Virus record (IMG/VR): IMGVR_UViG_3300021960_010323
Coordinates: 1 to 42,684 of that record
From: a virus
Reading direction: 5' to 3' (one strand)
Length of the DNA stretch: 42,684 bases
Positions 1-42,684 of this stretch are shown here, in pieces. How positions within the stretch are numbered: position 1 is the stretch's first letter; each line of letters opens with the position of its first letter. The notes under the pieces were generated by a model, which worked only from the letters and a program-made list of their open reading frames with translations, was not told where the DNA came from and ran no database searches. The translations under genes were made by a program, and so were the position numbers.

Positions 1-118
1 AAAATAATTAAAAAAAGTAGTTGATTTTTTAAAAAAAGGAGGGTTAAATTTTAATAATAAAATAATTAAAAAAAGTAGTTGATTTTTTAAAAAAAAGGGG
101 GTAAAATTTTTTAATAAT
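1..118. repeat. 58-bp tandem repeat, two copies, AT-rich
   Basis: Two imperfect copies begin at 1 and 59 with the same AAAATAATTAAAAAAAGTAG start, giving a 58-bp period. Each contains TTGATT followed after 17 bases by TTAAAT (copy 1) or TAAAAT (copy 2), so each reads as a plus-strand sigma-70-like promoter, although no plus-strand gene follows. The repeat is part of a 367-bp gene-free region together with the elements below. Confidence 0.8.
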
Positions 119-121
119 AAT

Positions 122-216
122 TATAATAATATTATAAAATTAACCCAAAAAATTATAATTTTATTATACTAATATTATTATAAAATTACCCACAAAAATT
201 ATAATATTATTATACA
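122..216. repeat. AT-rich direct repeat of about 46 bp, two copies
   Basis: Two imperfect copies share ATAAAATTA, then ACCCA or CCCA, then AAAATTATAAT, ending in TTATTATAC near 169 and 215. The stretch is nearly pure A+T apart from short CCC runs. It could be an easily melted element next to the iterons; that role is inference. Confidence 0.7.
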
Positions 217-243
217 ACTACTCTACCAACAAACAAACCTCAC

Positions 244-302
244 AAACGAGCAGCCGGTTTTGGCTCGTTTCCGTTTTGGCTCGTTTGGGGTTTGGCTCGT
301 TT
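244..302. repeat. Iteron-like array: three TTTGGCTCGTTT copies, 16-bp period
   Basis: The 12-mer TTTGGCTCGTTT occurs exactly at 259-270, 275-286 and 291-302, a strict 16-bp period with different 4-base spacers (CCGT, GGGG). An inverted half copy AAACGAGC lies at 244-251. This GC-richer array abuts about 220 bp of AT-rich repeats. That layout resembles iteron-type replication origins or a protein-binding array; no function can be assigned from sequence alone. Confidence 0.75.
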
Positions 303-367
303 TGAACAATACTTTTTTTGTTGATTTCTCTGTCAGAGATATAGACTCAGCTAGCTGACTAGCTGCC
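303..367. other. Rest of the gene-free left end: palindromes near gp55 stop
   Basis: This finishes the gene-free stretch 1-367. It contains the perfect 12-bp palindrome TCAGCTAGCTGA and, running over the gp55 stop codon, the hairpin GCTGCC-TTA-GGCAGC. The hairpin could end the gp55 transcript although no clear T-run follows it directly. I see no coding sequence. Confidence 0.5.
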
Positions 368-898
368 TTAGGCAGCCTGAATCTTATCACAGAGCTCTAG
401 ATATCTATTGCGCACTTTGTGGAGATTCTTAAAAGATGTCTCTGAAGCTATCTCGTCAAAGGTATATCCCTCTTTACGCATATCAAAGATCTTACGATCC
501 TCTGGTTGAAATTTGCTGATTTCTGCCTCGAGAAATATCGCTGTCTCATCGATGTCATATGTCTCTAGGCGAAACTCATGTACATCTATAGGCGTAGTAT
601 TATTAAGTCTCTTCCAGTTACTCTCAGCATATGTCTTCATATACGCGCGGATCCATAACCAAGCATATGTAGAGAACTTATAGCCTTTCTCTTGATACTT
701 CGTACCTTCGAATCTATTCCAAGCCTCTACAACACCCATAAAGCCTTGCTGAACAATATCATTATATTCATTATAATGGTTACGTGTCCACTTCTTAGCC
801 AGCTTATGGACCATACGTGTACACTGACGTACTGCCTGATCTACGTTTAATGGGTTATCTTTAAACTCAGTATGCTTAACTGTGAAAGTTTTTTTCAT
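368..898 (-). CDS. 55: Late sigma factor, gp55-like
   Basis: 176 residues, close to the 185 of T4 gp55. A sigma-70 region 2 lies at about residues 30-95, with the core-binding helix around EYNDIVQQGFMGVVEAWNRF and the FSTYAWLWIRAY segment typical of the -10 recognition helix. A region 4-like helix-turn-helix follows at about 135-170. In T4 this small sigma directs host RNA polymerase to TATAAATA late promoters with gp33 and the sliding clamp. TATAAATA-type motifs occur elsewhere in this window (19346, 27449), which fits. The start ATG at 898 has AGGAGAA just upstream, inside the end of the preceding tiny ORF. Assignment to gp55 rather than another phage sigma rests on size and context. Confidence 0.85.
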   Translation of the reverse strand: MKKTFTVKHTEFKDNPLNVDQAVRQCTRMVHKLAKKWTRNHYNEYNDIVQQGFMGVVEAWNRFEGTKYQEKGYKFSTYAWLWIRAYMKTYAESNWKRLNNTTPIDVHEFRLETYDIDETAIFLEAEISKFQPEDRKIFDMRKEGYTFDEIASETSFKNLHKVRNRYLELCDKIQAA

Positions 899-909
899 TA
901 CAAATTCTC

Positions 910-987
910 CTAAAGGAACATTAAAATTGGAAGTGATGACATCGCTAGTACAAACAAAATACCTGTTACATATTCACAAAAAGCCAT
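910..987 (-). CDS. 25-residue hydrophobic membrane peptide
   Basis: A tiny ORF starts MAFCEYVTGILFVLAM and continues hydrophobic to its end, so it would be a single membrane segment. GGAGAT lies 6 bases before the ATG, and the ATG overlaps the stop of the upstream gene in a TAATG junction. Its own stop codon (TAG) forms part of the AGGAG ribosome site of gp55. The coupling on both sides supports real translation. Function unknown. Confidence 0.55.
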   Translation of the reverse strand: MAFCEYVTGILFVLAMSSLPILMFL

Positions 988-1193
988 TATACGATCTCCG
1001 CTACAATTGAATCATTAAACTCTTCTACTGGCATAGACTTAACTGCACCATCAGAGTAGATAATGCCTACGTAGGAATCATCGCGATCTGTTACAGTAGC
1101 CTTGATAACCTCTCCGTTAAAGAGCTCTACAAGATACTGCTCGCCTGAGCGAAAGACTGAACAATCAATTAGCATTTCCTGAGTCGTAAACAT
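987..1193 (-). CDS. Hypothetical small protein
   Basis: 68 residues from the ATG at 1193; an upstream ATG at 1202 abuts the AGGAG motif with no spacer, so the second ATG (9-base spacing) is preferred. The sequence looks like a small beta-rich domain (YLVELFNGEVIKATVTDR, then YVGIIYSDGAVKSMPVEEF). It is the first gene after the promoter at 1226-1254 and is followed by the 25-residue membrane peptide and gp55, so the three likely share a transcript. No family recognised. Confidence 0.65.
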   Translation of the reverse strand: MFTTQEMLIDCSVFRSGEQYLVELFNGEVIKATVTDRDDSYVGIIYSDGAVKSMPVEEFNDSIVAEIV

Positions 1194-1225
1194 TTCTAAC
1201 ATCTCCTAATTTCTAATTATAATAT

Positions 1226-1254
1226 ATTGTAGTCTCTTTTGCGCCAAAGTGCAA
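1226..1254 (-). promoter_or_regulatory. Sigma-70-type promoter upstream of the gp55 group
   Basis: On the minus strand a -35 TTGCAC (1249-1254) and a -10 TACAAT (1226-1231) are separated by exactly 17 bases. The sequence AAAAGAGACTACAAT preceding and including the -10 is shared with promoters at 1673 and 16188. It lies directly after a terminator. Confidence 0.75.
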
Positions 1255-1255
1255 C

Positions 1256-1284
1256 TAAAAAAGGGCTTTTACCGCCCTTTTTTT
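1256..1284 (-). terminator. Rho-independent terminator
   Basis: GGGC-loop-GCCC hairpin followed on the minus strand by TTTTTT; the A and T tracts on both sides make it potentially bidirectional. It lies just after the stop of the 67-residue gene and immediately before the next promoter. Confidence 0.75.
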
Positions 1285-1285
1285 T

Positions 1286-1489
1286 CTAATGTCTGGCATG
1301 ATCCTGATCAGTGAATTGAGAAACACGATCAGGATCCGCTCTGTGTGAGAAGACAACAGTATCGTTATCTACATCAACATCACCGTACATACGATGATCA
1401 TGAGTCAGATGGATAAAGTCAGGTCTGCCCCAAACACGAACCGCAGCTTGATAATCATTATCATTTCGAAAACCAACAAAGTGCAGCAT
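1286..1489 (-). CDS. Hypothetical protein downstream of structured leader
   Basis: 67 residues, rich in His, Asp and Arg (for example FIHLTHDHRMYGDVDVDND). No family recognised. The start ATG is preceded by GAGGAGATATGTA, a strong ribosome site. The gene is monocistronic in appearance: promoter at 1673-1701, a 128-nt structured element, this gene, then a terminator at 1256-1284. That arrangement suggests its expression may depend on the RNA leader. Confidence 0.6.
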   Translation of the reverse strand: MLHFVGFRNDNDYQAAVRVWGRPDFIHLTHDHRMYGDVDVDNDTVVFSHRADPDRVSQFTDQDHARH

Positions 1490-1514
1490 TACATATCTCC
1501 TCTAAAAAACAATA

Positions 1515-1642
1515 AAACTACTTACTAGATACGCCCGAGCTAGTATCTTCAATCTCGAGCTCAGATTGAAACTAACATCCCTTTCGAGATAGTGCTTTTA
1601 GCTGATCAACGCCTCTACACGGACGTATCTAGTAAGTAGTTT
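1515..1642 (-). ncRNA. Structured RNA element with 19-bp closing stem (novel candidate)
   Basis: The ends 1515-1533 and 1624-1642 are perfectly complementary over 19 bases. Inside, on the minus strand, TTCAATCT and AGATTGAA form an 8-bp hairpin, and ATCTC-GAAA-GGGAT forms a hairpin with a GNRA tetraloop, which favours the minus strand as the RNA sense. A promoter lies 31-59 bases upstream and the ribosome site of the 67-residue gene lies just downstream. It could be a cis-regulatory leader or a stable processed RNA. It does not fold as a tRNA and I recognise no family. Confidence 0.6.
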
Positions 1643-1672
1643 AGAAATTTCCTTCTCTTCATTCTATAATTG

Positions 1673-1701
1673 ATTATAGTCTCTTTTTACAAATAAATCA
1701 A
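1673..1701 (-). promoter_or_regulatory. Sigma-70-type promoter upstream of structured RNA
   Basis: TTGATT (1696-1701), 17-base spacer, TATAAT (1673-1678) on the minus strand. The upstream TTTTTTAG and the AAAAGAGAC preceding the -10 match the promoter at 16188-16216. Transcription would begin about 20 bases before the long stem of the structured RNA. Confidence 0.8.
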
Positions 1702-1953
1702 CTAAAAAAGGGCTCTAAAAATGTAGTGTTAACAACGAGTTAGCATTTTTCTGCGCGAAGCTAAGTAAGTCATTGTATTACTTAGAGAAAATCCTTCATA
1801 CACCGCAAACTAAGGTCTACTTAACATCCAACGTTTCTTAGACGTCTTAGCATAGTCTCTCCTATGTTCTCCCATATTATCCTTATGTCTATGCATGTTT
1901 CTCTATAATATACATAACGTTTAACCACCATGACGGTATGTTTTTTTATACGT
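1702..1953 (-). other. Gene-poor stretch with hairpins and a possible basic micro-ORF
   Basis: CTAAGTAA and TTACTTAG (1761-1768 and 1778-1785) form a perfect 8-bp hairpin. AAAAATG and CATTTTT arms just upstream of CCCTTTTTT give an imperfect terminator-like structure near 1709-1755. A possible ORF at 1810-1896 (28 codons; 21 from an internal ATG with AAGGA upstream) is very basic, with a KTSKKRWMLSRP end. It may or may not be translated. Confidence 0.35.
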
Positions 1954-2376
1954 TTAAAATGGTATGTCTTGTAAGCATTCTACTTGTTTCATCTTATTAA
2001 TCATGTTATTCTCTCTATGCTCTGACCATCTACATATCTCTGTCATACCATCTAGCCATTTACCATTAGGATAATCTCTGCCTTCTTCTAGCCAGATATC
2101 CTTCTTATACATTCTGATAGATGTTTCTAGCTCTTCTGCTTGTTTATGATCATTAACGAATACTTCTATAGAGCATATTGTCTTTAAGTTAATAAGCCAT
2201 TTCTTTTGAGGAACTTTGAATTTACCATCTTTGTTATAATCTTCTCCTTCATAGCGATCTCCCCAACGGTTGATTCTATTTTCGATAAGATCTTCACAAC
2301 GGCCTGGTTTGAGTACCCATACCTTCTTACCATAGTTGAATACTTGTCCTCTATTGATATAGAATGTCATGAGCAT
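1954..2376 (-). CDS. Hypothetical protein, 140 residues
   Basis: Contains many charged and aromatic residues (KKVWVLKPGRCEDLIENRI, then RWGDRYEGEDYNKDGKF). No signal peptide or membrane segment, and no family recognised. The start at 2376 is the first ATG after an AAGAGAA motif; a second ATG lies two codons in. It follows the terminator at 2392-2417, so it probably has its own promoter or relies on read-through. Confidence 0.6.
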   Translation of the reverse strand: MLMTFYINRGQVFNYGKKVWVLKPGRCEDLIENRINRWGDRYEGEDYNKDGKFKVPQKKWLINLKTICSIEVFVNDHKQAEELETSIRMYKKDIWLEEGRDYPNGKWLDGMTEICRWSEHRENNMINKMKQVECLQDIPF

Positions 2377-2391
2377 TGTGTTATTCTCTTA

Positions 2392-2417
2392 AAAAAAGAA
2401 AGAGCCTGAATGGCTCT
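2392..2417 (-). terminator. Rho-independent terminator
   Basis: AGAGCC-ATTCA-GGCTCT hairpin followed on the minus strand by TTCTTTTTTT. It lies just after the 82-residue gene. Confidence 0.8.
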
Positions 2418-2435
2418 CTCTCTTGTTATATTATT

Positions 2436-2684
2436 TTATAGTGAGTAAGCAGTGACAGGATTAGATGATCCTGCGTATACTTTCTGACGGTTGAATTTAA
2501 TACCGTCTTGCTCCATTTCGAACATTCGCGTTTTGACCGAACTAGCGCCAGTAACATTAACGAGATGATCTTCTGTCATGGGATATGGTGAGGTAGTCAA
2601 GGCTAGAACAACATCGTATTTTACTGTACCGGGGTTGTAGCCAAAGATAGAAGCAAGCTTCTTCGCGTGTGTAGTCTTAATCAT
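2436..2684 (-). CDS. Hypothetical small protein, possible winged-helix
   Basis: 82 residues. The pattern KKLASIFGYNPGTVKYDVVL, then MTEDHLVNVTGASSVKTRMF, reads like helices of a small DNA-binding winged-helix fold with a C-terminal beta hairpin, but this is a judgement from pattern only. A terminator follows. No family recognised. Confidence 0.55.
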   Translation of the reverse strand: MIKTTHAKKLASIFGYNPGTVKYDVVLALTTSPYPMTEDHLVNVTGASSVKTRMFEMEQDGIKFNRQKVYAGSSNPVTAYSL

Positions 2685-2708
2685 ATTATATACATCCTTC
2701 TATGATAT

Positions 2709-2729
2709 AACAGAGAACCTCTCTCTGTT
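2709..2729 (-). terminator. Hairpin after the phosphomannomutase gene
   Basis: AACAGAGA-acctc-TCTCTGTT is a perfect 8-bp inverted repeat between the phosphomannomutase stop and the next gene. There is no T-run after it, so it may be an mRNA-end stabiliser rather than a terminator. Confidence 0.45.
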
Positions 2730-2754
2730 TCTTGTTAATATTATAAGACAATAA

Positions 2755-3468
2755 TTAGATTTTTTCTCTTCCGTCTATTTGTTTTAGAATCTTTTCTGTC
2801 TCTTGCCAATTTGATACCTGAAATACCATATTAGAAGAACTTTTATCTAAAATATTAGCTAATGGATAATCATTACCTCCAGGACCGGTTTTGTCACCGA
2901 AGAAGCAACATGTTCTGCCAGGGAAGTAATCTAAGACTTGACGCTTATCTTTATCTGTTTCAAAGATATCGATGCCTGTTTCGCCTCCGATAAGTGCAGT
3001 GACACCTTCGTAACGTTCATTGATTTGCTTAGCTATTCTGATTCTTTCATTATTCTGCATATCATAGATTCTATAATATGTACGTTCATCTAGATTTGCG
3101 TTGCGACCTACAATAGAGAAATTAACCGAACCAGGTCTGACTTCAATGTGATTGCCACAACGAATTTCAAAACCAGACAAAGATAATTCTAGTTCAAGAT
3201 AATTTTTAACCTCTTCAGGTAATGTCCAAGGTGAAGAGAATATCTCTTTTCCTTTTTGCCATACAGAATTACCAGAGCAGTTAAAGCTATATTCAGCTAA
3301 ATTGCATAATGTAGAACCTAGTTGCTCTTCTGTCTTAGAATAATCAGAACCTGTAACAATAGAACAATCGAAATATGAAAAAAAATCAATAAGATAATCT
3401 TCAAAATCTTTATCGATAGGTTGACGTGAATCGGTTAATGTACCGTCAACATCAAACAAATATATCAT
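2755..3468 (-). CDS. Phosphomannomutase, eukaryotic PMM-type HAD enzyme
   Basis: 237 residues, close to the roughly 246 of human PMM2. HAD motif I FDVDGTLT has the nucleophile and general acid aspartates D6 and D8. The substrate-binding signature EVRPGSVNFSIVGRNA is at 109-124, GGETGIDIFETDKDK follows at 161-175, and the metal-site motif GDKTGPGGND is at 191-200. These match the alpha-PMM family that interconverts mannose-6-phosphate and mannose-1-phosphate on the way to GDP-mannose, and differ from the bacterial ManB/AlgC fold. It is unusual in a T4-like phage. It could feed host surface glycan changes or sugar modification; neither is shown here. ATG preceded by AGGAGTTATT. Confidence 0.85.
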   Translation of the reverse strand: MIYLFDVDGTLTDSRQPIDKDFEDYLIDFFSYFDCSIVTGSDYSKTEEQLGSTLCNLAEYSFNCSGNSVWQKGKEIFSSPWTLPEEVKNYLELELSLSGFEIRCGNHIEVRPGSVNFSIVGRNANLDERTYYRIYDMQNNERIRIAKQINERYEGVTALIGGETGIDIFETDKDKRQVLDYFPGRTCCFFGDKTGPGGNDYPLANILDKSSSNMVFQVSNWQETEKILKQIDGREKI

Positions 3469-3476
3469 AATAACTC

Positions 3477-3527
3477 CTAATTATATTGAGGATTATTCCT
3501 TGAGATAATACCTCTTGCAATCTTCAT
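3477..3527 (-). CDS. Possible 16-residue micro-ORF
   Basis: A short frame MKIARGIISRNNPQYN ends in the TAGGAG that is the ribosome site of the phosphomannomutase gene, so it could be a translationally coupled leader peptide. Its own ribosome site is weak, and overlapping frames of similar length exist. Confidence 0.25.
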   Translation of the reverse strand: MKIARGIISRNNPQYN

Positions 3528-3540
3528 TGTCCATCTCTAT

Positions 3541-3741
3541 TCATTTAGAGCCTCCAATGTAACCACCAATAACACCAATTAATCCTGTTACTGACATCTT
3601 CATAAGAGTAATTACGCTCTCATCAACAGGCCTGTTCTCTTCTAACGCTACCCAATAATCACCTATAATAATAACACCTAATAATACTAACACACCAGTT
3701 GTTATTAGTAGTACTACAATATCTTTAAAATTCTTAATCAT
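3541..3741 (-). CDS. Small two-helix membrane protein
   Basis: 66 residues with hydrophobic segments at about 8-26 (IVVLLITTGVLVLLGVIII) and 50-64 (VTGLIGVIGGYIGG), separated by a charged loop. Two short membrane helices and a glycine-rich C-terminus are compatible with a holin-like protein, but there is no lysis gene beside it, so I do not assign that role. It overlaps the preceding zinc protein by 8 bases. Confidence 0.65.
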   Translation of the reverse strand: MIKNFKDIVVLLITTGVLVLLGVIIIGDYWVALEENRPVDESVITLMKMSVTGLIGVIGGYIGGSK

Positions 3742-4171
3742 TAAATGCTTCCTTTAATTTCTCTTGATTAGCTAACGTAATATTTAATTTTATATCACGT
3801 AACTTATCTACGTTACCGTTGTAAAATATATGCTTTAGTATTTCTTTAGGTAGCTTTTTTATTAGATCATCTTGACTATAGAGAGAAGGCATCTCAGACT
3901 TTATCCGAGACACAGAGAGCTTAGACCATAAACTTGGATGATATTCACGTATATAGGAATTAAAATGAGCGCTGTAACCACAGTTAAAGCAATGACAAAG
4001 AAACTCATTTTGCTTTCTAGCGACACCGAATCTAGCCTTTCTCAAATCCTTCTTCGAATCACCACAGACAAGACAAGACCATTTCCATTTAGTATTGTCT
4101 TTACTGCGTTCGAAGTTACGAACTTCTAATGCTATATCATTTATTATTTGTATTGTGTCTAAATAGCTCAT
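3734..4171 (-). CDS. Zinc-ribbon protein, primase CHC2-like
   Basis: 145 residues. Cysteine pairs CLVCGDSKKD (about 33-36) and CHCFNCGY (about 59-64) frame a basic stretch KARFGVARKQNEF, the layout of a DNA-primase zinc ribbon. There is no catalytic Toprim domain; a complete gp61-like primase is encoded at 31725-32594. It could be a detached nucleic-acid-binding zinc domain that helps replication or transcription. The C-terminal half is unassigned. Confidence 0.65.
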   Translation of the reverse strand: MSYLDTIQIINDIALEVRNFERSKDNTKWKWSCLVCGDSKKDLRKARFGVARKQNEFLCHCFNCGYSAHFNSYIREYHPSLWSKLSVSRIKSEMPSLYSQDDLIKKLPKEILKHIFYNGNVDKLRDIKLNITLANQEKLKEAFND

Positions 4172-4173
4172 GT

Positions 4174-4296
4174 TTAAACATAAGTTTTTCTTTGAAGATC
4201 CATTATATGTTTAGAAGCAATATCTGCAGCCCATTTATTATTTTCTGATTCTGCTTGTTCTTTCCATGCTAATAAAAGCTTGATTCTATATTGCAT
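4174..4296 (-). CDS. Small hypothetical protein, 40 residues
   Basis: Starts MQYRIKLLLAWKEQAESENN and is mostly helical in appearance. AAGGATACAAGA precedes the ATG. It overlaps the end of the upstream 63-residue gene by 11 bases. Function unknown. Confidence 0.55.
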   Translation of the reverse strand: MQYRIKLLLAWKEQAESENNKWAADIASKHIMDLQRKTYV

Positions 4297-4477
4297 TCTT
4301 GTATCCTTCTCTAACCAGCTGATCATATCTACTATTCGCTTCTTCTAAATTTACATTCTTAACAAATGAAGGATCTTTATATGTACCATTATACCAATAA
4401 GTAACAATAGCAGTTCCTTCATTTCTATTATAGATAAATTTAACTAGTTTTTGATCTTTTTTAAGTTTCATTTCCAT
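4286..4477 (-). CDS. Hypothetical protein, 63 residues
   Basis: Small basic/aromatic protein (KLVKFIYNRNEGTAIVTYWY, then a helical C-terminus). It overlaps the oxygenase gene by 17 bases. There is no recognisable family and the ribosome site is weak. Confidence 0.55.
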   Translation of the reverse strand: MEMKLKKDQKLVKFIYNRNEGTAIVTYWYNGTYKDPSFVKNVNLEEANSRYDQLVREGYKNAI

Positions 4478-5099
4478 CTTTATTTTTTTCTTCTAATGGT
4501 TTAGGACACCAAGATATCCATCCTGTAATAATATATTTTTCATACTCTTTATTAATTTCACCTTTATGAGTATGTGTCCAATCAGCTGGCCATATAATAG
4601 TAATACCTTTAGATGCACGTGTTGTCATTTTCTGATATAGAAAATCAGTACCGCCATTTTCTACATCATTAAGATATGTCATAAACACTGCAACTCTATG
4701 AGAAGCTGGTTCTGATATATGTCTTTCAAAATGCCATTGATAGTAACCTTCTGAAGGTTTATAGTGTTGTATTGTAACAGGCTCTTTTAAACCTACAGGA
4801 ATGTTTGAATTAAGAATAGAAAATTCTCTCATATAATCTTCAAAGCAATGCTGAATAAGTTTAAAATACGTTCCTATTACAGGTGAGTCGACTTCTTTAT
4901 CTGGAAGTAAAACAAGATCAGTAGACTTTTTAATATCTTCAGCAGTAGCAATTCCACTATCAGTTCTTATTTCACCTGGTTTTTTAAATTTATCAGGAGC
5001 TTTATTAAACACATCTACAATAGAATCGCATAGTTCTTCTTTAATCTTATAGACTCTAATAAAACCATTTTCGTCTATACCTTCAATTTTTTCAATCAT
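4461..5099 (-). CDS. 2-oxoglutarate/Fe(II) oxygenase, prolyl-4-hydroxylase-like
   Basis: 212 residues with a double-stranded beta-helix core in the C-terminal two thirds. The probable iron ligands are in YYQWHFERH (H-x-E rather than the commoner H-x-D) and the distal His in WTHTHKGE; the later lysine in EKYIITGW may hold 2-oxoglutarate. Such dioxygenases are common in marine T4-like phages, with substrates mostly unknown. It lies downstream of the deazaguanine cluster, so a DNA-base substrate is conceivable but not supported. The start lies directly after nine adenines, and a short ORF upstream in another frame runs into it. Confidence 0.8.
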   Translation of the reverse strand: MIEKIEGIDENGFIRVYKIKEELCDSIVDVFNKAPDKFKKPGEIRTDSGIATAEDIKKSTDLVLLPDKEVDSPVIGTYFKLIQHCFEDYMREFSILNSNIPVGLKEPVTIQHYKPSEGYYQWHFERHISEPASHRVAVFMTYLNDVENGGTDFLYQKMTTRASKGITIIWPADWTHTHKGEINKEYEKYIITGWISWCPKPLEEKNKDGNET

Positions 5100-5199
5100 T
5101 TTTTTTTCTCAAATATAAAAACATCTTAACATAAAAAGCAAATGATAGAGGATAATTACACGGGTCAGGTAATCTTGACTCACCAAAATAATCTATCAT
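5092..5199 (-). CDS. Small ORF upstream of oxygenase, joined by A9 tract
   Basis: 35 codons beginning MIDYFGESRLPDPCNYPLSF and ending across the A9 run at the oxygenase start. Its composition looks protein-like. The two frames differ by one base, so a slip or indel in A9 would fuse this segment to the oxygenase. It may be an independent small gene or the true N-terminal extension. Confidence 0.4.
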   Translation of the reverse strand: MIDYFGESRLPDPCNYPLSFAFYVKMFLYLRKKND

Positions 5200-5215
5200 T
5201 TTTCTTAATTGTTTA

Positions 5216-5407
5216 TCAGAAAGTCTCTCTGTATTCTTTATCCCATGACCTGCCATATTTTTTCATAATTCTCTTTTCATTGTCTGTCATTTGTAATAAT
5301 CTAATACGTTTATTCTTAATTCTTTCTTTTTCGGACATAGCTTTAATCTTGTTAGAAACTGTACCTACCATCCGTTGTTCATCTGAACTAAACCTACTCT
5401 TTCCCAT
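5216..5407 (-). CDS. Small basic hypothetical protein
   Basis: 63 residues, about a third Lys/Arg, mostly helical in pattern (KIKAMSEKERIKNKRIRLLQ). GGAG lies 7 bases before the ATG, inside the end of the MazG gene. No family recognised; composition is compatible with nucleic-acid binding. Confidence 0.6.
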   Translation of the reverse strand: MGKSRFSSDEQRMVGTVSNKIKAMSEKERIKNKRIRLLQMTDNEKRIMKKYGRSWDKEYRETF

Positions 5408-5761
5408 TTATTTCTCCAATTTACAGTTAGAAATATCTGCAGTATACCATTTAGCTTGAGCTTCTGGTGATTTATCTTTCTGCCACTTTTTAGTAGAAGG
5501 ATCATAAGCTCCTGTACGAGAAGAGATTTCTTTAATTACCTCATCCATTACTTTATCACCATCATAACCATATTTAGCCATTTCTCCATAGCAAAACACA
5601 ATCATATCTGCCATAGCATCGATACGTTCTTCTGTAGATTCAGCGGCTAAGAACTCACCACACTCTTCTACGATCATAGCTAAAAAACCATTACGATCTG
5701 GTTCGTTAAAAGTAATTAGTCGTTCATCAGACCAATCTTTAATTCTTGTAAAATTACTCAT
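5408..5761 (-). CDS. mazG: MazG-like NTP pyrophosphohydrolase
   Basis: 117 residues from ATG 5761, which overlaps the amidotransferase stop as ATGA; an upstream TTG frame start is less likely. The all-alpha MazG metal motif is visible as MIVEECGEFLAAES then EERIDAMADMIVF (EExxE...ExxD). Family members hydrolyse (d)NTPs to monophosphates. In marine phages MazG is common and was proposed to act on ppGpp or to sanitise dNTP pools. Immediately downstream of the deazaguanine genes it could remove unwanted nucleotides, which is inference. Confidence 0.85.
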   Translation of the reverse strand: MSNFTRIKDWSDERLITFNEPDRNGFLAMIVEECGEFLAAESTEERIDAMADMIVFCYGEMAKYGYDGDKVMDEVIKEISSRTGAYDPSTKKWQKDKSPEAQAKWYTADISNCKLEK

Positions 5762-6381
5762 CCTGCACTCCAATAAAATTTATTTTTTGTCTTAAATGTT
5801 CTTCTATCTTTAACCCAGCCATCACTTATATTATAAGAATAAAACTGACCGCTTTCTATACTTTCTGCTCCTTTAAACTTAGTAGAAGAGAAATCATGTC
5901 CGTTAATAAACATAGGACAGTTATCATTTCTAAAAAGATGAATTGAGGGATTATATTTACCATACCACAAACATGCAAATGAGCCATCTGCTTCTGATAG
6001 TATACCTTCAGGATCACCTGCATTTAGTAGATGTAATAACCATTTTGTATCCCATGACCATTCTTTATCCCAAGCATTTTGCCATATTTTAATTTGATAG
6101 TCTTTAATGATACCGTTATGCCATAGATAGTCACCCATATCGTTAGCAGGGTGAATAGAGTTTTCATCTTTACTATCTGTAGTAGGAGCTTGTACATGAC
6201 CAATATAGTAATAGTTATTATCTAAATCAATCTTAGGAAATTTACCAAAACCTTTATCTACAATAGCTACATTTTTTCTATCATAATAAGCAATAGAATA
6301 GCTATGAGAGCCTCTATAACTATTAAGCTCAGCTAATTCGTAAAACTTATCTTTATCATACGAGCCAAATATAGCACACAT
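5758..6381 (-). CDS. Class-II glutamine amidotransferase (GAT), partner of QueC
   Basis: 207 residues. It starts Met-Cys-Ala-Ile-Phe-Gly, so Cys2 is the N-terminal nucleophile after Met removal. Other class-II landmarks are YRGSHSYS (glutamine-binding Arg), GHVQAPT, LWHNGII (oxyanion-hole Asn-Gly) and DGSFACLW. There is no synthetase domain, so it must deliver ammonia to another protein. Its start overlaps the queC stop by one base. In archaea and in phage 9g a GAT domain is fused to QueC and linked to archaeosine-type (G+) chemistry; here the same pair is split. It could supply ammonia for QueC or amidate preQ0. Confidence 0.85.
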   Translation of the reverse strand: MCAIFGSYDKDKFYELAELNSYRGSHSYSIAYYDRKNVAIVDKGFGKFPKIDLDNNYYYIGHVQAPTTDSKDENSIHPANDMGDYLWHNGIIKDYQIKIWQNAWDKEWSWDTKWLLHLLNAGDPEGILSEADGSFACLWYGKYNPSIHLFRNDNCPMFINGHDFSSTKFKGAESIESGQFYSYNISDGWVKDRRTFKTKNKFYWSAG

Positions 6382-7208
6382 TAGCTACTCCATGGAATAT
6401 CGATAGCATACTCGAGAGGGTCTTTCATACCTTTATTCATAAAGGCTTGAATGCGTTCTGAACAAGAAGGACATTTACCGCAAGCAACACCATAAGTAAT
6501 AGGTTTACCTTCGACCCATTCTACTTTATCTGCAGGATCATAACATGTAAGAGTATGCTTAAGCAGTTCAGTTTCTCCTAACTCTTCTAGTAAGCTAATC
6601 TCTTCTGTCTTAGACAAGTCAGAGAAAGGAGCAATAAGAGTTAGAGGCCAAGATCTATTCTGATCGTATACATTATTAATACCATCTACAAACTTCTGAG
6701 TAGTATCCCAATAGCTATATTCATCATGCACTTGCAAGCCACAAATAATATGAGATGCTTGATTAGCTTCTGCAAATGCAGCAGTAAGAGAGAACATTAC
6801 CATATTACGATAAGGTACGTATGTAGGTGGTTGAGGATTGCCTAGAATATCTGTAATGGTAGGCATCTCAACATCTGTACCAGCAATATTAGCTGATACA
6901 TTCTTCACTACTTCTCCTAAAATAGATAGGTCTAACACTTTCCTAGTAACACCTAGTTCTTTACATAGACGTTCAGCATACTCTAGTTCTACTTTCTGCT
7001 TCTGTCCATAATCATAACCTAGAGAGATAACATTTTCTGCACCATAGTGATGCATACACATAATAACAGCTGTAGCACTATCCATACCACCACTATGTGT
7101 CACAATAACTTTCTTATCTGTATGAGGTAAACGTCTAATAATCTCTTCTAGCTTATCCACTTGAGCTATCCTTCTTTTCATATAGTCTTCATGTCTTTCT
7201 GTCTGCAT
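6381..7208 (-). CDS. queC: QueC, 7-cyano-7-deazaguanine (preQ0) synthase
   Basis: 275 residues, longer than the usual ~230. The PP-loop ATPase motif SGGMDS is at 39-44. The C-terminal zinc site is seen as CGKCPSCSERIQAF near 250-263, with a further Cys in LTCYDP. QueC converts carboxy-deazaguanine to preQ0 with ammonia and ATP. It is flanked by queF (one-base overlap, 7208) and the amidotransferase. All five genes needed for preQ1 from GTP lie within 9 kb. Confidence 0.95.
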   Translation of the reverse strand: MQTERHEDYMKRRIAQVDKLEEIIRRLPHTDKKVIVTHSGGMDSATAVIMCMHHYGAENVISLGYDYGQKQKVELEYAERLCKELGVTRKVLDLSILGEVVKNVSANIAGTDVEMPTITDILGNPQPPTYVPYRNMVMFSLTAAFAEANQASHIICGLQVHDEYSYWDTTQKFVDGINNVYDQNRSWPLTLIAPFSDLSKTEEISLLEELGETELLKHTLTCYDPADKVEWVEGKPITYGVACGKCPSCSERIQAFMNKGMKDPLEYAIDIPWSS

Positions 7209-8122
7209 TATTGCCTCGCAGTCTTCATAGGAGGTTCAGAAACTTCTTGTAGATCAGCAAATCCAGATCTTACTTGAGCTAAAGGACCTGTAGCTCTGAC
7301 AGGATTGATATCGATACCTCCTCTACGTGTATAGAGACAAGCAACAGCAATATCACATTTAGGCATAAGCACAGTCAAACGTTTAATTACACACTCACAA
7401 ATCTCTTCATGGAAATGATTCTCACGACGCATACTAACAATATATTGTAGTAACGATTCAGGAGTAACAGTATTATTACCTTCAATATAGATATAGATAT
7501 CACCCCAATCAGGCTGGTTAGTAACACGACAGTTAGATCGTAGAGCGTTAGTAGTATACTTAGTCACTTTTCTATCTTCTAAATCTACAATATCTAAGAT
7601 ATCAGGATCTTCATTATATCTATCAAACGACACTTCAGATACATCTACCATGTCTTCTAATCTTGTATATGATTCTGATACAGGCTCACCTAATGCTTTA
7701 GAATGGAACTGAGCTTTAACTTGCCCACCGATACATTCAGTAAGATCTTTTTCCATCAGCTGAACAGCTCTTTTAGTAGCTTCTTCTACTGAATTACCCA
7801 TAACAGCCATATTATAAGAATTAAGATATAGTTTAATAGATTTAGACTCTACAATATTAGGTGTATCACTCTCATAAACATACTTCACCACACCTGATAC
7901 AGGATAGCCGCTAGAAAGTAGAAATGATACTTCATATGCATGCCAAGTATCTGTACCAATAAAATCTTTATTAGTAATATCATAAGCTTCTCTGTTCAAG
8001 TAACGAGGAATACCCACTAACAAACTGCTATCAACATTATCAGGAGTTTCATAACGAGTCATAGTACCTCCATCAGAAGTACGTCCTAAATGCTGACTAG
8101 CAATATCTTCAATCTTATTCAT
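7208..8122 (-). CDS. queF: QueF, NADPH-dependent preQ0 reductase (preQ1-forming)
   Basis: 304 residues from ATG 8122 (GAGGA 7 bases upstream; a TTG two codons earlier is less likely). It is the long two-module QueF type like the E. coli enzyme (282 residues). The NADPH-binding motif ESKSIKLY is at 92-99. The catalytic pair is in SNCRVTNQPDW, Cys198 and Asp205, with the seven-residue spacing of E. coli Cys190/Asp197. It reduces the nitrile of preQ0 to the aminomethyl of preQ1, so the predicted DNA base is preQ1 or a derivative rather than preQ0 or G+. Confidence 0.95.
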   Translation of the reverse strand: MNKIEDIASQHLGRTSDGGTMTRYETPDNVDSSLLVGIPRYLNREAYDITNKDFIGTDTWHAYEVSFLLSSGYPVSGVVKYVYESDTPNIVESKSIKLYLNSYNMAVMGNSVEEATKRAVQLMEKDLTECIGGQVKAQFHSKALGEPVSESYTRLEDMVDVSEVSFDRYNEDPDILDIVDLEDRKVTKYTTNALRSNCRVTNQPDWGDIYIYIEGNNTVTPESLLQYIVSMRRENHFHEEICECVIKRLTVLMPKCDIAVACLYTRRGGIDINPVRATGPLAQVRSGFADLQEVSEPPMKTARQ

Positions 8123-8357
8123 CTTCAATTCCTCTATCCTTTTCTAGTTTCTCAATAGCAAAATTAATAAAAGTAGCTGCTTTATACAACTCTTGTAATA
8201 CATCATCTTTCTTACCTAGACGCCATAGATATTTAAACGCCTGATAACGATTATAATCAGTAAAGACATCATTCTGATGATCTTCAGTCAACGCCTCAAT
8301 AACTTTAATACATTCAAATTCTACCATGCGTTCTGCACGATAGTGATTAGGTCTCAT
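8115..8357 (-). CDS. DUF3310 (SaV-like) small phage protein
   Basis: 80 residues from ATG 8357. It matches the DUF3310 pattern: NHYR near the start, ECIKVIEAL, then YQAFKYLWRLGKKDDVLQEL and a final helix. The family is frequent in phages and is sometimes labelled nucleotide kinase without proof. It overlaps the formyltransferase by 11 bases and queF by 8, so it is embedded in the modification operon. Confidence 0.75.
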   Translation of the reverse strand: MRPNHYRAERMVEFECIKVIEALTEDHQNDVFTDYNRYQAFKYLWRLGKKDDVLQELYKAATFINFAIEKLEKDRGIEDE

Positions 8358-8841
8358 AGTTTTCAAAGAACTGCTCCCATGCTTCTAAAGATGTTTCTCT
8401 AAGTATATTATAGTAATCAAACCTATTATTTTTTACAGCTATGTTACTTACTATCTCACCAGCATCAACTTCTGCTGTAACTTTATGAACAACTGAACCT
8501 ATAAGCTTCATATAAGGTTTAATTCTCTCTTGTGGGTCTTTACCTTTTAGCTCAGGATACATATTAATTAGACCAGGATGACCATTAAAGATATATCTAC
8601 ACCCTCTACACACATCTTCAGGTATAATTCTGAGATAACCATGCAATGTAATTAGATCATATTTGTGGTTAAGATCTATATATTTCATTATAGCTGCATG
8701 ATCTGATACTAAAGGATCTAAGTTACCTTCATACTTTTTATTATTAGTTAATATTGTATCAGGAACTCTGCCAATTTTATTTGACAGAGTTTCAATTTCA
8801 GAGCCTGTTTGAGAGAATAATGCTACCCACTTCACACACAT
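8347..8841 (-). CDS. PurN-fold formyltransferase, candidate preQ1 formylase (DpdN-like)
   Basis: 164 residues, shorter than PurN (~210). The Rossmann start VALFSQTGSEIETLS corresponds to the PurN phosphate loop region. HGYLRIIP leads to the catalytic NGHPGL, with Asn86 and His88; Asp126 in VHKVTAEVDAGEIV completes the formyltransferase triad. Its place between the transglycosylase-like gene and queF argues against purine synthesis. A formyltransferase named DpdN was proposed for phages carrying 7-(formylamino)methyl-7-deazaguanine; this gene is a candidate of that kind. Donor would be 10-formyl-THF. It could act on free preQ1 or on DNA. Confidence 0.8.
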   Translation of the reverse strand: MCVKWVALFSQTGSEIETLSNKIGRVPDTILTNNKKYEGNLDPLVSDHAAIMKYIDLNHKYDLITLHGYLRIIPEDVCRGCRYIFNGHPGLINMYPELKGKDPQERIKPYMKLIGSVVHKVTAEVDAGEIVSNIAVKNNRFDYYNILRETSLEAWEQFFENYET

Positions 8842-9611
8842 AAACTCCTAAATGTTAGAATATTATAGTGAATAGCTGCCCAGTTTTTAGTTACATCGTC
8901 ATTCATCATAGTATAGAGTTTAACAGATTCTTTATCTGTAAGACCTTTTGATGTATACCATATATCTTTAATACCATGAATAACAGGGTTAGAAGTATCT
9001 AGACTATCTAACCATTCGTATTCTTTATATGCAGAGAACTCTTGAGGTAAACCACAACCTAGTAAGTGATGAGGTTTATTAGTATTAATAACACCTTCTG
9101 ATAACATTTTACTTAGAGTGTCTTGTCTACCATTTAACATCTTATAATACTTATTTCCTCCATCATACTCTTGGAAGAAAGGGTGATTAAACGATAAAGC
9201 TATCTTATCTACTCTATCATCATTAGCTAAGTAATTATAGCAGAGAACAAGATCATTATATGTGTTACCCTGAGCTACAGCAATAGTCTTTCCAGGTAAA
9301 CTATCGTACTGCTTCGTAAATTTTTCAAACGAATCAATTGTAGCATCGCAATTATCTAAAACATCAGGTACGATATAATATGTAGGTTTCATCTCATTGA
9401 CCCAATGAGCAAACCTATTAGCATCCCAAGCATGTCCTAGCTCAAAAATAGAGTTATCTAATATAGTCTCTCTTCCTTTAGCTACACATTCATGAGCTTT
9501 AGCTAGATATTCTTCGTTCTCTTCAAACAGATGAACTAAAAAATAATCATAATCTGTTAGCTCTTGTACCTTATCAAAAATACTAAGCGGTGCTTCATGC
9601 GCTATCTTCAT
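8832..9611 (-). CDS. Transglycosylase-like protein, candidate DpdA (deazaguanine DNA insertion)
   Basis: 259 residues, smaller than bacterial Tgt (~375). It has TIM-barrel TGT-like features: ILDNSIFELG (Asp52, equivalent to the Asp that contacts the base), YIVPDVLDN (Asp83), IAVAQGNT, a beta strand KIALSFNHP, and LGCGLPQE at 184-191 followed by DTSNPVIHG. The zinc-binding tail of tRNA enzymes is absent. In phages, DpdA exchanges guanine in DNA for a 7-deazaguanine. The preQ1 genes next door strongly support this role. Which DpdA subfamily it belongs to cannot be told here. Confidence 0.75.
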   Translation of the reverse strand: MKIAHEAPLSIFDKVQELTDYDYFLVHLFEENEEYLAKAHECVAKGRETILDNSIFELGHAWDANRFAHWVNEMKPTYYIVPDVLDNCDATIDSFEKFTKQYDSLPGKTIAVAQGNTYNDLVLCYNYLANDDRVDKIALSFNHPFFQEYDGGNKYYKMLNGRQDTLSKMLSEGVINTNKPHHLLGCGLPQEFSAYKEYEWLDSLDTSNPVIHGIKDIWYTSKGLTDKESVKLYTMMNDDVTKNWAAIHYNILTFRSLCV

Positions 9612-10023
9612 GGAGTTTAAGTACCTCTCTATTTTTTAAATGAGCTTCTTTAATATCTTCTTTACTATATCCATAATAAGGAACAGCATGGTTTTTTTCT
9701 AGTAAATATTGATTGAGAGATTTATCAGCATAATTTGTAACACGCCAAAGCTCACCTATAATACGACCAAATTTACCTTTAGAGTCATAAGACTTACATT
9801 TAAGAATCATACCTGCTTTATCATCACAAAAATTCTTTACAAAAGACTTGGCAGCGAGTCCATAAATTTTTTCAATTCTGTCCCTAGTTCTTGACTCAGG
9901 GGTATCGATACCATGTAATCGAATACGCTCGTTAAAAAGCCATACTCCGAATCCAAGATCAATATCACAATCAACAGTATCACCATCAACAACTTTTCTT
10001 ACCTTTACTCTATATTCAAACAT
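9595..10023 (-). CDS. Staphylococcal-nuclease-like (thermonuclease) protein
   Basis: 142 residues. The SNase motifs are visible: VVDGDTVDCDIDL (calcium Asp), RIRLHGIDTPESR (Arg, Asp and Glu of the active site), and SKGKFGRIIGELW (second Arg). The family cleaves DNA and RNA to 3' phosphates. No signal peptide is seen, so it would act in the cytoplasm, possibly on host DNA while modified phage DNA is spared; that is inference. It overlaps the DpdA candidate by 17 bases. Confidence 0.85.
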   Translation of the reverse strand: MFEYRVKVRKVVDGDTVDCDIDLGFGVWLFNERIRLHGIDTPESRTRDRIEKIYGLAAKSFVKNFCDDKAGMILKCKSYDSKGKFGRIIGELWRVTNYADKSLNQYLLEKNHAVPYYGYSKEDIKEAHLKNREVLKLHEDSA

Positions 10024-10034
10024 TTTAACCTCAT

Positions 10035-10065
10035 AAAAAAAGTGAGAGAGTCCTAAGACTCTCTC
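10035..10065 (-). terminator. Rho-independent terminator
   Basis: GAGAGAGTC-TTAG-GACTCTCTC is a perfect 9-bp hairpin followed on the minus strand by ACTTTTTTT. It separates the YhhQ/FolE/QueE/QueD segment from the nuclease/DpdA/QueF/QueC segment. Confidence 0.85.
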
Positions 10066-10072
10066 TTTTATT

Positions 10073-10678
10073 CTAACCAGCTGAAGATACGTTCATTTTA
10101 CCTTTTAGGTATGAAAGAAGCACACCATAGATAGGTAAGAACAACACTAGAGATGTAGCAATCTTAAAGAATACATCAACAGTAGCAATCTCTAGCCAGT
10201 TCGCAGCCATAAACTCATTAGTAGGATGATTTGAGAAGGCAGCATAGAAAAACAGATATGTGTCAACAATATTGGCAATAACTGTTGAGATAGCAGGAGC
10301 TACCCACCACATATCTGTAAAGCGTTCACGAATACGCTGGAATACTGAAACGTCAAATAATTGACCAATCAAATAAGCTAACGCACTAGCAAAACCAATT
10401 CGCCAATCAGCCAACATAGCACTAACAACAATAGCGGGAGGAAATGCTAATGCTACAACTGATCTAGCTTGATACTTGTTAGTCAATCGTACAGTCAAAT
10501 CTGTAGCAATAACAACAAGAGGAAACACAAACATAGCCCACGTAAAGTGATAGCCAAAGATTGTGCCACTAAACTGCACGATATAATTCGATGCAGCTAT
10601 AATTACAAGATGAAGAGCAACCAGCTTATAAAGCAAGTCACGATTTACATCCTGAAAATTAAACCATTCTTTCAACAT
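10073..10678 (-). CDS. yhhQ: YhhQ-family queuosine-precursor transporter
   Basis: 201 residues from ATG 10678 (AGGAG 6 bases upstream). About six membrane helices are visible. Family landmarks include VFPLVVIATDLTVRL, a helix with ASALAYLIGQLFDVSVFQRI, and VAPAISTVIANIVDTYLFF. YhhQ (DUF165, VUT family) imports preQ0 and preQ1 in bacteria. In the phage it would let the infected cell take up precursor as well as make it. The gene is within the deazaguanine cluster and before a strong terminator. Confidence 0.9.
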   Translation of the reverse strand: MLKEWFNFQDVNRDLLYKLVALHLVIIAASNYIVQFSGTIFGYHFTWAMFVFPLVVIATDLTVRLTNKYQARSVVALAFPPAIVVSAMLADWRIGFASALAYLIGQLFDVSVFQRIRERFTDMWWVAPAISTVIANIVDTYLFFYAAFSNHPTNEFMAANWLEIATVDVFFKIATSLVLFLPIYGVLLSYLKGKMNVSSAG

Positions 10679-10688
10679 ATTTTTCTCC

Positions 10689-11378
10689 TTATTTTGGTGC
10701 AAACTCTTGTTGAAGTTTAATATGATCGAAAAACTCTTTCTTCGTAGTCATATTATCGTTAAGAAAATGTCCTTTTAAGACAGCGGTTTGAGTAAGAGAG
10801 CTATGAGCTCCTATACCTCTATTCTCACAACAGCCATGCGTCGCTTGAATATAAACTGCTACATGCTCACTACCCGTAGCTTTTTGAATCTCTCTACAAA
10901 TGTCATTACACAGCTCTTCTTGAAGAGTACCTCTTCGAGCACACCATTGAGCGATTCTAGTATACTTAGATAAGCCAATAACTTTATTGCTAGGAATAAT
11001 ACCTATGTAAGCAACACCTGTTACAGGCTGATGATGATGTGAGCACATAGACTTTAACTCTGACCTAACTACTAGCATTCCTTCATAACGATTTTCATCT
11101 ACATTAGGAAACGCAGTAGCAGCTGGTGCAGGATTATATCTACCAGACATAATCTCATTAAAATACATTTTAGCTAATCGACGTGCAGTACCCATAGAGT
11201 TAGGATCATTTTCTCTGTCAATAAGCAAAGCATCAAGAACATCTTCGAAAGCCATAGTAGCCTCTATAATTAGAGCTTCTTTAGTTGTTTCACTCATATA
11301 CTCAGAAACATTATCTCCTGCCCAAAAACGTTTACCGTCTAAAGACATTTTTTCCATAATTCTATTCGATACTTTCAT
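10689..11378 (-). CDS. folE: GTP cyclohydrolase I (FolE)
   Basis: 229 residues. The FolE zinc motif is MCSHHHQPVTG (Cys112, His115), followed by GIIPSNKVIGLSKYTRI and ARRGTLQEELCNDI. The second zinc Cys region is ATHGCCENRGI, and the end motif SSLTQTAVLKGHF is also typical. It makes dihydroneopterin triphosphate from GTP, the substrate of QueD, as the first step of deazaguanine synthesis. It could also feed folate. It sits one base from the lipoprotein gene upstream. Confidence 0.93.
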   Translation of the reverse strand: MKVSNRIMEKMSLDGKRFWAGDNVSEYMSETTKEALIIEATMAFEDVLDALLIDRENDPNSMGTARRLAKMYFNEIMSGRYNPAPAATAFPNVDENRYEGMLVVRSELKSMCSHHHQPVTGVAYIGIIPSNKVIGLSKYTRIAQWCARRGTLQEELCNDICREIQKATGSEHVAVYIQATHGCCENRGIGAHSSLTQTAVLKGHFLNDNMTTKKEFFDHIKLQQEFAPK

Positions 11379-12014
11379 CTATTCACTTAAACCTTTCACA
11401 ATAATCTCCATCTCATTAAGATCGTTCTCATTCTTTTTAGCTACAGACTCTTCTAAATCTTTATAAGCAACAGTAGCTTGAAGTTTATCTAAAAGCATTC
11501 TTTCTTTACGAAGACGGTTAATAATAATTTTATTAGCCTCTTTATCAGAATATGTCAACAATACATATGCTCTGTACTGTGGACCATCTTGTACTATCTT
11601 AGATTGATCTACAGCATAACCAGCTACATCAACATCTGCAATAAGATTTACTGTAGCTTTTTGAATATCTTGTGCTACAGCTGCATCTAAATCATTAGAA
11701 CCAATACGTTTAACGAACTGCTTAGTTTTTGAAGATAAACGACCATTAATACGATCTGCTAAAGTAGTTTTAGCATTAAGAATAGCAATATCAACCGCTA
11801 ATTGCATATCAGGAGTTACTGCAGTACCTGATGAGTAGATATTATTCTCATCTTTAGGATGATTTAAAAACCATTCAGGAATTTCATCAATCTGTGCTTC
11901 GACTTTAATAGTGTTATATTTTACAGGGTCTTCAATAGCTAACTTAACACTATCTTTAGACGAACAAGCACTAAGCGCTAACGCACTTGTTGCTACTAAG
12001 GCAATATATTTCAT
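11379..12014 (-). CDS. Lipoprotein, LPP20-like
   Basis: 211 residues. A lipoprotein signal ends in the lipobox LALSAC, giving lipidated Cys17. The body PEWFLNHPKDENNIYSSGTA and the following helix of alternating Ala/Asp (QLAVDIAILNAKTTLADRI) resemble the LPP20 family of bacterial outer-membrane lipoproteins. A lipoprotein inside a biosynthetic operon is odd; it could act in superinfection exclusion or envelope change, without direct evidence. Confidence 0.75.
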   Translation of the reverse strand: MKYIALVATSALALSACSSKDSVKLAIEDPVKYNTIKVEAQIDEIPEWFLNHPKDENNIYSSGTAVTPDMQLAVDIAILNAKTTLADRINGRLSSKTKQFVKRIGSNDLDAAVAQDIQKATVNLIADVDVAGYAVDQSKIVQDGPQYRAYVLLTYSDKEANKIIINRLRKERMLLDKLQATVAYKDLEESVAKKNENDLNEMEIIVKGLSE

Positions 12015-12026
12015 AATTTTCTCCTA

Positions 12027-12410
12027 CTAGTTGCCAATAAATGAAAGCAAATAAAACATACTCTTAATAACACCTTCATTAACCTGTGCATTAAAAGCGG
12101 CATCATTTCTTGCCTGTTTTAAATCCTCTTGCATATTATACAAAACTTGCTCAGGATTTTCGTATGCATTAAGAGGAATACCATAAACTTTGGAAGACAT
12201 AACGTTACGAGCATCTTCATTAGGGTATGTATGAACCTCAACTATTTGTTTAGGAGTTTCACAATTGTATTCTTGCTTAGAATTAATTATTTCACCTGCT
12301 TTATCATAGTTTATTGTGTTTACATATTTACAATCTTGACCAAAAGCAAATCCAGCCACGAAAGCGACATACCATATAATAAGAAGACCTAAAAAAACAT
12401 ACTTACCCAT
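12027..12410 (-). CDS. Membrane-anchored or exported hypothetical protein
   Basis: 127 residues. An N-terminal hydrophobic segment at 4-23 (YVFLGLLIIWYVAFVAGFAF) could be a signal peptide or anchor. The mature part has two cysteines (C27 and the one in EYNCETP) and a C-terminal hydrophobic stretch FYLLSFIG. It lies next to the lipoprotein gene and may work with it at the envelope. No family recognised. Confidence 0.65.
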   Translation of the reverse strand: MGKYVFLGLLIIWYVAFVAGFAFGQDCKYVNTINYDKAGEIINSKQEYNCETPKQIVEVHTYPNEDARNVMSSKVYGIPLNAYENPEQVLYNMQEDLKQARNDAAFNAQVNEGVIKSMFYLLSFIGN

Positions 12411-12411
12411 T

Positions 12412-13311
12412 TTAAGTACCTATAGCATTTCCAAACAAATACACATGCATACGACCTGAGACGTTATAACCTCTATCAAAAGCCATTTTAGCTACATCAC
12501 CTGCAGTAGCAGTTTGCTCTTCTTCTCTAGCTCCTACTGGCATAATATAGACAGGATAATTCACACCTACATCTCTAAACATCTTAACAACTTCTTCTAA
12601 TTCGTCCCATTGACGTTTTTCAGAACCTAAAACAAATTTAAGATGACCACTATGAGATGCTAGAGAGTATTCTGCTACAACTTCAGGTTTAATAGCTTTC
12701 TCTCTTTTTTCTCCTGCTACAGTCCACAACTTAGGACTTACAGAAAAGAATATCTCAACAGGTGATTTATTTTGTACCCAGTCTCTAAACTCATTTGTTA
12801 GTTTCTGTGTACCATTAGTTTCGAATGTAACACTACCGGGTATATTCCTTGAATTAATAAAATATTTTAAGATATCCATAGAACATTGCTGTGCATGAGG
12901 CATTAAAGGTTCACCTCCTGTAAAGCACATATGAGTGCTTTGACCACTTACTGGATGAAGAAATAAACCTGAAGTATTATGAAGATTCTTATTACAAGCA
13001 ATAATCTTTTCTGCAATAACTTCAGGAGTAGCATGACCCATCAGGTGTTTAAATTTTTTAGACCAAGTATAAGAGCTATCACAACCCTTAGACCATACAG
13101 GTAAATCTTCTACTCTATTAACAGACATAGCATCAAAGTCTGCATAAGGTAGTTCATAAGTTTCTGGATTAGTAGGATCTATCTGCCCAAAACCATCACA
13201 CTGTAAATTACATAGAAAATATCTTAACCATAGAGTATGTACACCGGTATAAGTACCTTCACCCTGAATAGAGTTAAAAATTTCTGAATAGTAATATTTT
13301 TTTTCACTCAT
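12412..13311 (-). CDS. queE: QueE, 7-carboxy-7-deazaguanine synthase with split cysteine motif
   Basis: 299 residues, longer than typical (~210-245). The N-terminus FNSIQGEGTYTGVHTLWLRY is classic QueE. The radical-SAM cluster Cys are Cys34 and Cys38 (CNLQC) but the third, Cys77 in KGCDSSYTW, comes after 38 residues instead of two; the normal motif is CxxxCxxC. The rest is conserved: FTGGEPLMP, then TFETNGTQ and FFSVSPKLW. It converts carboxy-tetrahydropterin to carboxy-deazaguanine. The insertion looks like a phage subfamily trait rather than damage, since the reading frame and flanks are intact. Starts as ATGA overlapping the preceding stop. Confidence 0.9.
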   Translation of the reverse strand: MSEKKYYYSEIFNSIQGEGTYTGVHTLWLRYFLCNLQCDGFGQIDPTNPETYELPYADFDAMSVNRVEDLPVWSKGCDSSYTWSKKFKHLMGHATPEVIAEKIIACNKNLHNTSGLFLHPVSGQSTHMCFTGGEPLMPHAQQCSMDILKYFINSRNIPGSVTFETNGTQKLTNEFRDWVQNKSPVEIFFSVSPKLWTVAGEKREKAIKPEVVAEYSLASHSGHLKFVLGSEKRQWDELEEVVKMFRDVGVNYPVYIMPVGAREEEQTATAGDVAKMAFDRGYNVSGRMHVYLFGNAIGT

Positions 13312-13466
13312 AATTCTTCAATAACTCCTAACACTTCTGCTGCGATAAACAGCGAACCTGCTACAGCATAATTACCATAAAAAAGATACACACCTGCAAC
13401 AATTCTAACTACACTTTTAATTATACTAATATAAAAATGTTTTTTACTTGGATCTACCGGTTCCAC
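13308..13466 (-). CDS. Small membrane protein, GTG start
   Basis: 52 residues starting at GTG 13466 with AGGAG six bases before. It has the conserved-looking segment SIIKSVVRIVAGVYLFYGNY and a second hydrophobic helix ending EVLGVIEEL. Similar small proteins are frequent in marine T4-like phages, function unknown. It overlaps the coiled-coil gene upstream and the QueE start downstream. Confidence 0.65.
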   Translation of the reverse strand: MEPVDPSKKHFYISIIKSVVRIVAGVYLFYGNYAVAGSLFIAAEVLGVIEEL

Positions 13467-13713
13467 TCTTATCTCCTATAATTGGAATAGATTTTTCTAC
13501 CTGCTCTTTAATGTCTACTACTGTTTCTGAAGTAATAATATTAATAATAAGTTTAGTAAGATCTACATCTTTTTGCAAAGTCATAATCTTATCAGTTAGC
13601 TCTTGTAACTGTTCTTGATAATACTTTAACTCTTTTTCTTTATTAAGTTTATGCTCAATAAGCTCACCAAGTCTAATAATATTATTTTCGGACGATTGCA
13701 CTATTAGCTCCAT
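13444..13713 (-). CDS. Coiled-coil hypothetical protein
   Basis: 89 residues, mainly one long helix (EHKLNKEKELKYYQEQLQEL) with heptad spacing. It overlaps the QueD end by 32 bases. No family recognised. Confidence 0.55.
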   Translation of the reverse strand: MELIVQSSENNIIRLGELIEHKLNKEKELKYYQEQLQELTDKIMTLQKDVDLTKLIINIITSETVVDIKEQVEKSIPIIGDKSGTGRSK

Positions 13714-14128
13714 GCTCTTTTACTTCAACAGACTCTACCCAACATCGATTGCTAGTTTTCTCTTTTATAAGTTTATCTGCAAAGACAAAAGCATGCTCTG
13801 CAAATTTTTCACATCCAACACCTTTCATAACTCTTATATCAGCTAGGTTCCACGATTCTAATTGTCTTAACATATCTAACATAGGATCATCTTCATCTAA
13901 TGCTAAAGTATGATCAAAGTTTTCTTCTAGCCAGCTCTTAAGCTCTTTAAGACCTCCAAAATCTACCACCCAATTTTTATCGTCCAGTTCATTACATCCA
14001 AATACAAAGGTGAATGCAAGAGCGTATCCATGTAACAAAGAGCAGTGTGAATGTGATGCGTTAGGTTGTCTGAAAGCACAGCTTAAACCCCTTTCATGAC
14101 CGTAAGTTTTAGTTGATACATATTTCAT
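13682..14128 (-). CDS. queD: QueD, 6-carboxy-tetrahydropterin synthase, HGY variant
   Basis: 148 residues. The PTPS-fold motifs are present: SHSHCSLLHGYALAF (nucleophile Cys29; His33), NWVVDFGGLK, FDHTLALDEDDP, CEKFAEH and VEVKEHGANSA. The zinc triad His-x-His of most QueD proteins is changed: HGH is HGY here (Tyr35). I recall the same variant in other phage QueD-like proteins, so it may be a subfamily feature, with upstream His26 or His28 as possible substitutes. It uses the FolE product and supplies QueE. Confidence 0.88.
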   Translation of the reverse strand: MKYVSTKTYGHERGLSCAFRQPNASHSHCSLLHGYALAFTFVFGCNELDDKNWVVDFGGLKELKSWLEENFDHTLALDEDDPMLDMLRQLESWNLADIRVMKGVGCEKFAEHAFVFADKLIKEKTSNRCWVESVEVKEHGANSAIVRK

Positions 14129-14676
14129 TCAGTTTCCAATTCAATAAAATATTGAGGAGCACCTGTATACCATTCAGGCACATTTCCTAGTTTCCATTTA
14201 CAAAACGTAAATTTATCCATATTATAAAGGGTGCGATAAGCTTTTACCGGATCTTTATCTTTATATTTTTCTGGCATAGCTTGAACAAATTGAGTACGTC
14301 TAGTTTTTTCAAAAAACAAATGAGGTATTTGACCTTCGTAAATCATTAACAAACTTTCCTGACTATGAGTCTTGCCGTAACGTTTAGTATATTCAGAACA
14401 TAAAGAACGCATATGTTTTACAAGCCACTTATAATTACTTAAAGATTCAAAAACCCACATTGTGCATGGATGTTTAACATGAGCGGGAGGGTAGCCAGGA
14501 AGACCTAATTGTTCTGAAGGTTTTTTAGTAGCATCTCCTCTAAGATGAAATTTATAATTAATATCAACAGCAGCTGATAACATTTGAGCACACTCGATAA
14601 TCATTTTAACAACGTGCTTATCACATTGCATTTGAGCAGCTATAACAGGATCTTTATCTAATACAAAAATATTCAA
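14125..14676 (-). CDS. Conserved phage protein of unknown function (CDKHVVKM family)
   Basis: 183 residues starting MNIFVLDKDPVIAAQMQCDK. The segment CDKHVVKMIIECAQMLSAA is a motif I recognise from many T4-like and giant-virus proteins with no settled function. Further conserved-looking parts are HPCTMWVFESLSNYKWL and an aromatic C-terminus TFCKWKLGNVPEW. No signal or membrane segment. It overlaps queD by four bases (ATGA). Confidence 0.7.
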   Translation of the reverse strand: MNIFVLDKDPVIAAQMQCDKHVVKMIIECAQMLSAAVDINYKFHLRGDATKKPSEQLGLPGYPPAHVKHPCTMWVFESLSNYKWLVKHMRSLCSEYTKRYGKTHSQESLLMIYEGQIPHLFFEKTRRTQFVQAMPEKYKDKDPVKAYRTLYNMDKFTFCKWKLGNVPEWYTGAPQYFIELETE

Positions 14677-14891
14677 GGTGTACCTCCAGTTTGGTAATAT
14701 TCTATTCTATCTTTCATAAACTTTCTAATTTTTCTTAGCTCAGATAACTCATCAGAAGGAGCATTTGCTATTTTCATTATAGCAATTTTAGTGTTTAAAT
14801 TTATAATTTCATCAAAAAGTGCTCGGGATTGTGTCATAGCCGAGCTGCTCATATTTTCTAAATTTAAAGTTATTTGATCTTCATCAGACAT
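14673..14891 (-). CDS. Hypothetical helical protein, 72 residues
   Basis: Mostly helical (TQSRALFDEIINLNTKIAIM, then LSELRKIRKFMKDRIEYY). It overlaps both neighbours by 4 and 8 bases. Function unknown. Confidence 0.6.
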   Translation of the reverse strand: MSDEDQITLNLENMSSSAMTQSRALFDEIINLNTKIAIMKIANAPSDELSELRKIRKFMKDRIEYYQTGGTP

Positions 14892-15087
14892 CCCATTTAA
14901 CCTTTTCTTCTATAGCATATCTTGAACCATGAATATAGTCTTTGTCTTCATCTGATAACACAGACCAAAATTTACTCACAGTTTGAATGTGTTGTTCTAC
15001 TATATCTGGACGATCTAAATGTACATTATCTTCCATCATAGCTTGAAGCACATCCATTCTTTGATTAATTTTATCTCTAACACTCAT
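14884..15087 (-). CDS. Hypothetical protein, 67 residues
   Basis: The segment TVSKFWSVLSDEDKDYIHG resembles a conserved phage small-protein motif, function unknown. One-base overlap with the gene upstream. Confidence 0.6.
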   Translation of the reverse strand: MSVRDKINQRMDVLQAMMEDNVHLDRPDIVEQHIQTVSKFWSVLSDEDKDYIHGSRYAIEEKVKWDV

Positions 15088-15434
15088 TAGTTACGTCTCA
15101 TAGTAGCATAGTCTTTACCGTCTTGATTACGAGTAACTGGAACAAGATTGGACTTATGCATAGTAGCTACACCTACAATAAAATCGCCTGTGTAAGTATT
15201 AGATTGCTTAATAGTGGTATTACCTATTACAACGTCAGAAGTCCTAAGAGTACGCTCACCCTGATGAGACTTATAATCAGGCATAGTACCTACACCTAAA
15301 CGTTTACCCTTAGCGTTATGAGGTAATGCTGCTTTGATCTGATCTGGATGGACACCACGTTTACGTAACCATTTATCGTGCTCATCTTTAGCACGCTGTT
15401 GATTAATCGTTAAAGACTTTCGCTTTGATCTCAT
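15087..15434 (-). CDS. Conserved marine-phage hypothetical protein
   Basis: 115 residues, very basic N-terminus (MRSKRKSLTINQQRAKDEHD), then a beta-rich part GERTLRTSDVVIGNTTIKQS. I recall relatives in cyanophages and pelagiphages without known function. It overlaps the metallopeptidase-like gene by 32 bases. Confidence 0.65.
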   Translation of the reverse strand: MRSKRKSLTINQQRAKDEHDKWLRKRGVHPDQIKAALPHNAKGKRLGVGTMPDYKSHQGERTLRTSDVVIGNTTIKQSNTYTGDFIVGVATMHKSNLVPVTRNQDGKDYATMRRN

Positions 15435-15819
15435 CTAACATCTCCTCCTGAAGTTTATAAGCTTCTTGCTCGTAAGGTAACTTAAGATATTCTTCGAAAT
15501 TATTATAAGGTCTATCTGTAATTTGTTTACGGATATATTGACGTACATGTACCATTTCATGAATTAAAAGAGTAACAATATCGTCTACAGGACCTTCTAA
15601 AGCTGTTTTAGCTATAGCAAGAAAGAAAGTATCTTCTCCTTCTTGATGAATCATAGCTTCAGCATCGCCCATATCTTCATCTAAAGCAACATGACAATCG
15701 ATAAAAATAGGATTACGACGCCTTGGCATAAGTGTATCTAAAGATTGCTCGATAACATCTCTAATAAGTATACCTTGTTCTTTATTTTCTACACCTATAA
15801 TGTCTAAACATACAATCAT
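15403..15819 (-). CDS. Metallopeptidase-like protein with HExxH motif
   Basis: 138 residues. The zinc motif appears as LLIHEMVHVRQY (HEMVH) in the middle, and a later acidic EQEAYKLQEEM could give the third ligand, as in SprT/gluzincin-type small peptidases. The N-terminus MIVCLDIIGVENKEQ looks like a beta strand. Targets unknown; related phage proteins may process prohead or host proteins, which is inference. Confidence 0.65.
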   Translation of the reverse strand: MIVCLDIIGVENKEQGILIRDVIEQSLDTLMPRRRNPIFIDCHVALDEDMGDAEAMIHQEGEDTFFLAIAKTALEGPVDDIVTLLIHEMVHVRQYIRKQITDRPYNNFEEYLKLPYEQEAYKLQEEMLDEIKAKVFND

Positions 15820-16154
15820 TATGCTGCTTCTTTATTATTAAAACGCTCAAAACCAAACGATTTAACTATATAGATATAACCCATTTCTGGACCTTCTTCT
15901 ACTCTAATAGCATCACCTACACTAATTGAACGCATACGATCTAGACGAGTAATCTTTGATTCAGGACCTATGTTACCAATCTGAAACACCTCATCAAGAT
16001 CTTCAGCAACAATCTCGCATACTTTACTATAATGTGCAAGAAAGAGTGATGGGGGTACATTACCATAAAATGATACCTGAAAATATTCATCTGATTTATG
16101 CTCAGCTAAATATTTACGATGTGATGGAATCATTTGATGAACTGAAAACTTCAT
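15819..16154 (-). CDS. Hypothetical protein, 111 residues
   Basis: First gene after the promoter at 16188-16216, with GAGGAGAATATT before the ATG. It has a helical N-terminal half and a beta C-terminal half (SVGDAIRVEEGPEMGYIYIV). No family recognised. It heads a long operon running through queD, queE and folE to yhhQ. Confidence 0.6.
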   Translation of the reverse strand: MKFSVHQMIPSHRKYLAEHKSDEYFQVSFYGNVPPSLFLAHYSKVCEIVAEDLDEVFQIGNIGPESKITRLDRMRSISVGDAIRVEEGPEMGYIYIVKSFGFERFNNKEAA

Positions 16155-16187
16155 AATATTCTCCTCTTTTTCTCATTCTATACATAT

Positions 16188-16216
16188 ATTGTAGTCTCTT
16201 TTTTACCAAAAATCAA
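16188..16216 (-). promoter_or_regulatory. Sigma-70-type promoter heading the queD-queE-folE operon
   Basis: TTGATT (16211-16216), 17-base spacer, TACAAT (16188-16193) on the minus strand, with AAAAGAGAC before the -10 as in the promoters at 1226 and 1673. It follows a terminator directly, so the terminator tail TTTTTTAG runs into the -35. Confidence 0.8.
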
Positions 16217-16255
16217 CTAAAAAAGGGCCTTGAAAATCCAATGTTTTCAAGGCCC
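16217..16255 (-). terminator. Rho-independent terminator, 12-bp stem
   Basis: GGGCCTTGAAAA and TTTTCAAGGCCC form a perfect 12-bp stem with a 7-base loop, followed by six T on the minus strand. It ends the polyprotein transcript. Confidence 0.92.
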
Positions 16256-16276
16256 AGTTAAAATATTATAATTTTT

Positions 16277-18112
16277 TTATTGTGATCTTTTTAAATCTGC
16301 TGCTGAAGGACGATCTGGATCACCTGGCTTAGCAGGTGCTTCTCCTCTTGCACGCTTTTTATGGATATTATACCAAAGTCCTTTTTTAGCTGTACGCCCG
16401 TCTTTAGTCACATGTGTGTCTTTTTCTTCGTTAGTCGAAGGTTTTTTCTTATAGGTATCTAAACCGGTTTGTTTATAATATTTGTCGGAATTAGGACGAT
16501 TGTAGAGCTTAAGACGTCTTTTTTCTTCCGCATCAGTAGCGATGCGCTTCATAGCACCTTCTTTTTGCAAACCTTTAGTAGCTCTATCAATACCTTGAAG
16601 TCTATTATTTCTTTTTCTATCTGCAGCACGAATAGCTTCTCGATTTTTATCAGTATGATCGTTGTTAGCTACTAGGTTTGCAGATTTTTGTGACTGATAA
16701 CCTACATCTCTTGCTGCTACTCTAGTGTAAGCTGCTTTTGCTCTTTTTGAAATTTCATCAACTTGCTCTTCAGATACATCTATTCCTTGTTTTTTAAGTT
16801 TATCGATATATTTGCCTGAGGTCTTTCTTGCTGGTTCTGAAGAAGACTTATAAGCAGCAGCTACATCTGTACCTCCGGGTGAACCTTTGTATGATGTACC
16901 TGTATGAGAAGGATTCACAGCTTTTCTTTGATGATAAGCTAATGCTTTTGTACCTTGATCACTTTTTTTAGCTGTAGTAGGAGTAGTTTTTTTATAGTCA
17001 ACTTGTTTTCTTGCCGAACTATGAGCTCTACTAGCTAGTTCTGATGAAATCTCATCAAATTGCTCGACATCTTCCATAGATTTAACTTTCTTTTGAGTTT
17101 TAAACCTACTAGTGTCAGCTTTACTAAGTTGACCTGCAACTCCAGAAGCCATACTAGTGTCACCGTGCGCACCTTGAGCTTTAGCAGGAGGTACTTTAGT
17201 AATTTTACCACCTTTTTTAAGATATGCATCAATAGCTGCTTGATCTTCAGACATTTTATTAACCGCTCTATCAATACCCGTACGGCGCGCGCGAATTTTA
17301 GCATTATTTTTAGCATCTGCAGATGTATATTTAGGATTATTATCTCTCATGCCTTGAGTAAATGATCTATTATCTAAATCGTTTACAGCTTTTTTAACAT
17401 AAGACCCCATAGTTTTTTTATCTAACTCGTTTAAATCTTCTTCAGACATTTTAGCACGAAGCTCTTGTTTCTTTTCTGTAGATGTAATTCTTTCTACATT
17501 AACAACAGCTTTAGGATCTTTAAACTTCTTGCGCATTTGAGCTTTAATGGTACCAGCAGATGAACCATCAATATACATTGTTGGAAGACCTTCAACATCT
17601 ACTTTAAATGTACCTTCCATAATACCGTCTCCATTATCATATTCTGTAGACTGATTAACTGAGCGCATAGAAGAAGCAGATTTAGCTCCTCCACTAGTAC
17701 CGAATTTAGCTTTTCTAGCTGAGATTGAACCGCTTACTGCATTCCCTACACTGCTAACAGCGCCTTTAACAGAATCCAAAAAACCTTCATCTGTGTCTAC
17801 AGGACCATGTTTACGAACTTTTTTCATATCTGAAGCAGAAATCTTTTTGTCTTTATTATGATCTAATTTATCTTGATCACCATGAAGCTCTTCTGGAATT
17901 TCTGTAGCTGGAACTTCTACTTTAGGAGTTTTAGAAGCTGGCTTCTTTTTCACATCTGTAGCTGCTTCTTGCAACTGTTCTTCTTCTTCTTTAACATCAA
18001 TTTCAATTGTTACATCATCTGCTTTCACAGCAGTAAATTTCTGTCTAACAGAAGATGTATCAGGGTCAAAAGTTGTTTTTTTAATATAATCTGCGTAAAA
18101 TTCAGTACTCAT
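16277..18112 (-). CDS. Large modular polyprotein-like phage protein with EF-hand loop
   Basis: 611 residues, highly charged and low in hydrophobics. An EF-hand-like calcium loop DHNKDKKISASD lies at 84-95. Three degenerate modules start with N/D-E-L/I-S/D cores (DLNELDKKTMGSYVKKA, QFDEISSELASRAHSSA, QVDEISKRAKAAYTRVA); two carry a later GIDRA motif. The C-terminus KKGLWYNIHKKRARGEAP with a PGDP tail is a pattern I recall in marine-phage structural polyproteins. It may be cut during head assembly or packaged; location and processing are not shown. It overlaps the DUF6267 gene by 4 bases and lies downstream of a late-promoter motif. Confidence 0.75.
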   Translation of the reverse strand: MSTEFYADYIKKTTFDPDTSSVRQKFTAVKADDVTIEIDVKEEEEQLQEAATDVKKKPASKTPKVEVPATEIPEELHGDQDKLDHNKDKKISASDMKKVRKHGPVDTDEGFLDSVKGAVSSVGNAVSGSISARKAKFGTSGGAKSASSMRSVNQSTEYDNGDGIMEGTFKVDVEGLPTMYIDGSSAGTIKAQMRKKFKDPKAVVNVERITSTEKKQELRAKMSEEDLNELDKKTMGSYVKKAVNDLDNRSFTQGMRDNNPKYTSADAKNNAKIRARRTGIDRAVNKMSEDQAAIDAYLKKGGKITKVPPAKAQGAHGDTSMASGVAGQLSKADTSRFKTQKKVKSMEDVEQFDEISSELASRAHSSARKQVDYKKTTPTTAKKSDQGTKALAYHQRKAVNPSHTGTSYKGSPGGTDVAAAYKSSSEPARKTSGKYIDKLKKQGIDVSEEQVDEISKRAKAAYTRVAARDVGYQSQKSANLVANNDHTDKNREAIRAADRKRNNRLQGIDRATKGLQKEGAMKRIATDAEEKRRLKLYNRPNSDKYYKQTGLDTYKKKPSTNEEKDTHVTKDGRTAKKGLWYNIHKKRARGEAPAKPGDPDRPSAADLKRSQ

Positions 18113-19341
18113 CGTTGCCAGCCTTTAATATATTCAGATGAAAAGTTAAAATGTGAGAAGTTTAATCTATCAACAAATTTAACTGCTTCACCTTTCTCTG
18201 TGTTAATTGCTACATAACCCTCTGGTTCAGTAACTTTAAAACCATCTTTAGTAAGGACAAATGCCTTTTGATTATTTATTAAATTGAGCTTATCAATAGC
18301 CATCATTTTGGCTTTTGTAATTTCATCTACGTACATAAACGATTTAACTAAAGTTAGTCTGTTTTTGTTAAGATCATCTAACAGTTGTTTCAGAGCTGCT
18401 CTTTTAGTATTAATAGCAGCTTCAGATTTAACCTTTGAAATAACTTTGTCTTCCCAATAAGTTTTAAGATATTCAATATAATCTTTAGCAGCTGTTCTAG
18501 GATTAGGAAGTTGTCCTGCTCTAATTCTACTGTTGATAAATGTTTTTACATTAGCACCAGCAGCTGAAGAAGGAATTGAGTCCATAATTTTAACTATTTT
18601 ATCAAAACCACCAATTAGTCTTTCTGCTTTATTGATATGAACATTAAAAGCTCTAAGTTCTGCTTCTGTAAAACCTATATCAGACCCTTTAAAATACGCG
18701 TCATCCATGAAAACATTTCTTGACGTTTTAAGTTTAGATATATCAACACCAAAAGAAGCAGAGTAGTTAGCCAAAGAACCGCGACCACTGTAGGAAGTAT
18801 GCCAAATGATACCCATGTTAGCGTTTCTAATGAGCTTAGCGATATCAGAATTAGCAGGCCAAGCGTATACAATTGTATTAGGATGGACTGTAAGATATCT
18901 GATTCCATCAATTGTTTCATATTTTTGATCTCCTGAAGTAAATAACATATCTCCTTGAAGTACTGTGTCTTTAGGGATACCAACATTAGCTAATTCTTTT
19001 AGAGCTACTTGAAGTTTTTGTGCTTTACCACCTGATTCATTATCACTAATATCTTTAGCTGTTTTATAAATTTTAGGATTCTTAGCAAATACCGATTTTG
19101 TTCCTACAAAAAATTGGCCATCTTCAGGATCATAACCAGCAAACAAAGCAGGAGCTCCATCCCATTTTACAGTAAGATCAGCATGATTTGTACCTACTTT
19201 AATAGAAAAATCTCTAAGAAATTCTATAGCTGCACGTGCACCTACATCTCCTCTCTCATAAAGATCTTCATCAGCATGAGTAAGATGTAGGTTTTGTTTA
19301 GAGTCAGCAGCTTCTAATAAAAATTCTGAAAAATTTAACAT
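18109..19341 (-). CDS. DUF6267 protein with nucleotidyltransferase (ligase-like) motifs
   Basis: 410 residues. I recognise close relatives in cyanophages, ending KGWQR as here. The motif KWDGAP at 59-64 matches KxDG, the adenylation lysine of ATP-dependent ligases and RNA capping enzymes. Downstream are QGDMLF (129-134), PEGYV (373-377, like motif IV) and VKFV with Lys388 (like motif V). The motif III-IV spacing is larger than in known ligases. A covalent nucleotidyltransferase activity is plausible but unproven. Neighbours are a HIGH-motif nucleotidylyltransferase and the polyprotein, and a TATAAATA motif lies at 19346-19353. Confidence 0.75.
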   Translation of the reverse strand: MLNFSEFLLEAADSKQNLHLTHADEDLYERGDVGARAAIEFLRDFSIKVGTNHADLTVKWDGAPALFAGYDPEDGQFFVGTKSVFAKNPKIYKTAKDISDNESGGKAQKLQVALKELANVGIPKDTVLQGDMLFTSGDQKYETIDGIRYLTVHPNTIVYAWPANSDIAKLIRNANMGIIWHTSYSGRGSLANYSASFGVDISKLKTSRNVFMDDAYFKGSDIGFTEAELRAFNVHINKAERLIGGFDKIVKIMDSIPSSAAGANVKTFINSRIRAGQLPNPRTAAKDYIEYLKTYWEDKVISKVKSEAAINTKRAALKQLLDDLNKNRLTLVKSFMYVDEITKAKMMAIDKLNLINNQKAFVLTKDGFKVTEPEGYVAINTEKGEAVKFVDRLNFSHFNFSSEYIKGWQR

Positions 19342-19345
19342 ATAC

Positions 19346-19353
19346 TATTTATA
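19346..19353 (-). promoter_or_regulatory. T4-type late promoter motif TATAAATA
   Basis: Exact TATAAATA on the minus strand, five bases before the DUF6267 start, overlapping the end of the SOD-like gene. The spacing leaves a very short leader, so the transcript could be nearly leaderless. Chance matches are expected in AT-rich DNA. Confidence 0.5.
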
Positions 19354-19876
19354 TCTTACTTTTATTTCCAGATTCAATGCGACGACTTACCACATCCCAA
19401 TTAATAATATTAATAGATTGTTTAACATAATTTTCTATACTATTGCCGAAATTAAACATAAAAGCATGTTCCCAACAATCAATAACCATAGCTACGTTAT
19501 CTACAATTCTATTGTTAGGAATAATATTTAAATAACCGCTAGTATTCATAAAAACCCATCCATTACCTTGAAGCAGTTTTGCTTTATCTAATAGAGTAGA
19601 TAAAAATCTTTCATAAGAACCATATCTAGTTTCCATAATTGCTAGCAATTTACCCTGGGGTTCATTGTTTATTCTATACTCTCTAATATTATCAAAATAT
19701 AATTTATGTAAAAAAGCTCCTGCTTTATCAAAAGCAAAGTCACCTGTGCCTTCATTAAACCTATCTACATGTTGTTTATAAACGTGGTTATAATGAAGAT
19801 CAAAAGCTTGCTCATGAATAACAGGTTTTAATTTTGCAATATCAAAAGTAATATTAGTTTGCTCAAGCATTTTCAT
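19349..19876 (-). CDS. Fe/Mn superoxide-dismutase-like protein
   Basis: 175 residues, shorter than bacterial SOD (~195). The four metal ligands are kept: His28 (in LHYNH), His57 (in AFLHKLYF), Asp133 and His137 (in IDCWEHAFMF). But the usual second-shell residues differ: the position of Tyr34 is His36 and that of His30 is Val32 (E. coli numbering). It could be an active or altered SOD, or a structural relative. It lies between DUF6267 and DUF6433 genes in what seems a late group, which favours a virion-related role. Confidence 0.75.
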   Translation of the reverse strand: MKMLEQTNITFDIAKLKPVIHEQAFDLHYNHVYKQHVDRFNEGTGDFAFDKAGAFLHKLYFDNIREYRINNEPQGKLLAIMETRYGSYERFLSTLLDKAKLLQGNGWVFMNTSGYLNIIPNNRIVDNVAMVIDCWEHAFMFNFGNSIENYVKQSINIINWDVVSRRIESGNKSKI

Positions 19877-20465
19877 TATTAAGTTTTTCCGCTTTTAAAA
19901 TATATTGTTTCGCTTCATCAAATAATTTTTTTGCTTCAGCTTTTTTAACTTTTGCTAATTCTATATATTCCGCTGCCTTTTCTTCATTGGTTTTTTCTAC
20001 TTGTGGTTCTATAGATAAGATATTAAGAACTGGAAAAGCTTTTTTAACAACATCTGAACTAATTTCATATTTTGTTTGTAATTTTTTGTCTTTAGCTAGA
20101 CAAACAATTTCAGCTTCCTTTGCGTCTACAGCTTCTAACATTTCAATAAAAGTACGTTCAATTTGCAAAGGTTTCATTTTAACTGATTGAGCAGATCTTA
20201 CAATAACAGGAAAAAGTCTAATATATTCCCAGAGAGAAGCGTGATTAGGTCCATCAGCATTTTCATTTCTATTAAACGGAGGAGTACCATCAGGGACCAT
20301 AGGCTGAATCGTGTCACAATAATTCATCTTCAAGATTCTGTGAAGAGGAGTATGATCATAATATTTTTTTTGAAGTGTGTTTGTTTTAAGTTCGTCAGAT
20401 GTAAGGTTACTTATCTCCGACAAAATCTCGAAGACTTGCATGTCCCGTGGTTTGATATTGTTCAT
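19863..20465 (-). CDS. DUF6433 phage protein
   Basis: 200 residues. The N-terminal part (VFEILSEISNL, then HRILKMNYCDTIQPMVPDGT, PPFNRNENADGPNHASLWEY) matches the DUF6433 pattern I recall from cyanophages. The C-terminal 45 residues form a charged helix rich in Lys, Glu and Ala, likely coiled coil. AAAAGGACTAAATT precedes the ATG at 20465. It overlaps the nucleotidylyltransferase gene by 59 bases. Confidence 0.75.
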   Translation of the reverse strand: MNNIKPRDMQVFEILSEISNLTSDELKTNTLQKKYYDHTPLHRILKMNYCDTIQPMVPDGTPPFNRNENADGPNHASLWEYIRLFPVIVRSAQSVKMKPLQIERTFIEMLEAVDAKEAEIVCLAKDKKLQTKYEISSDVVKKAFPVLNILSIEPQVEKTNEEKAAEYIELAKVKKAEAKKLFDEAKQYILKAEKLNNENA

Positions 20466-21000
20466 AATTTAGTCCTTTTCTTACCATTTTCATAATATTT
20501 TCTGCATCTCTTTGCAGATTTCTAGGAAGACCAGATTTAAACTGTTTAAGGTCTTCATTAGTCGCTAATTCTCTCATTTTTGAAGCTGACATACCTGAAA
20601 CGTCGTCAGCATCTGGATCGCGCTCACCAGCTGATACTACATCTATAGTATCAAACGTATAGTCTTTTCCGTTGTATGTGTTTACAAGTTCTCTAAAATC
20701 TGATACTCTATCTGAACCTACAACCAAAACAACCTCATCATATTTTTTCTCTAATTCTTGTAGCACTTTTATTATAGTGTTAGCTCTAGACATTTTTACA
20801 ATATTACCAAAAGCTTTTTTAGCCAATTTAATTTTGTCTTTGTATTCTAAAGGATCTTTTGGAAGTTTGTGTGTATGAGAAAGATAAATGAGAGGGTCAC
20901 CTTTATGAGCTCTAGCGACCGCTCTCACTTTATTAACCAGTTTTTCATGTCCTATAGTAGGAGGATTCATCCTACCAAAACTAAAAACTGCTTTAGACAT
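20407..21000 (-). CDS. HIGH-motif nucleotidylyltransferase (NMNAT/cytidylyltransferase-like)
   Basis: 197 residues. The N-terminal GRMNPPTIGHEKL carries the TIGH version of the HIGH motif, and SGMSASKMRE near 155-164 is the ISSTxxR-like signature, so it is a nucleotidylyl transferase fold. VVLVVGSDRVSDF in the middle fits the NMNAT family. Substrate cannot be told: NMN, pantetheine phosphate or a sugar or lipid head group are all possible. It lies beside the ligase-like DUF6267 protein. Confidence 0.85.
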   Translation of the reverse strand: MSKAVFSFGRMNPPTIGHEKLVNKVRAVARAHKGDPLIYLSHTHKLPKDPLEYKDKIKLAKKAFGNIVKMSRANTIIKVLQELEKKYDEVVLVVGSDRVSDFRELVNTYNGKDYTFDTIDVVSAGERDPDADDVSGMSASKMRELATNEDLKQFKSGLPRNLQRDAENIMKMVRKGLNYEQYQTTGHASLRDFVGDK

Positions 21001-21001
21001 A

Positions 21002-21298
21002 TTATGTTAGGTCTGAAGTAGCAATATGGTTATTACTGTCAGCTAATGCAGCAATTTCACCACTAGTCAATAAATCTTGAGTAGCAAAATCAACAGTTGA
21101 ACCTGCTTCAATTGAGTTTTGAGTAGAAGCTCTACCAAGTGGAAGTGCGTCTAAAATTTCATGTGTATTAGTACCATCTGTACCAGTTACACCAAACCCT
21201 GCTGCAGAAGCTTGAACAGCTGCACCAAAAGCTACACCTTTACCATCAATAGCTGTCTGATCATTAGTGCCAGAAGCGTCAGGAATTACATAAGTCAT
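21002..21298 (-). CDS. Small Ala/Gly/Thr-rich protein, possible virion component
   Basis: 98 residues with a composition typical of secreted or virion surface proteins (DGKGVAFGAAVQASAAGFGV) and no cysteine. AAGGAGATCC precedes the ATG, and an AATAAATA motif lies at 21330-21337. Virion role is inferred from composition only. Confidence 0.55.
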   Translation of the reverse strand: MTYVIPDASGTNDQTAIDGKGVAFGAAVQASAAGFGVTGTDGTNTHEILDALPLGRASTQNSIEAGSTVDFATQDLLTSGEIAALADSNNHIATSDLT

Positions 21299-21329
21299 AA
21301 GGATCTCCTTTAAATTGTTATAACAATAT

Positions 21330-21337
21330 TATTTATT
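21330..21337 (-). promoter_or_regulatory. Possible late promoter AATAAATA
   Basis: AATAAATA on the minus strand, about 30 bases before the small Ala/Gly-rich gene and at the end of RNase H. It matches the NATAAATA late motif described for cyanophages. Confidence 0.4.
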
Positions 21338-22187
21338 ACAACTTAACTTCAAAATCTTGAAGAGACTCCATAAGCAATTTCATTTGATTTTTTGTAAACA
21401 ATGTCATTAAACGATTAATAGAACCTTTTGCAGGTATGTTAAAAGCTTCTAAAATCTCTTGTTTAAGATAATCAGGACATCTGCTTAGATCAATCATATC
21501 TCTATTACGAATAATACGACGAGCAATTGTAGTTCCTAATGCTTCAGGGTCTTGCATAAGCATATCCATCTTAGCTTTGCGAAGAGGTGTTTGTCTAGCA
21601 TCCTCTTCAACTAACACATTATCATCTGACATTACGTTAGGAATACCATCACCAATATCACCTTTGAGTATTTTAATTTCTAAATCAGTAATAGGATCAA
21701 TATCAGGTTCTATCCATTTCTTCTGAATGTTAGAAAACTGTTTAATGTTAGGATATTTCTGTAGCTGTACAAAATCTTTATCTGGTGATACGATAACAGT
21801 AGGAGTAGGGTTCATATTAGCTTCTACAATAGTAGCAATAACATCATCTGCCTCACATCCTTCAATACGAACACAACGATAAGGAGAGTATGTTTCTATT
21901 TCTTCTCGTACGTTGTTCATCATAGTAAAGATAGCATTCCAATCATGCTTAGACTCTTTACGTTGTTTTTTGCGATTAGCCTTATACTGAGGAAATGACT
22001 TTTTACGCCATACATTAGTATGATCCATAGCAATAACCATCTCACCAAACTCATTACGAAACTTTTCGTTATACTGACGAATGATATTAAAAATCTGATG
22101 ACGAACTAACCCTGGTTCGTCTATAAAGTCATCTACTCTAACCATAATAGACGACATCGCAATTGATGAATAATCAAGTAATATCAA
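21336..22187 (-). CDS. rnh: RNase H / 5'-3' exonuclease (T4 Rnh-like)
   Basis: 283 residues, near T4 RNase H (305). FEN-1-family features are visible: LLDYSSIA (metal Asp), VIAMDHTNVWRKKSFPQYKA, EGCEADDVIATIVE, and VSPDKDFVQLQKYPNI with acidic metal ligands; KGDIGDGIPNVM is the helix-hairpin-helix equivalent. It removes RNA primers and flaps on the lagging strand. It overlaps the 202-residue gene by 14 bases. Confidence 0.92.
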   Translation of the reverse strand: MILLDYSSIAMSSIMVRVDDFIDEPGLVRHQIFNIIRQYNEKFRNEFGEMVIAMDHTNVWRKKSFPQYKANRKKQRKESKHDWNAIFTMMNNVREEIETYSPYRCVRIEGCEADDVIATIVEANMNPTPTVIVSPDKDFVQLQKYPNIKQFSNIQKKWIEPDIDPITDLEIKILKGDIGDGIPNVMSDDNVLVEEDARQTPLRKAKMDMLMQDPEALGTTIARRIIRNRDMIDLSRCPDYLKQEILEAFNIPAKGSINRLMTLFTKNQMKLLMESLQDFEVKL

Positions 22188-22782
22188 CGTAAGCTCCTAT
22201 CCTACCGTTTACGTCTGGGCACTCTACATACCGATACCCGTCTGGAGGATCAATATGATCACCTTCCCAAACAGGTATAAAGACATTATTATTATAAGAA
22301 AAATCTGGATTTTTTCTAATATGAATTTCGATTAGTTTGTTGCCAATAAATTCACAATTAATATTAGGTTTATCTCTAAAATTAATTAGTATGTGAGGAA
22401 AAGGAAAGTCTTTTTTGACAGTTATCCATTTATTCCATTTAGTTATATCTTTATTATGAATACCTTGAGTCACTCTTTTGAGTTTACCGTATTCATAATC
22501 TACAGAATAATGATTACCTCTAAAAACTTGGCACCAAAAATGACCTATAGGAAGATCATCAGTGTAATCTTCTAACCACATAAACTTAGCTCCTAAGCCT
22601 AATCCTAAAAAGTTTATTGCTGGTCTTACAATATAATTATTAGGTTTAGGAACATTTACTCCTACAGGGCCGCATCTATAACCCATCATACAAGATATTT
22701 GTAGTTTGTTATAAACCCACAATTCATCAGGAGACAAATCATAAAATTCTTTATCAAAGTCTTTTTGATTCATTATTCCCAA
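22174..22782 (-). CDS. Hypothetical protein, 202 residues
   Basis: Rich in Trp, Tyr and Asn with mixed alpha/beta pattern (GLGLGAKFMWLEDYTDDLPI, then FPFPHILINFRDKPNINCEF). No family recognised. Overlaps gp41 (10 bases) and RNase H (14 bases), so it belongs to the replication transcript. Confidence 0.6.
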   Translation of the reverse strand: MGIMNQKDFDKEFYDLSPDELWVYNKLQISCMMGYRCGPVGVNVPKPNNYIVRPAINFLGLGLGAKFMWLEDYTDDLPIGHFWCQVFRGNHYSVDYEYGKLKRVTQGIHNKDITKWNKWITVKKDFPFPHILINFRDKPNINCEFIGNKLIEIHIRKNPDFSYNNNVFIPVWEGDHIDPPDGYRYVECPDVNGRIGAYVDIT

Positions 22783-24146
22783 TTAATGTCCATAATAGGC
22801 TTTGTATCTGTAGAAGTGTTTACCATAGCATCGTTTTGAGCTTCAATAGATGAAGGTTGATTAGGAAGATCAGTAACTCTCATTTTAGCATAGTCAACAT
22901 TTAATAACCAATTACGTCTGTCAGAAGGATCACCGTATCTGTTTTTAAGCTGAGTAAATCTAATCATGCTTTCATCTCTAAGCTTATCAGTAGTAGTCAT
23001 AGCAAAAAAATAATCAGCTGTCATAGGAAGACCAAACGATTCTGATACTGATGTAATTTCTACATCTGCATCACTAAAACCTTGACGGTTAGTCTGAGTA
23101 GCAGTTAATACAGGAACATCAAACTCCATAGCTAAAGCTCTTAATTCTTCAGCAGTAGATTTAATTTGTTCATATGAATTAGCTTGTTTATTCGCGCTCA
23201 TAGATTGACAAATATTAAGATAATCAATACAAACAAGGTCAGGTATAAAATTTTTCTTTTGCTTAAGTTCTTTGAGCAAAGCTCTAATATGACCTGCATG
23301 CGCAGATTTAGTAGGATACTCTTTAACAACCAACTGGCCTTTAGTTTTCATTTTAAGATTATCAAACCGTTTCATAAATGAATCTTTAGCAATAACTTCT
23401 AATTCTTCGTTATTAAGATTAAGCAAGTTCTGGTCTATTCGTTGAGCAATCTTTTCTTCTGCCATCTCCATAGTAACATATAATACATTGTGACCTGATT
23501 CTACAAGGTTAGAAGTCATAGAACACATAAACAAAGATTTACCAACACCTGTACCAGCCATAATAACACCTAGAGTCTTAGAAGGAAAACCACCTCTAAG
23601 AATATAATCCATATGTTCTAAACCAGACGGTATTTTAAGCTCTTTACGATTATAAAATTCCCATCTATCGTCTGCTTCTTCAACATAATCGTGACCTACA
23701 GATTTATCAAATGATGTAGAAATAGCTTGAGTGAGCAATTCAGGAAGAGCAGACATAGGAGTTTTCTTATCTTCTCCTCCTATAACATTTACTGCTTTAT
23801 ACACTGCATTGACTATAGCTCTTTCTTGACACCACTGTTCAGTTTTATTAACTAGAAACTCTACTTTAGAAATAGGTTCTACATCAGCATTAAGCAGCTT
23901 CATAGATTCATTATACACTGACTCCGTAAGATCATTGCGAGATTCGAGCTCTATTTTAATAGCTGCAGCTTTAGGAGCATTATTATAGCTACTATAATAA
24001 TTATAAATTTCTTCGAATATTATACTTTCGTGCTTGTCTATAAAATATTCTTTTTTTAGGAAGGGTAATACTTTTTGACAAAACTCATCACTCTTGAGTA
24101 AGTTATAAATAATTCCTTTTCTTAGTTCTGGTGAGTCAATTGCCAA
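22773..24146 (-). CDS. 41: Replicative DNA helicase gp41 (DnaB-like)
   Basis: 457 residues, as T4 gp41 (475). An N-terminal helical domain (1-150) precedes the RecA-like ATPase with Walker A GTGVGKS at 198-204, the Walker B-like DLVCIDYLNICQS, and the DnaB C-terminal part LTATQTNRQGF and SVSESFGLPMTADYF. It unwinds DNA and works with the gp61 primase. The 5' end overlaps the KDO gene by 25 bases. Confidence 0.95.
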   Translation of the reverse strand: MAIDSPELRKGIIYNLLKSDEFCQKVLPFLKKEYFIDKHESIIFEEIYNYYSSYNNAPKAAAIKIELESRNDLTESVYNESMKLLNADVEPISKVEFLVNKTEQWCQERAIVNAVYKAVNVIGGEDKKTPMSALPELLTQAISTSFDKSVGHDYVEEADDRWEFYNRKELKIPSGLEHMDYILRGGFPSKTLGVIMAGTGVGKSLFMCSMTSNLVESGHNVLYVTMEMAEEKIAQRIDQNLLNLNNEELEVIAKDSFMKRFDNLKMKTKGQLVVKEYPTKSAHAGHIRALLKELKQKKNFIPDLVCIDYLNICQSMSANKQANSYEQIKSTAEELRALAMEFDVPVLTATQTNRQGFSDADVEITSVSESFGLPMTADYFFAMTTTDKLRDESMIRFTQLKNRYGDPSDRRNWLLNVDYAKMRVTDLPNQPSSIEAQNDAMVNTSTDTKPIMDINWE

Positions 24147-24796
24147 TTAGTTAGATCCTCTTTAGTATTAATTTCAGCACAAGGTTCATTAGTATGAACT
24201 ACACCGATTTGATAGCCGTTCTGTAACCATCTTAATTGTTCTAGTGATTCATACATTTCAGGTTCGTATACAGTAAGATAATTATAAGCCATAAGCGCAG
24301 ATTTTTTATAAGCATATATACCTAAATGCCAGTCTCCATAACCTGTTATTCCTCTAGCAAACCATTGAGCTGTCATTAAGTTATGAACCATCTTAACTGA
24401 ATTAGGATCTTGCCTTTGCTTATCGTTAAAATGAGTATAAACAGTAGCTACATCATAGTTAAGTAATCTACCAATTAACATATCAAACACAGGAGGAACA
24501 TCAATCATGTCTCCTTGTACGTTAATAATATTTTCGTAATCTAGATCTTTAGCAGCTTCAGCAACTCTAGCTGTTCCGTTTACACAATTAGAGCTAGTCA
24601 AAATAGCTTTACCTGGAAACAGAGATGCAATCTTTTTACTATCTGTAGCTACATAGACGTCTTCTTTATCATGAAAGCAACAACACCAGTGATGCACTCT
24701 CTGAATAAGAGAATGCTCTTTAGTTACTTTAGCTAACATCTTTTCTGGAAACCTAGTCGATTCAAGTCTTGCTGGTATTACTATCGCTGTTTTCAT
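24122..24796 (-). CDS. kdsB: CMP-KDO synthetase (KdsB-like cytidylyltransferase)
   Basis: 224 residues (E. coli KdsB 248). The N-terminal IPARLESTRFPEKML is the KdsB nucleotide-binding motif. GTARVAEAA and NVQGDMIDVPP follow as expected, and HLGIYAYKKS with ESLEQLRWLQNG matches the sugar-side signature. KdsB makes CMP-KDO for lipopolysaccharide core. Here it sits between uvsX and gp41, an unusual place. With the phosphomannomutase at 2755 it hints at envelope sugar change or a sugar modification; neither is shown. Confidence 0.88.
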   Translation of the reverse strand: MKTAIVIPARLESTRFPEKMLAKVTKEHSLIQRVHHWCCCFHDKEDVYVATDSKKIASLFPGKAILTSSNCVNGTARVAEAAKDLDYENIINVQGDMIDVPPVFDMLIGRLLNYDVATVYTHFNDKQRQDPNSVKMVHNLMTAQWFARGITGYGDWHLGIYAYKKSALMAYNYLTVYEPEMYESLEQLRWLQNGYQIGVVHTNEPCAEINTKEDLTNWQLTHQN

Positions 24797-25040
24797 TATT
24801 AACCGTTTCTGTTATAATATCTCTAATTATAGAACCTGATAATTTTTCAAACGAATTAATGTCTTCAGGAACATCACCTAAAAATTCTGTAGTAAATGTT
24901 AAGAGACCATCATCATTTTCTAATTTCATATCTACAGGACGCCAGATTGTGTTTTTAAACTTACCGGTCTTAATTTTAATCCATTCGCCTCCGTTAGGAT
25001 CTTTAAAAGGCTCAAAGTTCTTCGGATTCGGCTTCATCAT
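24762..25040 (-). CDS. Hypothetical protein between uvsX and kdsB
   Basis: 92 residues starting MMKPNPKNFEPFKDPNGGEW, with a basic beta part and an acidic Asn/Ser-rich tail. It overlaps uvsX by 29 bases and kdsB by 35. No family recognised. Confidence 0.6.
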   Translation of the reverse strand: MMKPNPKNFEPFKDPNGGEWIKIKTGKFKNTIWRPVDMKLENDDGLLTFTTEFLGDVPEDINSFEKLSGSIIRDIITETVNNENSDSNTSKT

Positions 25041-26082
25041 CTACCTCTTCTGGCTCTTCTATAACAGCTCTTACTTCACTAATAGAAAAACGCTTTTTAA
25101 TTGCATCTGCAAAACCAGCTTTAAACATTGGAAGCCAAAACTCTGCTGTGTCTGTATCTTTACGACGTTTTTTGTCTCTAATAACTTCGCCTGTAGATGG
25201 ATCAATACCTTCAAACCATCCATTAGCAGGTTTTTGAATCCAACCAATCTCAATACCCACATCTAACAAACCAGACCATTTGTTGATACCTCCTTCCCAA
25301 CTAATTGATAGTGGAAGGCGTGTCTTTTCTCTTACAAAACGAGACTTATCAACACCAATCATAAAGTTATAACCTGAGACTTCTTTACCATCTTTTTCTT
25401 GTTGGCGACCCATAAAGAAAATCTGATTAGCAGAGTAATAGATACCGGTACCTCCAGACATAATCTCCTTAGGAAATAATCCAATTTCTTGATATGTATG
25501 GTTAATAACAAGCATAGGTATATCACGAGTGGTAAGATAAGGAGTACAAATACGGAATAGAGATTTAAGCGCTTTCGCTCTAGACATATCAGCTACAGAC
25601 TTCTCATTAAGAGCATCTTCTAATTCTTTCTTAGATGCTAAGTTACCAACTGAGTCAATAACAATAGCAACTTTATCACCTCGTTCAATATTCTCTAATT
25701 GACGAGTAATATCAAATTTAAGCTGCTCTACGTGCTCAACCGGGGTATGAAGTACTCGCTCTGGGTCTACATTCATAGATTTTAGATATTCTGGTGTAAT
25801 ACCAAACTCTGTATCATAAAGTAGACATACAGCGTCGCTATGCTTTTTTAAATAAGCGCCTGTCATAAGCAGGGCGAGATTAGATTTAAAATGTTTAGAT
25901 GGACCTGCAATAACTGTAAGACCAGAAGTCAAACCACCATCTACAGAACCTGATAAAGCAACGTTCAAAATAGGAACGTCTGTTGGACACATATCTTTTT
26001 TATTGAATAGTTGAGATTTAGATAAAACCTCAGATTGTTTTACAGTTGAAGTTTTCTTCAACTTACTTAATAGATCACTCAT
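25012..26082 (-). CDS. uvsX: UvsX RecA-like recombinase
   Basis: 356 residues, near T4 UvsX (391). Walker A GPSKHFKS at 60-67, with the aspartate of the Walker B strand in KVAIVIDSVGNLAS. The phage recombinase signature continues with NHTYQEIGLFPKEIMSGGTG. It forms filaments on single-stranded DNA for recombination-dependent replication. The C-terminus is strongly acidic (EEPEEVDDEAESEEL), as seen in RecA-family tails. CTAGGAGAAAAA precedes the ATG. Confidence 0.95.
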   Translation of the reverse strand: MSDLLSKLKKTSTVKQSEVLSKSQLFNKKDMCPTDVPILNVALSGSVDGGLTSGLTVIAGPSKHFKSNLALLMTGAYLKKHSDAVCLLYDTEFGITPEYLKSMNVDPERVLHTPVEHVEQLKFDITRQLENIERGDKVAIVIDSVGNLASKKELEDALNEKSVADMSRAKALKSLFRICTPYLTTRDIPMLVINHTYQEIGLFPKEIMSGGTGIYYSANQIFFMGRQQEKDGKEVSGYNFMIGVDKSRFVREKTRLPLSISWEGGINKWSGLLDVGIEIGWIQKPANGWFEGIDPSTGEVIRDKKRRKDTDTAEFWLPMFKAGFADAIKKRFSISEVRAVIEEPEEVDDEAESEEL

Positions 26083-26134
26083 TTTTTCTCCTAGCTGTTT
26101 TACTTAACAGGTGCTACCTGATTACATTATATAT

Positions 26135-26320
26135 TTAATCGTTAAATTTTTCTTCGACTGATTTAATATGCTTACATTTACGATAAGCAACACAAGAGCA
26201 TTCAAAGCCCCAGTTAGTCATTTCAACATGATATTGATCACCTTTAGAGCCTGTAACAGGCCAGCGAACACCAATTAGATGATGACCACGAGTTTCTATA
26301 TTTTCTGCTTGATGTGCCAT
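26135..26320 (-). CDS. Small SWIM-type zinc finger protein
   Basis: 61 residues. The motif CSCVAYRKCKHIKSV has the SWIM spacing (Cys-x-Cys, then Cys-x-His). SWIM domains bind DNA or proteins in recombination and repair; placement just upstream of uvsX fits a recombination accessory. The start ATG has GGAGG upstream. Confidence 0.7.
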   Translation of the reverse strand: MAHQAENIETRGHHLIGVRWPVTGSKGDQYHVEMTNWGFECSCVAYRKCKHIKSVEEKFND

Positions 26321-26359
26321 AATATACCTCCTGCTTTCTACATTACTATTATAGCAGGT

Positions 26360-26388
26360 ATTGTAGTATTTTTATGTTATTTTGTTAA
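26360..26388 (-). promoter_or_regulatory. Sigma-70-type promoter upstream of SWIM/uvsX
   Basis: TTAACA (26383-26388) and TACAAT (26360-26365) spaced by 17 bases; a second TATAAT lies at 26348-26353. It reads into the SWIM protein and uvsX genes. Confidence 0.65.
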
Positions 26389-26543
26389 CCCGGATTTCTT
26401 ATAAAAGTGTCTGGTATATCTTTAGGAGTAATTTTACCACAATCACAACGAATACACACATCGTTAATACATTGATCACAATCTGGTTGATAGCAGTGAC
26501 ATTTGTGACCACATTTCTTGCAAGTTCTAGGATACCCGTGCAT
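26385..26543 (-). CDS. Cys-rich zinc-binding small protein
   Basis: 52 residues from ATG 26543, which has GGAGG four bases upstream; a longer frame to 26576 lacks a ribosome site. Nine cysteines occur as CKKCGHKCHCYQPDCDQCIN followed by CIRCDCGK, suggesting one or two zinc knuckles or ribbons. Function unknown. Confidence 0.6.
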   Translation of the reverse strand: MHGYPRTCKKCGHKCHCYQPDCDQCINDVCIRCDCGKITPKDIPDTFIRNPG

Positions 26544-26557
26544 TAGACCTCCATAAA

Positions 26558-26583
26558 ATAAGGAGCAGTTACCCACTCCTTAT
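26558..26583 (-). other. Hairpin in the leader of the Cys-rich gene
   Basis: ATAAGGAG and CTCCTTAT form a perfect 8-bp stem with a 10-base loop; the minus-strand sequence AATAAATATAAGGAG overlaps a late-promoter-like motif. It may act as a terminator for the micro-ORFs or as a leader hairpin. Confidence 0.4.
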
Positions 26584-26588
26584 ATTTA

Positions 26589-26630
26589 TTATGCTAATTT
26601 ATCATTTTCTTCTTCTGTATAAGGCCACAT
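26589..26630 (-). CDS. 13-residue micro-ORF MWPYTEEENDKLA
   Basis: A complete 13-codon frame coupled (TAATG) to the gene upstream, with AGGA 8 bases before. Short peptides beginning MWPYTxEE are something I recall in marine T4-like phages, which suggests selection on the peptide. Function unknown. Confidence 0.45.
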   Translation of the reverse strand: MWPYTEEENDKLA

Positions 26631-26737
26631 TAGTTAATCCTGTTAACCTGTGCAGAAAGTAGTTTCTCTACTTCCCAAATAGAGTCTGGAGAACAACCGG
26701 CTTTTTTAAAGAAATATTTCCATAAATTATTTACCAT
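26630..26737 (-). CDS. 35-residue micro-ORF
   Basis: Starts MVNNLWKYFFKKAGCSPDSI and ends with a helix EVEKLLSAQV. Its ATG overlaps the end of the 78-residue gene and its stop overlaps the next ATG, so three small frames are translationally chained. Function unknown. Confidence 0.5.
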   Translation of the reverse strand: MVNNLWKYFFKKAGCSPDSIWEVEKLLSAQVNRIN

Positions 26738-26963
26738 AAATGCGCTCCATAGTCTTTCTATTCAATTCAGCTAACAAACTATAATAAGTATGTTCCCTGT
26801 ATTCTGGAAGAAGTTGACGAGCAATTTGCTCGTTAGCAGCCATAGAGCGTGATATTTCTATCGCTTTACCTACTGCTTTCATGTGACCTATCATCCAAGC
26901 TGCAAACGCAGTAATAAATGATAATTTAAGAAGAGAATAACTTCTTAGTGCTAGTACTGTCAT
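26727..26963 (-). CDS. Small protein with N-terminal hydrophobic helix
   Basis: 78 residues from 26963, which overlaps the Hsp20 stop by 38 bases; internal ATGs at residues 24 and 28 are alternatives. LLKLSFITAFAAWMIGHM suggests a membrane anchor. The C-terminal half is helical and charged. No family recognised. Confidence 0.5.
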   Translation of the reverse strand: MTVLALRSYSLLKLSFITAFAAWMIGHMKAVGKAIEISRSMAANEQIARQLLPEYREHTYYSLLAELNRKTMERIYGK

Positions 26964-27393
26964 TTTTAATCCCCTTTATATGACTATTGATTTGAATTGT
27001 CTGGGGACGCTTCTCTTCAGGTAGGACTACTTCGAGGCCAATCGCAAGTATTCCATCCTTCATTTCAGCTCCTCGTACCTCAGTATATTCTGAGAGACGA
27101 AATGACTTTTTGAACTTCCGAGCAGAGATACCTTTGTGAAGATACTTCTCTTGTTCTCTACGCTGCTCACGTTGAGCAGTTACAGTCAAGATATGATCTT
27201 TCACTTCAATAGTAACATCTTTTTCGGTAAATCCAGCAACGGCTAATTCCACAATATACTGAAATTCGTTTTCACGAACAACATTATGTGGTGGATAAGT
27301 ATCTTTAGCTTGGCTGTGGATTGATTCGAGTTGATCGAAAATACGATCGAACCCAATAAATGCCTGTCTAGGCAATGCATAAGTTCCTGTCAT
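26926..27393 (-). CDS. Hsp20 small heat-shock chaperone
   Basis: 155 residues with the alpha-crystallin domain at about 38-140. YIVELAVAGFTEKDVTIEV, a long loop, RKFKKSFRLSE and MKDGILAIGLEV are typical strands. Small heat-shock proteins are common in cyanophages and other marine T4-like phages, where they may protect folding of virion proteins. A TATAAATA late motif lies 56 bases upstream. Confidence 0.92.
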   Translation of the reverse strand: MTGTYALPRQAFIGFDRIFDQLESIHSQAKDTYPPHNVVRENEFQYIVELAVAGFTEKDVTIEVKDHILTVTAQREQRREQEKYLHKGISARKFKKSFRLSEYTEVRGAEMKDGILAIGLEVVLPEEKRPQTIQINSHIKGIKNDSTSTKKLFSS

Positions 27394-27448
27394 GTTAACC
27401 TCCGTTTTATGGACAGTTTATATAGACTCGATTTATCGACGTCTAATA

Positions 27449-27456
27449 TATTTATA
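27449..27456 (-). promoter_or_regulatory. T4-type late promoter motif for hsp20
   Basis: Exact TATAAATA on the minus strand just after the tmRNA terminator and 56 bases before the Hsp20 start, in otherwise gene-free DNA, a sensible place for a late promoter. Confidence 0.6.
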
Positions 27457-27460
27457 ATAG

Positions 27461-27495
27461 AAAAAAAGGATTTTTTCTGTTGCCAGGAAAAACCC
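27461..27495 (-). terminator. Rho-independent terminator of tmRNA
   Basis: On the minus strand, GGTTTTTCCTG-GCAA-CAGAAAAAATCC folds into a stem capped by a GNRA-type GCAA loop and is followed by seven T. Confidence 0.85.
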
Positions 27496-27499
27496 TCTC

Positions 27500-27845
27500 A
27501 AAAAACCCCGCTAGTAGTACTTAACTCTACTAGGCGATTGCTGCAAGAGCCTGAGCAGAAGAAGAAATAGTTTCTTTCTTCACGCTAAGGATTGAAGCGA
27601 AAGTAGACTTGCGTTTTGCAGTTACTTTAAATGTACTTCGATCTACGAATACCTTTACCACGTCTGTCGATCCTATTTCGCCCCCATCATAATTACTTAC
27701 CTAAATATTTCACTCTGCTTTTTTCTTTTTCAGCAAGCCACTTTTCAAACCAATTTTTAATTAATTTAAACATATACAACTCTAAGTAATTATGGTGGAG
27801 GCGGTGGGTACTGCCCCCACGTCCAGCCCGTCTATTCTATACACG
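27500..27845 (-). ncRNA. ssrA: Circularly permuted two-piece tmRNA (alphaproteobacterial type)
   Basis: Reading the minus strand, the acceptor piece comes first and ends CGCCTCCACCA (27793-27803); a 107-base intervening segment follows; the coding piece then starts GGGGGCGAAATAGGATCGAC (mature 5' end 27685). GGGGGCG pairs with CGCCTCC as the acceptor stem, and CCA is encoded. A T-stem GTGGG/CCCAC has the unusual loop GGCAGTA. The coding piece holds a pseudoknot (GTA-TTCG/CGAA-G-TAC; loop TAGAT with ATTTA), 8 bases before the GCA resume codon. The tag frame has 29 codons, begins AKRKSTF and ends ALAAIA before TAG TAG inside a 7-bp hairpin (27511-27533). tmRNA with SmpB rescues stalled ribosomes. 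Confidence 0.92.
27693..27773 (-). CDS. Possible 26-residue ORF inside the tmRNA intervening segment
   Basis: A frame starting MFKLIKNWFEKWLAEKEKSR lies wholly in the segment that would be cut from the tmRNA precursor. It looks like an amphipathic basic helix and has no clear ribosome site. It may be chance. Confidence 0.3.
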   Translation of the reverse strand: MFKLIKNWFEKWLAEKEKSRVKYLGK

Positions 27846-27870
27846 ATCATCACTCTTGTACCTTGTATTT

Positions 27871-27876
27871 ATTATA
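27871..27876 (-). promoter_or_regulatory. Probable -10 box of the tmRNA promoter
   Basis: TATAAT on the minus strand about 26 bases before the acceptor piece; no good -35 is seen. It lies in the upstream region of the divergent plus-strand gene. Confidence 0.45.
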
Positions 27877-27897
27877 GAGCAACATGATAAATATTTT

Positions 27898-28266
27898 ATG
27901 AGAAAGCGAAAAAAAACACCTCCTAAGGTGCATAGAGTATATTGTACATACTTCCCAGATGGTAGATACTATATTGGTTATTCTGGTAAAACAGATAAAC
28001 AATTCGAAAAGTATTTCGGATCCTCGACAATTGTTAAAGAATATGAAGGAAAGTTGGTAAAAGAAACCATCAAAGCATATGATCAAAAATCATATGCTAA
28101 GATGGCTGAATTTTTACTACAATGGCAGCAAAGAGAAGATCCTCTTTGCTTAAATGATATGATCAATATTAGGCTGAGGATGACTCATTTAACAAATTTT
28201 GAACCGTTAAATTGGTATCCAAAATGCCAACAGCAGCTTCAATTTTGTCTTGACGATCAGCAATAG
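27898..28266 (+). CDS. GIY-YIG endonuclease-like protein
   Basis: The only convincing plus-strand gene. 122 residues from ATG 27898; an upstream in-frame start at 27856 overlaps the tmRNA promoter. VYCTYFPDGRYYIGYSGK is the GIY-YIG core, followed by KYFGSSTIV, a probable catalytic Glu in MAEFLLQ and LCLNDMIN, as in phage Seg-type homing nucleases. Orientation opposite to all neighbours and location next to tmRNA suggest a mobile free-standing homing gene. Its last 98 bases overlap the opposite 79-residue gene. Confidence 0.75.
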   Translation: MRKRKKTPPKVHRVYCTYFPDGRYYIGYSGKTDKQFEKYFGSSTIVKEYEGKLVKETIKAYDQKSYAKMAEFLLQWQQREDPLCLNDMINIRLRMTHLTNFEPLNWYPKCQQQLQFCLDDQQ

Positions 28267-28408
28267 TAGCTAACAAAGTATCAATTTCTTCTGCATGTTG
28301 AGGGTGCTCACCAATACCTACACTATTATTCATATAGATACGGATAGTAGCTTGAGCTACAGCAATCTCACCTTCATATTTTTTAATTAAAGCTTCAAGC
28401 ATTTCCAT
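28169..28408 (-). CDS. Small hypothetical helical protein
   Basis: 79 residues, a predicted pair of helices (EALIKKYEGEIAVAQATIRI and IDTLLATIADRQDKIEAAVG). Its ATG overlaps the stop of the upstream 58-residue gene (TAATG), and its 3' end overlaps the plus-strand GIY-YIG gene. Function unknown. Confidence 0.65.
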   Translation of the reverse strand: MEMLEALIKKYEGEIAVAQATIRIYMNNSVGIGEHPQHAEEIDTLLATIADRQDKIEAAVGILDTNLTVQNLLNESSSA

Positions 28409-28584
28409 TACATATTATTCCTCTTCTCTTGGATCTCCGCTCTTCTCAACTTACAAAGTTTAGCAATTTCTCCTAGAGCTTTACGCGATGTAGTAGAAGC
28501 ACCTTTAATTCCTTTTTCATCAAATCGTTCTGCTTCAGTTAAATATTTTTCCATTTGTTCTTGAATTTGTTCATGTAAAGTCAT
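28408..28584 (-). CDS. Small helical basic protein, histone-H1-like motif
   Basis: 58 residues starting MTLHEQIQEQMEKYLTEAER. The part GASTTSRKALGEIAKLCKLR resembles the short basic SRARKALxEIxKLC proteins common in cyanophages, sometimes called histone-like. Starts as ATGA overlapping the nrdB stop. DNA binding is possible but unproven. Confidence 0.7.
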   Translation of the reverse strand: MTLHEQIQEQMEKYLTEAERFDEKGIKGASTTSRKALGEIAKLCKLRRAEIQEKRNNM

Positions 28585-29546
28585 GCAGCTGTCCTTTCAT
28601 ATGTTCCCCAACTTCCTTCCATACCAGTAACTGAATACTCTGTAACTCTTTTTTCAAAGAAATTATCGTGTGAAGTACCATTTAGAACCCAGTCAAGCCA
28701 TGAAATAGGATTGTCTTTGACGTTAAATTTAGGCTTCATTCCTAATTGTAGAAGTCTTCTATCTGCAATATGTCTGATATATTGCTTTACTTCTTTTTCT
28801 GTAAGACCTTCAATATTGTTGCCTTTGAAAGCAAGTTTAATAAACTTATCTTCTAACGCTACCTGGTCTTTAGACATTTGATAAATTTTAGATTTGAGCT
28901 CATCTGTAACAATTCTAGGATGTTCATCACAAAATGTTCTAAACAATTTAGCATTACCTTGAACGTGCATAGATTCGTCACGAATAGACCATTCAACAAT
29001 AGTACCCATACCCTTCATCTTACCGAACCGTTGAAAGTTAAGCAACATAACGAAAGAAGCAAAAAGTGACATACCTTCATTGAATACCGATTGTGCTAGT
29101 GCAAGTGCTAAACCTGTGTGTGTTGAAATATTATTGTCTTGCATGTATTCAATTTTATCTGCCATTTCAGAATACTCTAAAAACTTATGAAAATCTTCTT
29201 CAGGCAGCCCTAATGTATCGTTAAGAAGAGCATATGCTCTTTGATGAACACCTTCTCTATTAGCGAACGATGCAAGCATATTTCTAATTTCGTTATTTTT
29301 AAATTTAGGAATTAAAAAATCGTGATAGTTAGCTCCAACTTGAACGTCTGATTGTGTAAACAATCTAAGGATATGTGTAATAAATTCTTTTTCACCATCA
29401 TTTAATTTAGTGCGCCAATCTTGTACATCCTCTGACAATTCAGCTTCGTCTTCTACCCAATGAATTTCTTCATGTTTTTTGACTAAGTCTACAGCCCACG
29501 GGTAAAAAAATGGTTTATAAGTTTTAGATTCTTCTAGTAATGACAT
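28581..29546 (-). CDS. nrdB: Ribonucleotide reductase small subunit NrdB
   Basis: 321 residues. Di-iron ligands and radical Tyr are visible: Asp67 (QSDVQ), Glu98 and His101 in NREGVHQRAY, with the Tyr105 radical site at the E. coli Tyr122 position; later EGMSLFASF and the ESMHVQGN ligand helix. It is a class Ia-like tyrosyl-radical subunit. It is joined to NrdA by a 64-residue gene. Confidence 0.95.
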   Translation of the reverse strand: MSLLEESKTYKPFFYPWAVDLVKKHEEIHWVEDEAELSEDVQDWRTKLNDGEKEFITHILRLFTQSDVQVGANYHDFLIPKFKNNEIRNMLASFANREGVHQRAYALLNDTLGLPEEDFHKFLEYSEMADKIEYMQDNNISTHTGLALALAQSVFNEGMSLFASFVMLLNFQRFGKMKGMGTIVEWSIRDESMHVQGNAKLFRTFCDEHPRIVTDELKSKIYQMSKDQVALEDKFIKLAFKGNNIEGLTEKEVKQYIRHIADRRLLQLGMKPKFNVKDNPISWLDWVLNGTSHDNFFEKRVTEYSVTGMEGSWGTYERTAA

Positions 29547-29740
29547 TAATCTTCCTTTTTTGATGTTTTTGGTTTCTTCGCAGGTTTTTCATCAACAACA
29601 ATTTCTTCTTCTAATTTTTGAATACGCTGATCCATTCTCCAAATAATAGAAGCAAGTTTAGCAAAAGAATTTTTATCAGGATTGCCTTTAATAGTAACCC
29701 TATCTAATTCTTGTTTTAGTTCGTCTGTATATGTAGACAT
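29546..29740 (-). CDS. Small coiled-coil/Lys-rich protein between nrdA and nrdB
   Basis: 64 residues: a helix AKLASIIWRMDQRIQKLEEE and a Lys/Pro tail PAKKPKTSKKED. Its stop overlaps the nrdB start (TAATG). Function unknown. Confidence 0.6.
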   Translation of the reverse strand: MSTYTDELKQELDRVTIKGNPDKNSFAKLASIIWRMDQRIQKLEEEIVVDEKPAKKPKTSKKED

Positions 29741-29749
29741 ATTATCTCC

Positions 29750-31741
29750 TTATCCTTCACACGCTCTGCATTCGTCACCTTCTTGAGAAGAGACATTATC
29801 ATGTAGCATAGTCATTAATGACTCATAACCACCTATATATTGACCATTATAGTAAATTTGCGGAACAGTTTTTACTTCTCTGCCTGTTACCTCAGCAGCT
29901 GATTTACCAATCTCTTTAAGATCAATAAACTCAAACTCAATACCTCGCATTAAGAACTCTTCTTTAGCCATTTCACAGTAGGGACAATCATCCTTCCCGT
30001 ATATGACCGTACCCTTGTAGTCTTCCAAGGCGATTCTCTCGACTTTATCTGCAACAGTTTCTGCGCGACTTTTCGCTTCTGTCCGTAAGTAGTATAAACC
30101 CTTGAGACCTTTTTCCCAGGCGCTAAGATGTACTTTATTAACATGGGATTTTTCGCATCCTGAAGGGAAGAAAAGATTAACAGACTGACCTTGGCATATA
30201 AACTTTTGTCTTTCAGCTGCATGTTGTACAACCCACATCTGATCGAGTTCTTGAGCAGTCTTAAATACACTCTTTTCTTTATCCGATAAGAAAGCGAGGT
30301 GTTGCACAGAACCTTTGTTTGTAATGATTGATGACCAAGTCTTATCATTATCTTTTTCATATTTTTGTAAAACTTTCTTTAAATAATTATTTTTAACTAA
30401 AAACGAACCAGCTCTTGTTCTGTGAGTAAAAGCATTAGCTTTTAACGGCTCGATAGAAGGGCTAGTAGAAAGAATGATACCACTAGATGCGTTGGGAGCG
30501 ATTGCAAGTAAGTGCGCATGTCTAAGACCAGTTCCAATACCATCTGGATATTCTCCTCTTTGCTGTGCTAGTTTTTTAGATTGTTTGTATGCTTTATCTT
30601 TAATACTATCAAACATCATAATATTTTTAACTGATGCTGTTTCTGATTCCCATGCAATTCCGTTTTTTTGTAGATATGAATGGAAGCCCATTGCACCTAA
30701 CCCAATTGATCTCTCTCTTTCTGCTGAGAATCTTGCTCTACTAATTTGATCAGGTGCATTATCGATGAAATACTGAATAACATTATCGAGCATAGTAATA
30801 AGATCCTCGACAATATTCGTTTCTTTCCATTCATCATATAATTCCAGATTAAGAGATGATAAGCAGCAGACAGCAGTTCGTTCCGAACTAGTTGGCAAAT
30901 GTATTTCATTACAAAGATTAGATCCATGAATTTTTAGCCCTAGGTTTTTTAAGTTGGAAGGTAACGCATTGTTAGCAGTGTCAATAAAATTAAGATATGG
31001 CTCACCTGTTCTGAACCTAATCTCAATAATACGTTCCCACAATTTTCTAGCATTAACTGTCTCCTTTACTGAGTTGTCTTTAGGATCTTTAAGATGCCAT
31101 GGTTCGTTATTAAATACACAATGCATAAATTCATCTGAAATATTAACAGCATTGTGTAAATTTAACGCTTTACGTTGAACATCTCCTGTAGGAACTCTCA
31201 TGTTAATAAATTCCATAATATCTGGATGAGAAATGTCCATATATGCTGCATAAGACCCTTTACGAGTTTTACCTTGCTTGTATGCAATCATATCTGCATC
31301 TACTGTATGAAGAAAGGGAATTGGTCCAGGCGCAATGTCACTGACCGTTCGAACGTCACTCCAATGTCCGCCAACACCCCCACCGAAAATAGAAAGCCAG
31401 CGAAGCTCAGAGCTATGACTGATAAGACCATCCAAAGTATCTGGCACGTAAGTGAGAAAACATGAGATAGGTAACCCTCTCTCTCTTTTCTTACCGTTAG
31501 GGGCGTTCGAAAGAACCGGGGAAGCAAACATAAAATACTTATTACTAACATAGTTATATAAACGTTGAGCGAGCTGATCATCTAGCTCTCCTTTATAAGT
31601 AGCCCAAGCTGTTGAAGCTCTTGCATAAGCATCTTGCGGAGAATTTTCATGATCTAACATATAAAAGTCTTCTAACATACCGATAGCATAGTCTGTTAAA
31701 AGTTTATCTTTATCTATATTTGTTTTAATTGTATTGGCCAT
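29750..31741 (-). CDS. nrdA: Ribonucleotide reductase large subunit NrdA with built-in glutaredoxin
   Basis: 663 residues without an N-terminal ATP cone. Active-site residues: Cys94 (ISCFL), Asn275, Cys277 and Glu279 (NLCNE), a Cys in VCCLSS near 292, and the radical-path tyrosines Tyr550/Tyr551 (LYYLRT). Between this and the redox tail CRAC (Cys658, Cys661) lies a glutaredoxin domain with CPYC at 586-589, TVPQ at 625-628 and GGYESL. So the electron donor is inserted inside the enzyme just before the tail it would reduce. Such a fusion is unusual and suggests self-contained reduction. Confidence 0.93.
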   Translation of the reverse strand: MANTIKTNIDKDKLLTDYAIGMLEDFYMLDHENSPQDAYARASTAWATYKGELDDQLAQRLYNYVSNKYFMFASPVLSNAPNGKKRERGLPISCFLTYVPDTLDGLISHSSELRWLSIFGGGVGGHWSDVRTVSDIAPGPIPFLHTVDADMIAYKQGKTRKGSYAAYMDISHPDIMEFINMRVPTGDVQRKALNLHNAVNISDEFMHCVFNNEPWHLKDPKDNSVKETVNARKLWERIIEIRFRTGEPYLNFIDTANNALPSNLKNLGLKIHGSNLCNEIHLPTSSERTAVCCLSSLNLELYDEWKETNIVEDLITMLDNVIQYFIDNAPDQISRARFSAERERSIGLGAMGFHSYLQKNGIAWESETASVKNIMMFDSIKDKAYKQSKKLAQQRGEYPDGIGTGLRHAHLLAIAPNASSGIILSTSPSIEPLKANAFTHRTRAGSFLVKNNYLKKVLQKYEKDNDKTWSSIITNKGSVQHLAFLSDKEKSVFKTAQELDQMWVVQHAAERQKFICQGQSVNLFFPSGCEKSHVNKVHLSAWEKGLKGLYYLRTEAKSRAETVADKVERIALEDYKGTVIYGKDDCPYCEMAKEEFLMRGIEFEFIDLKEIGKSAAEVTGREVKTVPQIYYNGQYIGGYESLMTMLHDNVSSQEGDECRACEG

Positions 31742-32594
31742 TAATTTTCTTCCATGCGTTGAACTTAATTTTAGCTGCTAATCCAGCGTAAGTATTACAT
31801 TCAACAACTTGCTGAACATTAATACCTTTTAATATCATGTCGTTTATGTCTTTTTCTTTAATATGATCTGGCCAAACAACTGTCTTAAATCCTTTGTCAA
31901 TATACTTTTCCACTTTGTCAACGATTTGCTTGTTCCGTGGCTCGTTATCAAAGCATAGGACAGCGTTTGAGTTATATTTATCTGACAGACCGTCAGAACC
32001 AGCCATAGCAATGCAATTTTTTAAAAATAAACTGTCAATTGGTCCTTCTACTACATAGAAAGTTTTTGTCATATCAACTTTATCTTGTCCATATAACTTA
32101 TCTTCCTCTTTATCAAACATTAATGTAATATATCTAGGATCTGAACCGTCTAAAGCTCTTCCTTGTACACCAAACAATTTACCACTTTTATTTCTTAAGG
32201 GAAGAACTAATCTTCTAGAAGGTAGGAGCTTAATTTCGGCATACGAAGCAATTTCTGCAAAGTTATCACTGTAGTAAAGATCAGAATAAACGCTAGTAGG
32301 GATGTTTCTATTCCTGACATAACGTAAGCAGTCATGGTTACTAGGAAGATCAGATAAAATCTTACAACTGTGAAGGATATTATCATAGTTGATATTGATT
32401 TTGTTATCAATCCTTGTATCCCTATAATCATTATTAATAATGTTAACATTTTTTATCACTTTCTCATAACTTAAATGTCTTTGACAGTGATGACACAGAA
32501 ACATCTTCTCTTCTTCGTATGTGTAAACAAAAGAATCTCGTTCACAATAAGGGCATACGCCCTGCATTACAGTTTCAGTTATAGTCTTGAACAT
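31725..32594 (-). CDS. 61: DNA primase gp61-like
   Basis: 289 residues. A zinc finger (CPYC, then CHHCQRHL) is followed by a Toprim-like core FYVVEGPIDSLFLKN and SNAVLCFDNEPRNKQIVDK with acidic metal residues. It makes RNA primers on the lagging strand with gp41. It overlaps the nrdA start by 17 bases. Confidence 0.9.
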   Translation of the reverse strand: MFKTITETVMQGVCPYCERDSFVYTYEEEKMFLCHHCQRHLSYEKVIKNVNIINNDYRDTRIDNKININYDNILHSCKILSDLPSNHDCLRYVRNRNIPTSVYSDLYYSDNFAEIASYAEIKLLPSRRLVLPLRNKSGKLFGVQGRALDGSDPRYITLMFDKEEDKLYGQDKVDMTKTFYVVEGPIDSLFLKNCIAMAGSDGLSDKYNSNAVLCFDNEPRNKQIVDKVEKYIDKGFKTVVWPDHIKEKDINDMILKGINVQQVVECNTYAGLAAKIKFNAWKKINGQYN

Positions 32595-32607
32595 ACAGAT
32601 ATTATAT

Positions 32608-33177
32608 CTATCTGTCTAAAATTTTTCTGAGATCTTTACGTCTTTTTATTTTTTTATCACCCAATACCGGGTCAATTCCAGCCATGCCTGAAGCATTTAC
32701 TTGAGCGTTAGTACCAGCGCCAGATAAAGCCCCTCCAAAAGAAGAGCCTGATGTCATACTCTCTACCATAGCTTCTTCCCAAGCATCCATAAAACCTTCT
32801 GGAGTAGATAAATCATGTTTCATAGGAGGAATAATTTTATGTTCTTGCATTTTTTCAATTAAAACCTGTGAAGTTTGAGAATTAGTTTCTTTCTCTACAT
32901 GTTCTTTTATAAGAGCTAATGCTGCAACATAGGATGCTAATTGTGTTTTACCACCAGGAACTTTAGACAATAATCTTTTAAGATTAAAAACCATTCTATC
33001 TAAAAGAGTAATAGTTTTTTTCTGATCTGCAGTTCTATCTCCTGGTTTAATTAATACTTTACCATTTTTGTCAATTACACCTACTTTAAACGCAGCTGTT
33101 TTATTAAAAGGTGTAACAAGCTTTCTAAGAATTCTAAAAATAATAACTGTATCTACAACCTGATTAACTGCCATCAT
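32608..33177 (-). CDS. Conserved T4-like phage protein, probable virion/assembly component
   Basis: 189 residues. The segment TPFNKTAAFKVGVIDKNGKV then RMVFNLKRLLSKVPGGKTQL is strongly conserved among marine T4-like phages; some genomes label it capsid/scaffold. The C-terminal 50 residues are low-complexity Gly/Ser then basic. Head of the late-type cluster 32608-34053. Confidence 0.7.
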   Translation of the reverse strand: MMAVNQVVDTVIIFRILRKLVTPFNKTAAFKVGVIDKNGKVLIKPGDRTADQKKTITLLDRMVFNLKRLLSKVPGGKTQLASYVAALALIKEHVEKETNSQTSQVLIEKMQEHKIIPPMKHDLSTPEGFMDAWEEAMVESMTSGSSFGGALSGAGTNAQVNASGMAGIDPVLGDKKIKRRKDLRKILDR

Positions 33178-33535
33178 CCATCTCTTTTAAATTTTTTGCG
33201 GTATATAAATCAAATTTAATATTTGGCATTTCATTAGGAATTAAAAATCCAAAATAATTTAACACTGTTTTCATAACACTTTTTTCTTGCTCTGTTATAC
33301 CATACATCAATATATTTTTTGCAGCTAAAAGATCAAAACTGTTTGTAAATACTAACACATGGTTGCATAATAATCTTATATTTTCTGACTTTTTCGCTGC
33401 AAATTTTTTAGTCAGTTTTTTAGCTAATTTGTGTCTACTAAAATCTTCTAAAAATTCTTCTTTACTTAGACACGATACTGATTTATAATGTTTAGCTGCG
33501 TAAATCTCCAAATTACTTTCGTTCAGTTCCATCAT
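33164..33535 (-). CDS. Conserved T4-like phage protein of unknown function
   Basis: 123 residues, mainly helical (DFSRHKLAKKLTKKFAAKKS, then LLCNHVLVFTNSFDLLAAKN). Relatives occur next to the same neighbours in cyanophages. Overlaps the gene downstream by 14 bases. Confidence 0.65.
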   Translation of the reverse strand: MMELNESNLEIYAAKHYKSVSCLSKEEFLEDFSRHKLAKKLTKKFAAKKSENIRLLCNHVLVFTNSFDLLAAKNILMYGITEQEKSVMKTVLNYFGFLIPNEMPNIKFDLYTAKNLKEMDDGS

Positions 33536-33935
33536 TTTTTACAGTAACCTTAGGTTTAAGATTAAGCTTCTCTTTCTTACCGGAGAGTTTAATATTTACA
33601 GCTTTTTCCGCATCTGCTTCATTATTATCTATATCTTTTTTACCTATAGCTATTTGAGACCCTGGAGCACTAGTTGGATCTACAGGTGGACCAGGAGGCG
33701 GAGGTACTTCAGCTTGAGGTTCTTCTTCAGGTGAATTATCATAATGTATTTCAGAACCAGAACCATCAGCGTTCTTTTTCACTTCTTTAGAAATTTTCTT
33801 TTCTTTTTTTTGCTCTTTAGAAGTTTCTCCTGAAGCTTTACCTCTAGAGATTTCTGCACCATCATTAATTTTTTCAGACAAAAAATCTCTAAAATTAGCT
33901 AAACTTCCAAATTGTTTTACTATATCAATATCCAT
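33513..33935 (-). CDS. Charged, Pro-rich hypothetical protein
   Basis: 140 residues from ATG 33935 (AAAAGGGAC upstream); a longer frame would run over the 38-residue gene. A short helical N-terminus (MDIDIVKQFGSLANFRDFL) is followed by a disordered Lys/Glu part, a Pro run VPPPPGPPVDP and a basic tail. Possibly an assembly or scaffold protein by neighbourhood. Confidence 0.6.
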   Translation of the reverse strand: MDIDIVKQFGSLANFRDFLSEKINDGAEISRGKASGETSKEQKKEKKISKEVKKNADGSGSEIHYDNSPEEEPQAEVPPPPGPPVDPTSAPGSQIAIGKKDIDNNEADAEKAVNIKLSGKKEKLNLKPKVTVKNDGTERK

Positions 33936-33936
33936 T

Positions 33937-34053
33937 TTAGTCCCTTTTAGGTAACATACTAATAATTTTTTCTTGAATAGTTTTTGCCCACCAAGGTTGT
34001 GGAAAATTCCATCCAATAAAAGCGCCAATTGCAATCCAAAGTATAATATTCAT
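33937..34053 (-). CDS. Small membrane protein, 38 residues
   Basis: Begins MNIILWIAIGAFIGWNFPQP, one membrane helix, then a short amphipathic helix. AGGAGA lies 7 bases before ATG. Similar short genes are seen in marine T4-like phages. Confidence 0.65.
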   Translation of the reverse strand: MNIILWIAIGAFIGWNFPQPWWAKTIQEKIISMLPKRD

Positions 34054-34073
34054 TTTTACAATCTCCTTTTATC

Positions 34074-34081
34074 TATTTATT
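34074..34081 (-). promoter_or_regulatory. Possible late promoter AATAAATA
   Basis: AATAAATA on the minus strand 21 bases before the 38-residue gene and overlapping the gp43 stop. It would drive the four genes 32608-34053. Confidence 0.45.
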
Positions 34082-36572
34082 AAGAAAAGAAATCTTCTAA
34101 AGTGTTTTGCTTCTCTGAAGTCCATCCAATAGGAGAAAGAATAATATCCATTGGTTCTATAATAGCTTTTGAAAATTGCTTTTCATAATCTATATATTTT
34201 ACAAAATCAAACTCTTTAGGTACTGTATGGTTAAATGATAAAACATTAGTACCTACATTATTTGGTTCTCTAAGATAGATAAATTTACCTTTTTCGCCAT
34301 CTTTCATAGTTTCCCAATCTTTTTCTAGATTGTATTGTTTAAGAAGTCTATTAAAAGTAATAGCACCTCTAATGTGAGGAGGAGTACCTTTGCCAAAACC
34401 ATTAGTTTGAGTCATCTTAGAGATATTATTCATCGTTCTAGGAAATGCTATATCTTCAAACTGCATATTAATAAACTTTTCTTTAAAGTCTGCAATATAC
34501 TTCTGTACTGTAGATTCATCTTCAAGTAGAGTTAGTCTTATCATAGTAAGTAGAGCTTCTCTACAAGATTGAGGTGTAGAAGATCTAATAGCATCTAAAC
34601 CTTGAATCTTTAGTTTTGGGTCATTAGGTGGCATACGAACACCTTCCATATCCCACACACACATTGCATACCGCTTCTTAGCAGTCCAGAAAGCAGAAGA
34701 CGCAATCGCTTCTCTTTCCATGACCATCTTCTGATCTATAGCGTTCAAGTATTCTTTCTCTACTTGAAAACCTGATTCTAGCACACCTTGTATTTGATCT
34801 TTAGCAATTTTATCTAGAATATCTACCACTTCTTCTGTAGATTTATTTGCAAAAAACTTATCTACTAAAGGCTGACAGTTAAGATAATTCGAATCGGTAT
34901 CAATAGCAATAATATAATCTATATCCGTCGTTTGCATTACCTTGTTCATCCATTTGTTAATCTCACGCTCAGCGACTTGAATAATTAACTGACCAGATAG
35001 AGTGATTGATTTACCTATGCGCTGATCGTACCATCTAAAATACTTGTTTACAAACGCGCCATAACCCGAGTTAAGTAGGATTTTAATCACATATTGACGT
35101 AGATTTTCTAAAGAAGAATCTTTTCCTTCACGTTGCTTTTTAAGCATTGCTTGTTTAACAATTTTACGTTCATCATACAATTTACGCATTAAACGTGGTA
35201 TTACCCCTTCAGAGACGTTGGAGAACGTGTGTCCTGAACCGGATACTGATAATCCTTTAGGCGCTTTGTAAGGCTCATGAGCAAGGAATTTTTTAACACG
35301 TTCCATATCACCTTCCATAGGCCATACTTGATGTTGTGGTTGAAACGTTTCTGGAGAAATATTAAACTGCATAATAAGGTGAGGGTACAGAGAGTTTAAA
35401 TCAAAAGACATACACCATCCATGTTTACCAACCTGAGGTTCTTTAACATGACCACCTGGTATCTGTCCGGTTGATTCAGCAGAACTAATATGAAAGTGAG
35501 GTATTATTCTGTTACTTTGTAAGTCTTTATTAATAAGACTATCCCATGTTCTAACAGTAGAGTTAACTTCGCCATAATTAATACAAGCCATATAAGCGAT
35601 CATAATCTGAGCGTCGATAAGACCTAGTTTTTCATCGAGTCTTTTTACTAGATTGACATCTTGAATATTATAATCAATAAACTTTTGAAAGTTTTCTATA
35701 TACAGCATATGCAAACCAGACACTTCAGAATAGTCAAGCTTGCGTTCCCCTAGTTCTACAGAAGCAATAAAATCTAGTCTATATGACTCTTGAATTTTAG
35801 TTTTACGATAACGTTCAATATAATCAATTTGATCAACACCATCAATATTAACAGCTATTTCATCTCCTCTAGATGTAGAAATATGGCGTAATGAAGCTCT
35901 ACCCCAAGGAGAAAGTTTATGACCCCCTATTCCCATATTTTCTAATCTGTTATAAAGATATGGAAAGTCAAACTTTTCAATATTCCAACCGGTTACAATA
36001 TTAGGTGTAAAACGATTCCAGTATTGTAAAAACTTTGTAAGTAGATCTGTTTCAGTCTTACATTCTACATACATTACTCTAGAACGAATATCCTCTGGTA
36101 ATATAGATTCTTGTTCATCCCATTTACCATGACCGAAAGTAACGAATTTATCTATTTTAGAATCATGGATACAGATAGCGGTAACAGGGTAAGCAGCATC
36201 TTTAGCTTCTGGAAAACCTTCGTTAGAAAAAACCTCGATATCAATATTGAAAACTCTAAGATCTTTTTTATTCCATTTCTCCACAGCATCTCCAAAATTT
36301 TCTAAAGAATACTGAGATTCAAAACGAGGAAAACCATATACTTTTAAATTAGAATCTTTATGCTCAGAAGAAAACAGCCAAGCTTCATTCATATTAGTAA
36401 AATTTATAGGTTTAAGATTTTTGCCATAAAGAGATTTATAACCATAATCTTTATGATGCTCTATATAAAGAGTAGGTTCGTAACGTACTTTGTCACGAAC
36501 CTCTTCTCCGTTTGTAACGCCTCTAATTAAGAGCTTATCACCACGGCGAACAATATTTGTATAGTAATCCAT
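34080..36572 (-). CDS. 43: DNA polymerase gp43 (family B)
   Basis: 830 residues (T4 gp43 is 898). Exonuclease motifs: FNIDIEVFS (Asp111, Glu113), NIVTGWNIEKFDFPYL and the DYNIQDVNL region. Polymerase motifs: SFDLNSLYPHLIM (A), KILLNSGYGAFVNKY (B) and IIAIDTDSNYLN (C, DTD). The C-terminus LEDFF is a probable clamp-binding peptide. Replicative polymerase with proofreading. Confidence 0.97.
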   Translation of the reverse strand: MDYYTNIVRRGDKLLIRGVTNGEEVRDKVRYEPTLYIEHHKDYGYKSLYGKNLKPINFTNMNEAWLFSSEHKDSNLKVYGFPRFESQYSLENFGDAVEKWNKKDLRVFNIDIEVFSNEGFPEAKDAAYPVTAICIHDSKIDKFVTFGHGKWDEQESILPEDIRSRVMYVECKTETDLLTKFLQYWNRFTPNIVTGWNIEKFDFPYLYNRLENMGIGGHKLSPWGRASLRHISTSRGDEIAVNIDGVDQIDYIERYRKTKIQESYRLDFIASVELGERKLDYSEVSGLHMLYIENFQKFIDYNIQDVNLVKRLDEKLGLIDAQIMIAYMACINYGEVNSTVRTWDSLINKDLQSNRIIPHFHISSAESTGQIPGGHVKEPQVGKHGWCMSFDLNSLYPHLIMQFNISPETFQPQHQVWPMEGDMERVKKFLAHEPYKAPKGLSVSGSGHTFSNVSEGVIPRLMRKLYDERKIVKQAMLKKQREGKDSSLENLRQYVIKILLNSGYGAFVNKYFRWYDQRIGKSITLSGQLIIQVAEREINKWMNKVMQTTDIDYIIAIDTDSNYLNCQPLVDKFFANKSTEEVVDILDKIAKDQIQGVLESGFQVEKEYLNAIDQKMVMEREAIASSAFWTAKKRYAMCVWDMEGVRMPPNDPKLKIQGLDAIRSSTPQSCREALLTMIRLTLLEDESTVQKYIADFKEKFINMQFEDIAFPRTMNNISKMTQTNGFGKGTPPHIRGAITFNRLLKQYNLEKDWETMKDGEKGKFIYLREPNNVGTNVLSFNHTVPKEFDFVKYIDYEKQFSKAIIEPMDIILSPIGWTSEKQNTLEDFFS

Positions 36573-36586
36573 ATAGGTATTATAGT

Positions 36587-36976
36587 TTATTCAAAGCTCT
36601 TTTTTCCAATAGTGTAGTTTTGTTTTAAAGTGTATTCATTTTTTTTAGAATAAGGAACAATTTTAATTTTACTTAAAGAGCTTTGAACCGCTTTATCTTT
36701 TAAAACAATAGTACACAAACCCCATTCTTGTAGTAATTTAGCAATAGCATTTCTTCTTAGTATATCATCGTTAGAGATACTAGTTTTATCTACGCCATCT
36801 AATTTAAACAATTCTTTAAAATGACAAATATAGTACTTGCCTCTTTTATGAAATAAGTGACAAGTTTGTACTAATTTTTTGTCCCTAGATGAAATGCCAA
36901 TTCTAGTTAAGGTTTCGACGATTTTAAGGAAGTCTTCTTTTTCTCGCAATCGCACTTCTAATAAATTATCTAACAT
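36587..36976 (-). CDS. regA: RegA translational repressor
   Basis: 129 residues (T4 RegA is 122). VRLREKEDFLKIVETLTRIG, CHLFHKRGKYYICHFKELF and RNAIAKLLQEWGLC match the T4 protein along its length. RegA binds initiation regions of early phage mRNAs and blocks translation. Located between gp62 and gp43 as in T4. Confidence 0.93.
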   Translation of the reverse strand: MLDNLLEVRLREKEDFLKIVETLTRIGISSRDKKLVQTCHLFHKRGKYYICHFKELFKLDGVDKTSISNDDILRRNAIAKLLQEWGLCTIVLKDKAVQSSLSKIKIVPYSKKNEYTLKQNYTIGKKSFE

Positions 36977-37015
36977 TTTTTAATCTTCCATTATTAAGAA
37001 GATCCGCTAAATTAT

Positions 37016-37447
37016 TTATTTACCTCCCATTCTTGTTTCATACCATTTTTTAATTTGTTGTAACTGTTCTTCTTTTAGTATTTTTTCGTATTGTTTAGCT
37101 ACTTTATATGAAACTTTAAAATAAGCTATAATCATTTCAGTTTCTTTAGTCTTCATTTTTTTTGCCCATTTAGCAAAATAATTTCTTTTAGGTAAACTAT
37201 AGTAATAAAAATCAAACTGTGCTTCTTCAGGTAACTCAGCATACTTATTCATTTCATTAGCGTATAGAGTAGTTTCTTGTCTTTGACTAAAACCTAAGTT
37301 AGTCAAAAAAGAGTTATACCCTAAAAGATTATTAGGGTATTTTTTATTAGATATATAATTCATATAAACAAAAGGAGAGTCATCAGCAGTTTTAACATCA
37401 AACTCTATTTCCTTTTGAATTATATTTCCAAACAGATCAATTTCCAT
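37016..37447 (-). CDS. 62: Clamp loader small subunit gp62
   Basis: 143 residues. Position next to gp44 and RegA, and the pattern FVYMNYISNKKYP with FYYYSLPKRNYFAKWAKK, match gp62 of cyanophage-type T4-like phages. It partners with gp44 ATPase to load gp45 clamp. Confidence 0.85.
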   Translation of the reverse strand: MEIDLFGNIIQKEIEFDVKTADDSPFVYMNYISNKKYPNNLLGYNSFLTNLGFSQRQETTLYANEMNKYAELPEEAQFDFYYYSLPKRNYFAKWAKKMKTKETEMIIAYFKVSYKVAKQYEKILKEEQLQQIKKWYETRMGGK

Positions 37448-37673
37448 TTGATATCTTTACCCATAACTTATGTAATATGTAAAACCAAACTCCATTAATG
37501 GATGGCTCTACTAAAGCAACAACACCAGCTTCCCATATAGTTGAACCGGTTAACAAATAAACTACATTCATTGCAATAACAACATGTCCAATTGTATATA
37601 TAATAGCCAGCGTTGCGCTATTCTCTTTTATAAGTTTACCTAATAGTCTGAATATACCTTCTTTTATTTCCAT
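37437..37673 (-). CDS. DUF2061-like membrane protein inserted between gp44 and gp62
   Basis: 78 residues with two membrane helices: SATLAIIYTIGHVVIAMNVV and AGVVALVEPSINGVWFYIL. The ALVEP-N pattern is typical of DUF2061. It overlaps gp62 by 11 bases and gp44 by 10, so the clamp-loader pair that is adjacent in T4 is separated by a membrane protein here. Function unknown. Confidence 0.7.
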   Translation of the reverse strand: MEIKEGIFRLLGKLIKENSATLAIIYTIGHVVIAMNVVYLLTGSTIWEAGVVALVEPSINGVWFYILHKLWVKISNGN

Positions 37674-38599
37674 TTCACACTCTTCATGACCTCTACTGTG
37701 AAAGCAGCTAAGTTTATTTCTTGTGAAGCTACAAAAGCCGCTCTATGTTGATACTCTCCCATAATTAAAATAAGTTCTGGTATAGATGAAGAATCCACTA
37801 GACTTGATATATTTGTATATAATTCATTAAACAACACATCAGGATCAGGGTTTTCAGCTATCCACTGACGACAAGCTTTAAAGTCTTTTTTCTTTATAAA
37901 CTCAATTAAATTCTTAATTTTAGAGCTATCTACTACTGACAATATACCAGTATCAATATTACCAGATATATTAGCATAGCGTTGTAGTTCGTTTAAACAC
38001 CTACGATTGTCCGGGAAGTAACGTTTAATAACCTCTAATACCACTTCTGTATTAAACTCTACTTGCTCTGTTTTAAGAATATTAATTACTCTCTTAGCAA
38101 ACTCTGCTTGAAGTTTAGGTAGTTCAGATCTATCAATAGTAAAGTCTACAACAGAACACCGTGAATGTAGTGGTTGAATGATTTTAGCTTTAAAATTACA
38201 AGTAAGAATAAAACGGCAAGATGAAGAGAAGGACTCTATCAAATTACGGAGAGCAGCTTGTGCTTCGGGTGTGATGTAATCCGCTTCATCGAGAATCACA
38301 ACCTTCACCTTGCCATTTGTCGACATAGTAGAAGCAAAAGATGACACTTGCTGTCTAACCATGTCGATACCACGCGATTCAGAGCCGTTAATGATAATAT
38401 AATCACAACCTAGTTCATTGCAAAGAGCTCTAGCTACTGAGGTCTTACCAGTACCAGCCCCACCAGAGAGCAATAGGTTAATGATTTCTCCTTTATCTCT
38501 AAGGGTTAGAAAAACACTCTTAATACTATCTGGGAGTACACACTCTTTGATATTCTTAGGACGATATTTTTCTACATAAAGGAAATCGTTATTCATCAT
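37664..38599 (-). CDS. 44: Clamp loader large subunit gp44 (AAA+)
   Basis: 311 residues. Walker A GGAGTGKT at 46-53, Walker B VVILDEADYIT, sensor 1 FILTCNF and arginine finger SRCSVVDF. ATPase that with gp62 opens and loads gp45. Confidence 0.96.
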   Translation of the reverse strand: MMNNDFLYVEKYRPKNIKECVLPDSIKSVFLTLRDKGEIINLLLSGGAGTGKTSVARALCNELGCDYIIINGSESRGIDMVRQQVSSFASTMSTNGKVKVVILDEADYITPEAQAALRNLIESFSSSCRFILTCNFKAKIIQPLHSRCSVVDFTIDRSELPKLQAEFAKRVINILKTEQVEFNTEVVLEVIKRYFPDNRRCLNELQRYANISGNIDTGILSVVDSSKIKNLIEFIKKKDFKACRQWIAENPDPDVLFNELYTNISSLVDSSSIPELILIMGEYQHRAAFVASQEINLAAFTVEVMKSVKWK

Positions 38600-38620
38600 T
38601 ACTCCGTTCGCACGATATTA

Positions 38621-38899
38621 TTATAATACTTTTCCATGTTTTTTAAGCCACCAAAGAGATTTACCTGTTTCTTCTTTAGCTTGCTTAAGCGTTTCATATA
38701 CAACGCCATTTACTTCAATAGCAACAGCATTACCTGTAACTACACCTGATTTTCCTAATGAGTTAAAATCTTTAAATGTCTTTGACCATTTTGCGTCGAA
38801 ATCTTTTTTCATTAACTCTCTTCTTTCTTCTTTCGCAAGAAATTTTATAGAATTTACAATTTTTAATAAACTTGGAAAATTTTCTTCTAATTCTTGCAA
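38621..38899 (-). CDS. Small protein with NUMOD-like C-terminus, TTG start
   Basis: 92 residues. No ATG fits near the 5' end; TTG at 38899 is the most likely start and no strong ribosome site precedes it. The C-terminal VYETLKQAKEETGKSLWWL is like the NUMOD-type helix-turn-helix found beside homing nucleases. No nuclease domain is seen, so it could be a remnant or a DNA-binding protein. Confidence 0.5.
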   Translation of the reverse strand: MQELEENFPSLLKIVNSIKFLAKEERRELMKKDFDAKWSKTFKDFNSLGKSGVVTGNAVAIEVNGVVYETLKQAKEETGKSLWWLKKHGKVL

Positions 38900-38916
38900 A
38901 TTTATTTTTATGAATT

Positions 38917-39189
38917 CTATTTGCTCTCATTTCCTTCTCTTTTTTTAATTAGTTCTAAAAGTTGAAGAGGAACTAATAAATGTATTTTATAATTACCTAC
39001 CATATCATCCTCTTTAACTGCAGCACTTAATAACTGCATTGTATCAATAGCTTCTTTAACACTTATTTCTAATAATTTTTTATGAATATCTTTACCGGTT
39101 TCTATATACTTAGAAGCAGCAAAGTGAGCATCAAAAATATTACCTTCTATAACCTCTCTTTCTTTTTTATCAAGAGCCATATTTACCAT
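38917..39189 (-). CDS. Hypothetical protein, 90 residues
   Basis: Helical (DIHKKLLEISVKEAIDTMQL). It overlaps the gp45 stop by 20 bases; an alternative start is three codons in. No family recognised. Confidence 0.6.
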   Translation of the reverse strand: MVNMALDKKEREVIEGNIFDAHFAASKYIETGKDIHKKLLEISVKEAIDTMQLLSAAVKEDDMVGNYKIHLLVPLQLLELIKKREGNESK

Positions 39190-39823
39190 CCGGAAGCAAC
39201 GCTATGTAATAATCAATTCCTTGTGCGCCGTTAAAACGAGCTAAGCCTTTAGAACAAACTTCGATATCATAATCATCCATAATCATTTTTAATTTTTCTA
39301 CTGCTATAGACAAATTATAATCTACATCATGATTAGCTACACCTTCAAATATAAAGTTATTAGAGTTAGGTACACCTTTATCATGTAATAAAATATTACC
39401 ATTAGTAAAAGTAAGCGTAGAGGCATTATTAGCTGAAGCTGCTCTTATAGCTACTCCCCATTGCTCTTTTTTCATAGTCGCATTAACTTCTACTGAAGGT
39501 AGTGTAACTCCTTTTTCTGGTGGAGATGTAATAACAGAAGGATCAGCATAGTAATATTTTTGCTTCATTTTACCTTGAGATATAATTAACTCACCATCTC
39601 CAAACTCAAAATCAGGATCTTCAAACAAACTAACTACACCAAGAAACTCATTCAAATCATATATAGCAAAACTAGTTTCAAAAGTTTCTTCTACTTCTAC
39701 TTTAGCAAAAATATCTTTTACATTTGAAATAGTTTCAAGTTTATTACCAGGTTTAACAGAAATTGATTGATTTATCGTTGCAAAGTTTTTTAATATTGCT
39801 AACGTTTTTTTAGATAGTTTCAT
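39170..39823 (-). CDS. 45: Sliding clamp gp45
   Basis: 217 residues (T4 gp45 is 228). MKLSKKTLAILKNFATINQS and the strand patterns GDGELIISQGKMKQKYYYAD and YNLSIAVEKLKMIMDDYDIE match the T4-like clamp family. It is the trimeric ring that tethers gp43 and co-activates late transcription with gp55. Confidence 0.93.
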   Translation of the reverse strand: MKLSKKTLAILKNFATINQSISVKPGNKLETISNVKDIFAKVEVEETFETSFAIYDLNEFLGVVSLFEDPDFEFGDGELIISQGKMKQKYYYADPSVITSPPEKGVTLPSVEVNATMKKEQWGVAIRAASANNASTLTFTNGNILLHDKGVPNSNNFIFEGVANHDVDYNLSIAVEKLKMIMDDYDIEVCSKGLARFNGAQGIDYYIALLPDGKYGS

Positions 39824-40365
39824 TTTAATTTCCTTTTACGCTTCTTAGGCTGTTCTTTTATTATAGTAGTTGATGCTTGATCTTTTCTAACCCCATTAGG
39901 ATAAAAAGCAGGAACTACAACTTTCCATTTAGTTTTATTTTGTTGTTGAGATCCATAAGTATTAGATATCCAATCACCATGTCTAAGATACCAATTAATA
40001 TCATTAACATAACCGTACCAGAAAAGATACTTATTTGAAGCAGAACTCCATTCTTTACTACCTTCTTTATGACGTTGCATATCTTTTTTAAAAGAATATG
40101 CATGCTCTTTAGCTTCTTTAAGCCAGCTTAAAATATCTTTAAGTGGTTTAAACTGAAGCTTTTCATCATAACAAACAGCGTGGTGAGTCTTACCTACAGT
40201 AGGCTTCTTTTTTGCTCTAGCTTTTTTAAGCCGTTCAGCAGCTGCAGCTTTCTGTTCTGGAGTCATAGGTTTTCGAGCACGTTTAATTTTATTGCGCTCA
40301 GGTTTTTCTTTATCTAATAATGATTTAATATTATCAGATAGATTTACTTTAGCTCTTTTTGCCAT
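39820..40365 (-). CDS. Basic phage protein at the rpbA position
   Basis: 181 residues from ATG 40365 (GGAGG 7 bases upstream); a GTG two codons earlier is too close to it. The N-terminal region is very basic with MTPEQKAAAAERLKKARAKK, and the middle has an aromatic segment (KYLFWYGYVNDINWYLRHGD). In T4 the gene upstream of 45 is rpbA, an RNA polymerase binding protein; no sequence likeness to it can be claimed. Confidence 0.65.
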   Translation of the reverse strand: MAKRAKVNLSDNIKSLLDKEKPERNKIKRARKPMTPEQKAAAAERLKKARAKKKPTVGKTHHAVCYDEKLQFKPLKDILSWLKEAKEHAYSFKKDMQRHKEGSKEWSSASNKYLFWYGYVNDINWYLRHGDWISNTYGSQQQNKTKWKVVVPAFYPNGVRKDQASTTIIKEQPKKRKRKLK

Positions 40366-40401
40366 AATCACACCTCCATATATATTATAGGAGGTTTTAG
40401 A

Positions 40402-40572
40402 TTATTTTTCTTTTTTGTGATGATCGATAAGCCATTTAATATCTGTTTTTAATTCTTGAATGTCTTGATTTAAATGTCTTAGATGGTTAGATTCAATAGT
40501 CCATACACGCCAAGCGATAAAGCCAACAACGGTTATAAGTGTAGTAATGAAAAGATTTTCGTAAAAATCCAC
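40402..40572 (-). CDS. Small membrane-anchored coiled-coil protein, GTG start
   Basis: 56 residues from GTG 40572 with GGAG 6 bases upstream. Begins with a membrane helix (LFITTLITVVGFIAWRVW), then a coiled coil (LRHLNQDIQELKTDIKWLID). Similar small anchored proteins occur in many phages; function unknown. Confidence 0.6.
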   Translation of the reverse strand: MDFYENLFITTLITVVGFIAWRVWTIESNHLRHLNQDIQELKTDIKWLIDHHKKEK

Positions 40573-40652
40573 TGCTTGCTCCGAATTTGAATAAATAAAA
40601 AATTTAAAAAAATAAAAGCTATTTTACACTACAGGAGCAACCTGGACTGGTT

Positions 40653-40660
40653 TATTTATT
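40653..40660 (-). promoter_or_regulatory. Possible late promoter AATAAATA
   Basis: AATAAATA on the minus strand about 80 bases before the GTG-start gene; weak evidence. Confidence 0.3.
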
Positions 40661-41024
40661 AAGAATTAAATTTAGGTTCAAATAATTTTTGAACATCAAA
40701 GTCAATTCCATTACCGTAACCTAAAATACATACCTCATCTGATGAAGTATGATACTCAAGTATTGTAAATGTACCGGTATCTGTATTAATAAACAAATAA
40801 AACGGTTGAATTGAATTTTGCCCATTAGGCATTTTAATATTAGAAAAACCACCTACTAAAGCTTTTTCCCCAGCTTCTTGGATTATTTCCATTGCTGATT
40901 CTGCGTTGCCACATTGTACAGGTTTTTGTCGCCATTCAGGTCCTTCAACTTGACTGAAAGCAGAAATAGGTATTAAAAAGCTAACTGCTATCAGTAGAAT
41001 TCGAATCGTTGTCATTAGATACAT
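40659..41024 (-). CDS. Secreted/periplasmic hypothetical protein
   Basis: 121 residues. N-terminal signal peptide MTTIRILLIAVSFLIPISAF with a likely cut after SAFS or SAFSQ. The mature part has two Cys and beta strands (FYLFINTDTGTFTILEYHTS). The first ATG is 12 bases after GGAGG; the internal ATG at 41015 is an alternative. No family recognised. It overlaps the upstream gene by 44 bases. Confidence 0.65.
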   Translation of the reverse strand: MYLMTTIRILLIAVSFLIPISAFSQVEGPEWRQKPVQCGNAESAMEIIQEAGEKALVGGFSNIKMPNGQNSIQPFYLFINTDTGTFTILEYHTSSDEVCILGYGNGIDFDVQKLFEPKFNS

Positions 41025-41343
41025 TAGATACTACAACCTCCAGTTTGGGTTTATTTTTTTCTCTCTTAGCAGTATCTGCATCTTTCAAAACCTGAGAAAG
41101 AATTTCTAGCATTTCTTCATCTATATCCTCATCAGAAGCATGCTCTTCACCGTTATCTTTTACAGCAACTAATTTTAAAACGTATTCATAACCACTTGCG
41201 TGTAGAAAATCTACCATACTTCTTAATACTTCGTTTAAATTATTTTTAGAGTAAAAATCATATGACAAAGAAGTATCTAGTTCATTATTTATGAATGTAT
41301 CTTTAGTAAAAGTATAGTTTTCATTTATAAAATTATCAGTCAT
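40981..41343 (-). CDS. Acidic hypothetical protein
   Basis: 120 residues with many Asp, Glu and Asn and a Ser/Asn-rich end. A helix LNEVLRSMVDFLHASGYEYV lies in the middle. It overlaps guaC by one base. No family recognised. Confidence 0.6.
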   Translation of the reverse strand: MTDNFINENYTFTKDTFINNELDTSLSYDFYSKNNLNEVLRSMVDFLHASGYEYVLKLVAVKDNGEEHASDEDIDEEMLEILSQVLKDADTAKREKNKPKLEVVVSNVSNDNDSNSTDSS

Positions 41344-42374
41344 TAGTTAAAAACCTTATTGTGTGTGTTGTTTACTCTTACAAATGTAGTACATTTTGAT
41401 AATTCTTTAAGTTTATTTGCTCCGACATAAGTACAAGAACTTCTTATACCACCTAAAATATTTTGTACAGTATTGGTAATAGAACCTCTAAAAGGAATCT
41501 TAACTGTTTTACCTTCTGATGATCTATATTCTGCTACACCGCCAAAGTATTTTTCCATAGCAGTGTCTGAAGACATACCATAAAAAACTTTGTACATTTG
41601 CCCTTTTGTGGTAACAGTCTCACCACCTGACTCTTCATGACCTGCAAACATACCACCCAACATTACGAAGTCCGACCCGGCTGCAAAAGCCTTTGCAATA
41701 TCTCCAGGAGTGACGCATCCGCCATCTGCGACAATGTGTCCGCCAAGACCATGAGCAGCGTCAGCGCACTCAATAATAGAACTAAGCTGAGGATAACCAA
41801 CGCCAGTTTGTAAACGAGTTGTGCAAACGCTCCCAGGACCAATGCCAACTTTAACAATATCTGCTCCATTTAAGATAAGCTCCTGTGTAATATCTGCAGT
41901 AACAACATTGCCCGCTGTAATAATAACTTCTGGGTTTTGTTGTCTAAACTCTTTTACAAAGTTAATAAAACGTTCTGTATAACCATTTGCAACATCTATA
42001 CAAACATGTTTAATATTGTTTAACGGAAGTTTAGATTTTAATTGTTCCCATTTACGTAAATCCATATCAGTAATTCCCATTGAATAAACAATATAATCCT
42101 GTGGTTCAAAGAAAACAGAGTAAAGATTTTCTAATTCATAATGTTTATGTAAACATGTAATTATTTTATTTGAACTAAGAACATTTGCTATTTCTACAGT
42201 ACCTGTTGTATCCATATTAGATGCCATAATAGGGATACCTGACCAAACTTGATTGCTATTTCTAAATTTAAAAGATCTATTTAAATCTACTTCAGATCTG
42301 CTTTGTAATGTAGATCTTTTAGGACGAATAAGTACGTCATTAAAATCTAGCTTTATTTCATCTTCTATTCTCAT
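41343..42374 (-). CDS. guaC: GMP reductase (GuaC)
   Basis: 343 residues (E. coli GuaC 347), very similar along the whole length: [52 protein letters not shown] with catalytic Cys184, [15 protein letters not shown] and FYGMSS. There are no CBS domains, unlike IMP dehydrogenase. It converts GMP to IMP with NADPH. In a phage it could rebalance guanine toward adenine nucleotides for a low-GC genome, or raise IMP for other use. Confidence 0.95.
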
Positions 42375-42684
42375 GATGTTAGTGCTTTCCAGCTCACAGG
42401 AGCGATATATTTTAATTCATTAGCCAACATTATAGAAAGATCTCTAATTTCTTTCTGAGCATCATCTTGATTTCTAAGACTTACAATTCTGGCCGCGGCA
42501 GATAAACTACCAGTTTCTACCCATTCTGTATACATAGCTTGAGGTAAAACTGCTCGAGCTTGTTCTGGAGCAACACCTTTATCAATCATAGCATAGTAAG
42601 CATCAGAAGCATGTCTAACAGCATCGTTATAGATATAACCAACTGTGTCTAGTTCTGTTTCAGAAAAAAAACTAGTATCAGAAG
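42371..42684 (-). CDS. thyX: Thymidylate synthase ThyX, C-terminal part (cut by window edge)
   Basis: 104 codons are in the window and the frame runs open past 42684, so the 5' part is missing here. [20 protein letters not shown] and [19 protein letters not shown] are typical of the ThyX C-terminal half. The flavin-dependent enzyme makes dTMP from dUMP. The RHRxxS signature would be in the missing portion. Stop overlaps the guaC start by four bases. Confidence 0.9.

Follow-up and report, generated by a model that had tools for sequence, protein, structure and literature searches.

The window, by which we mean the whole stretch of DNA analysed, is a 42,684-base IMG/VR virus contig of marine origin and T4-like type, whose phage genes include those for UvsX, a DnaB-like helicase, NrdA and NrdB, a primase, a T4-type DNA polymerase and Hsp20. 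The polymerase shares no more than about 40% identity with those of cultured cyanophages, so that no close cultured relative is known. On the minus strand the phage almost certainly encodes a two-piece, circularly permuted tmRNA of the alpha type, with its acceptor and coding pieces separated by an intervening sequence (the spacer) that contains a short open reading frame (Table 1).

Table 1 Features of the tmRNA locus and its 3' neighbour
Feature	Positions	Strand	Basis or remark
Promoter-like box TATAATAAATAC, 5' of the acceptor piece	27865..27876	-	Variant of TATAAATA
Acceptor (tRNA-like 3') piece, 5' end approximate	27793..27855	-	RF01849 and RF04321 alignments
T arm GTGGG-GGCAGTA-CCCAC	27804..27820	-	Covariation, 141 viral sequences
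Acceptor-stem strand CGCCTCC	27797-27803	-	Pairs with GGGGGCG at 27685-27679
Encoded ACCA	27793-27796	-	Read from the sequence
Spacer (intervening sequence), 107 nt, removal by processing expected	27686..27792	-	Lies between the encoded CCA and GGGGGCG
Spacer-closing helix, 5' strand TAATTACTT, extending the acceptor stem	27784..27792	-	Register-specific pairing of spacer ends
Spacer-closing helix, 3' strand AAGTAATTA	27690..27698	-	Pairing of spacer ends; predicted precursor fold
Nested ORF MFKLIKNWFEKWLAEKEKSRVKYLGK then stop, 26 aa, ATG...TAA, family A (YLG/YLSG microprotein)	27693..27773	-	
Coding (mRNA-like) piece, starting GGGGGCGAAATAGGATCGAC	27465..27685	-	3' end from RF01849 alignment
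Possible PK1: GTATTCG/CGAAGTAC stem, TAGAT loop pairing with ATTTA	27628..27652	-	Drawn from the sequence
Tag frame AKRKSTFASILSVKKETISSSAQALAAIA then stop, 29 codons, GCA (27619-27617) to TAG (27532-27530)	27530..27619	-	
3' hairpin with conserved loop CCTGGCAACAG at 27487-27477, then T-rich stretch	27465..27496	-	RF01849 consensus 3' end; fold
Hsp20 chaperone gene, 3' neighbour of the tmRNA gene	26926..27393	-	PHROG 432, 1.1e-37; Pfam HSP20, 5.6e-19

Infernal searches match RF01849 (alpha_tmRNA) to minus-strand positions 27903-27465 at 94.5 bits (E 1.3e-24; cut-off 50) in an alignment that spans the whole model (positions 1-355), and RF04321 (tmRNA_permuted) to the same locus at 73.7 bits (cut-off 47). 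Together with covariation in relatives and the phage gene content of the record, these matches uphold the first-pass annotation of the locus, which had proposed a phage-encoded circularly permuted two-piece tmRNA and had named RF01849 among the models to search with. Its outline of the gene likewise stands: the acceptor piece (27855-27793) precedes the spacer (27792-27686) and the coding piece (27685 onward) on the minus strand, the CGCCTCC/GGGGGCG pairing comprises 7 bp, G3-U70 among them, the encoded ACCA occupies 27796-27793, and the GCA resume codon is placed in a conserved context, TAACTGCA (TAAnTGCA). The span it gave, 27500-27845, falls short of the model match at both ends. G3-U70 is the alanine identity pair, and the acceptor stem, as read from the sequence, combines this pair with the encoded CCA as features for alanylation. 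The conserved 3' motif CCUGGCAACAG is also present.

Among 141 nonredundant viral sequences no T-arm pair is broken, with pair 1 occurring as GC (69), CG (43), TA (21) and AT (8) and pair 2 as CG (61), TA (47), GC (20) and AT (13); the test is free at the outer pairs only, because the search expression had set the inner pairs in part. The acceptor stem is set by the search pattern and hence lies outside the covariation test, and the PK1 candidate is invariant in close relatives and hence gives no covariation signal either way. The T loop GGCAGTA had been flagged as an oddity, a view we have dropped: it is the commonest loop in the viral relatives (79 of 141), bacterial alpha-type tmRNAs having GGCGGTA (74 of 82), and is ordinary for a tmRNA of this type. 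ARAGORN did not detect the tmRNA gene of the window, a failure for which the length of the spacer and the unusual tag are presumably responsible. The spacer ORF and the unusual character of the tag, the most interesting features of the locus, were missing from its earlier description.

Genomic context and distribution

Such tmRNAs had been described as rare in phages, which does not agree with the at least 120 IMG/VR matches to a single conserved 20-mer of the coding piece, or with a 2022 study that reported a two-piece tmRNA in the marine phage Melnitz and, in a survey, counted 53 phage tmRNAs of the two-piece kind, of which 50 are from marine or aquatic phages (PMC9004378). The proposed alpha type is correct, but the clue to the host that had been drawn from it is weak, because Melnitz carries an alpha-type tmRNA and has a gammaproteobacterial host, indicating that tmRNA lineage need not match host. 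The loci compared here were recruited by exact patterns in the coding piece, which favour one tmRNA type and under-sample others, and in the second of these patterns part of the spacer end is set as well. The bacterial controls were drawn with the same pattern and from a class-wide model search, the match spans of which are mostly short.

The tmRNA block of the window recurs with its neighbours in four further phage contigs (L203-L206). In some of these relatives unrelated large genes are inserted at the two edges of the shared block, which thus behaves as a module. The inserted genes are adhesin-like, with an MPL(S/A/G)FARS(I/V)LAGG start and NEG.S.TFTL-type repeats, and lie exactly at the block borders in L203, L204 and L206; the corresponding borders in the window, at about 27449-27460 and 27887-27906, look like insertion hot spots. 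Relatives of the Hsp20 protein (85-97% identity) are often encoded without a tmRNA gene nearby, which makes the tmRNA an accessory gene of the lineage. The adjacency of the Hsp20 and tmRNA genes places two protein-quality-control functions side by side in the window; the two genes are not adjacent in L203 and L204, where others lie between them. A divergent ORF (MRKRKKTPPKVHRVYCTYFPDGRYYIGYSGKTDKQFEKYFGSS..., 27856-28266 or, with a later start, 27889-28266, on the plus strand) looks by eye like a GIY-YIG nuclease; a homing endonuclease next to the tmRNA was nevertheless rejected as an assignment, because this ORF is without Pfam or PHROG support. We found no SmpB gene in the record.

The Methylophilales phage Melnitz (MZ577095-98), a cultured isolate, resembles the window in being a marine T4-like phage with a permuted alpha-type tmRNA, and the two acceptor regions are 88.9% identical over 63 nt. 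The Melnitz spacer likewise contains a family-A ORF (MFKWLSKTRLVVITRDYFRERNRKADAKIPKYLSG...), unannotated in its record, which overruns the RNase P site, whereas the ORF of the window ends inside the spacer. The phages also differ in their tags, that of Melnitz being AND-type with 14 aa and that of the window 29 residues long, and in the glutamine riboswitch reported for Melnitz (PMC9004378), for which a search of the window with RF01739 gave no match. Permuted tmRNAs of the alphaproteobacteria (RF01849, RF04321) share the order of the pieces, the acceptor stem, the T arm with GGC(G/A)GTA, helix P2 and CCUGGCAACAG, but have short spacers (median 34 nt) and AND-type tags mostly of 12-13 aa.

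Peptide tag and promoter

The tag encoded in the window (AKRKSTFASIL...ALAAIA) has a basic start and an AIA end and so lacks the AND(N) start and (L/V/I)AA end that are typical of tmRNA tags, although not strictly required. AND-type tags are encoded by 124 of 160 nonredundant viral tmRNAs, and 111 of these 124 end in LAA. Tags of 29 codons like that of the window are found in L084, L085 and L570 (AKKSTTFASILPVKVERVSLVQEALAASA) and in L058 and L569 (GKKPSTFASILPMQVERVSLVEEAMRASA), and the 29-codon tag of L204 is also homologous. Resume codons in this STFASIL...ALAA.A family are GCA, GCT and GGC. In tag frame 0 every pair has more synonymous than non-synonymous change per site, whereas results for the two remaining frames are mixed. 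A tag beginning at the second GCA (ASLLSLQSLA, 10 aa) was considered and rejected, since it is the first GCA that has the conserved TAAnTGCA context and the substitutions favour frame 0. Judged by these comparisons, the window tag is a member of a small conserved tag family distinct from ANDN...LAA. Long tags also occur in another form: L064, L076, L099 and L115 encode AND-type tags of 29 residues (ANDNALSNVTFVDFSAPVTAVNEDFALAA), far beyond the usual length. Conserved 29-residue tags raise the question of whether trans-translation in some phages serves a purpose other than degradation.

The sequence TATAAATA, the core of the T4 late promoter, occupies a fixed site 65-85 nt 5' of the CCA in 101 of 142 nonredundant viral loci, as against 1 of 92 bacterial loci, where its position is different. 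Many viral loci have in addition TTGACA about 25 nt further 5', and bacteria have neither element at these positions. With this arrangement, both host-type and late phage promoters may drive many of the phage tmRNA genes. The box in the window, TATAATAAATAC (27876-27865), departs from the exact TATAAATA, so that a T4-late promoter is only weakly predicted for this copy. The fixed TATAAATA bears on timing, that is, on whether phages would produce tmRNA early, the timing proposed for Melnitz, or late as well.

Spacers and the reading frames within them

Viral spacers have a median length of 86 nt in a first sample and 96.5 nt in the enlarged nonredundant sample, compared with 34 nt in bacteria, and reach at least 100 nt in 77 of 160 viral but 2 of 97 bacterial cases. 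The two spacer ends pair in one register, with 78% Watson-Crick pairs versus 49% (maximum 53%) after shuffling of the 3' ends between sequences (n=105), and pairing falls to about background in adjacent registers. Bacterial spacers have the same closing helix (62% versus 39%). The helix of the window, formed by TAATTACTT and AAGTAATTA, is found in the predicted precursor fold. Pairing of the spacer ends prolongs the acceptor stem, so that the processing sites fall within the stem of a long hairpin and the nested ORF within its loop. The closing helix contains the ribosome-binding site of the spacer ORF in several phages.

We compared the longest ORF with dinucleotide shuffles in 69 nonredundant phage spacers of at least 90 nt. 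The ORF is longer than expected at p<=0.05 in 35 of these spacers and at p<=0.01 in 18. When the ORFs are grouped into families by protein similarity, pN/pS in the families with divergent pairs is 0.30 for B, 0.31 for C, 0.44 for A and 0.35 for D, and 0.37, 0.42, 0.41 and 0.16 for others, with the exception of one family of three sequences at 0.60. Control ORFs in overlapping frames of the same spacers give values mostly of 0.88-1.72; the overlapping-frame pair L445/L453 has 0.42, on very few changes. A Shine-Dalgarno-type motif precedes 42 of the 69 ORF starts versus 34 of 267 other ATGs, a comparison somewhat biased towards the ORFs because starts were picked among in-frame candidates partly by this motif. 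Several spacer ORFs start directly after the CCA (AAGGAG...ATG). The stop codon is within the spacer in 44 of 69 cases, including the window, and the other 25 ORFs overrun the spacer end, 18 stopping at the TAG of GGGGGCGAAATAGG and 7, Melnitz among them, going further.

Several spacer proteins have relatives encoded elsewhere. The family I homologue is an annotated Melnitz gene (QZI94371) just 5' of ssrA, family J (120 aa) is free-standing in hundreds of contigs, and families D and H have homologues at many loci as ordinary genes. Two long spacers, those of L016 (499 nt) and L442 (388 nt), each contain two tandem ORFs, relatives of which stand alone in other spacers or, in the case of the large L016 ORF, as free genes. 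None of the spacer proteins matches a named family in Pfam or PHROGs, and the microprotein of the window has no match there at E<=5. No conserved ORF was seen in the bacterial spacers of our sample, nor a convincing ORF in the few long bacterial spacers inspected. We conclude from these sequence comparisons that phage tmRNA spacers often hold what appear to be true small genes. We found no prior report of protein ORFs in permuted-tmRNA spacers in the open-access literature.

The ORF of the window belongs to family A, which comprises about 30 spacer loci, including Melnitz, and keeps its frame and its (K/R)YL(S/G) motif even where the DNA has diverged strongly. A family-A profile finds 30 spacer loci, matches that are partly circular because the profile was built partly from matched sequences, and 4 others, three of them at E <1e-3. 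Free copies are present directly 5' of the tmRNA in L077 and just 3' of nrdB in L195 and L198, two contigs tied to the window through NrdB. The window ORF itself is modest: 7 of 200 shuffles contain one as long (p about 0.035, TTG start), and its ribosome-binding site is weak (AGAG, not GGAG). Its protein is identical in the close relatives L203, L205 and L206, and the evidence for selection therefore rests on distant members of the family. A tblastn search of phage records with the 26-aa protein, a very short query, gave no match. On the strength of its family membership, we think it probable that the spacer ORF is a real nested small-protein gene. The microprotein is perhaps an amphipathic helix that binds a membrane or a partner.

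Readings of the locus

Processing, alanylation and SmpB-dependent ribosome rescue are established general properties of tmRNA. Against this background the explanation we favour, and regard as probably right as a whole, is a working phage permuted tmRNA whose excised spacer doubles as the site of a nested gene. A single precursor would be transcribed, probably from a phage promoter, and cut by host tRNA enzymes, with RNase P acting at G1 of the coding piece and 3' processing proceeding to the CCA. The two resulting RNAs would stay joined through the acceptor stem and helix P2, and the two-piece tmRNA would be charged with alanine through G3-U70 and A73. Host SmpB and the phage tmRNA would then rescue ribosomes stalled in infection, adding the 29-residue tag to the stalled protein, and the spacer loop with its 26-codon family-A ORF would also serve as a small-protein gene.

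It is unlikely, in our estimate, that the tmRNA is an ordinary permuted one with a non-coding spacer and that the 26-codon ORF is a chance occurrence in an AT-rich stretch. The secure identity of the tmRNA, an ORF only modestly longer than in shuffles and the weak Shine-Dalgarno sequence would all fit such a view, but it does not accommodate the retained frame and motif of family A with its pN/pS of 0.44, the free-standing homologues or the other spacer families, whose coding character is clear, with pN/pS as low as 0.16. The bacterial type of the sequence might suggest instead a fragment of a host tmRNA acquired by mis-assembly or transduction. This we regard as extremely improbable given that the block and its neighbours recur in L203-L206, that most viral copies have a promoter at the phage-type position and that relatives occur in phage isolates; simple bacterial contamination or mis-assembly is ruled out by the four further contigs with the block in the same context.

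The long tag, with its basic start and without the LAA end seen in 111 of 124 AND-type viral tags, also invites a reading in which the tmRNA is decaying or hijacked and acts in SmpB titration or another protein fate, not in normal trans-translation. Phage DS6A offers a precedent: the tag part is missing from its tmRNA, and inhibition of host tmRNA is reported for a molecule like it (PMC4131195). We nonetheless find this reading doubtful: the identity features of the tRNA-like part are all intact, and the tag frame is conserved and has related 29-codon tags, which argues against decay although not against another fate for the tag. More speculatively, phage permuted tmRNAs could be dual genes whose outputs are coupled through the closing helix and RNase P cleavage. 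Translation and precursor processing would then compete, and overrunning ORFs cut by RNase P would yield non-stop messages whose products are self-tagged, by analogy with ArfA. The 25 of 69 spacer ORFs that overrun the spacer are consistent with such a scheme, since cleavage would leave a stop-less message, a tmRNA substrate, as are the ribosome-binding sites located in the closing helix of several phages. The ORF ends within the spacer in the window and the rest of the 44, however, so that the scheme has no direct application here, and the presence of unrelated proteins at the site suggests a permissive location rather than a dedicated circuit. We put coupling forward tentatively, as a somewhat improbable idea.

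The kind of tmRNA is itself already known, and the best reading of what is new is that its spacer is a site for nested small genes in phages. A protein ORF inside the precursor of a structured RNA has a parallel in the S23p ORF of the Coxiella 23S rRNA intervening sequence, but the RNA is a different one, the protein is unrelated, and that report describes a selfish element whose protein is maybe not made (PMC4990558). Extra genetic content in tmRNA genes is also known from intron-form tmRNAs with homing endonuclease ORFs; there, however, the extra content consists of group I introns lying within the T loop or, in one permuted-tmRNA spacer, of a tRNA-Ala gene, and the accessible part of that source makes no mention of protein ORFs in permuted-tmRNA spacers (PMC11915505).

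Spacers of tmRNA have so far been regarded as precursor waste. If many phages keep protein genes in them, conserved phage microproteins have been overlooked as a class; ARAGORN passes over the window tmRNA, and the Melnitz record annotates no spacer gene. If this is true, one transcript must be both message and structured RNA.
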